This document shows positions 1-54,160 of a DNA stretch of 54,160 bases, in pieces. The stretch is from contig JALHQW010000055.1 of assembly GCA_022841745.1 (NCBI GenBank), forward strand, positions 1 to 54,160, read 5' to 3'. The first letter of the stretch is position 1. Every line of letters starts with the position of its first letter. The notes under the pieces are model-generated. The model made no database searches and had not been told where the DNA came from. It saw only the letters and a list, made by a program, of their open reading frames with translations. Origin of the DNA: Saprospiraceae bacterium. Its GTDB lineage: Bacteria > Bacteroidota > Bacteroidia > Chitinophagales > Saprospiraceae. The position numbers were made by a program, and so were the translations under genes.

Positions 1-2
1 TG

Positions 3-104
3 CACAGGTTGTCGAAAATGCCGGACAAGTTGAGCCTGAAAAAACGACGGTTCAGAGCTTCGCTTAACGTCCAATACCTGCAAGAAGTCCTAACAATACT
101 TTGA
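3..104 (+). mobile_element. Possible transposase C-terminal tail (partial)
   Basis: An open frame enters from the left edge and stops at a TGA at 102-104. Its 33 residues are basic and include KLSLKKRRFRASLN followed by YLQEVL. That resembles the last residues of DDE transposases of ISAs1 or IS4 type, which often end with a Lys/Arg-rich stretch and a Tyr-Leu-x-x-x-Leu motif. The other two forward frames close earlier, at 31-33 and 65-67. The fragment is too short to assign a family. The right edge of the window is also transposase-like, which fits a contig cut at repeats. Confidence 0.3.
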
Positions 105-232
105 TGCTTTTACCCTGAATTTTTCCTGTTTTCAGAAACCATATAAAGTCAAATATTTACATTGCGGCGCAAAAACTTGACCCCGCAAACCATGCAATGC
201 TCATTCGAAAAAAATCACAAATTCAAGACCAG

Positions 233-2791
233 ATGAAGAAAGTCCTCCTCATTGGCTGGGACGCAGCCGATTGGAAAGTCATAAACCCCCTCATGGATGC
301 CGGCCTGATGCCCGCCCTGCAAAGCTTAGTGGAAGGCGGGGTGAAAGGCAAAATGACCACGCTCGACCCACCGCTTTCGCCCACGCTTTGGACCAGCATT
401 GCCACCGGCAAACGGCCTTACAAACACGGCATACATGGCTTCACCGAACCGGACGGTAACGGCGGCCTGCGCCCCGTTTACAATACCAGCCGCACCTGCA
501 AGGCCATTTGGAACATACTGACACAGCAGCAGAAAAAAACGCACGTCGTGGGCTGGTGGCCCTCGCACCCTGCTGAGCCTATCAACGGCACGATGATTTC
601 CAACCTGTACCAGCGTGCCCCCGACAACCTGAACCCCAAACAAGGTTGGCCCATGAAAAAAGGCACCGTACACCCCGCAGAGATGACGGATTTGTACGCA
701 AAGCTGCGCATCCCGCCCCATGAGCTTACGGAGAACCATATTGCCCCCTTCGTGCCAGACTATTTCAAGATAGACCAGTCAAAGGATACCAGCCTGCTGA
801 ACATTGCGAAGAACCTCGCCGACTGCTCGACCATCCACAGTGCTGCCACTTATATCATAGAGAACGAAGCGTGGGATTTCATGGCCGTCTATTACGATGC
901 CATTGACCACTTCTGTCACGGCTTCATGCGGTACCACCCGCCCCGTCGGGAGCACATCCCCGTGCAGCGCTACGAGTTGTTCAAGGACGTGGTGAACAGC
1001 GCCTACCGCTTCCACGACATGATGCTGGCCCGGCTCATCGAGCTGGCCGGCCCCGACACGACCATCGTGCTCATCAGCGACCACGGCTTCCACCCCAACC
1101 ACAACCGCCCAAAGGAAATACCCAAGGAGCCTACCGGGCCAGCCATTGAGCACAGCCCTTATGGCATCATCGTGATGAAGGGGCCGGGAATCAAGAAGGA
1201 CGAACTGCTCTTCGGGGCCAGCCTGCTCGACGTGACGCCGACGCTGTTACATATCTTCGACTTACCTGCGGCAAAGGACATGGACGGCAAAGTGCTGGTG
1301 CAGGCCTTTGAAAACGAAGCAGTTATAGAACCTATCGAAAGCTGGGAGGACATCCAAGGCGAAGATGGCCGCCACCCCAAGGGGTTGGAACTGAGTGACG
1401 CCGACAACAAGGAGGAACTGCGCCAATTGATAGAGCTTGGCTATATCGCCGACCCCGGCGAGGACATGGAGAAGGCCATCAAAGGCACGGTGGACGAGAA
1501 CAATTTTAACCTCGCCCGTGCCTACCTGAATGGCCAGCAATGGGACGACGGCATTGCCCTGCTCGAAAAACTGCACACCGAAAACCTCGACGTGCTGCGC
1601 TATGCCAATTACCTGGCACATGCCTACCTCATGGTGGGCAAGTTCAAAAAAGCGAGAACAGTAGTCAATCATATCCAAGGGCTACTCGACCGGGAAAGCC
1701 CGCAGCTCGACCTGCTTGAAGGCAGCCTGCTGCTGGCCGAGGGCCGACCCTTGAAGGCATTGAAAATGTTCCAGAAGGTGGAAAAGGAAGCTGGCCAACA
1801 GCCGCACCTGCGCTACCGGTTGGCCAATGCCTACCTACAGCTCAACAAACTGGAGCAGGCCGAGTCGGTGCTGATGGCTGCCATCACGGAAGACCCCGAA
1901 GAAGCGTCCTCCTGGTACACCCTTGGAATTTGCCGCTACCAAATGGGCAATTACGAGGATGCCATTGATGCGCTGCTGCATGGGGTCGGGCTTCAATATT
2001 ACAACCCGCAATCGCATTTTTACTTGGGCGAAACCCTGCTGGCCATGCAGCGCTATGAAGAGGCCGCCACGGCATTCGAGGTCTGCTTGCGCATAGCCCC
2101 CGCCATGAACACGGCGAGGGAGCGGCTCGTGGCCATTTATACCCAGTTCCTCAACCAGCCCGGCAAGGCGGTCAAGTATGAACTTGATTTCGATAAGGTC
2201 ATGAAAGGCCAGATGACCATCGTGAGCGGACTGCCCCGCAGCGGTACCTCCATGATGATGCAGATGCTGGAAGCCGGGGGCATGACTATCTTTACCGACA
2301 AGGAACGAACGGCGGACGAAAGCAACCCTAAGGGCTATTATGAGCACGAGGCGGTCAAGAACTTGCAGAAGAACAAAAGCTGGTTGCCGCAGGCAAAGGA
2401 CAAAGTGGTGAAAGTGATTGCGCACCTGCTGAAGCATTTGCCCCTGCACTTTCGCTACAAGCTCATTTTCATGGAGCGGGACATGATAGAAGTGATCAGT
2501 TCTCAGCAAAAAATGCTTGCCAGGAACGGCAAACAGGTAAAAGCCGACACGCTGCCCATGCATTTGGTGACGGCCTTCGAGCAATCCCTGAAAGAAGTAA
2601 AACACTGGGCAGCCATCCATTCCAATGTGGACGTGCTCTATGTCTCCCATGCCGAGACCATCGAAATGCCGTTTATGACGGCCATCAAGGTCAATGAGTT
2701 CCTTGGCGGTGATTTGGATGTGGAGGCCATGGCACAGGCGGTGGATGCCAGTTTGCACCGGGAAAAAACAGCAACTACCAACAGCCAATGA
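233..2791 (+). CDS. Alkaline-phosphatase-fold enzyme fused to TPR repeats and a sulfotransferase domain
   Basis: An 852-residue three-part protein. Residues 1-400 are a type I phosphodiesterase/alkaline-phosphatase fold: LIGWDAAD gives metal ligand D10, SPTLWTS gives the probable nucleophile T51, and DAIDHFCHG and ISDHGFHPNH give further metal ligands. Residues 410-650 are tetratricopeptide repeats. Residues 660-850 begin with VSGLPRSGTS, the 5'-phosphosulfate loop of PAPS-dependent sulfotransferases. No signal peptide is visible, so it is probably cytosolic. ATG 233 is preferred over an in-frame ATG at 197 because the fold starts with MKKVLLIGWD. The stop overlaps the next start (ATGA), so the two are translationally coupled. 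The substrate is unknown; a role in transferring or removing sulfate or phosphate groups on a polymer is inference. Confidence 0.85.
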   Translation: MKKVLLIGWDAADWKVINPLMDAGLMPALQSLVEGGVKGKMTTLDPPLSPTLWTSIATGKRPYKHGIHGFTEPDGNGGLRPVYNTSRTCKAIWNILTQQQKKTHVVGWWPSHPAEPINGTMISNLYQRAPDNLNPKQGWPMKKGTVHPAEMTDLYAKLRIPPHELTENHIAPFVPDYFKIDQSKDTSLLNIAKNLADCSTIHSAATYIIENEAWDFMAVYYDAIDHFCHGFMRYHPPRREHIPVQRYELFKDVVNSAYRFHDMMLARLIELAGPDTTIVLISDHGFHPNHNRPKEIPKEPTGPAIEHSPYGIIVMKGPGIKKDELLFGASLLDVTPTLLHIFDLPAAKDMDGKVLVQAFENEAVIEPIESWEDIQGEDGRHPKGLELSDADNKEELRQLIELGYIADPGEDMEKAIKGTVDENNFNLARAYLNGQQWDDGIALLEKLHTENLDVLRYANYLAHAYLMVGKFKKARTVVNHIQGLLDRESPQLDLLEGSLLLAEGRPLKALKMFQKVEKEAGQQPHLRYRLANAYLQLNKLEQAESVLMAAITEDPEEASSWYTLGICRYQMGNYEDAIDALLHGVGLQYYNPQSHFYLGETLLAMQRYEEAATAFEVCLRIAPAMNTARERLVAIYTQFLNQPGKAVKYELDFDKVMKGQMTIVSGLPRSGTSMMMQMLEAGGMTIFTDKERTADESNPKGYYEHEAVKNLQKNKSWLPQAKDKVVKVIAHLLKHLPLHFRYKLIFMERDMIEVISSQQKMLARNGKQVKADTLPMHLVTAFEQSLKEVKHWAAIHSNVDVLYVSHAETIEMPFMTAIKVNEFLGGDLDVEAMAQAVDASLHREKTATTNSQ

Positions 2792-3780
2792 ACCCATTCA
2801 TCAGTTCGCTCAAAGATTGGAGCCAACAACTGTTGGACCCCAATTTGGTGGAAACACAGGCCGAGGCTATCCTCACAGCCATCCATGAGCAATTGGTGAA
2901 AATGACGGGTGTGACGACTGCCACCTCTCCGCAGGACTACTTACGTGACACGTCCCTTGAATTTGGCAATGCCATTTGCACAAACGAGGCTGCCAAGTGC
3001 ATTTTGGACACTTGGCGTACGGTCAAGTTCCTGCAGGGAACTTATGGGGCCATCCGCCATCGACAGTCACAGTTGCCTTCTGAAAAAATCCAAATACTAT
3101 ATGCGGGCTGCGGACCACATGTGCTGTTTTTGACTTTGTTGGCACCACTGTTCGAACCGAACGAAATTGGTTTTACATTACTGGAGGTAAACCCTGCTTC
3201 TTTTAAAATAGCAGAAAGACTCCTACGGCAGCTTGGTTTGGAGGTTTATGTGGATTCGATGCATTTGGAAGACGCCATTCGATACCGGGTGCCAGCGGGC
3301 AAGCAATACCACATACTTTTCAGCGAGACGATGGACAAGGCGCTTTGCAACGAGGCTTTTGTGCCAATTTTGTTGAACCTGCGACCACAATTGGGCAAGG
3401 ATACTATTATCATTCCAGCTAATGTGCTGGTGGGCGCCACGCTTTTTCCACGGATAAAACGAGCGGACGGCCTTTTCCCACAAGCTGCTGATATAAAAGG
3501 CGTGAAAGGACATCCGTTGGGGATCGTCCTTGACTTGGCTTCCAAACTGGACAAAAATGGTTCATGGCGATTGGCGGTGCCAGTCAGGGGGCTTTCAAAG
3601 TTCCGGCATTTGGCGTTCAGCACCGAGGTGGCCATTTGGGGCGACGTCGTGTTGGGGGAGTGGGAATCGCATATCACCATGCCGAAGATTGAGGCCGTTT
3701 CTGCTTCGCCAACGGACCGTCAAATTCAGTTCGAGTATCCTTTGGAAAGGGTTTTGGGCATCCGAATTTCGACGAGTTGA
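2788..3780 (+). CDS. SAM-dependent methyltransferase-like protein
   Basis: A 330-residue protein whose middle holds a class I methyltransferase nucleotide-binding motif: ILYAGCGPH near residue 105, then TLLEVNP (the acidic residue after strand 2), then a segment ending SETMDKALCNE. An alpha-helical N-terminal 90 residues precedes this fold. The ending of the catalytic domain recalls protein-arginine-methyltransferase-like enzymes (the SETMD stretch), but a specific family is not certain. Its ATG overlaps the stop of the phosphodiesterase-sulfotransferase gene by 4 bases, so the two are almost surely one operon. The target could be the same molecule that the neighbouring enzymes act on; that is inference. 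Confidence 0.7.
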   Translation: MNPFISSLKDWSQQLLDPNLVETQAEAILTAIHEQLVKMTGVTTATSPQDYLRDTSLEFGNAICTNEAAKCILDTWRTVKFLQGTYGAIRHRQSQLPSEKIQILYAGCGPHVLFLTLLAPLFEPNEIGFTLLEVNPASFKIAERLLRQLGLEVYVDSMHLEDAIRYRVPAGKQYHILFSETMDKALCNEAFVPILLNLRPQLGKDTIIIPANVLVGATLFPRIKRADGLFPQAADIKGVKGHPLGIVLDLASKLDKNGSWRLAVPVRGLSKFRHLAFSTEVAIWGDVVLGEWESHITMPKIEAVSASPTDRQIQFEYPLERVLGIRISTS

Positions 3781-3859
3781 AACAGTAAAAAAGCTTTTAA
3801 TTTTGATTGCAAAGCAATCAATCGTAAATCATGAATTAGGGATGTTAAGAAAAATTTTC

Positions 3860-3952
3860 GACGCAGATTTTTATGATTTTTTATGATTGATTATGCTTTG
3901 TTTTTGCGTAGCAAAAACCTGAAAAACATAAAAAATCATAATCATCTGCGTC
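3860..3952. repeat. Intergenic long inverted repeat with nested mini-hairpin
   Basis: The spacer 3781-4110 has no gene. Its first element is an inverted repeat: arms 3860-3885 and 3927-3952 match at 24 of 26 positions. At its centre, 3900-3918 is a perfect hairpin, GTTTTTGC-GTA-GCAAAAAC, one copy of the GNA mini-hairpin seen across the window. The arms begin with GACGCAGAT, a word also repeated just outside (TCTGCGTC at 3945-3952, CTGCGTCA at 3970-3977). It could fold in RNA as a terminator-like structure, but no clear T tract follows. Confidence 0.8.
3900..3918. repeat. GNA mini-hairpin in the 3.8-kb spacer (example)
   Basis: GTTTTTGC-GTA-GCAAAAAC, an 8-base perfect stem with a GTA triloop, nested at the centre of the larger inverted repeat 3860-3952. 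Confidence 0.9.
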
Positions 3953-4038
3953 TTTCTGCGTCAAAAAAACTGCGTCAGGATTTTTTCTTAACGCCCCTTA
4001 TCATGAATCGTAAATCGTAACTATTAAGGTGTTTTGGA

Positions 4039-4079
4039 GTGTTTTTGGGGAAAAATTTTCAATTTTTCCCCAAAAACAC
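4039..4079. repeat. Perfect 19-bp inverted repeat
   Basis: Arms 4039-4057 and 4061-4079 are exact reverse complements separated by TTC. The stem holds a GGGGAAAAATT/AATTTTTCCCC core. It lies 31 bases upstream of the leucine-rich-repeat gene and could act as a bidirectional terminator or a barrier between the two transcription units. The poly-T tract of a classical terminator is inside the stem, not after it. Confidence 0.8.
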
Positions 4080-4110
4080 CCCTGCTAAGTACTTACCGTA
4101 AATCAAAAAC

Positions 4111-4710
4111 ATGACAAACGTTCAAGACAAAATCAACTGGTGGCAAGGACTGGAGCCACAGTGGCAGAAGGCCATCAACCAAGTCATCCTGCAAAAAGGA
4201 GTAATTACCGATACTCCAAACGAGGCAGGTTTCGATACAATTTTTGGGCATAAATACCTTCGCTTCGCCGGGCCAAAAGCCCCCTACCCCAATATGGGCT
4301 TTGAACTGACCAACCTAAGCGGGCTTGCCGCATTCGACGAAGCGGAGATGATTTCGGTGACCTACCACCAAATCGCTTCCATAAAGGAAATTACCCATCT
4401 CAAGCATTTGAAAAACGTCTTCTTCGACAACAACTGCCTGACGAGCTTAGAGGGGGTCGAAAGCCTGCCGGGACTGGAAGAGCTTTATGTACACAGCAAT
4501 CAAATCGAATCCATCAAGCCCATTGAAGGGTTGACCAAATTGAAGACCTTTTACTGCAGCTCCAACAAGCTCACCTCCTTTGACGGCCTCACGGAGGACC
4601 ATAGCGAAAACCTACGCTTCTTCGTCTGTTTGCCCAACGAGGGCATCAAACAAAAGGAAATCATTAGGGTGGAGAACACGCTGGGCATCAAGTGCAGGGG
4701 AACTCAATGA
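4111..4710 (+). CDS. Leucine-rich-repeat protein
   Basis: A 199-residue protein. Residues 85-165 hold three to four 22-residue leucine-rich repeats of the SDS22/internalin kind, seen in LKHLKNVFFDNNCLTSLEGV and LPGLEELYVHSNQIESI and LTKLKTFYCSSNKLTSF. The N-terminal 80 residues are an unrecognised cap beginning WWQGLEPQWQKAIN. There is no signal peptide or membrane segment, so it is probably cytosolic and binds another protein. It sits inside the run of modifying enzymes, separated by hairpin-rich spacers on both sides, so it may be transcribed independently. Function unknown; it could be a partner or a target of those enzymes. Confidence 0.75.
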   Translation: MTNVQDKINWWQGLEPQWQKAINQVILQKGVITDTPNEAGFDTIFGHKYLRFAGPKAPYPNMGFELTNLSGLAAFDEAEMISVTYHQIASIKEITHLKHLKNVFFDNNCLTSLEGVESLPGLEELYVHSNQIESIKPIEGLTKLKTFYCSSNKLTSFDGLTEDHSENLRFFVCLPNEGIKQKEIIRVENTLGIKCRGTQ

Positions 4711-4856
4711 TGGCGGATTGCTTGCCCCTTTGGGGTGAATTGCGGATTGCGGATTGTGGAGGTGCTGAGAATTTGGAAAGGTTTTCGTTTATTGCGAACG
4801 ACACCTGGCTGAGCAGCTTTCGAACGCATAAAAATTCAAACTGAAAACGAAACTAT

Positions 4857-5558
4857 ATGAACCAACTAATAAACGGAAGTTACCTGGTAGTGCCCGGCCT
4901 ACTGAAGCCGATGGAAATGGACTTCATTGACCGGATGTTGGACACGGCCAGTTTCGAGGACGGCACAAAGACTGCTTCCGATGCTGCCAAGGCCGTCAAG
5001 AACAACCTACAACTGCCCAAGCAGGATAGCCCAGCAAGGCAGCAAATAGGGGCGGTGGTGCTGAATGCCATCCAGCAAAGCCCGCTCATACATGCGGCAC
5101 TGATGCCGAAGATAATATTGCCGCCAATCGTGAGCAAATACGAGCCAGGCATGCACTACGGCCACCATGTGGACAGTCCCATCATGGGCGATGAAGCAGT
5201 GGGCAACATACGAACGGACGTTGGCATGACGCTCTTCCTCAGCGACCCCGGCAGCTACGAGGGTGGAGAACTGGAAGTGTTCACGCAGGTTGGCCCGCAC
5301 CGCTTCAAATTAGCCAAGGGCGATGCCATCATCTATCCCACGACGGCCATACATGGCGTATTGCCGGTGACATCTGGCGTGCGTTTGGCGGCTGTGACCT
5401 GGATGCAATGCGCCGTGCGGGATGCCCAACAACGAGATCTACTGTTCCAATTGAAATCGGCGCAGGCATTGGTGGAAATGAAGGACAAGCAGGCGCCCGA
5501 AAACCTGACCTTGCTACAGGTTTACAGCAATTTGGTGCGGATGTGGGCGGAGATTTGA
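4857..5558 (+). CDS. PKHD-type Fe(II)/2-oxoglutarate-dependent hydroxylase
   Basis: A 233-residue protein that matches the PiuC/YbiX type of PKHD hydroxylase along its length. The iron-binding facial triad is visible as H104-x-D106 (YGHHVDSP) and H166 (TAIHGVLPVT), with R176 as the 2-oxoglutarate ligand. The TDVGMTLFLSDPGSYEGGEL stretch is typical for the family. The C-terminal 40 residues are a helical tail. Family members hydroxylate prolyl or lysyl groups or iron chelators; the substrate here cannot be read from sequence. It lies 48 bases upstream of the sulfotransferase-like gene and next to a second oxygenase, so joint action on one substrate is plausible. Confidence 0.88.
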   Translation: MNQLINGSYLVVPGLLKPMEMDFIDRMLDTASFEDGTKTASDAAKAVKNNLQLPKQDSPARQQIGAVVLNAIQQSPLIHAALMPKIILPPIVSKYEPGMHYGHHVDSPIMGDEAVGNIRTDVGMTLFLSDPGSYEGGELEVFTQVGPHRFKLAKGDAIIYPTTAIHGVLPVTSGVRLAAVTWMQCAVRDAQQRDLLFQLKSAQALVEMKDKQAPENLTLLQVYSNLVRMWAEI

Positions 5559-5606
5559 GAAATTGGGGAAATTGAGGAATTGGAATAAAGTTACTTCGAT
5601 AAGCAA

Positions 5607-6476
5607 ATGCAAAATTGGATTCCATATCAAATCAATAAAACTGGCAGGGAGTGGGAGGCCACCTGGCTCTGCCTTGGGGAGCATTTGTTCCGGGAGCCGT
5701 TTTTTGAGGAGTCCATTCAAGTTTGCAAATACCTTGATATTAACCGAAAACATGAAAAACTGGTCACAAGCATTGCTGAATTAAAGCTGGTAAGCGATGG
5801 CCTAGAGTGCATAGCGCCCACCGCCTTTATTTTCCATATCTCCCGCTGTGGCTCCACCCTGATGACGCAACTGCTGAGCATGAGCGATGAAAATATCGTG
5901 ATTTCGGAAGCGCCGGTATTGGATACCATTCTGCAGTGGAAATTCAATGACAAGGAAATATCCGAGCTTTCAAGGGGTGATTATTTAAATTATACGACCC
6001 GTATATTGGGACAAAAACGATTTGATTTTCAACAGCGGTATTTTATTAAATGGGATAGCTGGCACTTGTTTTTTTTGGATGAAATCAGGTGTATATTTCC
6101 CCATGTGCCATTTATTTTCTTGACCAGGGAAAAGGAAAAAGTATTGGAATCGCATCAAAAAATATCGGGAATGCATGCAATTAGAGGGGTTTTGGAGCCT
6201 GCAATATTTGGCTACGGTTTAAAGCAAGTGTTGAGAATGACACCAATCGAGTATATGGACAATATTATTTCAAAAATGATATATGCCACCCATGATTTTA
6301 TAAAAACCGACCAGTATTCCCTTCACTTGCCATATGAAGATGGCGTAAGGTTTAATTATGAAAAAATGCTTGCGTATTTGAATATTCCCATAAGCGAATC
6401 GGAAAGCATAAAATTGGATGAGCGGTTAAAAAAACACTCTAAAAGACCCAACGAACAATTCGAACCAGCATCATGA
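5607..6476 (+). CDS. Sulfotransferase-like P-loop protein
   Basis: A 289-residue protein with IFHISRCGSTLMTQLLS near residues 75-90. This is the 5'-phosphosulfate loop form found in bacterial sulfotransferase-like proteins. A second motif, FIFLTREKEKVLESHQK near residue 170, corresponds to the 3'-phosphate-binding Arg/Ser region. The remainder is mixed alpha/beta. The coding region is more A+T-rich than its neighbours. Its stop overlaps the start of the aspartyl-hydroxylase gene (ATGA), so the two are coupled. Pairing of this sulfotransferase-like family with aspartyl/asparaginyl hydroxylase suggests that they act on the same molecule. Whether it uses PAPS is not known. Confidence 0.75.
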   Translation: MQNWIPYQINKTGREWEATWLCLGEHLFREPFFEESIQVCKYLDINRKHEKLVTSIAELKLVSDGLECIAPTAFIFHISRCGSTLMTQLLSMSDENIVISEAPVLDTILQWKFNDKEISELSRGDYLNYTTRILGQKRFDFQQRYFIKWDSWHLFFLDEIRCIFPHVPFIFLTREKEKVLESHQKISGMHAIRGVLEPAIFGYGLKQVLRMTPIEYMDNIISKMIYATHDFIKTDQYSLHLPYEDGVRFNYEKMLAYLNIPISESESIKLDERLKKHSKRPNEQFEPAS

Positions 6477-7525
6477 AAACAAAATCAGCCATACCCTTGC
6501 CCGTGTTTTTTGACCCAGAAAAGCTAAAGGAAGACCTGCAAAAAATAGCCCCAACGGAATGGATAAGCCATTACCGGGGCGACCATTACGAAGGCGGATG
6601 GGCCGTGACGCCCTTGCGATCGGTGGGCGGGCATTCGGCCATCATCTATTCGACACCAGCTGGCTCAAACCCCAATTTCTACAAAGACACCCCGATTTTG
6701 GAGCGATGCCCCCATTTCCAAACGGTTGTAAAATGGTTTCAATGCCAGGTGAATGGCGCCCGCCTCATGCGCCTCGACCCCGCCGCCCGCATCCTGGAAC
6801 ACACCGACGACATGGATGGCGGGAACGTGCAGGAACTGCGCATCCATGTGCCTGTGGAAACCAACCCGCAGGTGGAGTTTTGGGTGGACGGCCAACTCGT
6901 GCCCATGCAGGAGGGCGAGGTATGGTACGCCGATTTCAACCTGCCGCATAGCGTGAACAATCACAGCAGCGTCCCACGCACCCATTTGGTGCTCGACTGT
7001 TCGGTAAATCCGTGGCTGGAAGCCCAATTGGAGCGGGGCCAACTTATTGCCCAGGTTTCATCGTTTTTGAATGGCATCGGCATTGCGACCCGCCCCGCCA
7101 GCTTGCAGGAGGAAACCTTTCTGCCAGGCATCAAGATTGAAGCAGGAGGCATCCTTTACGACTTTGAAAAGCTGCAGCACCCCGGCGACCTGCTGCACGA
7201 GGCTGGCCATATAGCCGTGGTGCATGCCGAAGAACGCAAGCACATGACAGGCAATGTAGGCATGGATAACAAGAATGCGATGGGCGATGAAATTGCGGCC
7301 ATTCTTTGGTCGTACGCAGCGCTAAAGGCCATGAACTTGCCAACAGAGACCGTTTTCCATGAAGACGGCTACAAAGGGCAATCCGACTGGCATATCGAAA
7401 ATTTTGAGGGCGGCAATTACATTGGACTGCCCTTGCTCGAATGGTTTGGCATGGCTGCTGGCGGTAAAAAAGCAAACGAATTGGGCGTTGAGCCATTTCC
7501 GGCAATGATGCGATGGCTGAGGTAG
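6473..7525 (+). CDS. Aspartyl/asparaginyl beta-hydroxylase fused to an HExxH domain
   Basis: A 350-residue two-domain protein. Residues 10-185 are an aspartyl/asparaginyl beta-hydroxylase cupin: H110 in LEHTDD and H159 in LPHSVNN are the likely iron ligands, R123 and R169 the likely 2-oxoglutarate contacts, and GEVWYADF is the family signature. Residues 200-350 form a second domain with LLHEAGHIAV, an HExxH motif at 242-246, followed by GDEIAAILWS, whose E273 could be a third metal ligand. The second domain resembles metal-dependent hydrolases, but I cannot name it. The start overlaps the preceding stop by 4 bases. Confidence 0.82.
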   Translation: MKTKSAIPLPVFFDPEKLKEDLQKIAPTEWISHYRGDHYEGGWAVTPLRSVGGHSAIIYSTPAGSNPNFYKDTPILERCPHFQTVVKWFQCQVNGARLMRLDPAARILEHTDDMDGGNVQELRIHVPVETNPQVEFWVDGQLVPMQEGEVWYADFNLPHSVNNHSSVPRTHLVLDCSVNPWLEAQLERGQLIAQVSSFLNGIGIATRPASLQEETFLPGIKIEAGGILYDFEKLQHPGDLLHEAGHIAVVHAEERKHMTGNVGMDNKNAMGDEIAAILWSYAALKAMNLPTETVFHEDGYKGQSDWHIENFEGGNYIGLPLLEWFGMAAGGKKANELGVEPFPAMMRWLR

Positions 7526-7604
7526 CGCAAATGTCCAAACATTTTAACGTACCACCAGTTTTGAAAAAAGCAGGAACTTAGCGCCCATTTTCAAAACATA
7601 GCCA

Positions 7605-8267
7605 ATGCTCCGCACCACAGCGCAAATACTTTCCATCGTTTTCCACCCGTTGCTCATGGTGACGTACATGCTCATGCTGCTGCTCGTCATCAACCCCTAC
7701 CAGTTTGGGGTCAACAAGATGGCCGAGCAGTGGAAGCTGGTGCTGATGGTGTTCCTTTCCACGTTCGTGATGCCGTTCTTTGCCGTGTTCATGATGAAAT
7801 CCCTGAACATGGTGAAATCCATGGAGTTGGAAGACCGCTATGAGCGCATCGGGCCGTACATCCTCACTGGGGTGTTCTATATTTGGATGTTCCTCAATTT
7901 CAAAAACAACCAGCTCATTCCCAAGCCTCTTGTCATCACGATGCTCGGCTCCACCATAGCGTTGTTCCTTGCTTTTTTCTTCAATAATTTCACGAAAATC
8001 AGCGCCCACGCAGCAGGCATGGGCGGTTTGGTAGGCATGGCGCTCATCAATACCCTGTTCTTCAACTTCGATACCTTCACGATGAACCTCGGGCCGCTCG
8101 GCATGTACGAGGTCAGTACCAATTTCGTGCTGATGGCCATGATAATTCTGGCGGGCTTCGTCTGCTCAGCAAGGCTAATACTCGGAGCGCACAACGAAAA
8201 ACAGCTCTATACCGGATTCGGAATTGGCTTCGTTGCACAATTCATCGCCATGCTTTTCATCCACTAA
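7605..8267 (+). CDS. Integral membrane protein, PAP2-phosphatase-related
   Basis: A 220-residue protein with about six hydrophobic segments, beginning at residues 10-30 and 45-65 and ending FIAMLFIH. ISAHAAGMGG and SARLILGAHNEKQLYTGFGI occupy the places of the PSGH and SRxxxxxH motifs of the PAP2 superfamily in a degenerate form, so it may be a phosphatase-fold membrane protein of uncertain activity. A similar class of small PAP2-like proteins is common in Bacteroidota. It is transcribed toward a minus-strand gene and the two are separated by a tandem-repeat array. Confidence 0.7.
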   Translation: MLRTTAQILSIVFHPLLMVTYMLMLLLVINPYQFGVNKMAEQWKLVLMVFLSTFVMPFFAVFMMKSLNMVKSMELEDRYERIGPYILTGVFYIWMFLNFKNNQLIPKPLVITMLGSTIALFLAFFFNNFTKISAHAAGMGGLVGMALINTLFFNFDTFTMNLGPLGMYEVSTNFVLMAMIILAGFVCSARLILGAHNEKQLYTGFGIGFVAQFIAMLFIH

Positions 8268-8274
8268 TCCCCCT

Positions 8275-8388
8275 CTCACATCTCTCACTCTCTCTCACAT
8301 CTCTCACTCTCTCTCACATCTCTCACTCTCTCTCACATCTCTCACTCTCTCTCACATCTCTCACTCTCTCTCACATCTCTCACTCTCT
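8275..8388. repeat. Six perfect tandem copies of a 19-bp unit
   Basis: The unit CTCACATCTCTCACTCTCT repeats six times without change at 8275, 8294, 8313, 8332, 8351 and 8370. The strand is almost purely pyrimidine plus A. It fills the gap between two convergent genes. The last unit supplies the stop codon (8380-8382, minus strand) and final residues of the monooxygenase-like gene, so array growth would alter that gene's end. Tandem units with no spacers rule out a CRISPR array. Confidence 0.95.
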
Positions 8389-8670
8389 CACCCCTTCCAC
8401 CGTCCAAGCCGCTGGCTTATCCGCAAAAAGCACCTTCGTCTTCGCCCAAGTAGTCTTAAACAACTCCGACTGTCGGTAACGCTCCAGTGCTGCCTCGTCC
8501 TCCCAATGGCTTAGGGTAAACAGCACGTTTTGCTGCGCAACATCCCGCAACAACTCCAGGTGCAGGTTACCTTCGAAGGCCCGGATTCTGTCCTTGCTTT
8601 CCTCAAAAATGGCCATGAAACCCGGCAGAAGCTCCGGCTGGAAAGTGAGTTTTACAATGCGTTTAATCAT
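8380..8670 (-). CDS. Antibiotic-biosynthesis-monooxygenase (ABM) family protein
   Basis: A 96-residue single-domain protein of the dimeric alpha/beta-barrel ABM/quinol-monooxygenase fold. It shows the conserved order: strand with KLTFQPELLPGF, helix FEESKDRIRAFEGN, strand HLELLRDVAQQN, then LFTLSHWEDEAALERYRQSELF. Members oxidise quinones or protect against reactive carbonyls without a cofactor, or degrade heme; the sequence does not discriminate. The last codons GVRE-stop lie inside the 19-bp tandem array. Upstream is a spacer with an inverted (AATTGTT)n repeat. Confidence 0.85.
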   Translation of the reverse strand: MIKRIVKLTFQPELLPGFMAIFEESKDRIRAFEGNLHLELLRDVAQQNVLFTLSHWEDEAALERYRQSELFKTTWAKTKVLFADKPAAWTVEGVRE

Positions 8671-8676
8671 GAATAG

Positions 8677-8770
8677 ATGCTGGATTGTTGAATTGTTAAA
8701 TTGTTAGATTGTCATGGTACACGTAACGAGGGCAACAATGAAACAATGAAACAATGAAACAATCCAGTAT
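8677..8770. repeat. Spacer inverted repeat built from AATTGTT/AACAATG words
   Basis: The left arm 8677-8712 is a series of ATTGTT words and the right arm 8735-8770 a series of AACAATG words. They are imperfect reverse complements (outermost ATGCTGGATTGTT against AACAATCCAGTAT) around a 22-base loop. Its right end touches the stop of the lipoprotein gene. Transcribed, it would make a long hairpin after that gene. Confidence 0.8.
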
Positions 8771-9438
8771 CATTTCACGAGCACCGTGCCTGGCGTGGCG
8801 TCGAGGGTGAAGAACTCGCTGTTGGCATTGGCGATTTCGATGATGGTGGGGGCGTCCACGATTTGGACGGCGGACTTGCTGCCCGCAGTGCCGACTGCCT
8901 CATAACAGATTTCGTAGAGTGTTTCGCCATCGCCCTTGGTGATGCCCTTGATATTGGCATCATACCAGGAGTGCGTCATCAGTCCCTTGTCGAGGATGTG
9001 CTTGCCGAAGCTGTCGGCATTTAGGCCGGGGAGGGAGAAGCCCTTGACTTCCTTGAACCTCAGCACCTTGGGGTCCCATTTAAGGGTATATTGCATGGAC
9101 ACGACCGCCTTAAAGTTCTTGGCGGTAATGGCCACACAGGTTTGCTTTCCTTTCTCAGTTGTGCCGCCAGTGACGCCCAGGTTGATGGTACCAGCCGTCT
9201 TGGGACGGGCCTCCTTGGGATTGGCGGAAGGCGTAGGCTGTGGCTGCTGATCGGGCGGCGTTTGCGGATTGACGGGGTCGGTACTTTGCTGCGGCTGGGC
9301 TGGTTGCTCAACCGCTCCCGTGGTTTCAAGTGCCTGCTGGGTAGCCGCCTCACGGGCTGGGTCTTCATTGCCGCAGGCAGCAATCAATATTGCGAAGCAA
9401 AAGACGGTGATAATCAACTGAAAACGGGGGAATTTCAT
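8770..9438 (-). CDS. Cohesin-domain lipoprotein
   Basis: A 222-residue protein. Residues 1-22 are a lipoprotein signal peptide with lipobox LIAAC, so the mature protein is acylated at the cysteine and exported. A Pro/Gln/Thr-rich linker (about residues 35-75) follows. Residues 80-222 are cohesin-like: CVAITAKNFKAVVSMQYTLK, WDPKVLRFKEV and LYEICYEAVG are the characteristic strands of dockerin-binding beta-sandwich domains. ATG 9438 is chosen because it gives the lipobox; an upstream ATG at 9531 would read through repeat-derived sequence. It is a paralogue of the next gene; both follow a polytopic membrane protein in the same direction. Confidence 0.85.
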   Translation of the reverse strand: MKFPRFQLIITVFCFAILIAACGNEDPAREAATQQALETTGAVEQPAQPQQSTDPVNPQTPPDQQPQPTPSANPKEARPKTAGTINLGVTGGTTEKGKQTCVAITAKNFKAVVSMQYTLKWDPKVLRFKEVKGFSLPGLNADSFGKHILDKGLMTHSWYDANIKGITKGDGETLYEICYEAVGTAGSKSAVQIVDAPTIIEIANANSEFFTLDATPGTVLVK

Positions 9439-9527
9439 GTTTTTAAGATTGTTGAATTGTTGGATGGCTTCATGGCTGCATATCAAGCGTAACCATGTAA
9501 CAATGAAGCCATGAAGCCATGAAACCA
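9439..9527. repeat. Spacer with GGCTTCAT-word inverted repeats
   Basis: Between the two cohesin genes the sequence reads ATGGCTTCATGGCTGCAT and then AATGAAGCCATGAAGCCATG, forming an imperfect hairpin. Its left edge continues the TTGTTGAATTGTT word of the neighbouring spacer. No gene was seen. Confidence 0.7.
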
Positions 9528-10085
9528 TCATTTAACCGTCACCAGCCCACCCTTTGAGCGAAGCTCCAGGAACTGGCTGGCGGAATTGGCAATTTCGACT
9601 GTTGTCGGCTTGCCGCTGAACTCGAACTTGGACTTGGTGCCCGCATTGCCCACTGCTTCAAAACAGACCTCGTACAGCTTGTGCCCTTCCGGTTTCGTGA
9701 AGCCACGAAGGGAGGGGTCGTACCATGAAAAGGTCAAGATGCCCTCCTTGGCAAGGTGCGCTCCGAAGCTTTGAAGGCTCATGCCGTCCAAACCAAAACT
9801 GCGTACTTCCTTGAATTTCAGCACCTTGGTGTCCCAGTTCATGCTGTACTGCATCGAAAGAATCTGGTTGAAGTCCTTTGCCTTCACCTCCACGCAGGCC
9901 GTTTCGCCCTTGGCGGCCACCACTTCGGAGGCGGTCATCGTCAGGGTTGCCACGGGTGGCAGTTCATATACGGCTTCTGGTACGAAGCGGTTGCGTTCCG
10001 GCAATTGGTGCGTTGGCGGCACAAAGGAAAAAGCCGAGATGACGACGATGAGGAGGAGTAGGAATCGGTAACGGAAGTTTTTCAT
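9528..10085 (-). CDS. Secreted cohesin-domain protein
   Basis: A 185-residue protein. Residues 1-25 are a hydrophobic signal sequence (FLLLLIVVISAFSF) without a lipobox cysteine, so it is predicted to be secreted or membrane-anchored. Residues 50-185 are the same cohesin-like domain as in the downstream gene: CVEVKAKDFNQILSMQYSMN, WDTKVLKFKEV, LTFSWYDPSLRG and LYEVCFEAVGNAG align with it throughout. ATG 10085 is chosen as the start that begins the signal sequence; an upstream start at 10145 adds residues without family support. No dockerin partner was seen. The pair looks like a recent duplication that diverged in how it is anchored. Confidence 0.83.
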   Translation of the reverse strand: MKNFRYRFLLLLIVVISAFSFVPPTHQLPERNRFVPEAVYELPPVATLTMTASEVVAAKGETACVEVKAKDFNQILSMQYSMNWDTKVLKFKEVRSFGLDGMSLQSFGAHLAKEGILTFSWYDPSLRGFTKPEGHKLYEVCFEAVGNAGTKSKFEFSGKPTTVEIANSASQFLELRSKGGLVTVK

Positions 10086-10153
10086 GGATAACAAATCAAG
10101 GTTTTTGCGAAAGCAAAAAACATACCCTGTGCTAGAGGCTGCCAAAACGTCAG

Positions 10154-11491
10154 TTATTCCTTCCAGAACGGGAAGCGCACAAATTCTTTCATGATTAACG
10201 CCTTGGCGCCTTCAGTCGTGTCACGCCCCAGTTTTCGGAGGATGATTTCGTGCTCGCCACGGGGCAGATAGGCAACGTCGAGCAGGGTGAGCATGCCCCG
10301 TTCTTCCTTATTTGGGTGCTTGAAAAAACGGTAGCTGGGCTGTTGGAGCAGGCTGTCGTTGATGCGCAACTCGTATAGCGACGAAAGGCAATCGAGACTC
10401 AATTTTGGGAAATCATCCGGCCCTTCTCCATCTTCCTTGCCATCCATGTCAATGTAAAAACCTTTGCGAAAACCTGCCTCAATGGGGGGCTTCACATCGG
10501 GGCATTTCTTTTTGAGGATGCGGTCGTCCTGGTCAGCGTGGTATCGGATGAACAGCTCCAAGTACCCATTGTCAACGAATTTTGACGGTATGCTCGCCGT
10601 GCGTACCAGTTTGCCTTCTTCCCGAAGGTCATCGTAGCAAGACTTGACGATTTCATGGTTGTTGTCCTCCGTGGCATACCAAGCATGGGAGTCCACCCTC
10701 ATGGAGACCAGCCAAATGACGGCGAAGATATAGGGTATCATCAGCCAAGCCGCCCTACGCCCCAGCTTGTTGTCAATGAGGTTGTAGTACATCGGGCGGT
10801 AAAGTGCCGCCAAGGTGATGAACCCAAAAAAGCGGTAAATCGGATAATAAACCTTGGAGAATCGCCGCCATTTCTTCATCCATCCGAGCGTCACGAAGTC
10901 GAGCATGTAAACAAGGCCGGTCAGGAGCATGCTAAGGTTCAGGATTCCCACAAAGTAATCACCCCAAGTCTCTGGCATATATACCCTTGCAAACTCTGAA
11001 ATAAAGATGATAAGCAAGCCCCAAATGCTGACTGAGAAAATGATGAACACCACCAAAAAGGTGAAGGCAAAAACGATGCTGCAAAGGTTTTCCAACCGTT
11101 CGATATAATCGTCAAAACTGCCCGTTTTGCGCCGCAAGAACTGGTCAAAACGGGGTGAGAAGCCCAGTTTGTCAAAGTCAATATCCCCTGACACCGAGCG
11201 GAGGCCAATGGCACTTATCCACAAGCCTCGTAGCACTACATGCAGGATGAGATTGATGAGCATGAACAATATCGCTATTGCAAGGGCACTGAACGAAGTA
11301 GCAACAACCGACCCCAAGCGCCCCATCCCCGAGTTTAGCAAGTGAATATTGGGCTCTGCCGTATCAATGAAATCCAATGCTCCCAGCAGTAGAAAAATAC
11401 TGAACGCCGTCACCACCAGTTCCAGTTGCCAACTGTCCTGCTGTATTTTGTCGAGCCAGTCCTTGAGCTTGTTTTTTTCTTGATTTTCCAT
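10154..11491 (-). CDS. Polytopic membrane protein of unknown function
   Basis: A 445-residue protein with about six membrane segments in the first 270 residues (for example VVTAFSIFLLLGALDF, ALAIAILFMLINLILHVVL, FAFTFLVVFIIFSVSIWGLL and AAWLMIPYIFAVIWLVSM). A soluble C-terminal part of about 170 residues follows, with DDRILKKKCPDVKPP and ELRINDSLLQQPSYRFF. I recognise no family. It is 68 bases upstream of the secreted cohesin gene on the same strand, so the three genes 10154-11491, 9528-10085 and 8770-9438 may be one unit. Its C-terminal part could be periplasmic and bind the cohesin proteins; that is inference. Confidence 0.7.
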   Translation of the reverse strand: MENQEKNKLKDWLDKIQQDSWQLELVVTAFSIFLLLGALDFIDTAEPNIHLLNSGMGRLGSVVATSFSALAIAILFMLINLILHVVLRGLWISAIGLRSVSGDIDFDKLGFSPRFDQFLRRKTGSFDDYIERLENLCSIVFAFTFLVVFIIFSVSIWGLLIIFISEFARVYMPETWGDYFVGILNLSMLLTGLVYMLDFVTLGWMKKWRRFSKVYYPIYRFFGFITLAALYRPMYYNLIDNKLGRRAAWLMIPYIFAVIWLVSMRVDSHAWYATEDNNHEIVKSCYDDLREEGKLVRTASIPSKFVDNGYLELFIRYHADQDDRILKKKCPDVKPPIEAGFRKGFYIDMDGKEDGEGPDDFPKLSLDCLSSLYELRINDSLLQQPSYRFFKHPNKEERGMLTLLDVAYLPRGEHEIILRKLGRDTTEGAKALIMKEFVRFPFWKE

Positions 11492-11539
11492 GAAATGGGT
11501 TGGATTTGGGCGTAAATATTGGCAAAGCCACCCGCATTT

Positions 11540-12754
11540 TCAAACCAACCGCCTCACCTTGGTCGAAAAATCGAGTTGCAACCGCTCGTCGAGGTCCAGC
11601 AGGAGCAGGCCGGGGCGCTTTCCCACTTCGATGCTGCCCATTTCGTCGTCGAAGCCGAGCGCCATGGCTCCATTCAGCGTGGCCCATCGCAGCAGCGTCT
11701 CGAACGGCACGTAGCTCTGGTAACGGGCGATGGTCTTCATTTCCTCCAAAATCGAAAGCCGCCAATTGGAGGTCAGGCTGTCTGTGCCAAGGCACACAAC
11801 TGCCTCATTTTCAATGAAGTAACAATAATTTGGCAGCCTATTCTCAATATATAGATTCGCATTTGGACAGCTGCACCAAAACGCAGACCCGGGACTGCCA
11901 ACTGCCAACTGCCAACTGCCAACTGCTCTTATTTCTTCGGGCAAGGTTTCGGTGTTGTGGACAAAGAGCGTCCGGTGCTGTGCGTCCATGTTTTCGAGGG
12001 CGTAATAGATGGAGGGCCTGCCCGATGGCTCGAAGCCATCCAATGGGATGCCAAAAGAGCGATAGAACTCGTTGAAATCGCCTGTTTTGTTGAGGAAAAA
12101 CTGGTCTTCGTGGATGGTTTCCTGGTTGTGAATCGACACCGTGATTGCGGATTGCGGATTGCGGATTGCGGATTGGTTGGCGTCGTTGATTAACTTGAAA
12201 AGGGTCTTGGAGACCGTGTAAGGGGCGTGGGGCACACAGCTTTTCCTATCACCATTTTCATCGCTTTGCTGCGCAAAAACTTCGTAGTAGCCATCGAAGG
12301 TCTGCTGTGCCCGTGCGTCGTTGAGGAAGTCGAACATCTCCACGAAGCTGTAGTAGCGGATGGGGCTGCGGCGCTTGGTAGCGGCGGTATCGGCCTTGTT
12401 GCAGATGTCCCCAACGGCCTGAATGCCCGCTTCCCACATGTCCCGGTCGGCTTGTTCGATGGCGGCCTCAATCTGCTCCTGTGGCACATTGCGGTGGTTC
12501 ACAACGGTTTTCAGGAAGGGCAGAAGGCCAGTACCAGTGGGTGCTACGCCCTTCATGTGCGAGAGTTCGAGGTGACAGTGGGCATTCACGAAGCCAGGGG
12601 TGATGACGCCCCGGTGTACTTCCAGCGTGGCGGGGTCGTGGTTTTCCCGCTGGTCAATCGCTAGGATTTTGCCTTGGTCGTCGGTGATGACGACGGCATT
12701 TTGGAGGGGGGCGGAGGTGATGGGGAGGAGGAGGTCGGCGGTTAGTTTACGCAT
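11540..12754 (-). CDS. Amidohydrolase/deaminase of the SsnA-chlorohydrolase type
   Basis: A 404-residue metal-dependent hydrolase. The signature NAHCHLELSH gives ligands H59 and H61; further ligands are in SIHNQETIHE and in CLGTDSLTS (Asp). A short N-terminal beta-sandwich and a C-terminal strand pair (MGSIEVGKRPGLLLLDLD) complete the amidohydrolase fold. The closest functions are deaminases such as aminofutalosine or guanine-type enzymes, not resolvable here. ATG 12754 is chosen because it begins the domain; the upstream ATG at 12826 adds an unrelated leader. Residues about 194-204 and 277-287 are encoded by two intergenic-type heptamer repeats that lie in frame inside the gene, in what should be surface loops. 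Whether activity survives is uncertain. Confidence 0.8.
   Translation of the reverse strand: MRKLTADLLLPITSAPLQNAVVITDDQGKILAIDQRENHDPATLEVHRGVITPGFVNAHCHLELSHMKGVAPTGTGLLPFLKTVVNHRNVPQEQIEAAIEQADRDMWEAGIQAVGDICNKADTAATKRRSPIRYYSFVEMFDFLNDARAQQTFDGYYEVFAQQSDENGDRKSCVPHAPYTVSKTLFKLINDANQSAIRNPQSAITVSIHNQETIHEDQFFLNKTGDFNEFYRSFGIPLDGFEPSGRPSIYYALENMDAQHRTLFVHNTETLPEEIRAVGSWQLAVGSPGSAFWCSCPNANLYIENRLPNYCYFIENEAVVCLGTDSLTSNWRLSILEEMKTIARYQSYVPFETLLRWATLNGAMALGFDDEMGSIEVGKRPGLLLLDLDERLQLDFSTKVRRLV
11897..11924. repeat. (GCCAACT)4 heptamer repeat inside the amidohydrolase gene
   Basis: Four perfect copies of GCCAACT, preceded by a partial ACT. On the coding (minus) strand it reads as AVGSWQLAVGS. 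Word length is 7, so the array is translated with a 21-base, 7-residue period. This word resembles spacer-type repeats, and a coding location is unusual. Confidence 0.9.
12143..12175. repeat. (GATTGCG)4.7 heptamer repeat inside the amidohydrolase gene
   Basis: Four perfect GATTGCG units plus GATTG. The same heptamer family fills 37154-37272 and appears at 4738-4757, both in spacers. On the coding strand it translates as QSAIRNPQSAI. The reading frame is preserved. Confidence 0.92.
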
Positions 12755-12877
12755 GAATTCTTTGTTTATCAAGTAAAAGGATTGCAAATAAACGAAGTAA
12801 AAAACGAGTGAACGGTGATTGCTCAACAGGAATAAACTCTATTATTCCTACCAATTTTAAAAAATTACTCGACTTAC

Positions 12878-12909
12878 TTGACAATCTAATTTGTTCTCCC
12901 TTACCTTTG
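12878..12909 (+). promoter_or_regulatory. Bacteroidota-type promoter for the cysteine leader and sulfite-reduction operon
   Basis: TTG at 12878-12880 lies 21 bases before TACCTTTG at 12902-12909, which matches the Bacteroidota consensus TTG-N(17-23)-TAnnTTTG exactly. Transcription should begin about 5 bases after the -7 box, at or next to the ATG at 12914. The first leader peptide would therefore be leaderless or nearly so. It is the best promoter match in the window. Confidence 0.65.
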
Positions 12910-12913
12910 CCAC

Positions 12914-12991
12914 ATGATTTCAAACAATTCAAATATGTGTTGTTACTGTTGTCAAATCACCTTCACGGGATTTGGAATGGCCGCTATTTGA
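12914..12991 (+). CDS. Cysteine-rich leader peptide 1 (25 aa)
   Basis: A 25-codon ORF with cysteine codons at positions 9, 10, 12 and 13 (MCCYCCQ), ending with TGA at 12989-12991. No other function is plausible for so short a product. It is followed after 21 bases by an intrinsic terminator, the layout of a leader-peptide attenuator: ribosomes waiting at cysteine codons would let the downstream RNA refold. A candidate antiterminator is GGAATGGC (12974-12981), which lies after the Cys codons but before the stop and can pair at 7 of 8 positions with GCCTTTCC (13018-13025) in the terminator's left arm. Cysteine-codon leaders controlling sulfur genes are known from mycobacteria; I know of no established Bacteroidota example. 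Confidence 0.7.
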   Translation: MISNNSNMCCYCCQITFTGFGMAAI

Positions 12992-13012
12992 TGCTGAAAT
13001 CTGCCTGACATC

Positions 13013-13055
13013 AAAAAGCCTTTCCGGGTTCCGAACCGGAAAGGCTTTTTTGTTT
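13013..13055 (+). terminator. Intrinsic terminator 1 (attenuator)
   Basis: Arms 13013-13027 and 13036-13050 are perfect 15-base reverse complements (AAAAAGCCTTTCCGG against its complement) with loop GTTCCGAA, followed by TTGTTT. It lies 21 bases after leader peptide 1 and upstream of any structural gene, so it is placed to end transcripts early. Confidence 0.88.
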
Positions 13056-13130
13056 AGGCAATAACCTACTAAATTGATAGAATTAAAGGTATTTAAAAAC
13101 CTCTAACGCTATCATCACGAAACATTTTTC

Positions 13131-13220
13131 ATGAAAAATACCATGCATTGTTGCTGTTGTTGTACTGCTGCCATGTGCTGCCGCACAAGTGAACGAGGCG
13201 TTTCTCAACGCAAGCAATGA
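13131..13220 (+). CDS. Cysteine-rich leader peptide 2 (29 aa)
   Basis: A 29-codon ORF with cysteine codons 7-11 (five in a row) and 16-17, seven cysteines in all, and a basic tail; TGA at 13218-13220. No internal promoter of the TAnnTTTG form was seen between terminator 1 and this ORF, so it is probably on the same RNA as leader 1. A second terminator follows 27 bases later, and then the sulfite reductase gene. The AAAA-rich start region is typical for this phylum. It would report on cysteinyl-tRNA supply. An antiterminator that competes with terminator 2 is not obvious from pairing alone; a weak hairpin occupies 13219-13247. Confidence 0.75.
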   Translation: MKNTMHCCCCCTAAMCCRTSERGVSQRKQ

Positions 13221-13247
13221 TTTTCTTTCATTCCTAAGAAAAGAATC

Positions 13248-13286
13248 AAAGCCCGCTGAGCTAATCCTCAAGCGGGCTTTTCTTTT
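13248..13286 (+). terminator. Intrinsic terminator 2 (attenuator)
   Basis: Arms 13248-13257 (AAAGCCCGCT) and 13271-13280 (AGCGGGCTTT) pair perfectly; GAG/CTC extends the stem across a bulged A, and TCTTTTT follows as the U tract. It sits 27 bases after leader 2 and about 100 bases before the sulfite reductase start codon. Confidence 0.88.
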
Positions 13287-13288
13287 TG

Positions 13289-13376
13289 GTTGATAAAGTT
13301 GATGGGGTTGATAAGGGTTGATAATCAACCGAATAAACCCATCAACCATATCAACTTCATCAACCCTTATCAACAT
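13289..13376. repeat. Inverted GTTGAT-word repeat before sulfite reductase
   Basis: GTTGATNNN words run rightward at 13290-13325, and their reverse complements (ATCAACNNN) run at 13323-13374. One block of 16 bases (GTTGATAAGGGTTGAT against ATCAACCCTTATCAAC) is an exact inverted pair. It lies in the untranslated region, and a frame open through it is not part of the enzyme. Confidence 0.75.
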
Positions 13377-13382
13377 CTTAAT

Positions 13383-15509
13383 ATGAGTGTGACCAATCTC
13401 GACCCACGCAATATCCAAGACATCGTTGACCTTGGCAAACGAATCGAATCTTTCAAAAAAGGCGAAATTGACGCCGAGCGCTTCAAGCACTTCCGGCTCA
13501 CCCGTGGCGTGTATGGGCAACGGCAGCAGGGCGTCCACATGTTCCGCACCAAGCTGCCAATGGGCAAGCTGACCGCTCGACAGCTAGTGGCCCTCGCCGA
13601 TATTTCCGAAAAATACGCCACGGGCAACCTCCACCTCACCACCCGCCAAAACGTGCAGTTCCACTACGTGAAATTGGACGACGCAACGGCCATCTGGCGG
13701 GAAATGGCCGAGGTGGACCTGAACGCACGGGAGGCCTGTGGCAACACCGTCCGCAACGTGACGACCAGCGCCAATGCGGGCATTGACCCGCACGAGCCGT
13801 TCGACGTGACGCCCTACGCCAATGCGCTTTACGAGCATTTCCTGCGCAACCCGATTTGTCAGGAAATGGGCCGTAAAATCAAGATTGCCTTCTCGTCCAG
13901 CCACTTTGACACGGCCTATACCTACTTCCACGACTTTGGCTACATCCCAAAAATAGAAGGCGGGAAGCGGGGTTTCAAAATCGTAATTGGCGGCGGCCTC
14001 GGCGCACAGCCCTTGGTGGCACAGACGACCCACGAGTTCATCGAAGCGGACAAGTTCTTGCCGTTCACCGAGGCCGTCATCCGGGTCTTCGACCGGCTGG
14101 GAGAGCGGGAAAAGCGCCACAAGGCCCGCATGAAATTCTTAGTGAAAGACCTTGGCTTGGAGGAGTTCCTGAGCTTGGTCGAAGTAGAAAGCACCGCCGT
14201 TGCGCAGCAGACCATCCCCGTGAACCACGAGGCATGGGAAGAGGCGGAGCCACCCGTTTTTGACCCAAACTGGGCCGATGTGAAGGTCTCCGACCGGGAA
14301 TTCGACCGCTGGAAGGCAGCCAATGTTTTTTCCCAAAAACAGGCTGGGTTGTATGGTGTGAACATCAAATTGCCCCTCGGCAATATTGACGCCGAGCGTG
14401 CCCGCCAGTTCGCCATTGTGGTGAAAACCTACGCAGCCGACGACGTGCGCATCACCGTGAACCAAGGCTTCCTGCTACGCCACGTAAGGCCGGAGGCGCT
14501 CGCCCCACTCTACCTAGCGCTGAAAGAACTGGGCTTGGCCGACGTGGGCTTTGGTTCCATCGCCGACATCACCGCCTGCCCCGGCACCGATACCTGCAAC
14601 CTCGGCGTGACCAACAGCACGGCGCTCGCCACGGTGCTTGACCGCCTCGTTTCTTCGGAATACCCCGATTTGCTCCTCGAAAAGGACATCCAAATCAAAA
14701 TCAGCGGCTGCATGAACTCCTGCGGCCAGCACATGGCGGCACAGATTGGCTTCCACGGCAGTTCCATCAAAGTGGGCGGAAAAGTGGCCCCAGCCATGCA
14801 GGTCGTGCTCGGTGGTGGCATCGAGCCGGATGGCAAGAGCTATATCGGCGACAAGGTCATCAAGTTGCCAACGAAGCGTATCCCCGATGCCCTCCGCCTG
14901 TTATTGGATGATTTTTTGGCAAAAAAGCTGGACGGCCAAACCTTCAACGAATACTACTATGCCCAAGAAAAAATCTTCTTCTACGACCTGCTGAAGCCCC
15001 TCGCCAACACGGCCACACTGGACGACGAGGGCTTCCGTGATTGGGGCAACGTGGAGGCCGAATACGTGCAGGCCATCGGCGTGGGCGAGTGCGCAGGCGC
15101 TGCCATGGACGTGATTGCTACCATTCTCAACGACGCTGGCACAAAGCTCACCGATGCGGAGCAATACGTGCGGGAAGCCAACTGGCCGGGTACGATTTAC
15201 AATGCCTATGCCAGCATGGTCATCTCCGCCAAGGCACTGCTGCTCGCCGAGGACCTGCGCTGCAATTCGCACCAGAAAATCATTGAGGACTTCCAAAAAG
15301 AGTTCGTGGAAAAGGGCCTCATCACCTCCACCACTGACTTCGTGGCCTTGGCCACTGCCATCAACAAAAACGAGCCAAGCGATGATTTCGCCAGGGACTA
15401 CCTCAGTATTGCGAAAGCATTCCACGAAGAAGCCTACGACATGCGGGCCGCTCAGCTCATCGAACACGGGGCGGACAAGGCGGTGATTGCAGATTTTTAT
15501 CGGGCTTAA
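13383..15509 (+). CDS. Siroheme [4Fe-4S] nitrite/sulfite reductase with a C-terminal helical (HEPN-like) domain
   Basis: A 708-residue protein. Residues 1-510 contain the two ferredoxin-like half-domains and siroheme-binding region of the sulfite/nitrite reductase family. The iron-sulfur/siroheme ligands appear as C399 and C405 in ACPGTDTCNLG and C443 and C447 in SGCMNSCGQH; RTKLPMGKLTARQ and NVTTSANAGIDP are substrate- and siroheme-side motifs. Residues 590-708 (for instance YNAYASMVISAKALLLAEDL) resemble an HEPN-type helical bundle. Reduction of sulfite to sulfide for cysteine is most likely given the APS reductase and siroheme genes downstream; nitrite is an alternative. ATG 13383 is chosen because an in-frame start at 13290 would translate the spacer repeat. 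It opens a run that continues to hemL. Confidence 0.9.
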   Translation: MSVTNLDPRNIQDIVDLGKRIESFKKGEIDAERFKHFRLTRGVYGQRQQGVHMFRTKLPMGKLTARQLVALADISEKYATGNLHLTTRQNVQFHYVKLDDATAIWREMAEVDLNAREACGNTVRNVTTSANAGIDPHEPFDVTPYANALYEHFLRNPICQEMGRKIKIAFSSSHFDTAYTYFHDFGYIPKIEGGKRGFKIVIGGGLGAQPLVAQTTHEFIEADKFLPFTEAVIRVFDRLGEREKRHKARMKFLVKDLGLEEFLSLVEVESTAVAQQTIPVNHEAWEEAEPPVFDPNWADVKVSDREFDRWKAANVFSQKQAGLYGVNIKLPLGNIDAERARQFAIVVKTYAADDVRITVNQGFLLRHVRPEALAPLYLALKELGLADVGFGSIADITACPGTDTCNLGVTNSTALATVLDRLVSSEYPDLLLEKDIQIKISGCMNSCGQHMAAQIGFHGSSIKVGGKVAPAMQVVLGGGIEPDGKSYIGDKVIKLPTKRIPDALRLLLDDFLAKKLDGQTFNEYYYAQEKIFFYDLLKPLANTATLDDEGFRDWGNVEAEYVQAIGVGECAGAAMDVIATILNDAGTKLTDAEQYVREANWPGTIYNAYASMVISAKALLLAEDLRCNSHQKIIEDFQKEFVEKGLITSTTDFVALATAINKNEPSDDFARDYLSIAKAFHEEAYDMRAAQLIEHGADKAVIADFYRA

Positions 15510-15525
15510 AAAGACAATAGATAAT

Positions 15526-15598
15526 AGACAATAGACTTTAGATAAGTCGCAGGTTTTCAAATCAATGCATTGCTTTTGCCATCTAAAGTCTAATGTCT
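15526..15598. repeat. Inverted TAGACTTTAGAT-word repeat
   Basis: Arms 15526-15543 and 15581-15598 match at 17 of 18 positions. The spacer between sulfite reductase and the methyltransferase gene otherwise holds only TAGACAATAGA words. Confidence 0.8.
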
Positions 15599-15617
15599 CC
15601 TATCTAACATCTCAAAA

Positions 15618-16400
15618 ATGATTCATCCAAAACTAACCCTCGTCGGCGCAGGCCCCGGAGACCCGGAACTCATCACCCTCAAGGGCATCCGGGCACTGGA
15701 AGCGGCGGACGTATTGCTCTACGACGCCCTTGCCAACGACGATTTGCTGGCATTCGCCAAAAACGCCAAGGTCATCGAGTACGTGGGCAAACGGCAGGGC
15801 GACCACTCGATGCAACAGGAGGCCATCAACGAGGCCATCGTGCGCTATGCACTCAGCCACGGCCATGTGGTGCGGCTAAAGGGTGGCGACCCCTTCGTGT
15901 TCGGACGGGGCTTCGAGGAGTTGGAGTTTGCTGCGCAACACGGCATCGAAGGGACGGTGGTGCCCGGTGTTTCTAGCGCCACTTCGCTGCTGGGCTTGCT
16001 GAACATCCCCATCACGCACCGGGGTGTCAGCCGCAGCTTCCATGTGTTCAGCGCCAGCACGAAGGACGGCGAGTTGAGCGACGAAATCCTCGATTCCGTA
16101 CACCTGCAAGGCACGAGGGTGGTGCTGATGGGCTTGCAACATTTGGATAAAATCGCTGCACTGTACCACCAGCATGGCTTGGCTGAACTGCCCGTGGTGG
16201 TCATCCAAAACGGGTCGTTGCCGGAGCAGCGGACGGCATTCGGCACGATGTCAACGATTGAGGCCGCCGTTGCCGAAAACGGCATCAAAACACCCGCCAT
16301 CATTGTGATTGGCGAGGTGGTTTCACTGAAATCGTCATTGGCTTTGCCGTCATTAGACATTAGTCATTTGTCATTGGGAGCATCGCCAAATGAACAATGA
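15618..16400 (+). CDS. cobA: Uroporphyrinogen-III C-methyltransferase
   Basis: A 260-residue enzyme that adds two methyl groups from S-adenosylmethionine to uroporphyrinogen III, giving precorrin-2, the branch point to siroheme. Conserved blocks: VGAGPGDPELITLKG (SAM loop), YDALANDDLL, VRLKGGDPFVFGRG and VPGVSSATS, then IPITHRG and GEVVSL. The core ends near residue 240; the last residues, LDISHLSLGASPNEQ, come from the TCATTTGTCATTGG spacer repeat and have no family counterpart. It lies between sulfite reductase and the precorrin-2 dehydrogenase gene, giving a direct link between siroheme supply and its user. The stand-alone form (without the CysG dehydrogenase) is usual when a separate dehydrogenase follows. 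Confidence 0.93.
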   Translation: MIHPKLTLVGAGPGDPELITLKGIRALEAADVLLYDALANDDLLAFAKNAKVIEYVGKRQGDHSMQQEAINEAIVRYALSHGHVVRLKGGDPFVFGRGFEELEFAAQHGIEGTVVPGVSSATSLLGLLNIPITHRGVSRSFHVFSASTKDGELSDEILDSVHLQGTRVVLMGLQHLDKIAALYHQHGLAELPVVVIQNGSLPEQRTAFGTMSTIEAAVAENGIKTPAIIVIGEVVSLKSSLALPSLDISHLSLGASPNEQ

Positions 16401-16470
16401 CCTCAAATGACCAATGACCAACGACGGCGAAGCCAAATGACCAATAACAAATGACGATTTACAAATGACT
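16343..16470. repeat. Repeats of ATGACAAATGACCA words across the cobA end and spacer
   Basis: TCATTAGACATTAGTCATTT (about 16350-16369) and TCATTTGTCATTGG lie inside the end of the cobA gene; their inverted counterparts (AATGACC, CAAATGACCAATAAC, ACAAATGACT) follow in the spacer. The ATG used by the next gene lies in the last of these words. Confidence 0.75.
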
Positions 16471-17052
16471 AATCAAAAAAACACCTTGTTCCCCATTTTC
16501 CTGAAGGCACACCAGCTTAGGTTCCTCATTGTGGGGGCGGGCTATGTCTGCGAGGAAAAGCTCAATTTTTTGCTGAAAAGCAGCCCGTTGACCCACGTCA
16601 CCATCGTGGCGCCTATGGTGCGGCCAGAGGTGCGGGCAGTCATTGCGAAGTACGAAGCACCGAACGTGCAGCTGGTGGAGCGGGAGTTCCAAGCGCAGGA
16701 TGTAAAAGGGCACCAAATCGTGATTGCGGCAACTTGCATCGAGTCGGTGAACGCCGCCGTGAAGGCCAGTGCCAACGCTGAAAACGTGCTGGTGAACGTG
16801 GCCGACGACCCGCCCCGCTGCGATTTTTACATGGGCGGCATTGTGAGCAAGGGCAACGTAAAAATCGCTATTTCGACCAACGGAAAAGCGCCCACGCTGA
16901 CAAAGCGGCTGCGCCAGTTTTTCGAGGAAATGCTGCCCGATGAATTGGACGAATTGAGCGAAACGCTCAACGCCTATCGCCAGACGCTGAAGGGCGATTT
17001 TGAAACGAAAGTTAACAATTTGAATGACTTGACTAAAGCACTCATTTCATGA
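16465..17052 (+). CDS. Precorrin-2 dehydrogenase/sirohydrochlorin ferrochelatase-type protein (CysG N-terminal domain)
   Basis: A 195-residue protein matching Met8p and the CysG N-terminal part. It begins with the Rossmann nucleotide site LRFLIVGAGYVCEEKLNFLL, then IVAPMVRPEV, DDPPRCDFYMGGIVSKGNVK and AISTNGKAPTLTKRLR. It oxidises precorrin-2 to sirohydrochlorin with NAD+; related proteins also insert iron to make siroheme. No separate chelatase gene is seen, so iron insertion by this protein is plausible. ATG 16465 is chosen for the MTNQKNTLFPIFLKA start. Its stop overlaps the next ATG by 4 bases (ATGA), so translation is coupled to the APS-type reductase. Confidence 0.88.
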   Translation: MTNQKNTLFPIFLKAHQLRFLIVGAGYVCEEKLNFLLKSSPLTHVTIVAPMVRPEVRAVIAKYEAPNVQLVEREFQAQDVKGHQIVIAATCIESVNAAVKASANAENVLVNVADDPPRCDFYMGGIVSKGNVKIAISTNGKAPTLTKRLRQFFEEMLPDELDELSETLNAYRQTLKGDFETKVNNLNDLTKALIS

Positions 17053-17759
17053 CACTCGCAAAGGAAATACTGCAACCAAAGCCCAAACAAATAAGCATCA
17101 ATTCACTGAATCAGCGCTTCGACAAGTTGCGACCGCTCGAAGGGCTGCGCCGCTTGTACCAGCTTTTTGAGGAGGAGGACGTCTTGGTGACGACTTCGTT
17201 TGGCACCAAGTCCATTTACCTCATCCATTTGGTGGCGCAGGTGAACCCCGGCCAGAGGGTCTATTTCGTGGACACGGGCTTCCATTTCGAGGAGACGTTG
17301 CGCTACAAGGACATGATTGCCGACCTGTACGACGTGGACATCATCGCCCTGCATCCCGATGTCGAGCCGCACCGCCTCACTGCCGAAGAAGAGTGGTGGA
17401 AGGAACACCCCCGCATGTGCTGCACCATCAACAAGATTGCGCCGCTCGACCCCGTTATTGCGCAGCACAAAGTCTGGGTGAGCAGCCTGATGGCCTACCA
17501 AAACGAGTTCCGGGCGGGCCTGCGCATGTTTGAAAAGCAGGGCGATATTTTGAAATACCAGCCACTGCTGCACGTCACGGAGGCCGAGTTCAACCAGCAA
17601 CTGAACCAATTGCAACTGCCCTTGCACCCGCTCGCACACGTGGGCTACGGCTCCATCGGTTGCACCCATTGCACCGCAAAAGGCGAAGGCCGGGCAGGCC
17701 GCTGGGCAGGCCAGGGGCAGACGGAGTGCGGGCTGCATGTGAAATATTATAAGAAGTAA
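17049..17759 (+). CDS. cysH: APS/PAPS reductase (thioredoxin-dependent, iron-sulfur type)
   Basis: A 236-residue enzyme reducing activated sulfate to sulfite, the step before sulfite reductase. The ATP-pyrophosphatase-type nucleotide loop is TTSFGTKS near residue 50; VDTGFHF and FRAGLRM follow. Two cysteine pairs, C124-C125 (RMCCTINK) and C205-x2-C208 (IGCTHCT), bind a [4Fe-4S] cluster, and C227 in TECGLH is the redox cysteine. Presence of the cluster pairs indicates the adenylyl-sulfate (APS) reductase group, not the E. coli PAPS type. No ATP-sulfurylase gene is visible nearby, so sulfate activation is encoded elsewhere. It overlaps the preceding stop and is followed by a large inverted repeat before hemA. 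Confidence 0.92.
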   Translation: MTLAKEILQPKPKQISINSLNQRFDKLRPLEGLRRLYQLFEEEDVLVTTSFGTKSIYLIHLVAQVNPGQRVYFVDTGFHFEETLRYKDMIADLYDVDIIALHPDVEPHRLTAEEEWWKEHPRMCCTINKIAPLDPVIAQHKVWVSSLMAYQNEFRAGLRMFEKQGDILKYQPLLHVTEAEFNQQLNQLQLPLHPLAHVGYGSIGCTHCTAKGEGRAGRWAGQGQTECGLHVKYYKK

Positions 17760-17844
17760 CCTCACTCCTGCCCCTCTCCTGCGAGGAGAGGGGTGGTACA
17801 GTGCCTAACCCCTCTCCTCGCAGGAGAGGGGCAGGAGTGAGGTT
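17758..17844. repeat. Perfect 37-bp inverted repeat between cysH and hemA
   Basis: Arms 17758-17794 and 17808-17844 are identical reverse complements with a 13-base loop. The outer part reads AACCTCACTCCTGCCCC and the inner part contains CTCCTGCGAGGAG. The left arm overlaps the cysH stop codon. It is a candidate transcription or RNA-stability boundary between the sulfur genes and the hem genes, or a mobile palindrome. Confidence 0.95.
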
Positions 17845-17859
17845 AACACCATCAACAAA

Positions 17860-18867
17860 ATGTACGACTACCACATCATAGGCATCAACCACCGCACGGC
17901 GAACGCAGCGCTGCTGAGTGCCGTCAGCCTGAACGGGCAGCGGCGGTCGGCGTTCTTGGGGTCGCTGAACGCTCGCACCAGCTTCGATGGCTTTCTGCTT
18001 TCGACCTGCAACCGCACGGAAGTTTATTTCAAAAACGGGGGCGAGCAGGCCATTTTGGAGGCATGGGCTGAGACGGTTGGGCTGCCGCTGATTCCTTCGG
18101 AAAAATTGTACGCTCACAGCGGCGTGGCAGCTATCCGGCACTTGTTCCAAGTGGCCTGCGGGCTGGACTCCAAGGTCATTGGCGACAATGAAATCCTCGG
18201 CCAACTGAAGGAAGCCTTTGTTTTTCAAAAAGAAAATGACTGGCTGAGCGGCATATGGGAGCGCATCATCAGCTCGGCCATCGAGTGCAGCCGGCGGGTG
18301 CGCAAGGAGACGGACTTCAACAAGGGAAGTATTTCGACGCCGTATCACGTCGCCAAAATCATCGAAAGGGAGACGGCCACCGACGAGCCTGTGCTGCTCA
18401 TCGGTGCTGGCGACATGGTAAAACTCTCGCTGAAATACCTGAAAATGGTGCTACCGCAACGCCCCATTGTGCTCACCAACCGCTCCATCGAAAAGGCGAG
18501 GCTGCTGGCGGAGGAGTTCGGAACCGATTATTTCCATTATGGCGAATTGGAGGCGAAAATGCCCCATTTCACGGCTATTATTTCGGCCATTCAGGTGGAG
18601 CAGCCTGTTTTTGACACAGCTTATTTATCCAAAAAACAACCAGCCTTGCTCTTCGATTTGGGGATTCCCTGCAATTTTACCTCGGAAGTAGCCAGCAGTC
18701 ACCGCTATTACGACCTCGACACGATTGCCGAGTTCAGCGCAACAACGCTGAAACAGCGCACAGAAGATGCCCGTAAAGTAGCTTCAATCGTGGATGAGCA
18801 GGTGGCACAGTTCGAGGACTGGGAACGCCGCCGGGTTCACTACAGGAAATTGGTTGAAATTGGTTGA
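17860..18867 (+). CDS. hemA: Glutamyl-tRNA reductase
   Basis: A 335-residue enzyme that reduces glutamyl-tRNA to glutamate-1-semialdehyde, the first committed step of C5 tetrapyrrole synthesis. FLLSTCNRTEVYF holds the active-site C50; VACGLDSKVIGDNEILGQLK is the substrate region and LLIGAGDMVKLSLKYL the NADPH site. The C-terminal dimerisation region is short: the protein ends in QVAQFEDWERR and then KLVEIG, the latter derived from the GAAATTGG spacer repeat, where family members usually run to about 400 residues. It lies 100 bases after cysH, across the 37-bp palindrome. Confidence 0.92.
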   Translation: MYDYHIIGINHRTANAALLSAVSLNGQRRSAFLGSLNARTSFDGFLLSTCNRTEVYFKNGGEQAILEAWAETVGLPLIPSEKLYAHSGVAAIRHLFQVACGLDSKVIGDNEILGQLKEAFVFQKENDWLSGIWERIISSAIECSRRVRKETDFNKGSISTPYHVAKIIERETATDEPVLLIGAGDMVKLSLKYLKMVLPQRPIVLTNRSIEKARLLAEEFGTDYFHYGELEAKMPHFTAIISAIQVEQPVFDTAYLSKKQPALLFDLGIPCNFTSEVASSHRYYDLDTIAEFSATTLKQRTEDARKVASIVDEQVAQFEDWERRRVHYRKLVEIG

Positions 18868-18956
18868 AATTGGGAAATTGCGAGACGTACACAAGACACG
18901 CAATTTCCCAATTTCTCAATTTCCATCAATTTCCATCAATTTCCTAATTTCCATTG
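18843..18956. repeat. Inverted GAAATTGG-word repeat at the hemA-hemC junction
   Basis: GAAATTGGTT words at 18845-18881 overlap the hemA end; CAATTTCC words follow at 18900-18952. GAAATTGGGAAATTGCG pairs exactly with CGCAATTTCCCAATTTC. The right end abuts the TTG start of hemC. Confidence 0.8.
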
Positions 18957-19823
18957 CTAATCACCGTAGGCTCCCGCACCAGCAAATTGGCCAAATGGCA
19001 GGCTGACCAGTTCATCGAACTGCTTGCCTCAAAAGGGCACGAGGTCAATTGGAAGGGCATCCAGACCCGTGGCGACCTCGACCAAACGACGCCCTTGGAT
19101 GCCTTCGGCGAGCGGGGCGTCTTCACCAAGGCCCTTGATTTGGCGTTGCTGAACGGAGAGATTGACCTCGCCGTGCATTCCTTGAAAGATTGTCCGTCCA
19201 CCATGCCTGAGGGACTTTGCCTCGCTGCCGTGTTGCCGAGGGATTTCCATGTGGACATTTTGATTCAAAAGCCGGGTTTTTCCTTTGAAAAACGGAACAC
19301 CATCGCCACAAGCAGTTCCCGCCGCAAGGCGCAATGGCTCGCTAAATACCCAGACTCAAACATCGTGGACGTGCGGGGTAACGTGGACAGCCGCCTCCAA
19401 AAATTCAATCAAAGCGACTGGGACGGCATGATTCTCTCCCGTGCGGGGCTGGAGCGGCTTGGGGCCATGCCGCCGTGTTTTCAGTTGTTGGACTGGATGG
19501 TGCCCGCCCCGACGCAGGGCATGGTGGCGGCTTATTCTGCAACCGACAACTCCATTCTGAACGAATTGCTAAAAAGGCTTGAGGACGCCAAAACCCGCTT
19601 CATTGCTGAGCTGGAGCGCAGCTTTATGCGCATCGTGGAGATGAAATGCAACGCCCCGGTGGCCGCCCATGCAGAGTTTTTGAGCGAAACGGAAGTCCTT
19701 TTCAGGGCAGAGGTTTTCGATATGAACGGCAGTCTGGCCTTCCAAGCCACGGAGGTACTGCAAAAGGCCGAAGCCGCCCAAGCAGTGGAGGCATTGGCCC
19801 AAAAAGCAAGGAGCCTCGTATGA
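18954..19823 (+). CDS. hemC: Porphobilinogen deaminase (hydroxymethylbilane synthase)
   Basis: A 289-residue enzyme joining four porphobilinogens into hydroxymethylbilane. Signature blocks are TVGSRTSKLAKWQAD, LAVHSLKDCP, TSSSRRKAQW and RAGLERLG. The dipyrromethane-attaching cysteine is in EMKCNAPVAAH near residue 231. The start is TTG at 18954: an in-frame TAA at 18945-18947 lies only two codons upstream, and no ATG or GTG precedes the conserved N-terminus. A rare start next to a hairpin suggests lower translation. The stop overlaps the hemD start (ATGA). Confidence 0.92.
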   Translation: MLITVGSRTSKLAKWQADQFIELLASKGHEVNWKGIQTRGDLDQTTPLDAFGERGVFTKALDLALLNGEIDLAVHSLKDCPSTMPEGLCLAAVLPRDFHVDILIQKPGFSFEKRNTIATSSSRRKAQWLAKYPDSNIVDVRGNVDSRLQKFNQSDWDGMILSRAGLERLGAMPPCFQLLDWMVPAPTQGMVAAYSATDNSILNELLKRLEDAKTRFIAELERSFMRIVEMKCNAPVAAHAEFLSETEVLFRAEVFDMNGSLAFQATEVLQKAEAAQAVEALAQKARSLV

Positions 19824-20503
19824 AAAAATGCATCATCACCAAGCAGCTGAGCAGCGAGCAGCGTGACTTGCTGTTGCGGAGCAAAATCCCCTTTGAATGT
19901 CTGCCCGTGCTCGATTTCAAGGTGGATTTTGATGCAGCAAAAGCTGCAAAACTGCTGGCAACGCCCGATGCCGTTTGGGTGTTCACGAGCGTTCGGGCAG
20001 TGCAGGCGCTGGCTGAGATGTTGCCGCAAGCGGCAATGCCATCCGAAGTATTTGCCGTTGGAAAAAATGCGGCGGAAGCCTTGGCTGGTTTGGGTTTCAA
20101 AACGGCATTTTGCGGCCAAGTCTCTGAGGACTTGCTGCCCGTGCTAGCGCAACAACGGCACCGCTCCATCCTGTACTTCCGAGGCAGGCACTACCGCAGC
20201 AGCATCCCCGATTTTTGCGAAGCAAACGAGCTTGATTTTCAGGAACTTGAGTGCTACCATTCCATCAAATTGCCGCCGCCGGACGGGCTACCCGATTACG
20301 GGAGCATCTGGGTGTTCAGCCCACTGAGCGCACAGGCCATGAGCGAGTGGGAAGGCGTTCCGAGGGAATTGCCTATCTATTCCATCGGCGTCGTGACGGA
20401 TGCACACTTGGCGAAGCTAGGCTTCAAAAATGTGCAAAGCCCGAAGGAGCCGTCGTTTGGGAACATGGTGCAGTTGTTTGTAACCCAAAATCGTAAATCG
20501 TAA
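19820..20503 (+). CDS. hemD: Uroporphyrinogen-III synthase
   Basis: A 227-residue protein that closes and inverts ring D of hydroxymethylbilane to form uroporphyrinogen III. The family is poorly conserved; recognisable parts are DAVWVFTSVRAVQAL, VFAVGKNAAEALAGLGF, ILYFRGRHYR and WVFSPLSAQAMSEW. ATG 19820 is chosen: it overlaps the hemC stop and starts MKKCIITKQL. The product is shared by the siroheme branch (the methyltransferase upstream) and heme synthesis. Assignment rests largely on position between hemC and hemB plus these weak motifs. Confidence 0.85.
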   Translation: MKKCIITKQLSSEQRDLLLRSKIPFECLPVLDFKVDFDAAKAAKLLATPDAVWVFTSVRAVQALAEMLPQAAMPSEVFAVGKNAAEALAGLGFKTAFCGQVSEDLLPVLAQQRHRSILYFRGRHYRSSIPDFCEANELDFQELECYHSIKLPPPDGLPDYGSIWVFSPLSAQAMSEWEGVPRELPIYSIGVVTDAHLAKLGFKNVQSPKEPSFGNMVQLFVTQNRKS

Positions 20504-20520
20504 ATCCCACAATCGTAAAT
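20487..20520. repeat. AATCGTAAAT-word repeat before hemB
   Basis: The word AATCGTAAAT occurs three times across the hemD stop and the 18-base gap to the hemB ATG. The same word is found at about 3825 and 4005, and its reverse complement within the 37154-37272 array. Confidence 0.75.
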
Positions 20521-20521
20521 C

Positions 20522-21502
20522 ATGATAACCCAGCGCCCCCGCCGCCTACGCAAATCCAGCGCCGTGCTCGACCTCGTGGCGGAGACACACCTGCGAGCCG
20601 ATGACTTCATCGTGCCGCTGTTCGTGGTGGAGGGGACGGGCAAAACCGAGCCTATCTCGTCCATGCCCGATTACCACCGCCACAGCCTCGACACGCTGTT
20701 GCAGCGCATCGAAAAGCTGATGAACAAAGGGCTGTTCAATTATGTGCTCTTCGCAAAAATCGGGGATGGGCAGAAGGACAATACGGGCGAGAATGCCTGC
20801 GACCCCGATGGCCTTTTCCCCTTCGCTATCCGCAAAATCAAGGAGGCATTCCCTGAAATAACACTGTTCACGGACATTGCGCTCGACCCTTACTCAACCT
20901 TTGGCCACGACGGCATCGTGCGGGACGGCAAAATCGTAAACGACGAGACGGTGGAAGCGCTCTGCCGCATGAGCCTCAACCATGCCCAGGCAGGTGCCGA
21001 CTTCGTTGCCCCATCCGACATGATGGACGGACGGGTGGGTGCCATCCGACAAGCCCTTGACCGTCAAGGCTTTACGGATACGGGCATCTTGGCTTACAGT
21101 GCCAAATACGCATCTTGCTTTTATGGCCCGTTCCGGGACGCCCTCGACTCGGCCCCCGGTTTCGGCGACAAACGCAGCTACCAAATGGACATCCGCAACA
21201 GCCGGGAAGCACTGCGGGAGACCCTCCTTGATGTGGCCGAAGGCGCCGATATGGTGATGGTGAAGCCCGCCGGGTCTTATTTGGACGTTATTTCAAAACT
21301 AAAGGCCGAGGTGCACGTACCAGTTGCCGCCTACCAGGTCTCCGGCGAGTACAGCATGATAAAAGCCGCTGCCGAGCGGGGCTGGCTCAACGAGGACAAG
21401 GCCATCATTGAAACGCTGACTGCCATCAAACGGGCAGGAGCGGATGTGATTTTGACTTATTTTGCCGAAAAGGCGATGGAAATTTTGAAATTAGGAAATT
21501 GA
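20522..21502 (+). CDS. hemB: Porphobilinogen synthase (5-aminolevulinate dehydratase)
   Basis: A 326-residue enzyme that condenses two 5-aminolevulinate molecules. Active-site features: FIVPLFVVEGTG near the N-terminus, DMMDGRVGAIRQ, and a Schiff-base lysine region VKPAGSYLDVI. The metal segment is TDIALDPYSTFGHDGIV, with aspartate where zinc enzymes carry three cysteines, so this is a magnesium/potassium-type enzyme and not zinc-dependent. It follows hemD after 18 bases. Biochemically it acts before hemC; operon order does not follow pathway order. Confidence 0.94.
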   Translation: MITQRPRRLRKSSAVLDLVAETHLRADDFIVPLFVVEGTGKTEPISSMPDYHRHSLDTLLQRIEKLMNKGLFNYVLFAKIGDGQKDNTGENACDPDGLFPFAIRKIKEAFPEITLFTDIALDPYSTFGHDGIVRDGKIVNDETVEALCRMSLNHAQAGADFVAPSDMMDGRVGAIRQALDRQGFTDTGILAYSAKYASCFYGPFRDALDSAPGFGDKRSYQMDIRNSREALRETLLDVAEGADMVMVKPAGSYLDVISKLKAEVHVPVAAYQVSGEYSMIKAAAERGWLNEDKAIIETLTAIKRAGADVILTYFAEKAMEILKLGN

Positions 21503-21568
21503 GAAATTGGGGGAACTACAATAATTGTGAGCTAATACATTGATTTTCAACACCTAAAAAGTACAACT

Positions 21569-21940
21569 ATGAGCGAACAGAAGTACATTCCACTGGAGGA
21601 ACTTGACATTTATATACTGGCTAGGGAAATAGGAGAAATCGTTTGGAATACAGTTGATGAGTGGGAGTATTTCCCAAAAATCACTGTTGAAAAACAATGG
21701 ACAGAAGCTGCTGACAGCATCGCCGCCAATATTTCAGAAGGGTATGGCCGCTTTCATTTCAAGGACAAACGCAATTTTTACTTTAATTCCAGAGGCTCTT
21801 TGAGTGAAACAAAAACTTGGGCAACCAAAGCCAAAAACCGAAAACTACTCAGTGAGGCCGACTATTCTTCTCTCTATGAAAAGCTCAAGAAACTACATTT
21901 AGGGCTCAACAACCATATAAAAGCCTTGCCTTTGAAATAG
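21569..21940 (+). CDS. Four-helix-bundle protein (23S rRNA intervening-sequence type)
   Basis: A 123-residue protein of the four-helix-bundle family first found as intervening sequences in 23S rRNA genes. Typical features are YILAREIGEIVWN, a long second helix (QWTEAADSIAANISEGYGR), then YFNSRGSLSETKTW and LYEKLKKLHLGLNNHIKAL. Relatives include the accessory protein (Avd) of diversity-generating retroelements, but no reverse transcriptase is nearby. Function unknown. It sits between hemB and hemL, flanked by GAAATT repeats at 21486-21515 and an inverted pair at 21942-22015, so it looks inserted into an otherwise ordinary hem run. Confidence 0.85.
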   Translation: MSEQKYIPLEELDIYILAREIGEIVWNTVDEWEYFPKITVEKQWTEAADSIAANISEGYGRFHFKDKRNFYFNSRGSLSETKTWATKAKNRKLLSEADYSSLYEKLKKLHLGLNNHIKALPLK

Positions 21941-21941
21941 A

Positions 21942-22019
21942 AATTCATTGAAATTTAGTGCTGTGTGTGCATCACACAATTTCCTAATTTCAATGAATTT
22001 CTCAATTTCTAATTTTCCC
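21942..22019. repeat. Inverted GAAATTCATTGAAATT repeat before hemL
   Basis: GAAATTCATTGAAATTTA near 21942-21959 pairs with TAATTTCAATGAATTTC near 21983-22002, across GTGTGTGCATCACAC. It is the right-hand member of the repeats flanking the four-helix gene. Confidence 0.75.
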
Positions 22020-22020
22020 T

Positions 22021-23316
22021 ATGCTTTCCAATCGAAGCCAACAACTTTTCACCGAAGCCCAGCGCCACATCCCCGGCGGGGTGAACTCGCCCGTGCGGGC
22101 CTTCCAAGCCGTGGGCGGCAATCCCGTTTTCATCCAAAAAGCCAGTGGGGCCTACCTCTACGACGAGGATGGCAACCGCTACCTCGACCTCATCAATGCT
22201 TGGGGCCCCATGATTTTGGGGCATGCTCACCCGGATGTGGTGGCGGCAGTTGCGGAGCAATTGCCCAAGTCGTTCAGCTACGGCGCACCCACCGCAGGGG
22301 AAGTGGAGATAGCATCGCTGATTACTTCGACCATCCCGACGGTAGAGCGCATCCGCTTCGTCAGTTCTGGCACGGAGGCCTGCATGAGCGCCATTCGATT
22401 GGCGAGGGGCTACACGAAGCGGGATTATATCGTAAAATTCAGGGGCTGCTACCATGGCCATGCCGACGCCTTTTTGGTGAATGCGGGCAGTGGTGCGCTC
22501 ACGCAGGGCAGGCCGTCAAGCGAGGGCGTCCCAAGTGATTTTACAAAATACACGTTATCAGCGGATTACAACGACTTGGACAGCGTCCGGCAGCTATTCA
22601 GAGCGTACCGACGGCAGATCGCCGCCGTCATCATCGAGCCGGTGGCGGGGAACATGGGCTGTATCGTGCCAGCAGAAGGCTTCCTGAAATCCTTACAGGA
22701 CTTGTGCCACGAGGAGAGCGCCCTTTTCATCCTCGACGAGGTAATGACAGGCTTCCGACTGGCATGGGGCGGTGCCACCGAACTGTTCGGTCTCTCGCCA
22801 GACATCACCTGTTTTGGCAAAATCATTGGTGGCGGGATGCCCGTTGGGGCGTTTGGCGGCCGGCGGGAAATCTTCCAACACCTGGCTCCGCTCGGTGGCA
22901 TCTATCAGGCGGGCACGCTATCGGGCAACCCCGTGGCAGTGGCAGCGGGCCTTGCCACTTTGCGCATTTTGCGGAGCAACCCCGATATTTATCAAAAACT
23001 GGAGGCTAATACTCGATGGCTGGCGGAGGAGTTGCGGCAACTATTTAAGGATAGAAAATTGCCCTACACCGTGCAGCAATGCGGCTCCATGTTGAGCATA
23101 TTTTTCTCGGATAAAGACGTGCGGGATTTACAATCGGCCAAGACAACGGACACAGCGCTTTTCGCCCTGTATTTCCACCACATGCTATCGAAGGGCATTT
23201 ACCTGCCGCCTTCCAATTATGAGAGTTGGTTTATTTCGGCGGCGATGGAACAGGGTGATTATGAGCAGATTGTGGAGGAGACAGGGGAGTTTTTGGATAT
23301 GAAAACCAGGGGATGA
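22021..23316 (+). CDS. hemL: Glutamate-1-semialdehyde 2,1-aminomutase
   Basis: A 431-residue PLP enzyme that converts glutamate-1-semialdehyde to 5-aminolevulinate. Blocks seen: IPGGVNSPVRAFQAVGG at the N-terminus, FVSSGTEACMSAIRLARG, IIEPVAGNMGC, and CFGKIIGGGMPVGAFGGR with the PLP-binding lysine in the FGK triplet. Together with hemA, hemB, hemC and hemD it completes the C5 route from glutamyl-tRNA to uroporphyrinogen III. Its stop at 23316 abuts the stop of the convergent oxidoreductase gene with no gap. Confidence 0.95.
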   Translation: MLSNRSQQLFTEAQRHIPGGVNSPVRAFQAVGGNPVFIQKASGAYLYDEDGNRYLDLINAWGPMILGHAHPDVVAAVAEQLPKSFSYGAPTAGEVEIASLITSTIPTVERIRFVSSGTEACMSAIRLARGYTKRDYIVKFRGCYHGHADAFLVNAGSGALTQGRPSSEGVPSDFTKYTLSADYNDLDSVRQLFRAYRRQIAAVIIEPVAGNMGCIVPAEGFLKSLQDLCHEESALFILDEVMTGFRLAWGGATELFGLSPDITCFGKIIGGGMPVGAFGGRREIFQHLAPLGGIYQAGTLSGNPVAVAAGLATLRILRSNPDIYQKLEANTRWLAEELRQLFKDRKLPYTVQQCGSMLSIFFSDKDVRDLQSAKTTDTALFALYFHHMLSKGIYLPPSNYESWFISAAMEQGDYEQIVEETGEFLDMKTRG

Positions 23317-24300
23317 TTATTCTTTTCTCATTCTCTCGGAAATTTCCTCCATCACCCGCCAAGCTACCTCCAGTGCAGCCGCCCCATCTTCCAGCGTCAC
23401 AGCAGTTTTTTCGCTTCGCAAAACACTGGTTGCCAACGCCTTAAGCTCCTCCCTGATAGCGTTCACCGGCTCGGCGGGCGGCATTTCCATCGAAATGACC
23501 TTGGTACCACCGGGCGTTTCCAACTCGAAGGACGGGATACCAGTTGGCTCCAGTCCCGGCTCGTGCATCCGCACCACTTGGGCCGATTTTTCGAGGAAAT
23601 CCAGACTGATATAGGCGTCTTTTTGGAAGAGACGAACCTTGCGCATTTGCTTCATCGAAATACGGCTGGCCGTCAGGTTGGCCACGCAGCCGTTCTCGAA
23701 CTCGATGCGGGCGTTGGCGATGTCCGGAGAGTCGCTCACCACGGCCACGCCGCTGGCACTGACCGATTTCACGGGCGACCGCACGAGGCTGAGCACGATG
23801 TCAATATCGTGAATCATCAGGTCGAGCACCACGGGCACGTCGGTTCCCCGTGGGTTGAAGTTCGCCAAGCGGTGCGCCTCGATGAACATTGGGTGCATGG
23901 CCACGTCCCGCACGGCGAGCATGGCCGGGTTGAAGCGCTCCACATGGCCCACTTGGGCAGTGACTCCATGTTTTTTTGCTGCCGCAATGAGCTGGTGAGC
24001 CTCGGCCACGGTCTGCGTCACGGGCTTTTCGATGAAGAGGTGCTTGCCCTGCCCGATGGCCGCCATTGCCAAGTCGAAATGGGCGGTGGTAGGCGTCACG
24101 ATGTCCACCACGTCCACGGCTTCCAGCAATGCCTCGTAGCTCGCAAAAGCGGGAATGTCAAACTGTTGCGAAGCAGCCGAGGCCACGTCGGGGTCAATGT
24201 CGTACAGGCCGACGAGGCGGTAGTGCTCTGGGAGGTCGAGCAGGCATTTTAGGTGTATTTTGCCGAGGTGGCCTGCGCCGATGGCGCCGATTTTTAGCAT
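23317..24300 (-). CDS. Gfo/Idh/MocA-family oxidoreductase
   Basis: A 327-residue NAD(P)-dependent enzyme. The N-terminal Rossmann loop is IGAIGAGHLGKIHLK; DIVTPTTAHFDLAMAAIGQ and FIEKPVTQTVAEAHQLI are the usual binding and catalytic segments (EKP). The C-terminal half is the larger beta-sheet domain (RLANFNPRGTDVPVVLDLMI). Members oxidise or reduce sugars, cyclitols and related compounds; in Bacteroidota this subtype commonly acts on UDP-sugars, but no partner gene for that is here. Upstream lies a GNA mini-hairpin at 24310-24324. Confidence 0.88.
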   Translation of the reverse strand: MLKIGAIGAGHLGKIHLKCLLDLPEHYRLVGLYDIDPDVASAASQQFDIPAFASYEALLEAVDVVDIVTPTTAHFDLAMAAIGQGKHLFIEKPVTQTVAEAHQLIAAAKKHGVTAQVGHVERFNPAMLAVRDVAMHPMFIEAHRLANFNPRGTDVPVVLDLMIHDIDIVLSLVRSPVKSVSASGVAVVSDSPDIANARIEFENGCVANLTASRISMKQMRKVRLFQKDAYISLDFLEKSAQVVRMHEPGLEPTGIPSFELETPGGTKVISMEMPPAEPVNAIREELKALATSVLRSEKTAVTLEDGAAALEVAWRVMEEISERMRKE

Positions 24301-24309
24301 GGTGCGGTA

Positions 24310-24324
24310 TTTTGCGGAGCAAAA
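24310..24324. repeat. GNA mini-hairpin TTTTGC-GGA-GCAAAA (example)
   Basis: A 6-base stem with a GGA triloop just before the oxidoreductase gene. The core d(GCGNAGC) is an unusually stable DNA mini-hairpin. At least 13 copies of TTGCGNAGCAA (either strand) are scattered in the window, some in coding and some in spacer sequence. Confidence 0.85.
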
Positions 24325-24333
24325 ATAGGGTTA

Positions 24334-24420
24334 AAACACGGAGACACGAAGGGCACTGAGCAACACGAGGTTTTGCATGGTTTTAACGCTGTGTCGCTCC
24401 GTGCTTCTGTGACTCCGAGT
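24334..24420. repeat. Dispersed ACACGGAG-type repeat, copy 1
   Basis: AAACACGGAGACACGAAGG on the left and an inverted equivalent (CCGTGCTTCTGTGACTCCGAGTTT) on the right. A second copy lies at 49297-49392 upstream of clpB. Such a repeat in two unrelated spacers points to a mobile or gene-converted palindrome. Confidence 0.8.
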
Positions 24421-24464
24421 TTATTATCAACCCCTCCAAAACAAATTTAATATTCCTCGGTTAT

Positions 24465-24492
24465 TGATTTATGGCCCGCCTACCTATCTTGG
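24465..24492 (+). promoter_or_regulatory. Probable promoter of superoxide dismutase
   Basis: TTG at 24465-24467, 17 bases, then TATCTTGG at 24485-24492, one mismatch from TAnnTTTG. The predicted start is about 25-30 bases before the ATG at 24525. Confidence 0.35.
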
Positions 24493-24524
24493 CGGCCAGT
24501 TTCATATTAAAAACAAAATGAATT

Positions 24525-25157
24525 ATGGCATTTCAACTTCCTGATTTACCCTATGGGTTCGACGCCCTCGAACCGCATATTGACGCCCGCACCATGGAAA
24601 TCCACCACGGCAAACACCATGCGGCATACACCAACAACCTGAACGCTGCCATTGCCGGCACCCCACTCGAAGGCCAAAGCATCGAGCAGATACTGGCCAA
24701 TATCAGCCAGCACAGCCCGGCCATCCGCAACAACGGCGGCGGCTACTACAACCACAACCTGTTCTGGGAAATCATGTCGCCCGACGGCGGCGGCGAGCCT
24801 TCCCCTCAGTCAAACATCGCCCAGGCAATTGACCGTGATTTTGGCTCCTTCGAGGAGTTCAAGAAGCAATTTGCTGCCGCCGCAACGACCCGTTTCGGTT
24901 CCGGCTGGGCTTGGCTCTGTACCTCCGGCGACGACAAGCTCTTCATCACCAGCTCCCCCAACCAAGACAATCCGTTGATGGATGTTGCCGACAAAAAAGG
25001 CACCCCCATCCTCGGCCTCGACGTTTGGGAGCATGCCTACTACTTGAACTACCAGAACCGCCGCCCTGATTATATCTCGGCCTTCTTCAACGTCATCAAT
25101 TGGAACGAAGTGACCAAGCGTTACAACAATGCCAACACTGGGGCGATGAAAGGATAG
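24525..25157 (+). CDS. sod: Superoxide dismutase (Fe/Mn type)
   Basis: A 210-residue enzyme that converts superoxide to hydrogen peroxide and oxygen in the cytoplasm. Metal ligands are visible: H27 in [10 protein letters not shown]77 in GYYNHNLFW, and the DVWEHAYY motif supplying the last Asp and His. GSGWAWL and NNGGGYYN are consensus. Whether iron or manganese is used cannot be read reliably. It is monocistronic: an intrinsic terminator follows. Confidence 0.95.
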
Positions 25158-25199
25158 GAGGTATGAGGTATGAGGTATGTTTTGGGACGTACCTTTGGT

Positions 25200-25244
25200 A
25201 AATGCGAACGGGTGTTTCCTGATGGGAAGCACCCGTTTGCATTT
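25200..25244 (+). terminator. Terminator after superoxide dismutase
   Basis: Arms 25200-25214 and 25230-25244 pair at 14 of 15 positions (AAATGCGAACGGGTG), with the odd pair a tolerable G-T. TTTTAAT follows. Confidence 0.8.
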
Positions 25245-25591
25245 TAATAGTAGTGCTATTTGAGAGGTGGCAGGGCATTTTTGAAATGCCTTGGGATTTC
25301 ATCTGGAAATCAACCTCGTTGACGCTGTTTCAACTTTTATTTTCATATCCAAAAATCCACTGACATAATGTTGTCAGCATCGGCCATTTCCTTTGCAGTC
25401 TGTTGATTTTTTTTCGAAAGCGAAAAACCCAAATGTCAGAATTTAGTCGGGATGTGTTGATCTCTCAGCAAGGCTGTTTGATAAAACCTTAGTCCATCCA
25501 AACAGGTTGCTTGTCAAAAAAATCGAATGCCCGCAACTTTCTGCCAGTTGCTTTGTCCTTCCATTTCATTTTTCACCTGACTGTAAAACTT
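25245..25591. other. Spacer upstream of the outer-membrane receptor
   Basis: About 350 bases without a gene. It holds T-rich stretches (TTTTTTTTCGAAAGCGAAAAA near 25408-25428, a small hairpin) and no clear TAnnTTTG box close to the receptor start. Confidence 0.5.
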
Positions 25592-28033
25592 ATGAAAATC
25601 ATCCAACTCTGCTTGCTCTTGGCATTGCCTTGCCTGCTTCAAGCCCAATCCTCCACTATCAAAGGCCAAATGAAAGAAGCCAGCGGTTCGCCCGTCATCT
25701 TCGCCAATGTGGCCCTGTTCAACGCCGCCGACAGCCTGCTACAAAAAGTGGAAACCACTGACGAATCCGGTAATTTTTCGCTCCGCAACCTCAAGGCTGG
25801 CAGCTATTACATTACTGCTACATTCGTGGGACTGAACGACTTCCGAAAAGACGGCATCGCCCTCACCGACGGCCAGACCCTCGACCTTGGCGGCCTCAGC
25901 TTCCCCGCCGCTGCAGTGGAACTGGCAACGGCCACCGTCACCACCAGCCGACCCTTGGTGGAGGTGAAGCCCGACCGAACCGTTTTCAACGTGGAGGGCA
26001 CCATCAACAGCACGGGCAGCGATGCGCTCTCGTTGCTCCGCAAAGCCCCCAGCGTGACCGTGGACAACAACGACAACGTGAGCCTGCTCGGTAGGGCTGG
26101 CGTGCTGCTCTACGTGGATGGCAAGCGCCTCCCGCTCACGGGGCAAGACCTCTCCAATTACCTCCAGAACCTGCCCGCCGACCAAATCGAGCGCTTCGAC
26201 ATCATCACCAGCCCTGGCGCCAAGTACGAGGCCGAGGGGAATGCGGGCATCATTGACATCCGCCTGAAACGGGACAAAAGCCTTGGCGCCAACGGCAGCC
26301 TCAGCGCTAACGCAAGCCAAGGCAAGCGCCTACGCAGGAACATGAGCGGTACGGGCAATTTCAGGAACAAACTCATGAATACCTTTGGCTCGGCGGGCAT
26401 CGGCGCTGGCGAGGGCATCAACGACATGACCTTCATAAGCACCCAGAACGGACTTAGCCTTGGCGAAATCAACGTGAATCGCCCCGAATGGGAATACTAC
26501 AACCTGCGACTCGGCACCGACTTTTTCTTGGGGAAAAAGCACATCCTCGGCTTCCTCGTGAGCGCCAACGAGGGCGAGAACATCAATAACACGTTAAACC
26601 GAATCACGATTCAACAGCAGAATGCTTCCTCTTCCGTTTTCGATAGCATCTTGGTTGCCCATACCCGCAACGACGGCAGCGGCAAGCAACAAACCTACAA
26701 CGTGAACTACCGCTTCGACAATGCCAAGGGCCGCACCCTGAACATTGACCTCGACTATGGTGCGTACCGCAACCGCAGCGAGCGCCGTCAGGACAACGAG
26801 TACTTCGACAACGATGAAAACGAAGTGCTTTCGAAGTTCATCACCAGCTTCGACACGCCCTCGGACATTGATATTTACACGGCCAAGCTGGATTACGAGC
26901 AAGACCTGTTGGGTGGCAAGCTCGGTGCGGGCACCAAGTTCAGCCGGGTGGCTTCCGACAACACGTTCTTGGTTTTTGACGAAGAAAGTGGATCGCCCAT
27001 CCGCAACGACCGCCGCTCCAACCGCTTTGATTACGATGAAAACGTCTATGCGGGTTATGTGAGCTACACCCGCCCGCTGGGCAAAAAATGGAATTTCAGC
27101 GGTGGCCTCCGTGCCGAACAGACCGATGCCACAGGCAATTTGCAGGCCTTCGTTGACTCACTGATGGAGCCGCCCGTGGAACTGAACTACCTCAGTTGGT
27201 TCCCCAGTGCGGGCCTCACTTGGCAGCTAGCACCGATGCACACCCTCGCCCTCAACTATGGCCGCCGCATCAACCGCCCCGACTACAACGTGCTGAACCC
27301 GTTCTACAACCAGCTCAGCCAGCTTTCCTTTGAAAAGGGCAACCCACGCCTCCGCCCCGAAATCGTGAACAACGTGGAACTGGGCTGGACGTGGAAGCAC
27401 ATGTACAATTTCAAGCTCGCCTACAGCCTGACCGAGGACCAAATCACCCGCCTCATCGGTCCTGACGACAGCGACCCAAGGGCCAGCTTTATCAACTGGG
27501 ACAACCTCGCCACGCAAAAAGTCTTGAGCTTCAGCGTGAGCGCCCCTGTGCAGGTGGCCAAGTGGTGGAACGCCTATTTCAACGGCAATTTCAACCATAC
27601 CGACAACCAAGCCGACTATGGAGACGGCGCCGTGGTGGACGTACAGGCCTTCTCCTATTCCATCTTCCAGCAGCATACTTTCGACCTGCCCAAAGGCTTC
27701 AAATTGGAACTGTCGGGCTGGTACAGCGGTCCTGGCGTTTGGGGCGGCGTGTTCGTCTATGACCCCAGTTACAGCATTGATTTGGGCGTCCAGAAGAAGT
27801 TCTTGAAGGACAAGCTGACCGTCCGTCTCAGCGCCAACGACATCTTCTACCAGTCATGGTGGAGCGGTGTTTCCAAGTTTGACGGCATGGTGAGCGAAGG
27901 TTCCGGCAAATGGGACAGCCGCCGGGTCGGCGCCAGCCTCAGCTACCGCTTCGGCAACGACAACGTGAAGTCGAGGCAGCGGCAAACGGGCTTGGAGGAA
28001 GAAGGGAAACGGGTTGGTGGCGGGAATAATTGA
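25592..28033 (+). CDS. Outer-membrane beta-barrel receptor (TonB-dependent-receptor-like)
   Basis: An 813-residue outer-membrane protein. Residues 1-19 are a signal peptide (MKIIQLCLLLALPCLLQAQ). Residues 22-105 are a carboxypeptidase-regulatory-like domain (IKGQMKEASGSPVIFANVAL, FVGLNDF). Residues 115-245 are a plug-like domain (DALSLLRKAPSVTVDNNDN, VLLYVDGKRLPL, ITSPGAKYEAEGNAGIIDI), and the rest is a beta barrel ending in the aromatic-rich strand SYRFGN. ATG 25592 is chosen over an earlier TTG at 25511 because it starts the signal peptide. No SusD-type lipoprotein is adjacent, so the ligand is unknown. Confidence 0.9.
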   Translation: MKIIQLCLLLALPCLLQAQSSTIKGQMKEASGSPVIFANVALFNAADSLLQKVETTDESGNFSLRNLKAGSYYITATFVGLNDFRKDGIALTDGQTLDLGGLSFPAAAVELATATVTTSRPLVEVKPDRTVFNVEGTINSTGSDALSLLRKAPSVTVDNNDNVSLLGRAGVLLYVDGKRLPLTGQDLSNYLQNLPADQIERFDIITSPGAKYEAEGNAGIIDIRLKRDKSLGANGSLSANASQGKRLRRNMSGTGNFRNKLMNTFGSAGIGAGEGINDMTFISTQNGLSLGEINVNRPEWEYYNLRLGTDFFLGKKHILGFLVSANEGENINNTLNRITIQQQNASSSVFDSILVAHTRNDGSGKQQTYNVNYRFDNAKGRTLNIDLDYGAYRNRSERRQDNEYFDNDENEVLSKFITSFDTPSDIDIYTAKLDYEQDLLGGKLGAGTKFSRVASDNTFLVFDEESGSPIRNDRRSNRFDYDENVYAGYVSYTRPLGKKWNFSGGLRAEQTDATGNLQAFVDSLMEPPVELNYLSWFPSAGLTWQLAPMHTLALNYGRRINRPDYNVLNPFYNQLSQLSFEKGNPRLRPEIVNNVELGWTWKHMYNFKLAYSLTEDQITRLIGPDDSDPRASFINWDNLATQKVLSFSVSAPVQVAKWWNAYFNGNFNHTDNQADYGDGAVVDVQAFSYSIFQQHTFDLPKGFKLELSGWYSGPGVWGGVFVYDPSYSIDLGVQKKFLKDKLTVRLSANDIFYQSWWSGVSKFDGMVSEGSGKWDSRRVGASLSYRFGNDNVKSRQRQTGLEEEGKRVGGGNN

Positions 28034-28092
28034 TGAATGCTGCGCAAGCTGCTTGGTTTTCCTTCAAAAAACATGAGTCATCCCGAATTTTA

Positions 28093-28130
28093 GCCCCTTT
28101 AGAGGCGAAACATACCGCCTTTAAAGGGGC
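28093..28130 (+). terminator. Terminator-like hairpin after the receptor gene
   Basis: Arms GCCCCTTTAGAGGCG at 28093-28107 and CGCCTTTAAAGGGGC at 28116-28130 pair at 14 of 15 positions with an 8-base loop. No T tract follows on the plus strand. Confidence 0.55.
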
Positions 28131-28168
28131 TGAAAATCAATTTATAGATGAAAGAATTAATGTTGAAA

Positions 28169-28286
28169 GCAGTCATCTTCGAGAGGAGGGGTTATCAAAC
28201 CCCGGCGTTCCGAAACACCGGGGTTATCAAACCCCGGCGTTCCGAAACACCGGGGTTTGATAACCCCTCCTCTCGAAGATGACTGC
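28169..28286. repeat. Perfect 37-bp inverted repeat enclosing a 32-bp direct repeat
   Basis: Arms 28169-28205 and 28250-28286 are exact reverse complements beginning GCAGTCATCTTCGAGAGGAG. Inside, a 32-base unit starting GGGGTTATCAAACCCC occurs at 28188-28219 and 28220-28251. The spacer 28034-28435 has no gene; this palindrome and the smaller hairpin are its contents. Confidence 0.95.
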
Positions 28287-28435
28287 TAAATTGCTAAACC
28301 CGAGCATCAATTTTAAATACGACTACCTAGGACCAAAAACAACTACCAATATTTTGACCCTCTGGGCATTCCAAGCAGTTATTTTTCAACTATTTAACCC
28401 AAGTTGCGGATTACTACAATCAAACCGCTTGGCAC

Positions 28436-29203
28436 TCACCTCTCTGCAACAACCAGCATCTCAAAATCATTGGTCGTCAATTTATCCTCCCTTGAAAAAG
28501 CACCGAGTTTGGCCCCAAAAATTTCAATTTTCGTAAAACCCAGCGTTTTCAGCAACCAGGTAATTTCGGAGGGCAGGTAATAGCGCTCGTTGCATGCGAT
28601 TTCCTTTTCCACCCCGCTGTCATCCACGAATTTGGTGAGGTTGTGATCCCTGAGGGTCATCAAATCAAAGTTCTTACTGTAGTAGGTTGCGTTTCCTTCA
28701 TTGCCCCCTTCTGCGTGGAATTCGTTGATGGAATGGAACAGCGGGAACAGTCCGTTCAAGGTCGTGAAAATGAACTTCGATTTGGCCTTCAACGACTTGG
28801 ACACATTTCGGAGGATTTCAAAGTTCATTTCGTCCGTTTCCATCAAAGGGAAGCCGCCCTCGCACAGCATGATGGCCATGTCAAACTTGCCTTCAAAAGG
28901 CAGGTCACGAGCGTCGTGCCTCAAAAAATCAATTTGCAGCCCCTGCAGTTTGGCCTTTTCCCTCGCTTTTTCGAGCATGGACTCGGACAAGTCAATCCCT
29001 GTAACCGAATACCCCCGCTTGGACAACTCGATGGAATGGCGCCCCGTGCCGCAGCCGATGTCAATCAGTTTTAGCGACTTGTCGAAGCCCAGTTCCTTTT
29101 CCAAAAAATCGCATTCGCCGATGGTGCCCTGGACAAAGATTTCATTTTCGTACTGCTGGCCATAGTTCTCGAATAAGGTCTCGTACCATTGTTTATTTTT
29201 CAT
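28436..29203 (-). CDS. Class I SAM-dependent methyltransferase
   Basis: A 255-residue protein. LKLIDIGCGTGRHSIELSKR near residue 50 is motif I, VTGIDLSESMLEKAREKAK the ribose-binding acidic segment, and HDARDLPFEGKFDMAIMLCE motifs II/III. The target is unknown. ATG 29203 is preferred to a longer open frame starting at 29389, whose extra residues are the other frame of a dead gene. Its start overlaps the final stop of that pseudogene (ATGA), suggesting the pair was once co-translated. Confidence 0.83.
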   Translation of the reverse strand: MKNKQWYETLFENYGQQYENEIFVQGTIGECDFLEKELGFDKSLKLIDIGCGTGRHSIELSKRGYSVTGIDLSESMLEKAREKAKLQGLQIDFLRHDARDLPFEGKFDMAIMLCEGGFPLMETDEMNFEILRNVSKSLKAKSKFIFTTLNGLFPLFHSINEFHAEGGNEGNATYYSKNFDLMTLRDHNLTKFVDDSGVEKEIACNERYYLPSEITWLLKTLGFTKIEIFGAKLGAFSREDKLTTNDFEMLVVAER

Positions 29204-29516
29204 TTTGCATTGGTTTGAATTTTCACCAACGCCTCGAACTTCGCCTCCGTCATCAGCTCGTGCATCAGAAATGCGCCATTCAGGTAAATGCCGAGGGTGC
29301 CGAACGGGCTGCCCAAAGCCTGCGACTCCTCGTGGCTTACTCGATGAAGACCTTGCCCCGCTCGTTGAGGCGCTTGAACACCAGTCCATCCTTGAACCGC
29401 TCCCTCATCCAATCCTTTTTTGTTAGGGCACGAGCTTGGTTAGCCTTGTCGTTGCCGATGGCACAGCAAATATGCTCCCGGTCAATATTGGCTGAATTGA
29501 TGGTGATGATGGCCAT
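29200..29516 (-). pseudogene. Internally deleted GNAT/YoaP-like acetyltransferase gene
   Basis: The first 62 codons (29516-29328) read MAIITINSANIDREHICCAI, then TKKDWMRERFKDGLVFKRL and RGKVFIE, typical of the start of GNAT-family proteins with a YoaP-like C-terminal domain; a TAA then ends this frame. In the next frame the C-terminal part continues as ALGSPFGTLGIYLNGAFL and HELMTEAKFEALVKIQ, the end of the YoaP-like domain. About 140 codons between them are missing and the frames no longer match. The gene is therefore a remnant with a central deletion. Confidence 0.8.
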
Positions 29517-29603
29517 GGTTCAAAATTTTGGGCAAAATACGCCATCCAAAATTGGACTACGATGAGGAAGGTCAGTTTCAATTCCAAAACACCATGCCTT
29601 CCG

Positions 29604-29933
29604 TCACTCGCCCCCCATCAACTTCGTCCCGTACGCCCGAATCTGCGTAATCAGTGGTATCACCTCCCGGCCCTTCTCCGTCAATGAATATTCCGTGCGG
29701 GGCGGCACCACGGCGAACACCTCCCGGTGAACGTATCCGTCGGCTTCCAGTTCCCGCAGTTGCGAGGTGAGCATCTTGTCGGAAATATGCGGGATTTTGC
29801 GAAGCTCGCTGTACCGCATGGTCTGGTCTTTCAGTCGCCAGAGGATGGGCATTTTCCACACGCCGCCAATCTGCTCCATGACCAACTGGACAGGATTATA
29901 ATAGACTTTTCCGTTGTAAATAAAGTCTGGCAT
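29604..29933 (-). CDS. HxlR-family transcriptional regulator
   Basis: A 109-residue winged helix-turn-helix protein. MEQIGGVWKMPILWRLKD, MRYSELRKIPHISDKMLTSQ and YVHREVFAVVPPRTEYSLTE match the HxlR family, including the invariant PPRxEYSLT-type wing. Regulators of this family answer electrophiles, formaldehyde or quinones. It is divergent from the DJ-1-like gene, with a palindrome between them, so that gene is the likely target. It carries no obvious redox cysteine (none in the sequence), so a sensing mechanism based on disulfides is unlikely. Confidence 0.9.
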   Translation of the reverse strand: MPDFIYNGKVYYNPVQLVMEQIGGVWKMPILWRLKDQTMRYSELRKIPHISDKMLTSQLRELEADGYVHREVFAVVPPRTEYSLTEKGREVIPLITQIRAYGTKLMGGE

Positions 29934-29965
29934 TTCTTAAATAATTGATTTTCAATACACTTTCC

Positions 29966-29988
29966 AAGAAGTTAGTACCGCACTTCTT
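29966..29988. promoter_or_regulatory. Candidate HxlR operator
   Basis: AAGAAGT (29966-29972) and ACTTCTT (29982-29988) form a palindrome with a 9-base centre, in the divergent promoter region between the HxlR and DJ-1-like genes. This spacing suits a dimeric winged-helix regulator. Confidence 0.4.
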
Positions 29989-30021
29989 AGTCAGTATCTT
30001 CACAAATGTAGGTAGAGCCCC

Positions 30022-30029
30022 TAAGTTTG
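30022..30029 (+). promoter_or_regulatory. -7 element of the DJ-1-like gene
   Basis: TAAGTTTG fits TAnnTTTG; transcription would begin about 25 bases before the ATG at 30061. A good TTG -33 box at the right spacing is absent. Confidence 0.4.
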
Positions 30030-30060
30030 CACCAGATTTTTTCACTAAAAAAATTCAGGA

Positions 30061-30927
30061 ATGAAATCAAGGCTAAGTCATGCGCTTGCCCTGTTGCTGC
30101 TTTGTCTTTCGGCAACGGGCTGGGCGCAAAACCAAAAACAATCAAATCAAAAATCCAGTAAAATGAGCAATGTAACCGAAGTTCAATCCTACGTGCATTT
30201 CCACGGTGCCCCGACCAAGGGCAAAATCCTGATGGTGGCCAGTTCGCCATCCACTTCCAAGCAAACAGGCTGGCCGATTGGCTTTTGGGCAGCTGAGCTG
30301 ACGCACCCGCTGCGGGTGTTCCAGGAGGCGGGCTACGAGGTCGAACTCGCCAGTACCGAGGGCGGCAAGCTGATGATGGACGGCTACTCCAACCCCACCG
30401 ATGCCAGCGGCTACTCGGCGCACGACGTGATTTCGTTGGGCTATATGCAACAGCAATGGTTCAACGACCTGCTCGCCAACACCCGCAAGCTCACCGATGT
30501 GGACCCCGCCGACTACGTCGCCATCTTCCTCGTTGGCGGCCAAGGCCCGATGTACACCTTCCGGGGCAACCACGATTTGGAAAAGCTATTCGCCAATTTC
30601 TACGAAAGCGGAAAGCCTTCTGCGGCGGTCTGCCACTCCACTACGCTACTCCTCGAAGCCAAAAAATCGAACGGCGAACTGCTCGTGAACGGCAAAACCT
30701 GGACCGGTTTCGCCGATGCCGAGGAGGAGTTTGCAGACCAAGCGGTGGGCATGAAAATCCAGCCGTACCGCATCGAAACAGAAGCGAAGAAAATAGATGG
30801 CACGACCTTCAAGGTGGCGGCCCCGTTCTCGTCCTACGCCATTCAGGACGGCAACCTGATTACCGGGCAGCAGCAAAACTCTGGGGCTGCGGCAGCGGAG
30901 TTGGTGGTGAAGGCATTGAACAAGTAA
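30061..30927 (+). CDS. Exported DJ-1/PfpI-family (Hsp31-like) protein
   Basis: A 288-residue protein. Residues 1-22 (MKSRLSHALALLLLCLSATG plus WA) are a signal peptide. The mature part is a DJ-1/PfpI-type domain with C191-H192 in AAVCHSTTLLLE (the nucleophile elbow) and E79 in FWAAELTHP as its probable partner. It is of the Hsp31/glyoxalase-III-like subgroup with the GFWAAEL motif. Such proteins detoxify glyoxals or act on damaged proteins. It starts at 30061, giving the signal peptide; an inner ATG at 30163 would give the cytosolic form. Its divergent HxlR neighbour suggests control by electrophile stress. Confidence 0.88.
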   Translation: MKSRLSHALALLLLCLSATGWAQNQKQSNQKSSKMSNVTEVQSYVHFHGAPTKGKILMVASSPSTSKQTGWPIGFWAAELTHPLRVFQEAGYEVELASTEGGKLMMDGYSNPTDASGYSAHDVISLGYMQQQWFNDLLANTRKLTDVDPADYVAIFLVGGQGPMYTFRGNHDLEKLFANFYESGKPSAAVCHSTTLLLEAKKSNGELLVNGKTWTGFADAEEEFADQAVGMKIQPYRIETEAKKIDGTTFKVAAPFSSYAIQDGNLITGQQQNSGAAAAELVVKALNK

Positions 30928-30991
30928 AAAGCAACCAGCACAGCGGCGGTGCCTGAAATCGCTGCCGCTGGCTTTTCCAATTCCGCGAAAT

Positions 30992-31366
30992 ATGAACGCA
31001 ATCAATTGGTTTGAAATACCAGCCCTTGACCTCGAAAGGGCTTTCCAATTTTACTCGACCGTGCTGCACGGCAACGTCCGCAAGGGCACCTTCGGCAACG
31101 GCGAACTCATCCTTTTCGACGTGCCCTTCAACACGGGCGAGGCGGTTGGTGGCTCCATCGTCGTGCGGCCCGACCTGAAACCAACCACCGATGGCGGGGT
31201 GCTCTACCTCAATGCTTTCGGCAAATTGGGCGATGCCGTTGGCAAGGTGGAAGCCGCTGGCGGCAAGGTGCTTGTACCGGAAATCAACCTTGGCAAGTTT
31301 GGTTTTGCCGCCGTCATCCTTGACTCCGAGGGGAACAAAATCGGTCTGTTGTCCCATGAGCAGTAA
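30992..31366 (+). CDS. VOC-family (glyoxalase/bleomycin-resistance fold) protein
   Basis: A 124-residue vicinal-oxygen-chelate protein: INWFEIPALDLERAFQFYST starts the first beta-alpha-beta-beta-beta module and VLYLNAFGKLGDAVGKVEAA the second; KIGLLSHE ends the fold. Divalent-metal ligands cannot be assigned with confidence. Its stop overlaps the start of the next gene by 11 bases, so they are co-translated. Function unknown; detoxification of an aldehyde or quinone would suit the upstream DJ-1-like gene. Confidence 0.85.
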   Translation: MNAINWFEIPALDLERAFQFYSTVLHGNVRKGTFGNGELILFDVPFNTGEAVGGSIVVRPDLKPTTDGGVLYLNAFGKLGDAVGKVEAAGGKVLVPEINLGKFGFAAVILDSEGNKIGLLSHEQ

Positions 31367-31988
31367 GTTACTTTGCTTCGTAGTCTCCATGCTCTTTTGC
31401 GTGGGCACGGCTTTTCCCCAATCCGTGGAGACCTACGCCGGGAACCAGCGGGTAGGGGTGGATTTGTTGTGGTTCAAGTATTTTGCGAAGCAAACTGGCG
31501 AAAAAACGCCCCTGCTTTTCTTCAGTCGCAACCGTGCCAGCACCGACTACGACAACTCGCCAACAGCTTTCGGCTCGACCAATGCCGTGTCGTACAATTT
31601 CAAGAACGGACTAGGCTTGGTGGCTGTCGGTTCGTTCCTGAATACGGGTTTTGTGCCAAAAAGCGGGGTGCAGTTCGTGAAAATGAAAGGTGACTTCCTG
31701 TTTTTCGGCTGGCTCGTTTCAGATTTGAAAAAGGCGGGCAGTGTGGACTTGTTTGGGCTCTTTCGATGGCAACCCAAGCTGAACGAGCGATGGCGGCTGT
31801 TTTCACAGTTGGAATTGTTCCCGATTTACAAGCCAGAAAATGAGTTTTGGAACATCACGCAGCGGCTCCGCTTTGGGGCAAAACACCACGGCTGGGCGGC
31901 AGGTTTCATGGCGGATTTTAACCAGTCGGGGAACGATGATTTTGTAAAATCAATGAATCTCGGCGGGTTTTTAAGACATGATTTTTGA
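31356..31988 (+). CDS. Exported protein of unknown function
   Basis: A 210-residue protein with a signal peptide (MSSKLLCFVVSMLFCVGTAF), a body rich in aromatic-alternating strands (LFFGWLVSDL, GLFRWQPKLNERWRLFSQLE) and a final GGFLRHDF, features suggesting a small outer-membrane barrel. I recognise no family. ATG 31356 overlaps the VOC stop by 11 bases. One GNA mini-hairpin (31481-31494) lies inside the coding region. Confidence 0.7.
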   Translation: MSSKLLCFVVSMLFCVGTAFPQSVETYAGNQRVGVDLLWFKYFAKQTGEKTPLLFFSRNRASTDYDNSPTAFGSTNAVSYNFKNGLGLVAVGSFLNTGFVPKSGVQFVKMKGDFLFFGWLVSDLKKAGSVDLFGLFRWQPKLNERWRLFSQLELFPIYKPENEFWNITQRLRFGAKHHGWAAGFMADFNQSGNDDFVKSMNLGGFLRHDF

Positions 31989-32006
31989 GGGTGTTTTAGA
32001 GATTGT

Positions 32007-32726
32007 TTAAATACCCAATCTAAAATCTTTCACCGGTTGGTCGCTAAAATTTATTTCTTCAAACACGGATGTATTGCCCTCCCCGGCGGGGGATTGCGTT
32101 CCAATGCCAAGCCTAATGACCGATGGATATTCATTTTTAAATACCCGCACCAACTGCCACTCCTCGTTGTCCATGGAGTAATAAAACCCAATGACCTTGG
32201 TATCTGACGATATTTTCAAATAGACAAAATCGCTCTCGACGGCATCATGGTTGTTATCGTCGGAATAGCCAGCGGTTTTTACGGTAACCAACCGCTTGTT
32301 CATGCGCTCGTCGGCTTCAAAAGCAAATTTCAACCAGTTCTTTTCGTCCACGAAAATGAAGGCCATGCCCGCATCATATTTGAACTTGTGCGTCGGAGTA
32401 GTTTTACAGGAAAATGTAAACGCCTTGGTATTGTCAATGGCTTTCAGCAACAGGGGCGCATTGGCAAACTCATAGGGCGGCGTGCCGGGTTCAATGAAAA
32501 AATCCGTTTGCTTTTCGGCTTTCAAGGTTATTCTGGAACCTTGCACCTTCGCAAACTTCCCAGCAGGGCCATTCAAACTATACTCGAATGGCAAGTATTT
32601 TTCGGATAATTGTTCCAATGGTATTTCCTTTTGAAGAGTTGGCGCTGTAGCGGGAATGGATTGCTTCGCTTCGTTGCAGCCTATTGCAATTACCAAAATA
32701 AACAACAAATACGATTTCATACTCAT
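32007..32726 (-). CDS. Lipoprotein with a DUF1349 (concanavalin-like) domain
   Basis: A 239-residue protein. It starts MSMKSYLLFILVIAIGC, a lipoprotein signal with its cysteine near residue 17. Residues 45-239 match the DUF1349 family, beta-sandwich proteins: FFIEPGTPPYEFANAPLLL, AGMAFIFVDEKNWLKFAFE and GFYYSMDNEEWQLVRVF. Some members bind carbohydrates. The ATG at 32726 is preferred to one at 32744 because the -7 element at 32742-32749 puts the transcript start near 32735. It is divergent from the bestrophin gene. Confidence 0.82.
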   Translation of the reverse strand: MSMKSYLLFILVIAIGCNEAKQSIPATAPTLQKEIPLEQLSEKYLPFEYSLNGPAGKFAKVQGSRITLKAEKQTDFFIEPGTPPYEFANAPLLLKAIDNTKAFTFSCKTTPTHKFKYDAGMAFIFVDEKNWLKFAFEADERMNKRLVTVKTAGYSDDNNHDAVESDFVYLKISSDTKVIGFYYSMDNEEWQLVRVFKNEYPSVIRLGIGTQSPAGEGNTSVFEEINFSDQPVKDFRLGI

Positions 32727-32741
32727 TTTAAGTTTGTTGCC

Positions 32742-32749
32742 CAAAGTTA
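32742..32749 (-). promoter_or_regulatory. -7 element of the DUF1349 lipoprotein gene
   Basis: On the minus strand this reads TAACTTTG, a TAnnTTTG match; transcription would start close to 32735. No strong TTG -33 box was found. Confidence 0.4.
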
Positions 32750-32797
32750 GTAGAAAATTCTATCGAGGTATTGGTTGGGAAGGTTGTTAAACCTGCC

Positions 32798-32837
32798 ACT
32801 TACCTAAAAGTAAGTAACGGACATTTACGTAAGTTTG
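32798..32837 (+). promoter_or_regulatory. Bestrophin promoter with GTAAGT half-sites
   Basis: TAAGTTTG at 32830-32837 fits TAnnTTTG. Upstream ACTTAC (32798-32803) and GTAAGT (32810-32815) are inverted, and CGTAAGT (32828-32834) is a further half-site overlapping the -7 box. This may be an operator for an unknown regulator. Confidence 0.35.
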
Positions 32838-32898
32838 GCATCCAATCGCTGCCAGCGGTGTTGTTTTGGGATTCAAATCAACCATCGTTTACTTCGCC

Positions 32899-33837
32899 GT
32901 GATAATCAAAAAAATCTTCAACCCCCTCGCCGTCGCCCGCTACATGCGCTGGGAACTGGTGGCTTCGACGGTACTCTCCATCGCCGTGTTTTTCCTTTAC
33001 CACAACCAGCATTTAGAGAAGGTTAGCCTGCCGTTTTCCATCGCCGCCATTTTGGGAAGTGCCTTGGCCATTTTCTTGGCGTTCCGCAACAACAACGCCT
33101 ACAACCGCTGGTGGGAGGCCCGCACCATCTGGGGCGGCATCATCAACAACAGCCGCATTTTTGCCCGGCAAATCATCGCCAATGCCGATAATGCCGTGTC
33201 GGTTGGCAAGGTGGATGCCTCGCAAATCGAAGCCTACAAAAAAGAGATGGTCTATCGCCAGATTGCCTTTGCCCATTCGCTACGGCTGCACCTGAGGGGA
33301 CAAAGATCGTGGGAGGAGTTCGGGCACCTGTTGCCAAAGGAGGAATTTGAGCAAGTGGTGAAAAAGCAGAACATCCCTAATTTCCTGCTGTTTTTACAGG
33401 GGAAACGTATCAAGGAAGGTACGAAAGCCGAAATCTTAGGTGCATTTGACAATATCAGTTTGGAGCCAACGCTGGCGGGGTTCAATAATTTCCAAGGGGC
33501 TTGCGAGCGCATCAAAAACACGCCCCTGCTACGGCAATATCATTTTTTCACCAAGTTGTTCCTACTGGTTTTCATGGCGGTGCTGCCGTTTTCGCTGATT
33601 GCCGATTTCAACAAAATGGGCGTGCCTGCGCTGATGATTCCGCTCAGTATTTTGCTTTCCTTTGTGTTCGGCGTGATGGGCAAGGTGGGCGAGGTGAACG
33701 AAGACCCCTTCGAGAACCGCATCACGGACATCCCGATGACGGCCATGTGTACGACCATCGAGCGGGACTTACGGGAAATGCTCGGCGAGGTGGATTTGCC
33801 TGAAAAGAAGCTACCCGTTGAAGGGTTTTTAGATTGA
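32899..33837 (+). CDS. Bestrophin-family ion channel
   Basis: A 312-residue membrane protein of the bestrophin/RFP family. NPLAVARYMRWELVAS begins the fold; LGSALAIFLAFRNNNAYNRW is the pore-neck helix with its conserved RxNxxYxRWWEAR; further segments include FTKLFLLVFMAVLPF and VFGVMGKVGEVNEDPFENR with the acidic calcium-clasp-like motif. Bacterial members form chloride or cation channels. The start is uncertain: GTG 32899 gives MIIKKIFNPLA, the family start, while an earlier TTG at 32866 would add 11 residues. It is monocistronic. Confidence 0.87.
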   Translation: MIIKKIFNPLAVARYMRWELVASTVLSIAVFFLYHNQHLEKVSLPFSIAAILGSALAIFLAFRNNNAYNRWWEARTIWGGIINNSRIFARQIIANADNAVSVGKVDASQIEAYKKEMVYRQIAFAHSLRLHLRGQRSWEEFGHLLPKEEFEQVVKKQNIPNFLLFLQGKRIKEGTKAEILGAFDNISLEPTLAGFNNFQGACERIKNTPLLRQYHFFTKLFLLVFMAVLPFSLIADFNKMGVPALMIPLSILLSFVFGVMGKVGEVNEDPFENRITDIPMTAMCTTIERDLREMLGEVDLPEKKLPVEGFLD

Positions 33838-33857
33838 AAAACTAAATATTTTAGGAA

Positions 33858-34472
33858 ATGAAAATAGCAATCATCGGCTCCGGCAACGTTGGTGGAGCAT
33901 TGGCTCAGCAATGGGTTAGGGCGGGACACACCGTCCTCATTGGGGCAAAACTCCCCCTCAGCGACAAGAACATCCAACTCGCCACCCAAATCGGTGAGGA
34001 TAGGTTCACTTCCATTGAGTATGCCGTTCGGCAATGCGAGGTAGTTTTGATTGCCACGCCGCCGACCGCCATTTTTGACATCATCGAACAAATGGGTGAT
34101 GTGTCGGGCAAAATCCTCATTGACGCCACCAACGCCGTGCGGCAAAAGCCAGCGCCCTACGACACGGTTTACCATGCCCTGGCGGAGAAAACAGCCGGGA
34201 AAGTAGTGAAATGCTTCAATTCAACTGGCTTTGAGAACATGTTGAACCCCATTTACCAAGGCGAAAAAATTGATATGTTCATGGCTGGCGACGATGCGGA
34301 GGCCAAGGAAATTGCGAAGCAACTCGCACTAGATGCGGGCTTCGTCACCTGCTGGGATTTTGGCAAAGCCGACAAAGTGGTGCTGCTCGAACAGTTTGCC
34401 CTCTCGTGGATAAACCTCGCCATCATGCAGGGTCACGGGCGAGATATTGCGTTTCGGTTGGTGCGGCGGTAG
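33858..34472 (+). CDS. NAD(P)-binding F420-reductase/DUF-like oxidoreductase
   Basis: A 204-residue protein starting KIAIIGSGNVGGALAQQWVR, a Rossmann site as in coenzyme F420:NADP oxidoreductase and pyrroline-5-carboxylate reductase-like proteins. ATPPTAIFDIIEQMGDVSGK is the following segment. It lacks the C-terminal catalytic residues of P5C reductase, so its substrate is unknown. F420 is not expected in Bacteroidota, so the name is one of family only. It is 20 bases after bestrophin. Confidence 0.8.
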   Translation: MKIAIIGSGNVGGALAQQWVRAGHTVLIGAKLPLSDKNIQLATQIGEDRFTSIEYAVRQCEVVLIATPPTAIFDIIEQMGDVSGKILIDATNAVRQKPAPYDTVYHALAEKTAGKVVKCFNSTGFENMLNPIYQGEKIDMFMAGDDAEAKEIAKQLALDAGFVTCWDFGKADKVVLLEQFALSWINLAIMQGHGRDIAFRLVRR

Positions 34473-34481
34473 GCTCCTGTT

Positions 34482-37151
34482 TTACCCCAACTCCAATTCC
34501 ACCCGATACGACACCCCATCGCTTTTCACTAGCTTGAAGCCCCGCCGCTCGAACATCTTCAGCATCACCTCGTTGCTCGAAAGTGCCTCGGCGTGTATGC
34601 GCTGCATGCCCCGCTCCTTGGCGATGCCCAAAATGAAATCCATGAGCTGGCCACCGAGGTTTTGCCCATGCCACGGGTCGGCCACGAGGATGGCAAACTC
34701 GGCGCTGTCGTCGGAATAATCGTTGACGAGGCGCACCACACCAGCCATCATCTTGCGCCCGGCTTCCTCCACCTCCGCCACGATGGCCAGTTCCCGGTCG
34801 TAGTCTATATGGGTGAAACGGACGAGGAACTTGTGGCTCATCTTTGGCACATAGCCGAAAAAGCGGAAATAGATGCTCGTGCGTGACAGCTTCTCGAACA
34901 TCTCGGCCTCCAGCGGCTCGTCCTCCGGGCGGATAGGCCGCAGCAGGGCTTTTGCCCCGTTTTTCATCAAAATCTCCTTCGTGTACTGGCCGGGATAGGG
35001 CGAAATCACGAGGTGGTCGTAGGCGAAATGCCCTTGTTTCACGGGCAGTTTCTCCAAAACAATATGCGAATCGAGCACCATACCGCCCTGCGAATCCACC
35101 ACATAGGGATTGATGTCAATCTCCTTTATTTCGGGAAAATCCATCACGAGGTAGGCGAATTTGATGAGCAGAAACTGGAGGTCTTGCAGGTCAACGCCTG
35201 GGCGGCCCCGGTAGCCTTGCAGCAGCCGATAGACCTTCGTGCGCTCAATCATGCGGCGGGCGAGGGCCATGTTCAGCGGGGGCAAGCCGAGGTGGATGTC
35301 CTGAAAAACCTCCACCGCAGTGCCGCCCAGGCCAAAGGCGATGACCGGGCCGAAAACGGGGTCTTTCTTCGCCCCGACGAGCAGTTCGAACTCCTTCCGC
35401 ACCATTTTTTCCACCAAAACCCCATCCATACGAGCATCGGGGCGGTGGTGGCGGGCATTGCTCAGCAGCAACTCAAAAGCACCCCGCACCTCCAACGGCG
35501 TGTTGATATTGAGCATTACGCCGCCTACGTCCACCTTGTGGCCAATGTCGGGGCTGTCTATTTTCATCGCAACGGGGAAGCCGATTTGTTGCGCAGCAGC
35601 GACCGCCTCCTCTGCTGTTTTGGCCACCACGTTCTGCGTCACGGGGATGTCATAGCAGGCCAACAGTTGCTTGCCCTCCGGCTCGGTGAGCGTTATCCTG
35701 CCTGCGTTCAATGCTTTTTGGATAATATCAGCCGCAGCCCCTTTTTGGGGCAAAAACGCTTCCGGCGTCGTGGGCGGCGTTTCGTAGAGCAGTTCCAAAT
35801 TGCTCGCGTAGCGCCACATGCGTAGGAAGGCAAGCACGGCCTCTTCTGGGTATCGGTAATTGGGGATGCCGCCTTCCTCAAGGATGGCTCGGCCCTTGGC
35901 CACGTCCACTTCACCCATCCAGCAGGCCAACACGGTCTTGTGCGAACCTTTGCTGTGTTCGACCACTTGCTGCGCAATAGCTGCCTCGCTGATGACCGCC
36001 TGCGGGGCAGTGATGGCCAGTACGCCGTCCACATTGGGGTCGTTCAGGATGAGTTCCAAGGCACGCCCGTAGCTTGTTGCCGGCGTATCGCCGAGCACGT
36101 CAACAGGGTCACCGTGGCTCCAGTGTGGGGGCAGGAAGCTGTTCAGCGCCTTCATGGTTTCTGGCGAAAAACGGGCAAGTTGGCCTTCGTTTTTCATCAA
36201 ATAATCGGTGGCCAATACGGCAGGGCCTCCTGCATTGGTGAGGATGGCGAGGCGGTTGCCAGCGGGCCGGGGCTGCATGGCCAGCGCATGGGCCACGCTA
36301 AAAAGTTGTGAAATGGTCTGCACCCTGATGATGCCTGCCCGGCGGAAAGCGGCGTCGTAGGCGGCATCGTTGCCAGCCAGCGAACCCGTGTGGGAAAGGG
36401 TGGCCTGTGCGCCCTCGTCGCTCTGGCCAGCCTTCAAAATAATGATGGGCTTTTGACGGGAAAACGCACGGGCGGCGCTCATGAACTTGCGAGGTTCGGC
36501 AAGGCTTTCCATGTAAATGAGGATGCACGACGTGTTGGGGTCGGCCCCGAAATAATCAATCAGGTCGTGGTAGCCAACGTCCACCATCTCGCCCACGGAG
36601 ACGAAGTGGCTGAACCCCACGCTCTGGCTCACCGACCAGTCGAGGATGGCGGTGCAAAGGGCGCCGCTCTGGGAGATGAAGGCAATCTTGCCGGGCAGGG
36701 CCATGCGGTTGGCGAAACTGGCGTTCAGCCCCAGCGTAGGGGCGATAATGCCGAGGCAGTTCGGCCCGATGATGCGGACATTGTGCTGGCGAGCCAGCCG
36801 CTGTATTTCCTCGTACATCCGCTTGCCCTCCGCCCCCGATTCCCGGAAGCCCGCCGAAATGATGATGGCCCCGCCAATGCCCGCCTCACCACAGTCCTTG
36901 ATGACGGAGGCCACGGCCTTGGCTGGCACGGCAATGACAGCAAGGTCCACCATGCCGGGTATTTTCTTGACCGAAGGGTAGCTTTTTTTGCCCCGAACCA
37001 ATTTATGGCCAGGGTTCACTGGGTATAGCTTCCCCTTGAAGCCACCTTGCAGCAGGTTGTCGAAGATGGCATAGCCCACTGTGCCGACCTTGTCGGAAGC
37101 CCCGACGGCAGCGACGGTTTGTGGACGGAATATTTTGTCTAAAGGAAACAA
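34482..37151 (-). CDS. NDP-forming acyl-CoA synthetase fused to a GNAT acetyltransferase
   Basis: An 889-residue multi-domain protein. Residues 1-130 bind CoA (FRPQTVAAVGASDKVGTVGY), residues 150-290 are the ligase-CoA domain with a likely phosphohistidine in ATLSHTGSLAGND, residues 480-700 are an ATP-grasp domain (AVAAAQQIGFPVAMKIDSPD, FGLGGTAVEVFQDIHLGLPP), and residues 715-889 are a GNAT domain (LVADPWHGQNLGGQLMDFIL). It fits the acetate-CoA ligase/Pat-like family; proteins of this make acetylate lysines of acetyl-CoA synthetase and other metabolic enzymes. Whether ligase activity is retained is not clear from the sequence. It lies upstream of the heptamer-repeat spacer. Confidence 0.88.
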   Translation of the reverse strand: MFPLDKIFRPQTVAAVGASDKVGTVGYAIFDNLLQGGFKGKLYPVNPGHKLVRGKKSYPSVKKIPGMVDLAVIAVPAKAVASVIKDCGEAGIGGAIIISAGFRESGAEGKRMYEEIQRLARQHNVRIIGPNCLGIIAPTLGLNASFANRMALPGKIAFISQSGALCTAILDWSVSQSVGFSHFVSVGEMVDVGYHDLIDYFGADPNTSCILIYMESLAEPRKFMSAARAFSRQKPIIILKAGQSDEGAQATLSHTGSLAGNDAAYDAAFRRAGIIRVQTISQLFSVAHALAMQPRPAGNRLAILTNAGGPAVLATDYLMKNEGQLARFSPETMKALNSFLPPHWSHGDPVDVLGDTPATSYGRALELILNDPNVDGVLAITAPQAVISEAAIAQQVVEHSKGSHKTVLACWMGEVDVAKGRAILEEGGIPNYRYPEEAVLAFLRMWRYASNLELLYETPPTTPEAFLPQKGAAADIIQKALNAGRITLTEPEGKQLLACYDIPVTQNVVAKTAEEAVAAAQQIGFPVAMKIDSPDIGHKVDVGGVMLNINTPLEVRGAFELLLSNARHHRPDARMDGVLVEKMVRKEFELLVGAKKDPVFGPVIAFGLGGTAVEVFQDIHLGLPPLNMALARRMIERTKVYRLLQGYRGRPGVDLQDLQFLLIKFAYLVMDFPEIKEIDINPYVVDSQGGMVLDSHIVLEKLPVKQGHFAYDHLVISPYPGQYTKEILMKNGAKALLRPIRPEDEPLEAEMFEKLSRTSIYFRFFGYVPKMSHKFLVRFTHIDYDRELAIVAEVEEAGRKMMAGVVRLVNDYSDDSAEFAILVADPWHGQNLGGQLMDFILGIAKERGMQRIHAEALSSNEVMLKMFERRGFKLVKSDGVSYRVELELG

Positions 37152-37279
37152 TTCGATTGCGGATTTACGATTGCGGATTTACGATTGCGGATTGGGGGTT
37201 TATGATTGCGGATTGCGGATTTACGATTGCGGATTGGGGCGACTGCTCCAATCCGCAATCCGCAATCCGAATTCCGCAA
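37152..37279. repeat. GATTGCG/GATTTACG heptamer repeat array
   Basis: GATTGCG words alternate with GATTTACGATTGCG on one side and their reverse complements (CAATCCGCAATCCG) on the other, giving an imperfect palindrome centred near 37246. It is the third site of the GATTGCG family in the window. The spacer lies between two minus-strand genes. Confidence 0.88.
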
Positions 37280-38239
37280 TCACCAAAACTTCCACCAGTG
37301 CCGCAGGTTGCCCATGACGGAGTGGCTGCGAAGCTCGTACTCTTCCCAGACGGAGCGGAACGAGGTGGTCACTTGTCGGTCGTAGGGCATGGGTTCGCCG
37401 TTGATGCCTGCAATGAAATTATGCACACATTGCGGCAGCACGGCCACGTTGTAGCCGCCTTCGAGGGTGGCGAAGATATTTTGGGAGCGCTCCCGCAATA
37501 GTTGGCCGACCTTGTAGAAACTGCTTTCGGTGACCCGAAGTTGCAGCAGCAGGTCGTACTGGTGCGCATCGAAGCCAGCGGAAACGGCCACCACATCGGG
37601 CTTGAACTGCTCCATCACTTGCATGCAATTGGTGAGGGCATTGAGGAAGATGTCGTCGCCGCTTTCGGGGGGCAAGGGCACGTTCATCGTATAGCCTCGC
37701 CCATTGCCCGTGCCAATTTCGTTCACGTAGCCATGCCCCGGAAAGGCCGGGTACTGGTGGATAGAGCAATAGAACACCTTGTCCGTTTCTTCGAAAATAT
37801 GCGAGGTGCCATCGCCGAGGTGCCCGTCGAAATCGAAGAGGAAGACCCGCTTGCCCTCGTCGGCGAGTTTTTGCGCAGCAATGGCCACGTTGTTGAACAG
37901 GCAGAAACCGCTAGAACGGTTGGGGTAGGCATGGTGGCCGGGCGGGCGCACGAGCGCAAAATCGCCCCGCTCGCTAGCCAGCACGGTCGCACCGACGGCC
38001 CGCACTGCTGCCTCGTAGCTGCCAGGCGAGGCCATCGTGTCGGGGTCGAGGTGGGTCTGTGCCTCGCAGGCGGCCTTTACATGCTCAATATGGTGGGTGC
38101 TGTGGACGAGGGGCAGCCATTCCGAGCCATCGGGCACCTCGGTGACGGGCAGGTTCTCAAAAGCTTCGAGGCGCTTGCGGTTTTCGGGGTGCATGCCCGT
38201 GTCGTGCTGGAGGAAGACTGGGTTGTAAATGAGTTTCAT
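37280..38239 (-). CDS. Histone-deacetylase-family amidohydrolase
   Basis: A 319-residue enzyme of the arginase/deacetylase fold. Zinc and catalytic parts are readable: ALVRPPGHHAY, LFDFDGHLGDGTSHIF and AVSAGFDAHQYD. Prokaryotic relatives remove acetyl groups from lysine or polyamines. ATG 38239 is chosen because it starts MKLIYNPVFLQHDTG; a longer frame from 38431 has no family support. It is next to a GNAT-containing acyl-CoA ligase on the same strand, so reversible acetylation is a possible theme. Confidence 0.87.
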   Translation of the reverse strand: MKLIYNPVFLQHDTGMHPENRKRLEAFENLPVTEVPDGSEWLPLVHSTHHIEHVKAACEAQTHLDPDTMASPGSYEAAVRAVGATVLASERGDFALVRPPGHHAYPNRSSGFCLFNNVAIAAQKLADEGKRVFLFDFDGHLGDGTSHIFEETDKVFYCSIHQYPAFPGHGYVNEIGTGNGRGYTMNVPLPPESGDDIFLNALTNCMQVMEQFKPDVVAVSAGFDAHQYDLLLQLRVTESSFYKVGQLLRERSQNIFATLEGGYNVAVLPQCVHNFIAGINGEPMPYDRQVTTSFRSVWEEYELRSHSVMGNLRHWWKFW

Positions 38240-38530
38240 ATCCGATATGGAGGATTTTTCGCAAAAAAACCGAGCGCAGGGGGGAAGGTAGGTGATAAAA
38301 ATCAATTGAGGGGGTGTTTTTTGGAAAGGGGTTCCATGAATTGACCGAGCATGAAAAGCCAACATGACACAGAACGGCAAATCATTGCGAAATTGGCAAT
38401 TTCCAATTGAATTACCAATGTCAAATATCAAATAAAAAATAAATTATTATCACTTCAATTTGTTTCGTCCTTGCTGCAACTTGCGACCGCTGAATCAATT
38501 CCCATACATTAACCATTTAAATCAAGCATC

Positions 38531-39244
38531 ATGGCAAGTTTTAGGAATGCAAGGTTGATTTATCAAGTTTTCGATGGAGAAAACTTTACAGGAGGGCATC
38601 GTTGGTTGTTTGACAGCTACGATGACTTTAGGAATATTGACTTCAATGATGTTGTAAGTTCTATCAAGGTTTTTAAAGGCCCTAATTTTAAGGCCGGAGA
38701 CGTAGCAAGGTTTTACAATGCAATCAACAAAGTTGGCGGCTACATCGAGTTGGCTCCCGGCGATTACAAGCAAATCCATTTGTCCCCGTTCAATTTCAAC
38801 GATGTCATTTCGTCGGTGGGTATTTTTAATCCAGTATATGACGATGTCGAACTTTCGCCGCACTATATCATCCATCTCTTCGATGGGGCTAATTTCACAG
38901 GCAGGGAACGGATAATCTTTGATTCGGTAAGCGACCTCAACACGATTGGCTTTACCAACAAACCAACCTCCGTGCTGATTGAAAATACCTCCAAATGGAC
39001 GGGCGATAAAGTCGTCAACCTATTTGATGCAAACAACTTCACAGGAGGCGTAATGTCCGAGAAATTGAACTTAGGCAAGGTGGGTACAGCGTTCCCAATC
39101 GAAATCAAGAATTTGGCAGCCTATGCTTTTGACAACAAGATTTCAAGCGTCAAGGTAGGGCTTCCAATCCGCTTGGATAAATTCGGAAAAGTGGAAATGA
39201 TGCCTGCTGGCGTCAAGGCGAAAGAGGAAGTCGAATTTGTTTGA
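38531..39244 (+). CDS. Beta/gamma-crystallin-domain protein
   Basis: A 237-residue protein with at least two beta/gamma-crystallin repeats. Greek-key motifs are seen in LIYQVFDGENFTGGHRWLF and IIHLFDGANFTGRERIIFD, and calcium-type motifs of the (D/N)-(D/N)-x-(S/T)-S kind in FNDVVSSI, FNDVISSV and FDNKISSV. No signal peptide is visible. Microbial members bind calcium and may harden matrices or stabilise proteins. It is followed by a strong terminator, so it is monocistronic. The gene has no chaperone or protease partner here; function unknown. Confidence 0.85.
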   Translation: MASFRNARLIYQVFDGENFTGGHRWLFDSYDDFRNIDFNDVVSSIKVFKGPNFKAGDVARFYNAINKVGGYIELAPGDYKQIHLSPFNFNDVISSVGIFNPVYDDVELSPHYIIHLFDGANFTGRERIIFDSVSDLNTIGFTNKPTSVLIENTSKWTGDKVVNLFDANNFTGGVMSEKLNLGKVGTAFPIEIKNLAAYAFDNKISSVKVGLPIRLDKFGKVEMMPAGVKAKEEVEFV

Positions 39245-39323
39245 TACTCAGAATTCATGGTTTTCCGAGCAAGGAATTATCCATGAAACGGCTCGTAATT
39301 GAATCTTAAGGGGTTGATTCAAC

Positions 39324-39366
39324 AAGACCGGAGATGGGGCAAGTGCCCATCTCCGGTCTTTATTTT
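39324..39366 (+). terminator. Strong intrinsic terminator after the crystallin gene
   Basis: Perfect 15-base arms 39324-39338 (AAGACCGGAGATGGG) and 39346-39360, loop GCAAGTG, then TATTTT. Confidence 0.93.
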
Positions 39367-39522
39367 AAAAGCAATCAACCATGAACAATATGCAGCGGAA
39401 CTACAGAAGGTAGGGAGAATTTTGGAAATGAAGAATTGGCACCCTGACAATTCAAATTTTAAGGTCAAACTTCGTTCAGCCATTTTTGGATTTTTACAGG
39501 TGCAAAATATCAGCTGATGGAT

Positions 39523-39530
39523 TAATTTTG
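39523..39530 (+). promoter_or_regulatory. -7 element before the acidic protein gene
   Basis: TAATTTTG matches TAnnTTTG. The predicted transcript start near 39535 is 14 bases before an ATG at 39549 that begins the probable true reading frame (see the next gene). Confidence 0.35.
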
Positions 39531-39693
39531 AAGCACAAACCCAAGTATATGGACAAATAACCTTGAGCAAATACTCGCCGATATTGCCCATGCCACGGAC
39601 AATGTCTTCGACCCCTACCCTCCCAGCGAGGAAACCCCCAATATCTGGGACTGGATTTCGGACGAGGAGGAAGACCAGACAGCGCCCCGCCGT

Positions 39694-40224
39694 ATGTTGG
39701 AAGATTGGACGGGCATCCGCAAGGCACAACTCCCGCCCGATGAACAACTCACCGACGAGCAAATCCTGGTGCTTTTTGAAGCTTTGAAAAAAATGCTCGA
39801 TGCCTATAACTGGATGTTCGTGCTGCAAATCCAGGTGCCACAGCGCATCCAGTACCGTGCCCTGCGCGACAATTTCGACCAGGAAGCCATCTGCAAGCGG
39901 TGGCACATGGGCTTTTTTGAACTTTGCAAACCCGGCACCCCGCACGGTGAATGCGAGCTTGGCGAGGAGTACTGCCATTGTGCTTTCTTTGCAGAGATGT
40001 TCTCCCACTTCGTGGACGAGGAACTGACCCACGAAGAAGAGCGCCGACGCCACCTCGAAATCGAAATCCGGCACCTCAAGCGCAAATACGACGACGATTG
40101 GATGAATTACTACCCCTACCACCTCGACCCCAACTATGACGATGAGAATGGCAACCCCTACGATTATGGGTTCGGGGAGGATTTTGACGAGGATGAAGAA
40201 GAGGATGATTGGTGGAGGAAGTAG
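39694..40224 (+). CDS. Acidic protein of unknown function, possibly frameshifted near its start
   Basis: A 176-residue protein if started at ATG 39694. It has a helical region (DEQILVLFEALKKMLDAYNW), a Cys/His cluster CKPGTPHGECELGEEYCHCA that might bind a metal, and an acidic tail (DFDEDEEEDDWW). Coding continues in frame upstream for 48 codons as NLEQILADIAHATDNVFDPY and PPSEETPNIWDWISDEEEDQ, with no start codon. ATG 39549 would read MDK and then a stop, but removing one T there would join it to that frame. So a one-base insertion at about 39555-39560 may have broken the gene, or a sequencing error is present. No family was recognised. Confidence 0.6.
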   Translation: MLEDWTGIRKAQLPPDEQLTDEQILVLFEALKKMLDAYNWMFVLQIQVPQRIQYRALRDNFDQEAICKRWHMGFFELCKPGTPHGECELGEEYCHCAFFAEMFSHFVDEELTHEEERRRHLEIEIRHLKRKYDDDWMNYYPYHLDPNYDDENGNPYDYGFGEDFDEDEEEDDWWRK

Positions 40225-40340
40225 GGTGCCAACCTACAATAAAATTACCTTTGAGAAATTAATCAAATAGAGGAGGTGATTCGGCGGCGGTTGGGAAAAC
40301 AAAGTGATTGACCATATTTTATCATAAAAAAAATCAAACC

Positions 40341-42044
40341 ATGCCAATACCAGACAAAGACCACCGAATCATCCAAAAGCTCATCGAGCAGGCGCAGCCG
40401 CAAAACATGGAAGAAATGCAGGCACTGCTCGATTCCTTGATGGGCAAGCCACTACCCGACCATTTGCCTGGTGAGCTTTCCATCGAAGAGCAAGTGCTGG
40501 AGATGGTCTATGACGCTTGGGAGGCGCCCGTAAAGGAAGGAATTGCGATGGCAGAGAAAGCCCTTCGGATTTTCCCCGACTGTATCGAGGCGCACGAATT
40601 CCTTGCAGCAAAAATGGGGAAGCCACAGGAGCGGCTGGCCCAACTTGAAGAAGCAGTGGAAATCGGAAGGCGCATTTTCGGCGGCGATTTTTTGAATAAA
40701 AACAAAGGGGCATTTTGGGGCATCACGGAAACCCGCCCCTTCATGCGCTGCCTCACGGGCTTGGCTGGCAGCTATTGGGAGGCTGGCAAGCTTGCGGAAG
40801 CAACTGCCATTTGGGAGGAAACGCTTGAGTTGAACCCCAACGACAACCAGGGCAACCGCTATGGTCTTGCCTTGGTGCTTTTGGAATTGGGCGAGCTCGT
40901 GAAGTTCAAGAAGCTGCGGAAAAAGTACCAGGAAGGCGCTGCCATGATGTATTTCAACGATGCCCTTGCCGCCTTCCTTGAAAAAGGTGAAAACGACAAT
41001 TCCAACATGATTTTGAGGGTAGCCTTTGGCAACAACCGCTTCGTGCCACCGATGCTTTTAGCTTCAGCTCCGCCCACTGGGCAGCCGGATAGTTATGCTT
41101 TCCACAGCCGGGAAGAAGCCGTGATTTATGCAAGGGACGCTTGGCGGGTTTGGTCAAAAGCTGCCGGCGCAAGGCAATGGCTCGACAAGCGGTGGGCCTT
41201 GGAATCCGCCAAGGAAACCAAGACAGCCAAGGCAAAGCGACCAGATTTCCCCTTGAAATTTGACTACCACACGCTGGGGGCGCTCGTCAGCGAACCGTTC
41301 AGTGCGGTGTCGCCCTTGAAGCTGCGCCCCGACCTGTCGGCAGCCGATATTGCGGAAGTGCCCATGTTCAAAATGTTCCGGCAGTTCCTGCATGATTTGC
41401 GGGCGGCGCAGCCCCTGAAATTGACGCCCAAAGGCAACCTGCCCCGCACCATGATTCGGCAATTGTACGACCACCGCATCCTCACCAGCAAGTACGTGGA
41501 CGATGGGAAGGTCAAATTGTTGAGCGAAGGGGATTTCCTCCCCATACACTTGTCGCATGTACTCTGCGATATGGCGGGCTTGGTCAAAAAGCGCCTCGGC
41601 AAACTGTCGCTGACCAAGGTGGGTGAGCAGGTCATCAAGGACGATGTGGCGCTTTACCACAAATTGTTGAAGGCCTATTGCGAAAAGTTCAACTGGTCGT
41701 ACATGACTTATGACGAGGAGAGTGTGGTGCAATACGGATGGGCGACTTCACTGTGCCAATTGCTGACCTTTGGCGATGAGGAGCGCAATGCCGAGGACTA
41801 CGCCCGTGCGTATTTGGCCAATTTCCCTCAAATGCTCACGGCCTTCCCGGACAATAAATATTTTCCACCGGAGCAGCGGTACAGCAGCTGCTTTCAGGGA
41901 CGGTTTTTCAGCAGCTTCTGCGGTTATTTCGGCTTGGCGGAAGTGCGGGTAGAGAAGGATGAAAAGGGGATTTCCAAAAATTATTTCGTAAAAAAATCGG
42001 CGTTGGCGGATAGAGTTTTTGAGGTGGATATAGGAGGATACTAA
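40341..42044 (+). CDS. TPR-like protein of unknown function
   Basis: A 567-residue protein starting MPIPDKDHRIIQKLIEQAQ. Residues 50-190 look like tetratricopeptide repeats (MAEKALRIFPDCIEAHEFLA, LAEATAIWEETLELNPND). The second half is unrecognised (PDLSAADIAEVPMFKMFRQF; QLYDHRILTSKYVDDGKVKL). No signal peptide or membrane segment is seen. It lies 116 bases after the acidic protein gene and may share its unit. An earlier ATG at 40308 adds 11 residues without support. Confidence 0.65.
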   Translation: MPIPDKDHRIIQKLIEQAQPQNMEEMQALLDSLMGKPLPDHLPGELSIEEQVLEMVYDAWEAPVKEGIAMAEKALRIFPDCIEAHEFLAAKMGKPQERLAQLEEAVEIGRRIFGGDFLNKNKGAFWGITETRPFMRCLTGLAGSYWEAGKLAEATAIWEETLELNPNDNQGNRYGLALVLLELGELVKFKKLRKKYQEGAAMMYFNDALAAFLEKGENDNSNMILRVAFGNNRFVPPMLLASAPPTGQPDSYAFHSREEAVIYARDAWRVWSKAAGARQWLDKRWALESAKETKTAKAKRPDFPLKFDYHTLGALVSEPFSAVSPLKLRPDLSAADIAEVPMFKMFRQFLHDLRAAQPLKLTPKGNLPRTMIRQLYDHRILTSKYVDDGKVKLLSEGDFLPIHLSHVLCDMAGLVKKRLGKLSLTKVGEQVIKDDVALYHKLLKAYCEKFNWSYMTYDEESVVQYGWATSLCQLLTFGDEERNAEDYARAYLANFPQMLTAFPDNKYFPPEQRYSSCFQGRFFSSFCGYFGLAEVRVEKDEKGISKNYFVKKSALADRVFEVDIGGY

Positions 42045-42054
42045 ACGCCTCGTG

Positions 42055-42819
42055 TCATTTCTCAGCGGGAATGGTATAGCTCCCATCCGGGTTTTTGACC
42101 CAAGTGTCTCGCCATGCCTTGTATTCCTCGCTTGATTTTTTTCGGTAGGCAAGCACCTTGTTCCTCGTGCGCCGGGAGCGGTACAGTTCAAAATAGCGAT
42201 TTGCTGGCGCTTTGCTGGGCTTGCCGTCCTCATCGTCGTCGTCCATGTAGTCGGAGGTGCATTCCTCGTAGCCCAGTTTTTCGAGGAAACGGATGCTGCG
42301 GGTATTTTCCCTGTACACGCTCGCCATGAGCAGCAGGCGATCCATTTTTTTGAAGAGGTATTCCTGAAAATGCAGCATGATGCGTTGGGGCAGCCCCGTG
42401 CCCCTCACCGCTTGGGCAAAGGCATAGCCAACCGAGCATTGGCGGTGCTGGAAGCCATAGTTTTCCCTGCTGAAATCGAAATTGTGTAGGAGGCCGACAC
42501 ATTCCCGTTCCGGCGACATCACGAGCCAATCGCAACCGCCGTGCTTGCCGGAATAGGGCATGAAAATGCGCAGGTTTGCGACGTACTCATAGACTTCCTT
42601 TGGGTCTTTGAACCGCTTGTCCACCCAAGGATCGGGGTCGTTCTCGAACATTTCGAGGAGGAGGGAACGGTTGCGGAACGCCAATTTTTGAAACCAAAAA
42701 CCATCAGGGGTAGGCGGCAGTTTTGGGAAGTCCCAAAGCGGCTTGCGGCCGATGTTCTGCTCCATTGCGTGTTGGAGCCAGTCGGGGAGGGAGTAGGATT
42801 GGAAGGGGAAGGTTTTCAT
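42055..42819 (-). CDS. GNAT-family N-acetyltransferase
   Basis: A 254-residue protein. The acetyl-CoA region corresponds to YAFAQAVRGTGLPQRIMLHF with ASVYRENTRSIRFLEKLGYE, the usual helix/beta-bulge and final GNAT strand; the glycine loop VRGTGLP is a variant of the R/Q-x-x-G-x-G/A motif. Substrate unknown. ATG 42819 begins MKTFPFQSYSLPDW; five residues upstream from 42834 are not needed. It converges with the TPR-like gene. Confidence 0.75.
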   Translation of the reverse strand: MKTFPFQSYSLPDWLQHAMEQNIGRKPLWDFPKLPPTPDGFWFQKLAFRNRSLLLEMFENDPDPWVDKRFKDPKEVYEYVANLRIFMPYSGKHGGCDWLVMSPERECVGLLHNFDFSRENYGFQHRQCSVGYAFAQAVRGTGLPQRIMLHFQEYLFKKMDRLLLMASVYRENTRSIRFLEKLGYEECTSDYMDDDDEDGKPSKAPANRYFELYRSRRTRNKVLAYRKKSSEEYKAWRDTWVKNPDGSYTIPAEK

Positions 42820-43029
42820 GAGGTGAAAATACAAATGATAAGCGTAAGGTTATAAATTTATGATGCCTATCCTATAAGGGTTAGGCAGAAAAAGTTGACC
42901 AAATGGTTAACTTTAAAATGAAGTACCTCGAAAATCGAAATGTACTCACCACGCAGCGGTGGATTGAAGAATCTGGCGCCATTGGGCTAATTTCCAGTTC
43001 TGCAAGGGGCAAAATTTGTTAAAAGGCTA

Positions 43030-43569
43030 TCATTTTTCGTTCTCCCGCTTAAATCCAATTTGCTTCCGTGGCCCATTCTCTTGCGCTACAAATTGTTTTA
43101 GTACCTTGATTATCTTTTCAATATGCTCACCCTGTTCCTTGAACTGCTCACTGGTTGACCTTTCCAATTCTGAAATACGCAACTCCAAATCCTTGTACAT
43201 TCCAATAACATTCCGGAGCGTGATGAAAGCTTTTACGACATAAATGCTGGCTTGAATGGCGGCAGGTGTGTTCAGAACACTGGCCAACATTACAGCACCA
43301 TGTTCTGTAAAAGCGTAAGGCAGGTAACGGCTGCCACCCCAACTTGAGGTGCCAATTTGGAACCTCAAGTTATCGGCTTCTTCTTTTGTCAACTCAAAAA
43401 TGAAGTCATTTGGAAACCGGTCAGGGTTCCTTTTTACAGCACGTTTAATATACTTTGTCTCAGTACCATAAACAACCGCCAAATCAGCATCCAACATGAC
43501 TCGCTGGCCACGGATTAAGTGGATTTGAGAAATGAAATCTTCTTGAATTTGAGTGGTTAAGTTGCTCAT
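43030..43569 (-). CDS. ORF6N-domain DNA-binding protein
   Basis: A 179-residue protein. IHLIRGQRVMLDADLAVVYG and KYIKRAVKRNPDRFPNDFIF are the ORF6N signature, followed by YLPYAFTEHGAVMLASVLNT and a coiled-coil tail (residues 125-165, ISELERSTSEQFKEQGEHIE). ORF6N genes are typical of phages and mobile elements and are often orphans in bacterial genomes. Its presence marks the start of a more accessory stretch. It has no neighbours in a shared unit. Confidence 0.88.
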   Translation of the reverse strand: MSNLTTQIQEDFISQIHLIRGQRVMLDADLAVVYGTETKYIKRAVKRNPDRFPNDFIFELTKEEADNLRFQIGTSSWGGSRYLPYAFTEHGAVMLASVLNTPAAIQASIYVVKAFITLRNVIGMYKDLELRISELERSTSEQFKEQGEHIEKIIKVLKQFVAQENGPRKQIGFKRENEK

Positions 43570-43655
43570 AGTCTTGTATTTTGTGCGAAAGGTAGGGATT
43601 GCGATGAAGAATCAGGCAGTAGAAAAGGATAGAAAAAGGAAGGCTACTTCGGAAT

Positions 43656-43715
43656 AGGCTGTTGTTGGTGAAGTTGCTGTAGGGGAAAGAGTGAATGGGC
43701 AAGGATGGCAAATAG
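43656..43715. repeat. Degenerate direct repeat, left copy
   Basis: About 60 bases starting AGGCTGTTGTTGGTGAAG and ending GGATGGCAAATAG. A matching block lies at 44442-44503, on the other side of the gene between them. Confidence 0.65.
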
Positions 43716-43771
43716 CTCGCTGCGCTATGGCTTGATACTACAGTTTGTGTTGAGACTACTAAATTTGCTGC

Positions 43772-44365
43772 ATGAAAGCTTTGACCACCGCACAGGCCCG
43801 GCAGAAAGCTGCCAAACTGAAACAGGTTTTGGAAGAATTGAAATCTCCCACAAATCGCTTCGCCATCAACATTACTCGCCTCCGAACCATCAACGGCCTT
43901 TGCGAGGATGAAAGAGTTTTGCGCCAATTTGCCTTCTACATTGCCGTAAAGAACTTCCCGAAAGCGATGGTCAACCCCAACCTGTCCGATGAAATAAAGG
44001 AAGCTATCACCCGGTCTATGGAACTCATGGATGCTAATCTTGAAAATCCTTTGGAGCAAGGTATTATTGAAATGCGGCAGTTGCACCACCAATTGCAAAA
44101 CCTGCAAAACCAGACCAGCCATGTCCATTGGAACACGGTGGTTCGCTCCATCCCATATTGGGACGTTTATATGGTGGAGGCTTGTGTATATTGTTTTATT
44201 ACGAAGAATAACCCAACGCTGGGCTATGAACTGGCAAGGGACTATTGCCAAAAATATAATCCATCCTATGGGACAGGGCTGCTACCGGAGTCAATTCCGT
44301 TTTTGGAGGATGTGGCCGGGTTTTGGGAAAAATGGCTCAACCTTCATGAAGCCAATGCCAATTAA
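43772..44365 (+). CDS. Protein of unknown function
   Basis: A 197-residue protein, largely helical, starting MKALTTAQARQKAAKLKQVL. A central stretch (HVHWNTVVRSIPYWDVYMVE) and the tail (FLEDVAGFWEKWLNLHEANA) are distinctive, but I recognise no family. It has no signal peptide or membrane segment. It is bracketed by the degenerate direct repeat, so it may have arrived as a cassette. Confidence 0.6.
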   Translation: MKALTTAQARQKAAKLKQVLEELKSPTNRFAINITRLRTINGLCEDERVLRQFAFYIAVKNFPKAMVNPNLSDEIKEAITRSMELMDANLENPLEQGIIEMRQLHHQLQNLQNQTSHVHWNTVVRSIPYWDVYMVEACVYCFITKNNPTLGYELARDYCQKYNPSYGTGLLPESIPFLEDVAGFWEKWLNLHEANAN

Positions 44366-44441
44366 AAACCCCGAAAGCGCTATGTTCACCACCAATTGGG
44401 GCGATTGGGGAAAATGGGCGGGGCAGAAGGCGGAGGGGAAC

Positions 44442-44503
44442 AGACTGTTGTTGGCGAAGTTGCCGGAGGGGAAGGGGAGGAGTGAGGCGGGGATGGCAAA
44501 TAG
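44442..44503. repeat. Degenerate direct repeat, right copy
   Basis: AGACTGTTGTTGGCGAAG to GGATGGCAAATAG, matching 43656-43715 with scattered substitutions and a 2-base length difference. Confidence 0.65.
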
Positions 44504-44567
44504 GTAAAGTGATGAGGCTTATTGGCTGAGGTTTGTCGCAACGGAAAAATTAAACATGGGAGGGGAT

Positions 44568-45683
44568 TTATAGCATCCCCTTTTTCTTTGCGTATTCAAT
44601 AAATCTATACGTTTCTCCGAAAGAATTTAAATTTCCATATTTTAAGAGAAGGGACTTTGCAAATCCATCCAATCCGGGAAATAGAGTAGCTCTATTTATG
44701 TTCATTTTTATCAAATCTTGAATTGCATTCTTTTTTTCTTTTGCAGGAATAGTTACTTTAAATGTTGCTCTTTCATAGGACTCACTTAAAAATGCGAGTT
44801 GATTTATGAATGGTTCAAAAGGTTTCCTTGGCAAAGGAAAATTGATTGCTGTAAATAGTACCTTTGGTTTATGTTGAGTGGCTCAACCGGAAACATACAA
44901 TTGACGTCATCAGCCTTTGATTTTTCGTAAACCTTTTCAAAGGTAGCATCATCATAAGTGTAATGTTCGGTAACTGTCGATTTTATTTTTTGGTTCTTCG
45001 TGGTTTTGTATGGGTAAACATCTATCATATTGTAACCCCTCGTTTCAACGAGGGGAGCATGAGTTCCCTCTCGCACATCTATCTTCTTTTCTAAACATCA
45101 ACATCAAGCATTTGACGAAAGATAGTAAATGCTGATGTTCTGTAAAGAAGAAAGATGTTGTTGGTAGGTATTTGCCAAATTCCCGCCATTAAAATAGCGG
45201 GTTACAAGATGATAGATGTTAAGTGAAATTACCCACAAGAAGACACGAAGAACCTATTTTTTTGTCTTTAAAATAATACATTGCCCTTTGACAATATGCT
45301 ATTTTGTCAATTACCCAAATTGCAACTTTATCCACATCCGAAGATGCATGTTCAAATGCAAAAAATGCAGCTATGTAAGGAGATTTGCTAAAGTCTAATA
45401 ACCTCGATGGCGCTCCAAAATGCTGCAACATTGAAAACCATTCTAATAGAGTTGACGGCACTTGTTCGTCTTTCAAATAGAACTTTGCACCGCCTTTAAA
45501 ATCGCTCACTAATTCATCCTCAAATTCTGGAAAATTCTCAATGATATTTGACCTTTCAAGTGTAGTTGACAAATCCCAATTGGCGTCAGATTGTCCCCTG
45601 AACACCCATTCTAACCTTGTATTTTCTGCAAAATGTTAAAACTCCGTCCAGTTTTTTAGTTGTTTTTCTTTAAAGTATGACAT
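44568..45683 (-). pseudogene. Broken FRG-domain gene with multiple lesions
   Basis: The reading begins at ATG 45683 with MSYFKEKQLKNWTEF, then an in-frame TAA, then HFAENTRLEWVFRGQSDANW, WFSMLQHFGAPSRLLDFSKS and PYIAAFFAF, the FRG domain signature. After WVID (near 45280) it runs into an inserted palindromic element (44991-45254). The next part, with PVEPLNINQRYYLQQSIFLC, then loses frame around 44820-44835, where PRKPFEPFINQLAFL continues in another frame. A nonsense codon, an insertion and a frameshift make this a clear pseudogene. FRG domains occur in proteins near defence and mobile-element loci; the role is unknown. Confidence 0.75.
44991..45254. mobile_element. Palindromic MITE-like insertion in the FRG gene
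   Basis: Inner arms 45017-45038 and 45199-45220 pair at 21 of 22 positions (AACATCTATCATATTGTAACCC against the inverted copy). The homology continues outward in imperfect form, with GGTTCTTCGTG at 44991 and its inverse CACGAAGAACC ending at 45254. Inside are smaller hairpins: CCCCTCG-TTTCAA-CGAGGGG on the left and CCCGCCATTAAAATAGCGGG on the right. No transposase is encoded. The whole looks like a non-autonomous palindromic element sitting in the FRG gene. Confidence 0.55.
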
Positions 45684-45828
45684 ATTTCTGATTTTCTGTT
45701 TCGCTTTGATTTACCCCCCGGCTTCGCCACTATCAAAAACAGCAACGCTTCAAGCCTTTCTGAAAAAGTAAGCGTAACGGCTCTTATTGAATTCTTTGAT
45801 ATAAAATAGGTCGCCAAGTAACCGCTCC

Positions 45829-46056
45829 TCACGCCGCCATCCCCCGTAGCCTCACCTCCATCCCATACCCCGCCATCACCTCGTCCAATTGTGCCAAAAA
45901 CTGTTTCCGCAGGGACTTGGCATTCAGGATGCTCTGCTCCAGTTCCGGCGCTTTGTAACTGGTGAGCAGGTTGATGCGCTCGTTGCAGCGGTTGATTTGT
46001 TCGAGCAGGTCGCCGATGCTGGCGAGAGTATATTGAGTTTTATTGCTGTTTTCCAT
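45829..46056 (-). CDS. Small coiled-coil-like protein beside a nucleotidyltransferase-like gene
   Basis: A 75-residue protein, mostly helical (LASIGDLLEQINRCNERINL and ELEQSILNAKSLRKQFLAQL). No family was recognised. It starts 2 bases after the stop of the nucleotidyltransferase-like gene on the same strand, so the two are co-translated. Size and pairing resemble a small partner in a two-gene toxin-antitoxin-like unit, but there is no direct evidence of either role. Confidence 0.6.
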   Translation of the reverse strand: MENSNKTQYTLASIGDLLEQINRCNERINLLTSYKAPELEQSILNAKSLRKQFLAQLDEVMAGYGMEVRLRGMAA

Positions 46057-46058
46057 TG

Positions 46059-46541
46059 TCAGAAAATTGAGTCCGGGTTGATTTCAAGAAAACCTTTTTG
46101 ATGGATTTTCATGGTTTCAGGATGCCTGCGGGTGTGCGAGTAAAGTTGCAGCCAATCGTTTTTCAGAATCTCGAAAACCGGGTGCAACTTATGCCCAACC
46201 GGATAAGATGGCTCAAAGTAAAAGTCAATCGCACCAGCAAATTGAGATTGCAGTTTTCTCAAAGCTGGCAAGTGCTTCTGAAAGGCTTCGTGATGGATGA
46301 AAACCACTATGTCAATGTCTTTCGGCAGTTCCTTTCGAGTGACGAAACTGCCATTTACCCATAACAAAACCACATGGTCGCCAATGTCTTGCAAAATCAA
46401 TTTTTCGAGCAGCGAAAGCAGTTTTTCAAACAACCACCGCCTATGCTCGTTGTTGGCAAAGGTCGTTTCCAATGCCTCCAAGTTCGCCTTGATTGCCTCC
46501 GTAGGCACGAGGTAGCCATATTCATCAAATCGAAGTTGCAT
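46059..46541 (-). CDS. Nucleotidyltransferase-fold protein (DUF6932-like)
   Basis: A 160-residue protein with LLWVNGSFVTRKELPKDIDI: G64-S65 and, ten residues on, D75-x-D77 followed by VVF. This is the GS-x(n)-DxD catalytic pattern of the DNA-polymerase-beta nucleotidyltransferase superfamily. The rest (FEPSYPVGHKLHPVFEILKN) matches the small stand-alone class. Such proteins are often toxin-antitoxin components that add nucleotides to tRNA or to a partner. The next small gene, 2 bases downstream, fits a two-gene unit. Activity cannot be read from sequence. Confidence 0.75.
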   Translation of the reverse strand: MQLRFDEYGYLVPTEAIKANLEALETTFANNEHRRWLFEKLLSLLEKLILQDIGDHVVLLWVNGSFVTRKELPKDIDIVVFIHHEAFQKHLPALRKLQSQFAGAIDFYFEPSYPVGHKLHPVFEILKNDWLQLYSHTRRHPETMKIHQKGFLEINPDSIF

Positions 46542-46574
46542 TTACAAAGCTAATCCAAATCTGATTTTGAAAAG

Positions 46575-46609
46575 CAAAAAAAACGGTCGGGCACTCCCGC
46601 ACCCGACCG
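46575..46609 (-). terminator. Intrinsic terminator of clpB
   Basis: On the minus strand the arms CGGTCGGG (46602-46609) and CCCGACCG (46584-46591) are followed by GTTTTTTTTGCTTTT. It is 31 bases downstream of the clpB stop. Confidence 0.9.
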
Positions 46610-46639
46610 CCCCAAAATCTATATGAGAAAAGCTAACCT

Positions 46640-49273
<2,634 letters not shown>

Positions 49274-49296
49274 TGCTTTATGATGTTTTTCTTTTT

Positions 49297-49392
49297 TTTA
49301 AACACGGAGGATTGGAGAACACAAAGGGACACGGAGGCTATTTTGATTGAAAACGCTCAGTGTTTCTTAGTGTTCTCTGTGACTCCGTATTA
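49297..49392. repeat. Dispersed ACACGGAG-type repeat, copy 2
   Basis: AAACACGGAGGATTGGAGAA at the left, CACAAAGGGACACGGAGG next, and an inverted CTCTGTGACTCCGTATT at the right: the same family as 24334-24420. It occupies most of the clpB upstream spacer; the rest of 49274-49609 shows no gene. Confidence 0.8.
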
Positions 49393-49547
49393 AATCTCGT
49401 TTCTTCAAAACCGCTCACGGCAGGCTTGGTTCAAGCGGTATGCCATGACTTTTTTCAAGATAAAATGACGGGGAAATGGGGAAATGGGGTGACATTTTGA
49501 CACGGATTGTTGGATTTGGGGTGACGGGGTGGCAGGTGGCAAGTTTA

Positions 49548-49579
49548 TTTTGCGAACTAACCAAAACGGCTTACTTTAG
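49548..49579 (+). promoter_or_regulatory. Promoter of the small-gene pair
   Basis: TTTTG at 49548-49552, 19 bases, then TACTTTAG at 49572-49579, one mismatch from TAnnTTTG. The start would be near 49586, with the ATG at 49610. Confidence 0.4.
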
Positions 49580-49609
49580 CGATTGCTTGAAAAATTGTGC
49601 ACAAACGCT

Positions 49610-49819
49610 ATGAGAAAAAAAGACCTAATAAACAGAAACAAGATTCTCTTCCAGCAACTTGATGTGATGTACCTGCTGTATGAGGAGTTTATGGAAAAAC
49701 TGGGGCCAAAGGGCTTTCAAGAGCGGGTTGACGCAATCTTGGATGAGCACAATTTTAACAATCAACTCATTAAAGACTTTGATAACGAGCAAGAATCCAA
49801 TCAAGAAAATGGAAAATAA
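49610..49819 (+). CDS. Small protein of unknown function
   Basis: A 69-residue protein, MRKKDLINRNKILFQQLDVM, with an acidic, Asn/Gln-rich tail ending NQENGK. No family was recognised. ATG 49610 is chosen over an upstream TTG at 49583, since a promoter sits at 49548-49579. Its stop overlaps the following start by 11 bases, so the two are translated together. It has no tie to clpB, being on the opposite strand. Confidence 0.55.
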   Translation: MRKKDLINRNKILFQQLDVMYLLYEEFMEKLGPKGFQERVDAILDEHNFNNQLIKDFDNEQESNQENGK

Positions 49820-50150
49820 AAAATCTATCGTAGATGTTGACCAAGTGCTGGCTATCATTGACCAAACCTTGAAAGAAATCAGGGAGGGACTCAAGCCAGA
49901 GGAACTGACTGCCGAAGAACGGGCTGAGGTTTCGGAAGGGTTTATGAAGGTCATCGTAAAAGCGCACCAGATTAAACTGAAAATCAAAATAGACCTGCTC
50001 GCCGCCAAGCATCCCGACCTATCGCCAAGGAAGGCCGTGGTAAAACTGCTGTCCACGCTGCCGGAGGATTTGCCTGCGAGTGCTATTTCTGAACTGGTGG
50101 TGTTTGTGGCGAAGGAGTGGGAGGTGAGAATGCAGGCGGTAGCGGCTTGA
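49809..50150 (+). CDS. Small helical protein of unknown function
   Basis: A 113-residue, largely alpha-helical protein starting MENKKSIVDVDQVLAIIDQT. It has alternating charged helices (EELTAEERAEVSEGFMKVIV) and the segment PDLSPRKAVVKLLSTLPEDL. I recognise no family. The preceding small gene overlaps it by 11 bases. The pair could be an autonomous two-gene module, but no further evidence is seen. Confidence 0.55.
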   Translation: MENKKSIVDVDQVLAIIDQTLKEIREGLKPEELTAEERAEVSEGFMKVIVKAHQIKLKIKIDLLAAKHPDLSPRKAVVKLLSTLPEDLPASAISELVVFVAKEWEVRMQAVAA

Positions 50151-50214
50151 AATTATTCCGCAAACTTCCATTTCATTTGTCATCAAAATCAACACTTAAT
50201 GCTTTGGGCTTGCA

Positions 50215-50628
50215 TTATTTCTTCAAAAACACCACTACTGGCGGCGGCGGCCAAATCGGAATATCAGATGCCGTCAAAACCGGATAGCCAGAACTCACTC
50301 CACCAATATATGCCACCGCCTTTTGAATGACCACCCGCCCGATTCGAAGATGTCGGATGACGTAGCTGCACAAAATACAGGGTTCGTGGGTTGTGTAAAG
50401 CGTAGCTGCCGAAAGGTCCTTCCCATGTTTCCTCACCGCATCCCGAACTGCCTCCACCTCAGCATGAAAGGTGACGTCTTGTTTGGATTTCCCGGCCTCG
50501 ATGCCCTCTCCGATGATTTCGCCGCCCAAAACCACGACTGAGCCAACGGGCGACTCTCCCCGTTCGGCAGCCATGGCTGCCAATGCCTCACATCGTTTCA
50601 TGAAACGGTTGTCTGTTTCAGTGGTCAT
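50215..50628 (-). CDS. Nucleoside/cytidine-type deaminase
   Basis: A 137-residue zinc enzyme of the CMP/dCMP deaminase superfamily. The metal motifs are H55-A-E57 in TFHAEVEA and PC84xxC87 in HEPCILCSYV, with E57 as the proton shuttle. The family includes tRNA adenosine, guanine and cytosine deaminases; this stand-alone member's substrate is not clear. Its start overlaps the end of the upstream PNPOx-like gene by 11 bases, so it is the last gene of that run. It ends near a 3' spacer with no distinct terminator. Confidence 0.85.
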   Translation of the reverse strand: MTTETDNRFMKRCEALAAMAAERGESPVGSVVVLGGEIIGEGIEAGKSKQDVTFHAEVEAVRDAVRKHGKDLSAATLYTTHEPCILCSYVIRHLRIGRVVIQKAVAYIGGVSSGYPVLTASDIPIWPPPPVVVFLKK

Positions 50629-51253
50629 GCAATGGTTGTTTTGACTTGGCCAATTCAGCTTTCAATGCGAGATTTTCCGCTTCGAGTTTTGCCAAATACA
50701 CTTTTTGCGGAGCAAAGGCCACCTCAATATCCTCCACCGTGTAGCGGGGCGTGATATGCTGGGGGCAATTCCAATCAAAAGCCTGCACGTCCAGCACCAG
50801 CATCCTTTCGGGCCGATGAGGGTAGTCAGCTGGGGCAATCTTCTCAAAAAGCGAAGGGTGATCGGCCAGTGCCATTATCCTAGCCTTGGCATAGACTTTC
50901 AGCCGGGCACGCTGGGGGTACGAGACCATGATGAGCGCCACGTTCGAGTTGGTTTGTAGGTTGCCCATGCTGATGTACTGCTTGTTCCCAGTGAAGTCAA
51001 CGAAAGCGAGGGTCTTAGCATCGAGCACTTTCAGAAACCCCGCCGGGCCGCCACGGTGCTGGATATAAGGATAGCCGTTTTCGCCAAAAGAAGCCATGAA
51101 AAAATGGTCTTGGTCTTCGATAAATGCGATTTCATTGCCACTCAAACCCTCCGTCACATGCATTTTTTCCATGCGGTCGTAGGTCCGGCGACTACCGCTT
51201 TCTTCCTGCAAGGCTTTGACGGCATCAGTGAATGCAAGTCTTCCGTAATTCAT
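50618..51253 (-). CDS. Pyridoxamine-5'-phosphate-oxidase-fold flavoprotein
   Basis: A 211-residue split-barrel protein of the PNPOx-like superfamily. GNEIAFIEDQDHFFMASFGE, YPYIQHRGGPAGFLKVLDAK and NSNVALIMVSYPQRARLKVY are the strands and FMN-binding loops seen in this family. Such proteins are general FMN oxidoreductases; the substrate is unknown. Its start is two bases after the stop of the NTF2-like gene (51255), so the run is tightly packed. Confidence 0.82.
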   Translation of the reverse strand: MNYGRLAFTDAVKALQEESGSRRTYDRMEKMHVTEGLSGNEIAFIEDQDHFFMASFGENGYPYIQHRGGPAGFLKVLDAKTLAFVDFTGNKQYISMGNLQTNSNVALIMVSYPQRARLKVYAKARIMALADHPSLFEKIAPADYPHRPERMLVLDVQAFDWNCPQHITPRYTVEDIEVAFAPQKVYLAKLEAENLALKAELAKSKQPLHDH

Positions 51254-51254
51254 T

Positions 51255-51671
51255 TCATTTGAATTTTCGGTCGTTCTCCTCTATGGCGAGGTCGTTGATA
51301 CTGGCGTAGCGCTTTGCCATCAGGCCATTTTCATCAAACTCCCAATTCTCATTGCCGTAGGCACGGAACCACTGGCCATTTTCGTCGTGGTACTCGTACT
51401 CAAAGCGCACGGCAATGCGGTTGCCCGTGTGCGCCCAGTATTCTTTTTTGAGCTTGTACTGTTGTTCTTTTTGCCATTTTGCCGTTAGGAACTGTACGAT
51501 TTCTTCCCGGCCGTTGATGAACAAATGACGGTTGCGCCACTCGCTGTCAACGGTGTAAGCCTTGGACACCCGCTCCGGGTCTTTGCTGTTCCAGGCATCT
51601 TCGGCCATTTGGATTTTTTGTTTTGCGGTCTCCTCGGTAAACGGAGGCAATGGTGGTCGTTGATTTTCCAT
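51255..51671 (-). CDS. NTF2-like/DUF1348 protein
   Basis: A 138-residue protein of the DUF1348 (SnoaL/NTF2-like) fold. [40 protein letters not shown] and [20 protein letters not shown] match it throughout. No enzymatic role is known for most members. ATG 51671 is chosen; an earlier frame from 51728 adds no family sequence. It precedes the PNPOx-like and deaminase genes in one run, and a hairpin separates it from the thioredoxin gene. Confidence 0.85.
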
Positions 51672-51712
51672 TTTGAAAAAGTTTGAAGTTGAAAAATATT
51701 CCCAAAACAACC

Positions 51713-51739
51713 GTCTGGCGGGCTTCATACCCGCCAGAC
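51713..51739 (-). terminator. Terminator-like hairpin after thioredoxin
   Basis: Perfect 10-base arms 51713-51722 and 51730-51739 (GTCTGGCGGG) with loop CTTCATA; on the minus strand GGTTGTTTTGGG follows the stem. It lies between the thioredoxin and DUF1348 genes. Confidence 0.6.
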
Positions 51740-51750
51740 AGCCAAAACGG

Positions 51751-52074
51751 TTAATTTTGGTTAATCAATTGGTCGAGGTTGGCAGCTATAGCAGTTTTGC
51801 TTTGCAACCCGACTTGTTTGGTCACAAGTTCTCCTTTTTTGAAATATAGCAAGGCGGGAATGCTACGGATACCAAAATCGGAGGAAATCTCTGATTCAGT
51901 GTCCACGTTCACTTTAGCAATGACGGCCTTGCCTTCAAAATCGGCGGCGAGGCTTTCCAATGACGGGTGCAATGCCTTGCAAGGCCCACACCAATCGGCG
52001 TAAAAATCCACCAGCACTACATCGTTTTCTTTCAGGGTGGATACAAAATCGGCTTTGCTCAAATTCTTTAACAT
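51751..52074 (-). CDS. trxA: Thioredoxin
   Basis: A 107-residue protein with the active-site DWCGPCKAL (W28-C29-G-P-C32) and the cis-proline region [12 protein letters not shown] near residue 75. It reduces disulfides, including those formed during reduction of APS and of peroxiredoxins. In this window it is in the redox gene run with an AhpD-like protein upstream. It is compatible as electron donor of the iron-sulfur APS reductase encoded elsewhere in the window, but this is not proof of a partnership. Confidence 0.92.
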
Positions 52075-52109
52075 GACTTGAAAATTTTATGGGTGAAAAA
52101 ATGGGAATT

Positions 52110-52140
52110 GGCGGTGGCCGCGTGGGGCCAGGCCACCGCC
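52110..52140 (-). terminator. Hairpin after the AhpD-like gene
   Basis: Perfect 10-base arms 52110-52119 (GGCGGTGGCC) and 52131-52140 (GGCCACCGCC), 15 bases after the stop of the carboxymuconolactone-decarboxylase-like gene. A T-rich stretch (CCCATTTTTTC) follows at a distance on the minus strand, so it is a plausible but not classical terminator. Confidence 0.55.
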
Positions 52141-52154
52141 GATATCCCTTTAAA

Positions 52155-52703
52155 TTAGGCAGCTACTTCTTCCAGCTCCAGCGCCAATGGGAAGTCAATC
52201 GCAAACTGGCCCACGCCAAACAAGTAGTTGCTGATGATTTTGTCGCCAATGACGATGAGGATGTCCACGACATTGCCTTTGTTGTAGCCTGCCGAAAGCA
52301 GGTTTTCCACGGTCTCCGCAGAAGGCTTGCCCCGGTTGATGGTCGTCTCTTGAACGAACTTCACGAGCGCATCCAGTTTCGGGTCGAAGCTGGCTTCCCC
52401 GCTGCGGATTTCCAGTATTTGCTCGTCGCTGAAGCCATTCATCTTGCCCAAAACCGTGTGGGCGCTCTGGCAGTAACGGCAGTCGTTCACTTGGCTCACC
52501 ACCAGGTTGATGACTTCCCGCTCTTTGGCCCGAAGGGTGCTTTTGCGGTTTTGGAGGGCGAGGTAGTCGCCGAGGGCAGTTTCGCTGTGCGCAAAACTGG
52601 CGTAGAGGTTTGGCACGAAGCCGAGTCCTTTTTGAAGGTTGTCGAAGATAGCTTGGTTGTTGGCGCTTACTTCGTCACGGGTTGGAACATTAAACTGTGT
52701 CAT
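52155..52703 (-). CDS. Carboxymuconolactone-decarboxylase-family (AhpD-like) protein
   Basis: A 182-residue protein with the CxxC peroxidase-type motif NDCRYCQSAH (C75, C78, H82), typical of AhpD-like alkylhydroperoxidases. Its surroundings are helical (REVINLVVSQV, GNVVDILIVIGDKI). AhpD-like proteins reduce alkyl hydroperoxides with a lipoamide or thioredoxin-type partner; trxA is the next gene. It is preceded by an AraC regulator on the same strand, which may control it. Confidence 0.9.
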   Translation of the reverse strand: MTQFNVPTRDEVSANNQAIFDNLQKGLGFVPNLYASFAHSETALGDYLALQNRKSTLRAKEREVINLVVSQVNDCRYCQSAHTVLGKMNGFSDEQILEIRSGEASFDPKLDALVKFVQETTINRGKPSAETVENLLSAGYNKGNVVDILIVIGDKIISNYLFGVGQFAIDFPLALELEEVAA

Positions 52704-52820
52704 CTTTTTGAATTTTTATTAGTTTGAAAATCTTTGTTTAAATGATGACACAAAGATGGGGGCAGGGGGAAGGGCGAGGTTAGGCAGGGATTCCCGAAGG
52801 CTTGGCAATTCTTCCCGAAA

Positions 52821-53645
52821 TCAATTTTGTTCCCGAAAAGCGGTTGGTGACACGCCCTCCTGCGTCTTGAAAAAGCGGGAAAAGGTCTGCACGTCCTCGT
52901 AACCAATGGTGTAGGCAATCTCGCTGACGGCTTGGTCGGTGTAGCGCAACAGCCTGCGAGCTTCTAGCATTTTACGTTCGTTGATGATTTGCAGCGGTGT
53001 CTTTGGACTGACTTGTGCGAAGAGGTTGGAAAGGGTCTTGGGAGAGCGGTGGAGCAGCTCTGCGTAGTCGGCGACGGTGTGCTTGGTCTTAAAATGGGAC
53101 TCCACCAAGAAGTTGAACTCCCGCACGAGGTCGAGGTTGTTTTTTGCCAACGGTGCCAACTGGCGCTGCTCCTTGTAGAGCCGGGTGCAAAGTATCAGCA
53201 GCCGCTTGAGCATCATCTGCAGCATTTCGATTTGCAGGTCGTCCTTTGATTGCATTTCTATTGAAAACATCTTCCACAGTATGTCAAACTTCTCCAGTTC
53301 GCCCTCCGGGATACGGAAAACGGGCAATTGCGAAGCACCAAAAAACAGGATGCCCCGGCAGCCCACCTCCGAGTCGTGGTCAATGATGCAAAAAAATGGA
53401 CGGTTGAAACGCACCATGCGCATGGACGTGACTGCTTGCACTTCCGTATGGTGAAATTCGGTCAGGCAAATGACTTCGTTGTTTTGGAAAACATAGTCCT
53501 TGCCGTCAATCTTGAGGCGATTGCCATCGGCGGTCATCCAGAGCAGGGTCAAGCCGCTCTCGATTTTGCCTTTAACAATGGAACAATTATCGGATGTAAT
53601 GGTCTCCAAGCGAAGGTATTCGTGCGTATTTCCTTTGAATTCCAT
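52821..53645 (-). CDS. AraC-family transcriptional regulator
   Basis: A 274-residue regulator. Residues 180-274 hold the two helix-turn-helix motifs: YAELLHRSPKTLSNLFAQV and VSEIAYTIGYEDVQTFSRFF, ending KTQEGVSPTAFREQ, as in AraC family consensus. The N-terminal 170 residues are a cupin-like effector domain (VICLTEFHHTEVQAVTSMRM). It heads the gene run down to 50215 and most likely controls the AhpD-like gene. The effector is unknown. Confidence 0.93.
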   Translation of the reverse strand: MEFKGNTHEYLRLETITSDNCSIVKGKIESGLTLLWMTADGNRLKIDGKDYVFQNNEVICLTEFHHTEVQAVTSMRMVRFNRPFFCIIDHDSEVGCRGILFFGASQLPVFRIPEGELEKFDILWKMFSIEMQSKDDLQIEMLQMMLKRLLILCTRLYKEQRQLAPLAKNNLDLVREFNFLVESHFKTKHTVADYAELLHRSPKTLSNLFAQVSPKTPLQIINERKMLEARRLLRYTDQAVSEIAYTIGYEDVQTFSRFFKTQEGVSPTAFREQN

Positions 53646-53849
53646 GTGGTGAAGCTAGCAATTGAAGGTTCGAAAAGTTGAAGGTTAAACAACACGGTGG
53701 GGTTTCAAAAGTTCTTTGGTCGGAATGGTAAGGTGTAGGGTAGAAATGTGAGGGGAATCGGAAATCAAGGGTATTTTAGCGGATTGTTCAGCCTTTCAAA
53801 TACTGTATTTTGGGGTTATTGCATTCGTTAAAGATTAGCTCCTTCTCCC

Positions 53850-53857
53850 TATCTTTG
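53850..53857 (+). promoter_or_regulatory. -7 element before the xisH-like remnant
   Basis: TATCTTTG fits TAnnTTTG and lies 20 bases before the ATG at 53878. A TTG at 53819-53821 is too far upstream (28 bases) for a standard -33 box. Confidence 0.35.
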
Positions 53858-53877
53858 CAAGAACGAAAACTACACCT

Positions 53878-53946
53878 ATGGCGAAAGACATCTATCACAA
53901 TATCGTAAAGGCAGCGATTCTCGCTATTAGCAAAAAACAAAGATGA
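53878..53946 (+). pseudogene. N-terminal remnant of a xisH-like gene
   Basis: A 22-residue ORF beginning MAKDIYHNIVKAA, the usual start of XisH-family proteins (MAKD-x-[FY]-H-x-x-VK). Thereafter the sequence departs and stops at TGA 53944-53946, one base before the transposase-like coding end. Full XisH is about 140 residues, so the rest is lost to the left flank of the insertion. XisH and XisI were found with the excision of a cyanobacterial DNA element and form a common two-gene module of unclear function elsewhere. Confidence 0.5.
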
Positions 53947-53947
53947 C

Positions 53948-54160
53948 CTATTCTAGCAGCGGGAAATCCACCTTGATTTCCTTTGCGATGAATCGGTAAA
54001 TAACGTTCATTGACATACAAGGCAGCAAATCAAACACCTGTCGGACTTTTTCCCACAGGTTCTTCTTGGTCTTGCAGTACTTGAGCGCCCTGTCAAAGGC
54101 ACCGTCGAGCCGCTGGGCAATCTGGTCAACCAGGAAGGCCAAAAAGGTCAGCAGCATGAA
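53948..54160 (-). mobile_element. C-terminal part of a DDE transposase (IS4-like), cut by the window edge
   Basis: An open frame entering from the right edge and ending with a stop at 53948-53950. The seen part, LTFLAFLVDQIAQRLDGAF then KNLWEKVRQVFDLLPCMSMN and VIYRFIAKEI, matches the C-terminal end of IS4-type transposases. It abuts the xisH remnant with a single base between stops, so the element probably inserted into that gene. The rest lies outside the window. Confidence 0.6.

Follow-up and report, generated by a model that had tools for sequence, protein, structure and literature searches.

The sulfite reductase operon of a Saprospiraceae bacterium (GCA_022841745.1, contig JALHQW010000055.1, positions 1-54,160 of the forward strand; the whole stretch is referred to as the window) is very probably preceded by two ribosome-mediated transcription attenuators in series, which would lie on one transcript and sense charged cysteinyl-tRNA. 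Sulfide for cysteine would then most likely be made only when cysteine runs short, in this bacterium and in many of its relatives, as judged from their DNA. The original prediction of two leader-peptide attenuators in series gains support from conservation, from an antiterminator pairing anchored at the Cys codons and from a promoter motif before the first unit only. To our knowledge, little has been described of how Bacteroidota regulate sulfur assimilation.

Leader organization and gene order

Coordinates are given in Table 1. Both short Cys-codon ORFs that had been proposed in tandem were found at the predicted codons, with the Cys codons of ORF1 at 12938-12943 and 12947-12952 (CCYCC) and those of ORF2 at 13149-13163 and 13176-13181; each thus has clustered codons for the end product, cysteine, and is predicted to be translated. 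Intrinsic terminators begin 21 nt past the ORF1 stop and 27 nt past the ORF2 stop, again as proposed. The hairpin of terminator 1 extends to 13010-13053. Terminator 2 was missed by a simple hairpin scan because of its bulge, and was scored by a folding search at -23.7 kcal/mol including outer pairs. No Rfam family, T-box or other cis-regulatory RNA, reached the gathering score anywhere in the window.

Table 1. Features of the leader and the reductase operon in the window.
Feature	Position	Strand	Details
Bacteroidota-type promoter	12878-12909	+	TTG 12878-12880, 21 nt spacer, TACCTTTG 12902-12909
Leader ORF1	12914-12991	+	MISNNSNMCCYCCQITFTGFGMAAI, 25 codons; Cys codons 9, 10, 12, 13
Antiterminator 1, predicted 5' strand	12965-12982	+	pairs with 13017-13034, -22.8 kcal/mol, z -3.9
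Intrinsic terminator 1	13013-13055	+	15-bp core stem 13013-13050, T tract
Leader ORF2	13131-13220	+	MKNTMHCCCCCTAAMCCRTSERGVSQRKQ, 29 codons; Cys codons 7-11 and 16-17
Antiterminator 2, proposed 5' strand	13204-13215	+	contacts the terminator arm through CTCA (to 13257-13260), CG and GC
Intrinsic terminator 2	13248-13287	+	single-bulge stem 13248-13281, then T-rich tail
Dispersed palindromic GTTGAT repeat, between terminator 2 and reductase	13286-13380	+	fold -37.5 kcal/mol
Siroheme sulfite/nitrite reductase (sir)	13383-15509	+	predicted regulated gene
cobA, uroporphyrinogen-III C-methyltransferase	15618-16400	+	
Siroheme synthase N-terminal-type protein (cysG-N/Met8-like)	16465-17052	+	
cysH, PAPS/APS reductase	17049-17759	+	

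The GTTGAT repeat, with 52 matches in the genome, makes up part of the 162 nt between the end of ORF2 and the start of the reductase; it is absent from the short gap of the relative L002 and is outside the conserved attenuator unit. The leaders had been placed ahead of a sulfite reductase-siroheme run, and this gene order proved right: sir, cobA, cysG-N-like, cysH, hemA, hemC, hemD, hemB, 23S-IVP, hemL. The neighbours of the reductase are genes for siroheme synthesis and (P)APS reduction, which fits a cysteine-supply target. Downstream DNA was compared for five relatives: each has cobA and the cysG-N-like gene, and four have cysH. Only the nearest one, with a reductase 83% identical, gave hem matches, one to hemA and a partial one to hemL at 60%. 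Cysteine control of tetrapyrrole synthesis, put forward earlier for the case that the transcript reaches hemL, is thus not supported by synteny as a general feature.

Promoter

The scan for Bacteroidota-type promoters used the motif taken to be typical of the phylum, with at most one mismatch and a spacer of 19-21 (loci L093, L094 and L096 left out). In the window the motif lies before ORF1 only. Across the set, 34 of 53 first units have it upstream, against an expectation of 7.3, and none of 28 second units, against an expectation of 1.0; the bare -7 box stands ahead of one of those 28, where 1.4 would be expected. As the motif stands before first but not second units, both units are predicted to be transcribed in series on a single transcript. 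The earlier claim that no usual promoter separates the ORFs thus holds for the Bacteroidota type; it has to be qualified by one weak E. coli-type match between the units (13055-13083, + strand, 9/12) in a generic sigma-70 scan. The ATG of ORF1 lies 4 nt past the -7 box, which makes this ORF nearly leaderless; L002 has the same gap, but the median over 31 loci is 25 nt.

Conservation of the units

Poly-Cys ORFs were found upstream of reductase relatives at 57 of 90 distinct loci, with two such ORFs at 30. Among the controls, 11 of 1800 shuffles and a single one of the 90 reverse strands had such an ORF, and none of the 86 downstream windows did. With a strict terminator scan, a Cys-cluster ORF followed by a terminator was present in 50 of the 90 upstream regions, twice in 22 of them, and never in the controls (1800 upstream shuffles, 90 reverse strands, 86 downstream windows). 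These counts leave out three loci with less than 250 nt of upstream DNA (L082, L084, L098) and the duplicate contigs L049, L052 and L066; some one-unit loci also have little upstream DNA (L025, L027, L050), and the tandem form may therefore be undercounted. Conservation of the short ORFs with their terminators, one of the checks on which the original prediction had been made to depend, is borne out by these numbers. A four-Cys ORF is absent from 33 of the 90 loci, among them all eight Neolewinella/Lewinella rows, and from every one of the 29 genomes sampled in family f24; with so many loci lacking it, the operon can evidently live without a poly-Cys ORF. The presence of the units is clustered on the reductase tree. 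Cultured relatives with the tandem or the single form include Phaeodactylibacter, Marinoscillum furvescens, Fulvivirga and Portibacter. In 17 related pairs, 101 of 120 aligned Cys columns were identical, 19 of these with a synonymous change, as were 225 of 359 non-Cys columns; the selection of ORFs by their Cys clusters biases this test upward.

An explanation by chance, or by ordinary gene-end terminators next to random small ORFs, has practically nil probability. Short ORFs are common, and this genome has 17 strings of five Cys codons, but all controls are near zero, the presence label is clustered on the reductase tree and the complementarity described below is locus-specific; shuffles, reverse strands, downstream windows and swapped pairing partners rule out a chance origin.

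With Pontibacter left out, 74 of 86 units, among them the two in the window, are followed by terminators of -15 kcal/mol or better, with a mean energy of -21 to -24 kcal/mol. Their stems are no better fixed to the Cys run (sd 9.7 nt) than to the stop codon (sd 9.8 nt). Loci L036, L039 and L045 have two ORFs and one terminator, and three loci of Pontibacter/Botryobacter have poly-Cys ORFs without convincing terminators.

Antiterminator pairing

Pairing between the RNA just past the Cys run and the 5' arm of the terminator was assessed in 74 of the 86 units, leaving out seven without a terminator, two with one weaker than -15 kcal/mol and three from Pontibacter. The mean z was -2.46 relative to shuffles, with p<0.05 in 49 of 74 units, and own partners paired at -14.25 kcal/mol versus -9.31 kcal/mol for swapped ones. 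An antiterminator that encloses a further hairpin scores too low in this duplex test; folds were therefore added, with p<0.05 in 36 of 74 units. In 57 of 74 units (25% in shuffles) the pairing starts 8-19 nt past the last Cys codon; its median start is 12 nt past that codon, with an sd of 5.1, versus 13.7 relative to the stop codon. The count of 74 of 74 in the fold comparison with a ribosome on the stop codon is in part built into the test, because that position leaves less RNA exposed. For the family as a whole and for unit 1 of the window, this points to an antiterminator that would be exposed by stalling at the Cys codons and would be mutually exclusive with the terminator.

In unit 2 of the window the proposed antiterminator is weak: its nascent fold has -13.1 kcal/mol, its duplex is not significant (z +0.41, p=0.66) and its fold-based arm pairing equals that of shuffles (p=0.48). 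Together with the palindromic repeat inserted directly behind it, this could mean that in this genome unit 1 works alone and unit 2 is a decaying copy, which terminates without antitermination. We consider that unlikely, as the Cys codons and the terminator of unit 2 are intact, with counterparts in L002, where the antiterminator of unit 2 is borderline (p=0.11 for the duplex, 0.049 fold-based); second units do well as a class (mean z -2.22, p<0.05 in 18 of 28), and the operon would be shut off if unit 2 did nothing but terminate.

The pairing also bears on a mycobacteria-like translational attenuation, in which the poly-Cys ORFs would act via coupling or RNA structure and the terminators would be minor. 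Cysteine genes of mycobacteria are described as translation-attenuated (PMC13236596), ORF1 is nearly leaderless, and the Pontibacter/Botryobacter ORFs have no convincing terminators. The terminators behind 74 units, the complementarity to the terminator arm of the segment that stalling would expose, and the 162 nt, partly inserted repeat, between ORF2 and the reductase make it very improbable, and we retain transcription attenuation as the preferred reading.

Search for further units

In the genome of the window, a five-Cys-codon pattern gave 17 matches versus 20 in the reversed control and was thus not enriched, and none of the other matches was followed by a terminator in the first 80 nt past its stop. 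A six-Cys-codon pattern was searched in 11 relatives, and 18 regions outside the reductase locus were inspected. A genome-wide poly-Cys regulon was rejected; in most of these regions the match seems to be out of frame, within or against another gene. In three of the 18 (L153, L159, L163) a terminator-like hairpin follows the Cys frame at no more than 120 nt, and L163 alone has the unit layout, ahead of a 1-Cys-type peroxiredoxin in the relative G007. Among peroxiredoxin loci, a unit was found in 1 of 22 (the best 22 of 30 loci). No unit was found at 30 CysD loci (one of them without upstream DNA) or at 30 CysK/M-family loci, of which only 10 pass the family cut-off and one has a four-Cys ORF without a terminator. 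A scan of viral contigs yielded one locus, which was kept out of the counts.

The peroxiredoxin unit, found in one relative ahead of a redox gene and of the same build, and Cys runs of up to 11 are consistent with the nascent poly-Cys peptide itself being the sensor, of metal, oxidant, sulfite or thiol state, with an arrest independent of tRNA charging. Arrest peptides usually require a fixed motif, however, and the leader peptides have, by eye, Cys alone in common, with a longest run anywhere from 2 to 11; ORF1 of the window has only CCYCC, yet its unit has one of the stronger antiterminators. We regard a peptide sensor as quite improbable and return to charged cysteinyl-tRNA as the signal.

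Proposed mechanism

Transcription would start just ahead of ORF1. With ample Cys-tRNA, the ribosome would pass the Cys codons, reach the stop codon and cover the RNA just past the Cys codons, so that terminator 1 folds and the polymerase halts. With Cys-tRNA in short supply, the ribosome would stall in the Cys run and leave the RNA exposed from about 12 nt beyond; this RNA would pair with the emerging 5' arm of the terminator, and the polymerase would continue. ORF2 and terminator 2 would repeat the test, and sir-cobA-cysG-cysH would be transcribed only if both are passed. The ORFs, the terminators, the one promoter motif and, in the family, the alternative pairing anchored at the Cys run are present in the sequences; from them we infer that the ORFs are translated, that ribosomes stall, that the polymerase terminates or reads through, and that the two steps multiply.

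A more far-reaching picture strikes us as evenly balanced between right and wrong. It is that of a protein-free, steep cysteine switch, in which two old, non-interchangeable Cys attenuators, with GCCT-type terminator arms in unit 1 and mostly GCCC-type arms in unit 2, were fixed in series on the Saprospiraceae side of the tree, their readthrough probabilities multiply to a sharp, low-leak response and runs of up to 11 Cys codons set the threshold. Much of the Bacteroidota would use it as standard to put sulfite reduction under cysteine control, and another thiol gene (peroxiredoxin) would occasionally have captured it.

One cis-acting RNA design recurs ahead of the same reductase in many Bacteroidota lineages. 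Attenuators for the same amino acid in series constitute a natural experiment on the effect that repetition has on a response, with relatives having two, one or no unit ahead of the same gene, and the start of the pairing about 12 nt past the Cys run may serve as an indirect ruler for the stalled ribosome in Bacteroidota. Such short ORFs could enter annotation pipelines.

Comparison with known systems

Ribosome-mediated transcription attenuators are known for amino-acid operons of the trp, his, leu and ilv type. The units described here, as far as sequence tells, share with them a leader rich in end-product codons, an intrinsic terminator and an antiterminator exposed by stalling; they differ in the cysteine signal, the sulfite reductase operon, the phylum and the two complete units in series. 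The mechanism is thus already known. For the phylum, in which the original prediction knew of no described counterpart, and for the tandem layout, which it took to look new, no earlier report was found in the open-licence literature. In Flavobacterium psychrophilum, of the same phylum, the same mechanism of leader-peptide attenuation has been suggested for amino-acid operons from transcriptome data, with no cysteine or tandem case in the part of that report available to us (PMC9723704).

Similar in build is the uORFC-8-2 motif ahead of cysS in Rhodobacterales, a short upstream ORF with Cys codons followed by an intrinsic terminator, with stalling predicted at low Cys-tRNA; it differs in having two Cys codons, a single unit, a cysteinyl-tRNA synthetase gene as target and an alphaproteobacterial host, and its available description contains no tandem (PMC8632094). 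The cys operons of mycobacteria likewise have runs of Cys codons in leader ORFs ahead of cysteine-pathway genes, reported to lack conserved terminator hairpins (PMC1262725) and to act by translation attenuation (PMC13236596), whereas the ORFs described here are followed by terminators and predicted antiterminators.

Tandem T-boxes and riboswitches likewise repeat a sensor within one leader, in some cases for a more digital response (PMC7583486, PMC9481103), and with them belongs the metE leader of B. clausii, which has two terminators (PMC3641672); there, however, the RNA binds the tRNA or ligand directly, without a leader peptide. The mgtCBR leader RNA of Salmonella, like that of the window, has two leader ORFs; they sense different signals, ATP and proline, and are additive (PMC3641672), whereas both units of the window have Cys codons and a terminator of their own, and their effects should therefore multiply.

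The reductase locus

As originally predicted, the siroheme reductase gene is preceded by two short ORFs that contain cysteine codons, and an intrinsic terminator lies behind each. A leader ORF with its Cys codon cluster and terminator is referred to as a unit, numbered by its place in the tandem.

Features of the window locus
Feature	Position	Strand	Remark
ORF1	12914-12991	same as reductase	4 Cys codons, intrinsic terminator behind
Terminator 1	13013-13055	+	
ORF2	13131-13220	same as reductase	7 Cys codons, intrinsic terminator behind
Terminator 2	13248-13287	+	
GTTGAT repeat	13286-13380		palindromic, between terminator 2 and reductase start
Siroheme reductase gene	13383-15509		downstream of both ORFs
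cysH-hemA gap	17760-17859		inverted repeat
PF05635 (23S rRNA-intervening-sequence-type) protein gene	21569-21940		between hemB and hemL

The reductase is a member of the NIR_SIR families; its nearest solved structures are ferredoxin nitrite reductases, with sulfite reductases lower in the ranking. As none of the curated sulfite or nitrite reductase models reached cut-off, the name sulfite reductase rests on gene context, with cobA, a siroheme-synthase N-terminal-type gene and cysH downstream. This order is widely kept in the reductase loci of relatives (cobA 88/96, cysG-N-like gene 84/96, cysH 52/96, with duplicates included and some misses being ends of fetched DNA). The GTTGAT repeat (fold of -37.5 kcal/mol, 52 matches in its own genome) looks like a dispersed mobile palindrome, and may affect the reductase translation start.

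Conservation of the leaders

Reductase relatives came from two sources: 60 genomes near the window, 17 of which gave a match, and genome_contigs, which supplied 80 retained loci. The 96 loci used gave 90 distinct ones after removal of 3 duplicates and 3 with too little upstream DNA. Cys-cluster ORFs (at least 4 Cys in seven residues) were present upstream of the reductase in 57/90 loci (two in 30, one in 27, none in 33), and ORF plus terminator, by a strict hairpin scan, in 50/90, with two such units in 22. The controls were near zero, with 11 Cys-cluster ORFs and 0 units in 1800 dinucleotide shuffles, 1 and 0 in 90 reverse strands, and neither in 86 downstream windows; the conservation expected of such leaders was thus borne out. 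The longest Cys run varies from 2 to 11 among loci.

The leaders were clustered in a quick-method, midpoint-rooted tree of 92 reductases, on which a looser label also counted three-Cys ORFs with a terminator. On its mostly Saprospiraceae side, two units were present in 23 loci, one in 14 and none in 9 (8 of them the Neolewinella/Lewinella clade), with 1 locus unscored; the corresponding counts on the other side were 7, 15, 21 and 2. An even sample of the phylum yielded the reductase at E<=1e-60 in 60/394 genomes, for which 56 upstream regions were scanned (3 were already covered, 1 was left out). Four-Cys ORFs occurred in 4/56 and three-Cys ORFs in 8/56; two of the former (L260 and L261) lie on contigs equal in length to those of L102 and L075 in the first set. 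Genomes of family f24 had a Cys ORF upstream of the reductase in 0/29. A Cys-cluster ORF and then a terminator were also seen in three genomes from other classes (L309, L310, L312), so the design may predate the class.

In 17 related leader-ORF pairs, Cys columns were identical in 101/120 cases vs 225/359 for other columns (p=8e-6), a contrast biased upward by the choice of ORFs for Cys clusters and the alignment of runs with runs. The codon differed synonymously in 19 of the 101 identical Cys columns, which fits selection on Cys content. TGT makes up a higher share of Cys codons in leaders (397/586) than in reductases (247/457).

Antiterminator pairing

Out of 86 ORFs, 74 units with a good terminator were tested for pairing of the terminator 5' arm and loop with the RNA segment between the last Cys codon and the stem, against 300 shuffles. 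The mean z was -2.46, with p<0.05 in 49/74 and p<0.01 in 24/74 units. With partners swapped among loci, pairing was weaker (-9.31 vs -14.25 kcal/mol, p=3.5e-13); segment and arm therefore vary together. Pairing starts at a median of 12 nt past the last Cys codon (quartiles 8-13), and at 8-19 nt in 57/74 units vs 25% in shuffles (p=7e-21). About 12 nt past a stalled codon lies, approximately, the leading edge of the ribosome. Measured from the Cys run, the start has an sd of 5.1, less than half that measured from the stop codon (13.7); the terminator stem is not better fixed to the Cys run than to the stop codon (9.7 vs 9.8). Stalling at the Cys codons would require the pairing site to keep a set distance from the run, as found. 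Removal of near-duplicates (65 units) did not alter this picture. Nascent-RNA folding agreed with the duplex result: when exposure began 6 nt past the run, the arm was 64% paired upstream vs 39% in shuffles (p<0.05 in 36/74 units).

The predicted antiterminator of unit 1 of the window is strong, with a duplex z of -3.9 and a nascent fold of -26.0 kcal/mol; it is lost in the fold once a ribosome covers the stop codon. Unit 2 has a weak one (duplex p=0.66), with arm pairing no higher than in shuffles (p=0.48); in its best fold (-13.1 kcal/mol), CTCA and two GC/CG steps enclose an inner hairpin as they pair with the terminator arm. As the counterpart in L002, a relative with an 83% identical reductase, pairs better (p=0.11 for duplex, 0.049 for fold), antitermination by unit 2 in the window genome is considered likely.

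Promoters and series arrangement

The motif TTG, spacer, TAnnTTTG, which we take to be the Bacteroidota-type promoter, was found with at most one mismatch before 34/53 first units, where shuffles predict 7.3, and before 0/28 second units, where they predict 1.0; in 28 of the 34 the spacer measures exactly 20 nt. The -7 box alone, without mismatch, preceded 14/53 first (5.6 expected) and 1/28 second units (1.4 expected). The regions searched averaged 148 nt before first and 83 nt before second units, a difference allowed for by the shuffles. This agrees with the series layout without a usual-type promoter between units that had been proposed, and argues that polymerase most likely starts once and would traverse unit 1, then unit 2. 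ORF1 of the window is nearly leaderless, because its ATG lies 4 nt past the -7 box; this is not general, the median gap being 25 nt (31 loci). ORF2 cannot be leaderless because it lies inside the transcript.

GCCT occurs in the terminator arms of 22/25 first units and, likewise, 16/21 single units, while second units have GCCC in 13, GCCT in 6 and others in 9. This difference by position suggests an old duplication maintained as two distinct elements.

Genes carrying the unit

Of the genes tested, hardly any outside the reductase operon has the unit, which was present at 0/30 CysD loci, 0/30 CysK/M-family loci and 1/22 scanned peroxiredoxin loci. The exception (L163, G007:C46, minus strand, the same place as L169) precedes a 1-Cys-type peroxiredoxin, with six Cys codons, a terminator and a segment, CGGAAAGGC, matching the terminator arm by eye; by these features, the peroxiredoxin of this genome would be a second gene with the reductase-leader design. 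Co-regulation of the hem genes, which the original prediction had also raised, did not hold up as well: among five relatives with downstream DNA, hem matches occurred in the nearest one only, and the cysH-hemA gap holds a long, strong inverted repeat, made up of CCTCACTCCTGCCCC... and its complement, that lacks a T tract, so the case for shared cysteine control is weak.

Other leader layouts

The Neolewinella/Lewinella clade, without Cys leaders, has by eye a conserved stretch like CCGTTCATATGATCGTTTGATCCTG...TCGAACG in the last ~120 nt before the reductase (clear in L013, L055, L059 and L069, partial in L040 and L053), a candidate for a different cis-regulatory RNA; an Rfam search of four of these loci gave no match. 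In Pontibacter and Botryobacter (L093, L094, L096), poly-Cys ORFs precede the reductase without convincing intrinsic terminators, and the RNA behind them seems pyrimidine-rich; control may be by Rho or at the level of translation. In family f22 (L264, L265, L269, L270, L271, L275), terminators were seen, partly by eye, some 95 to 60 nt upstream of the reductase, preceded by no more than two or three Cys codons, perhaps a weaker form of the device. Larkinella and Rudanella (L079, L086, L089, L092) have a terminator-like hairpin without a Cys ORF; by eye, it follows a promoter-like site at a short distance. These loci may use another kind of attenuation. L157 (G027:C210, about 383-851) has an open frame of 155 residues, some 138 from the likely start, that ends in nine cysteines, and an ORF ~1.2 kb downstream resembles a YcaO protein by eye; the frame is a possible thiazole-type peptide precursor.

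Relation to known systems

Judged by sequence, the leader family, including unit 1 of the window, has the defining features of leader-peptide transcription attenuators, yet among the matches listed from the open-licence literature none described a cysteine attenuator from Bacteroidota, or a series of two leader-peptide attenuators that respond to one and the same amino acid; within that scope, a known mechanism would appear here in a new form on both counts. In Flavobacterium psychrophilum, leader-peptide attenuation has been suggested, with no cysteine case in the section covered (PMC9723704). According to the parts of the sources covered, the Cys-codon leaders of mycobacteria lack conserved terminators (PMC1262725), whereas each window leader has one; the leader predicted in Rhodobacterales resembles the window units in combining Cys codons with a terminator, but precedes cysS rather than a reductase (PMC8632094); and the tandem attenuators of Salmonella mgtCBR use two leader ORFs for two different signals (PMC3641672), whereas the tandem in the window would sense the same amino acid twice.
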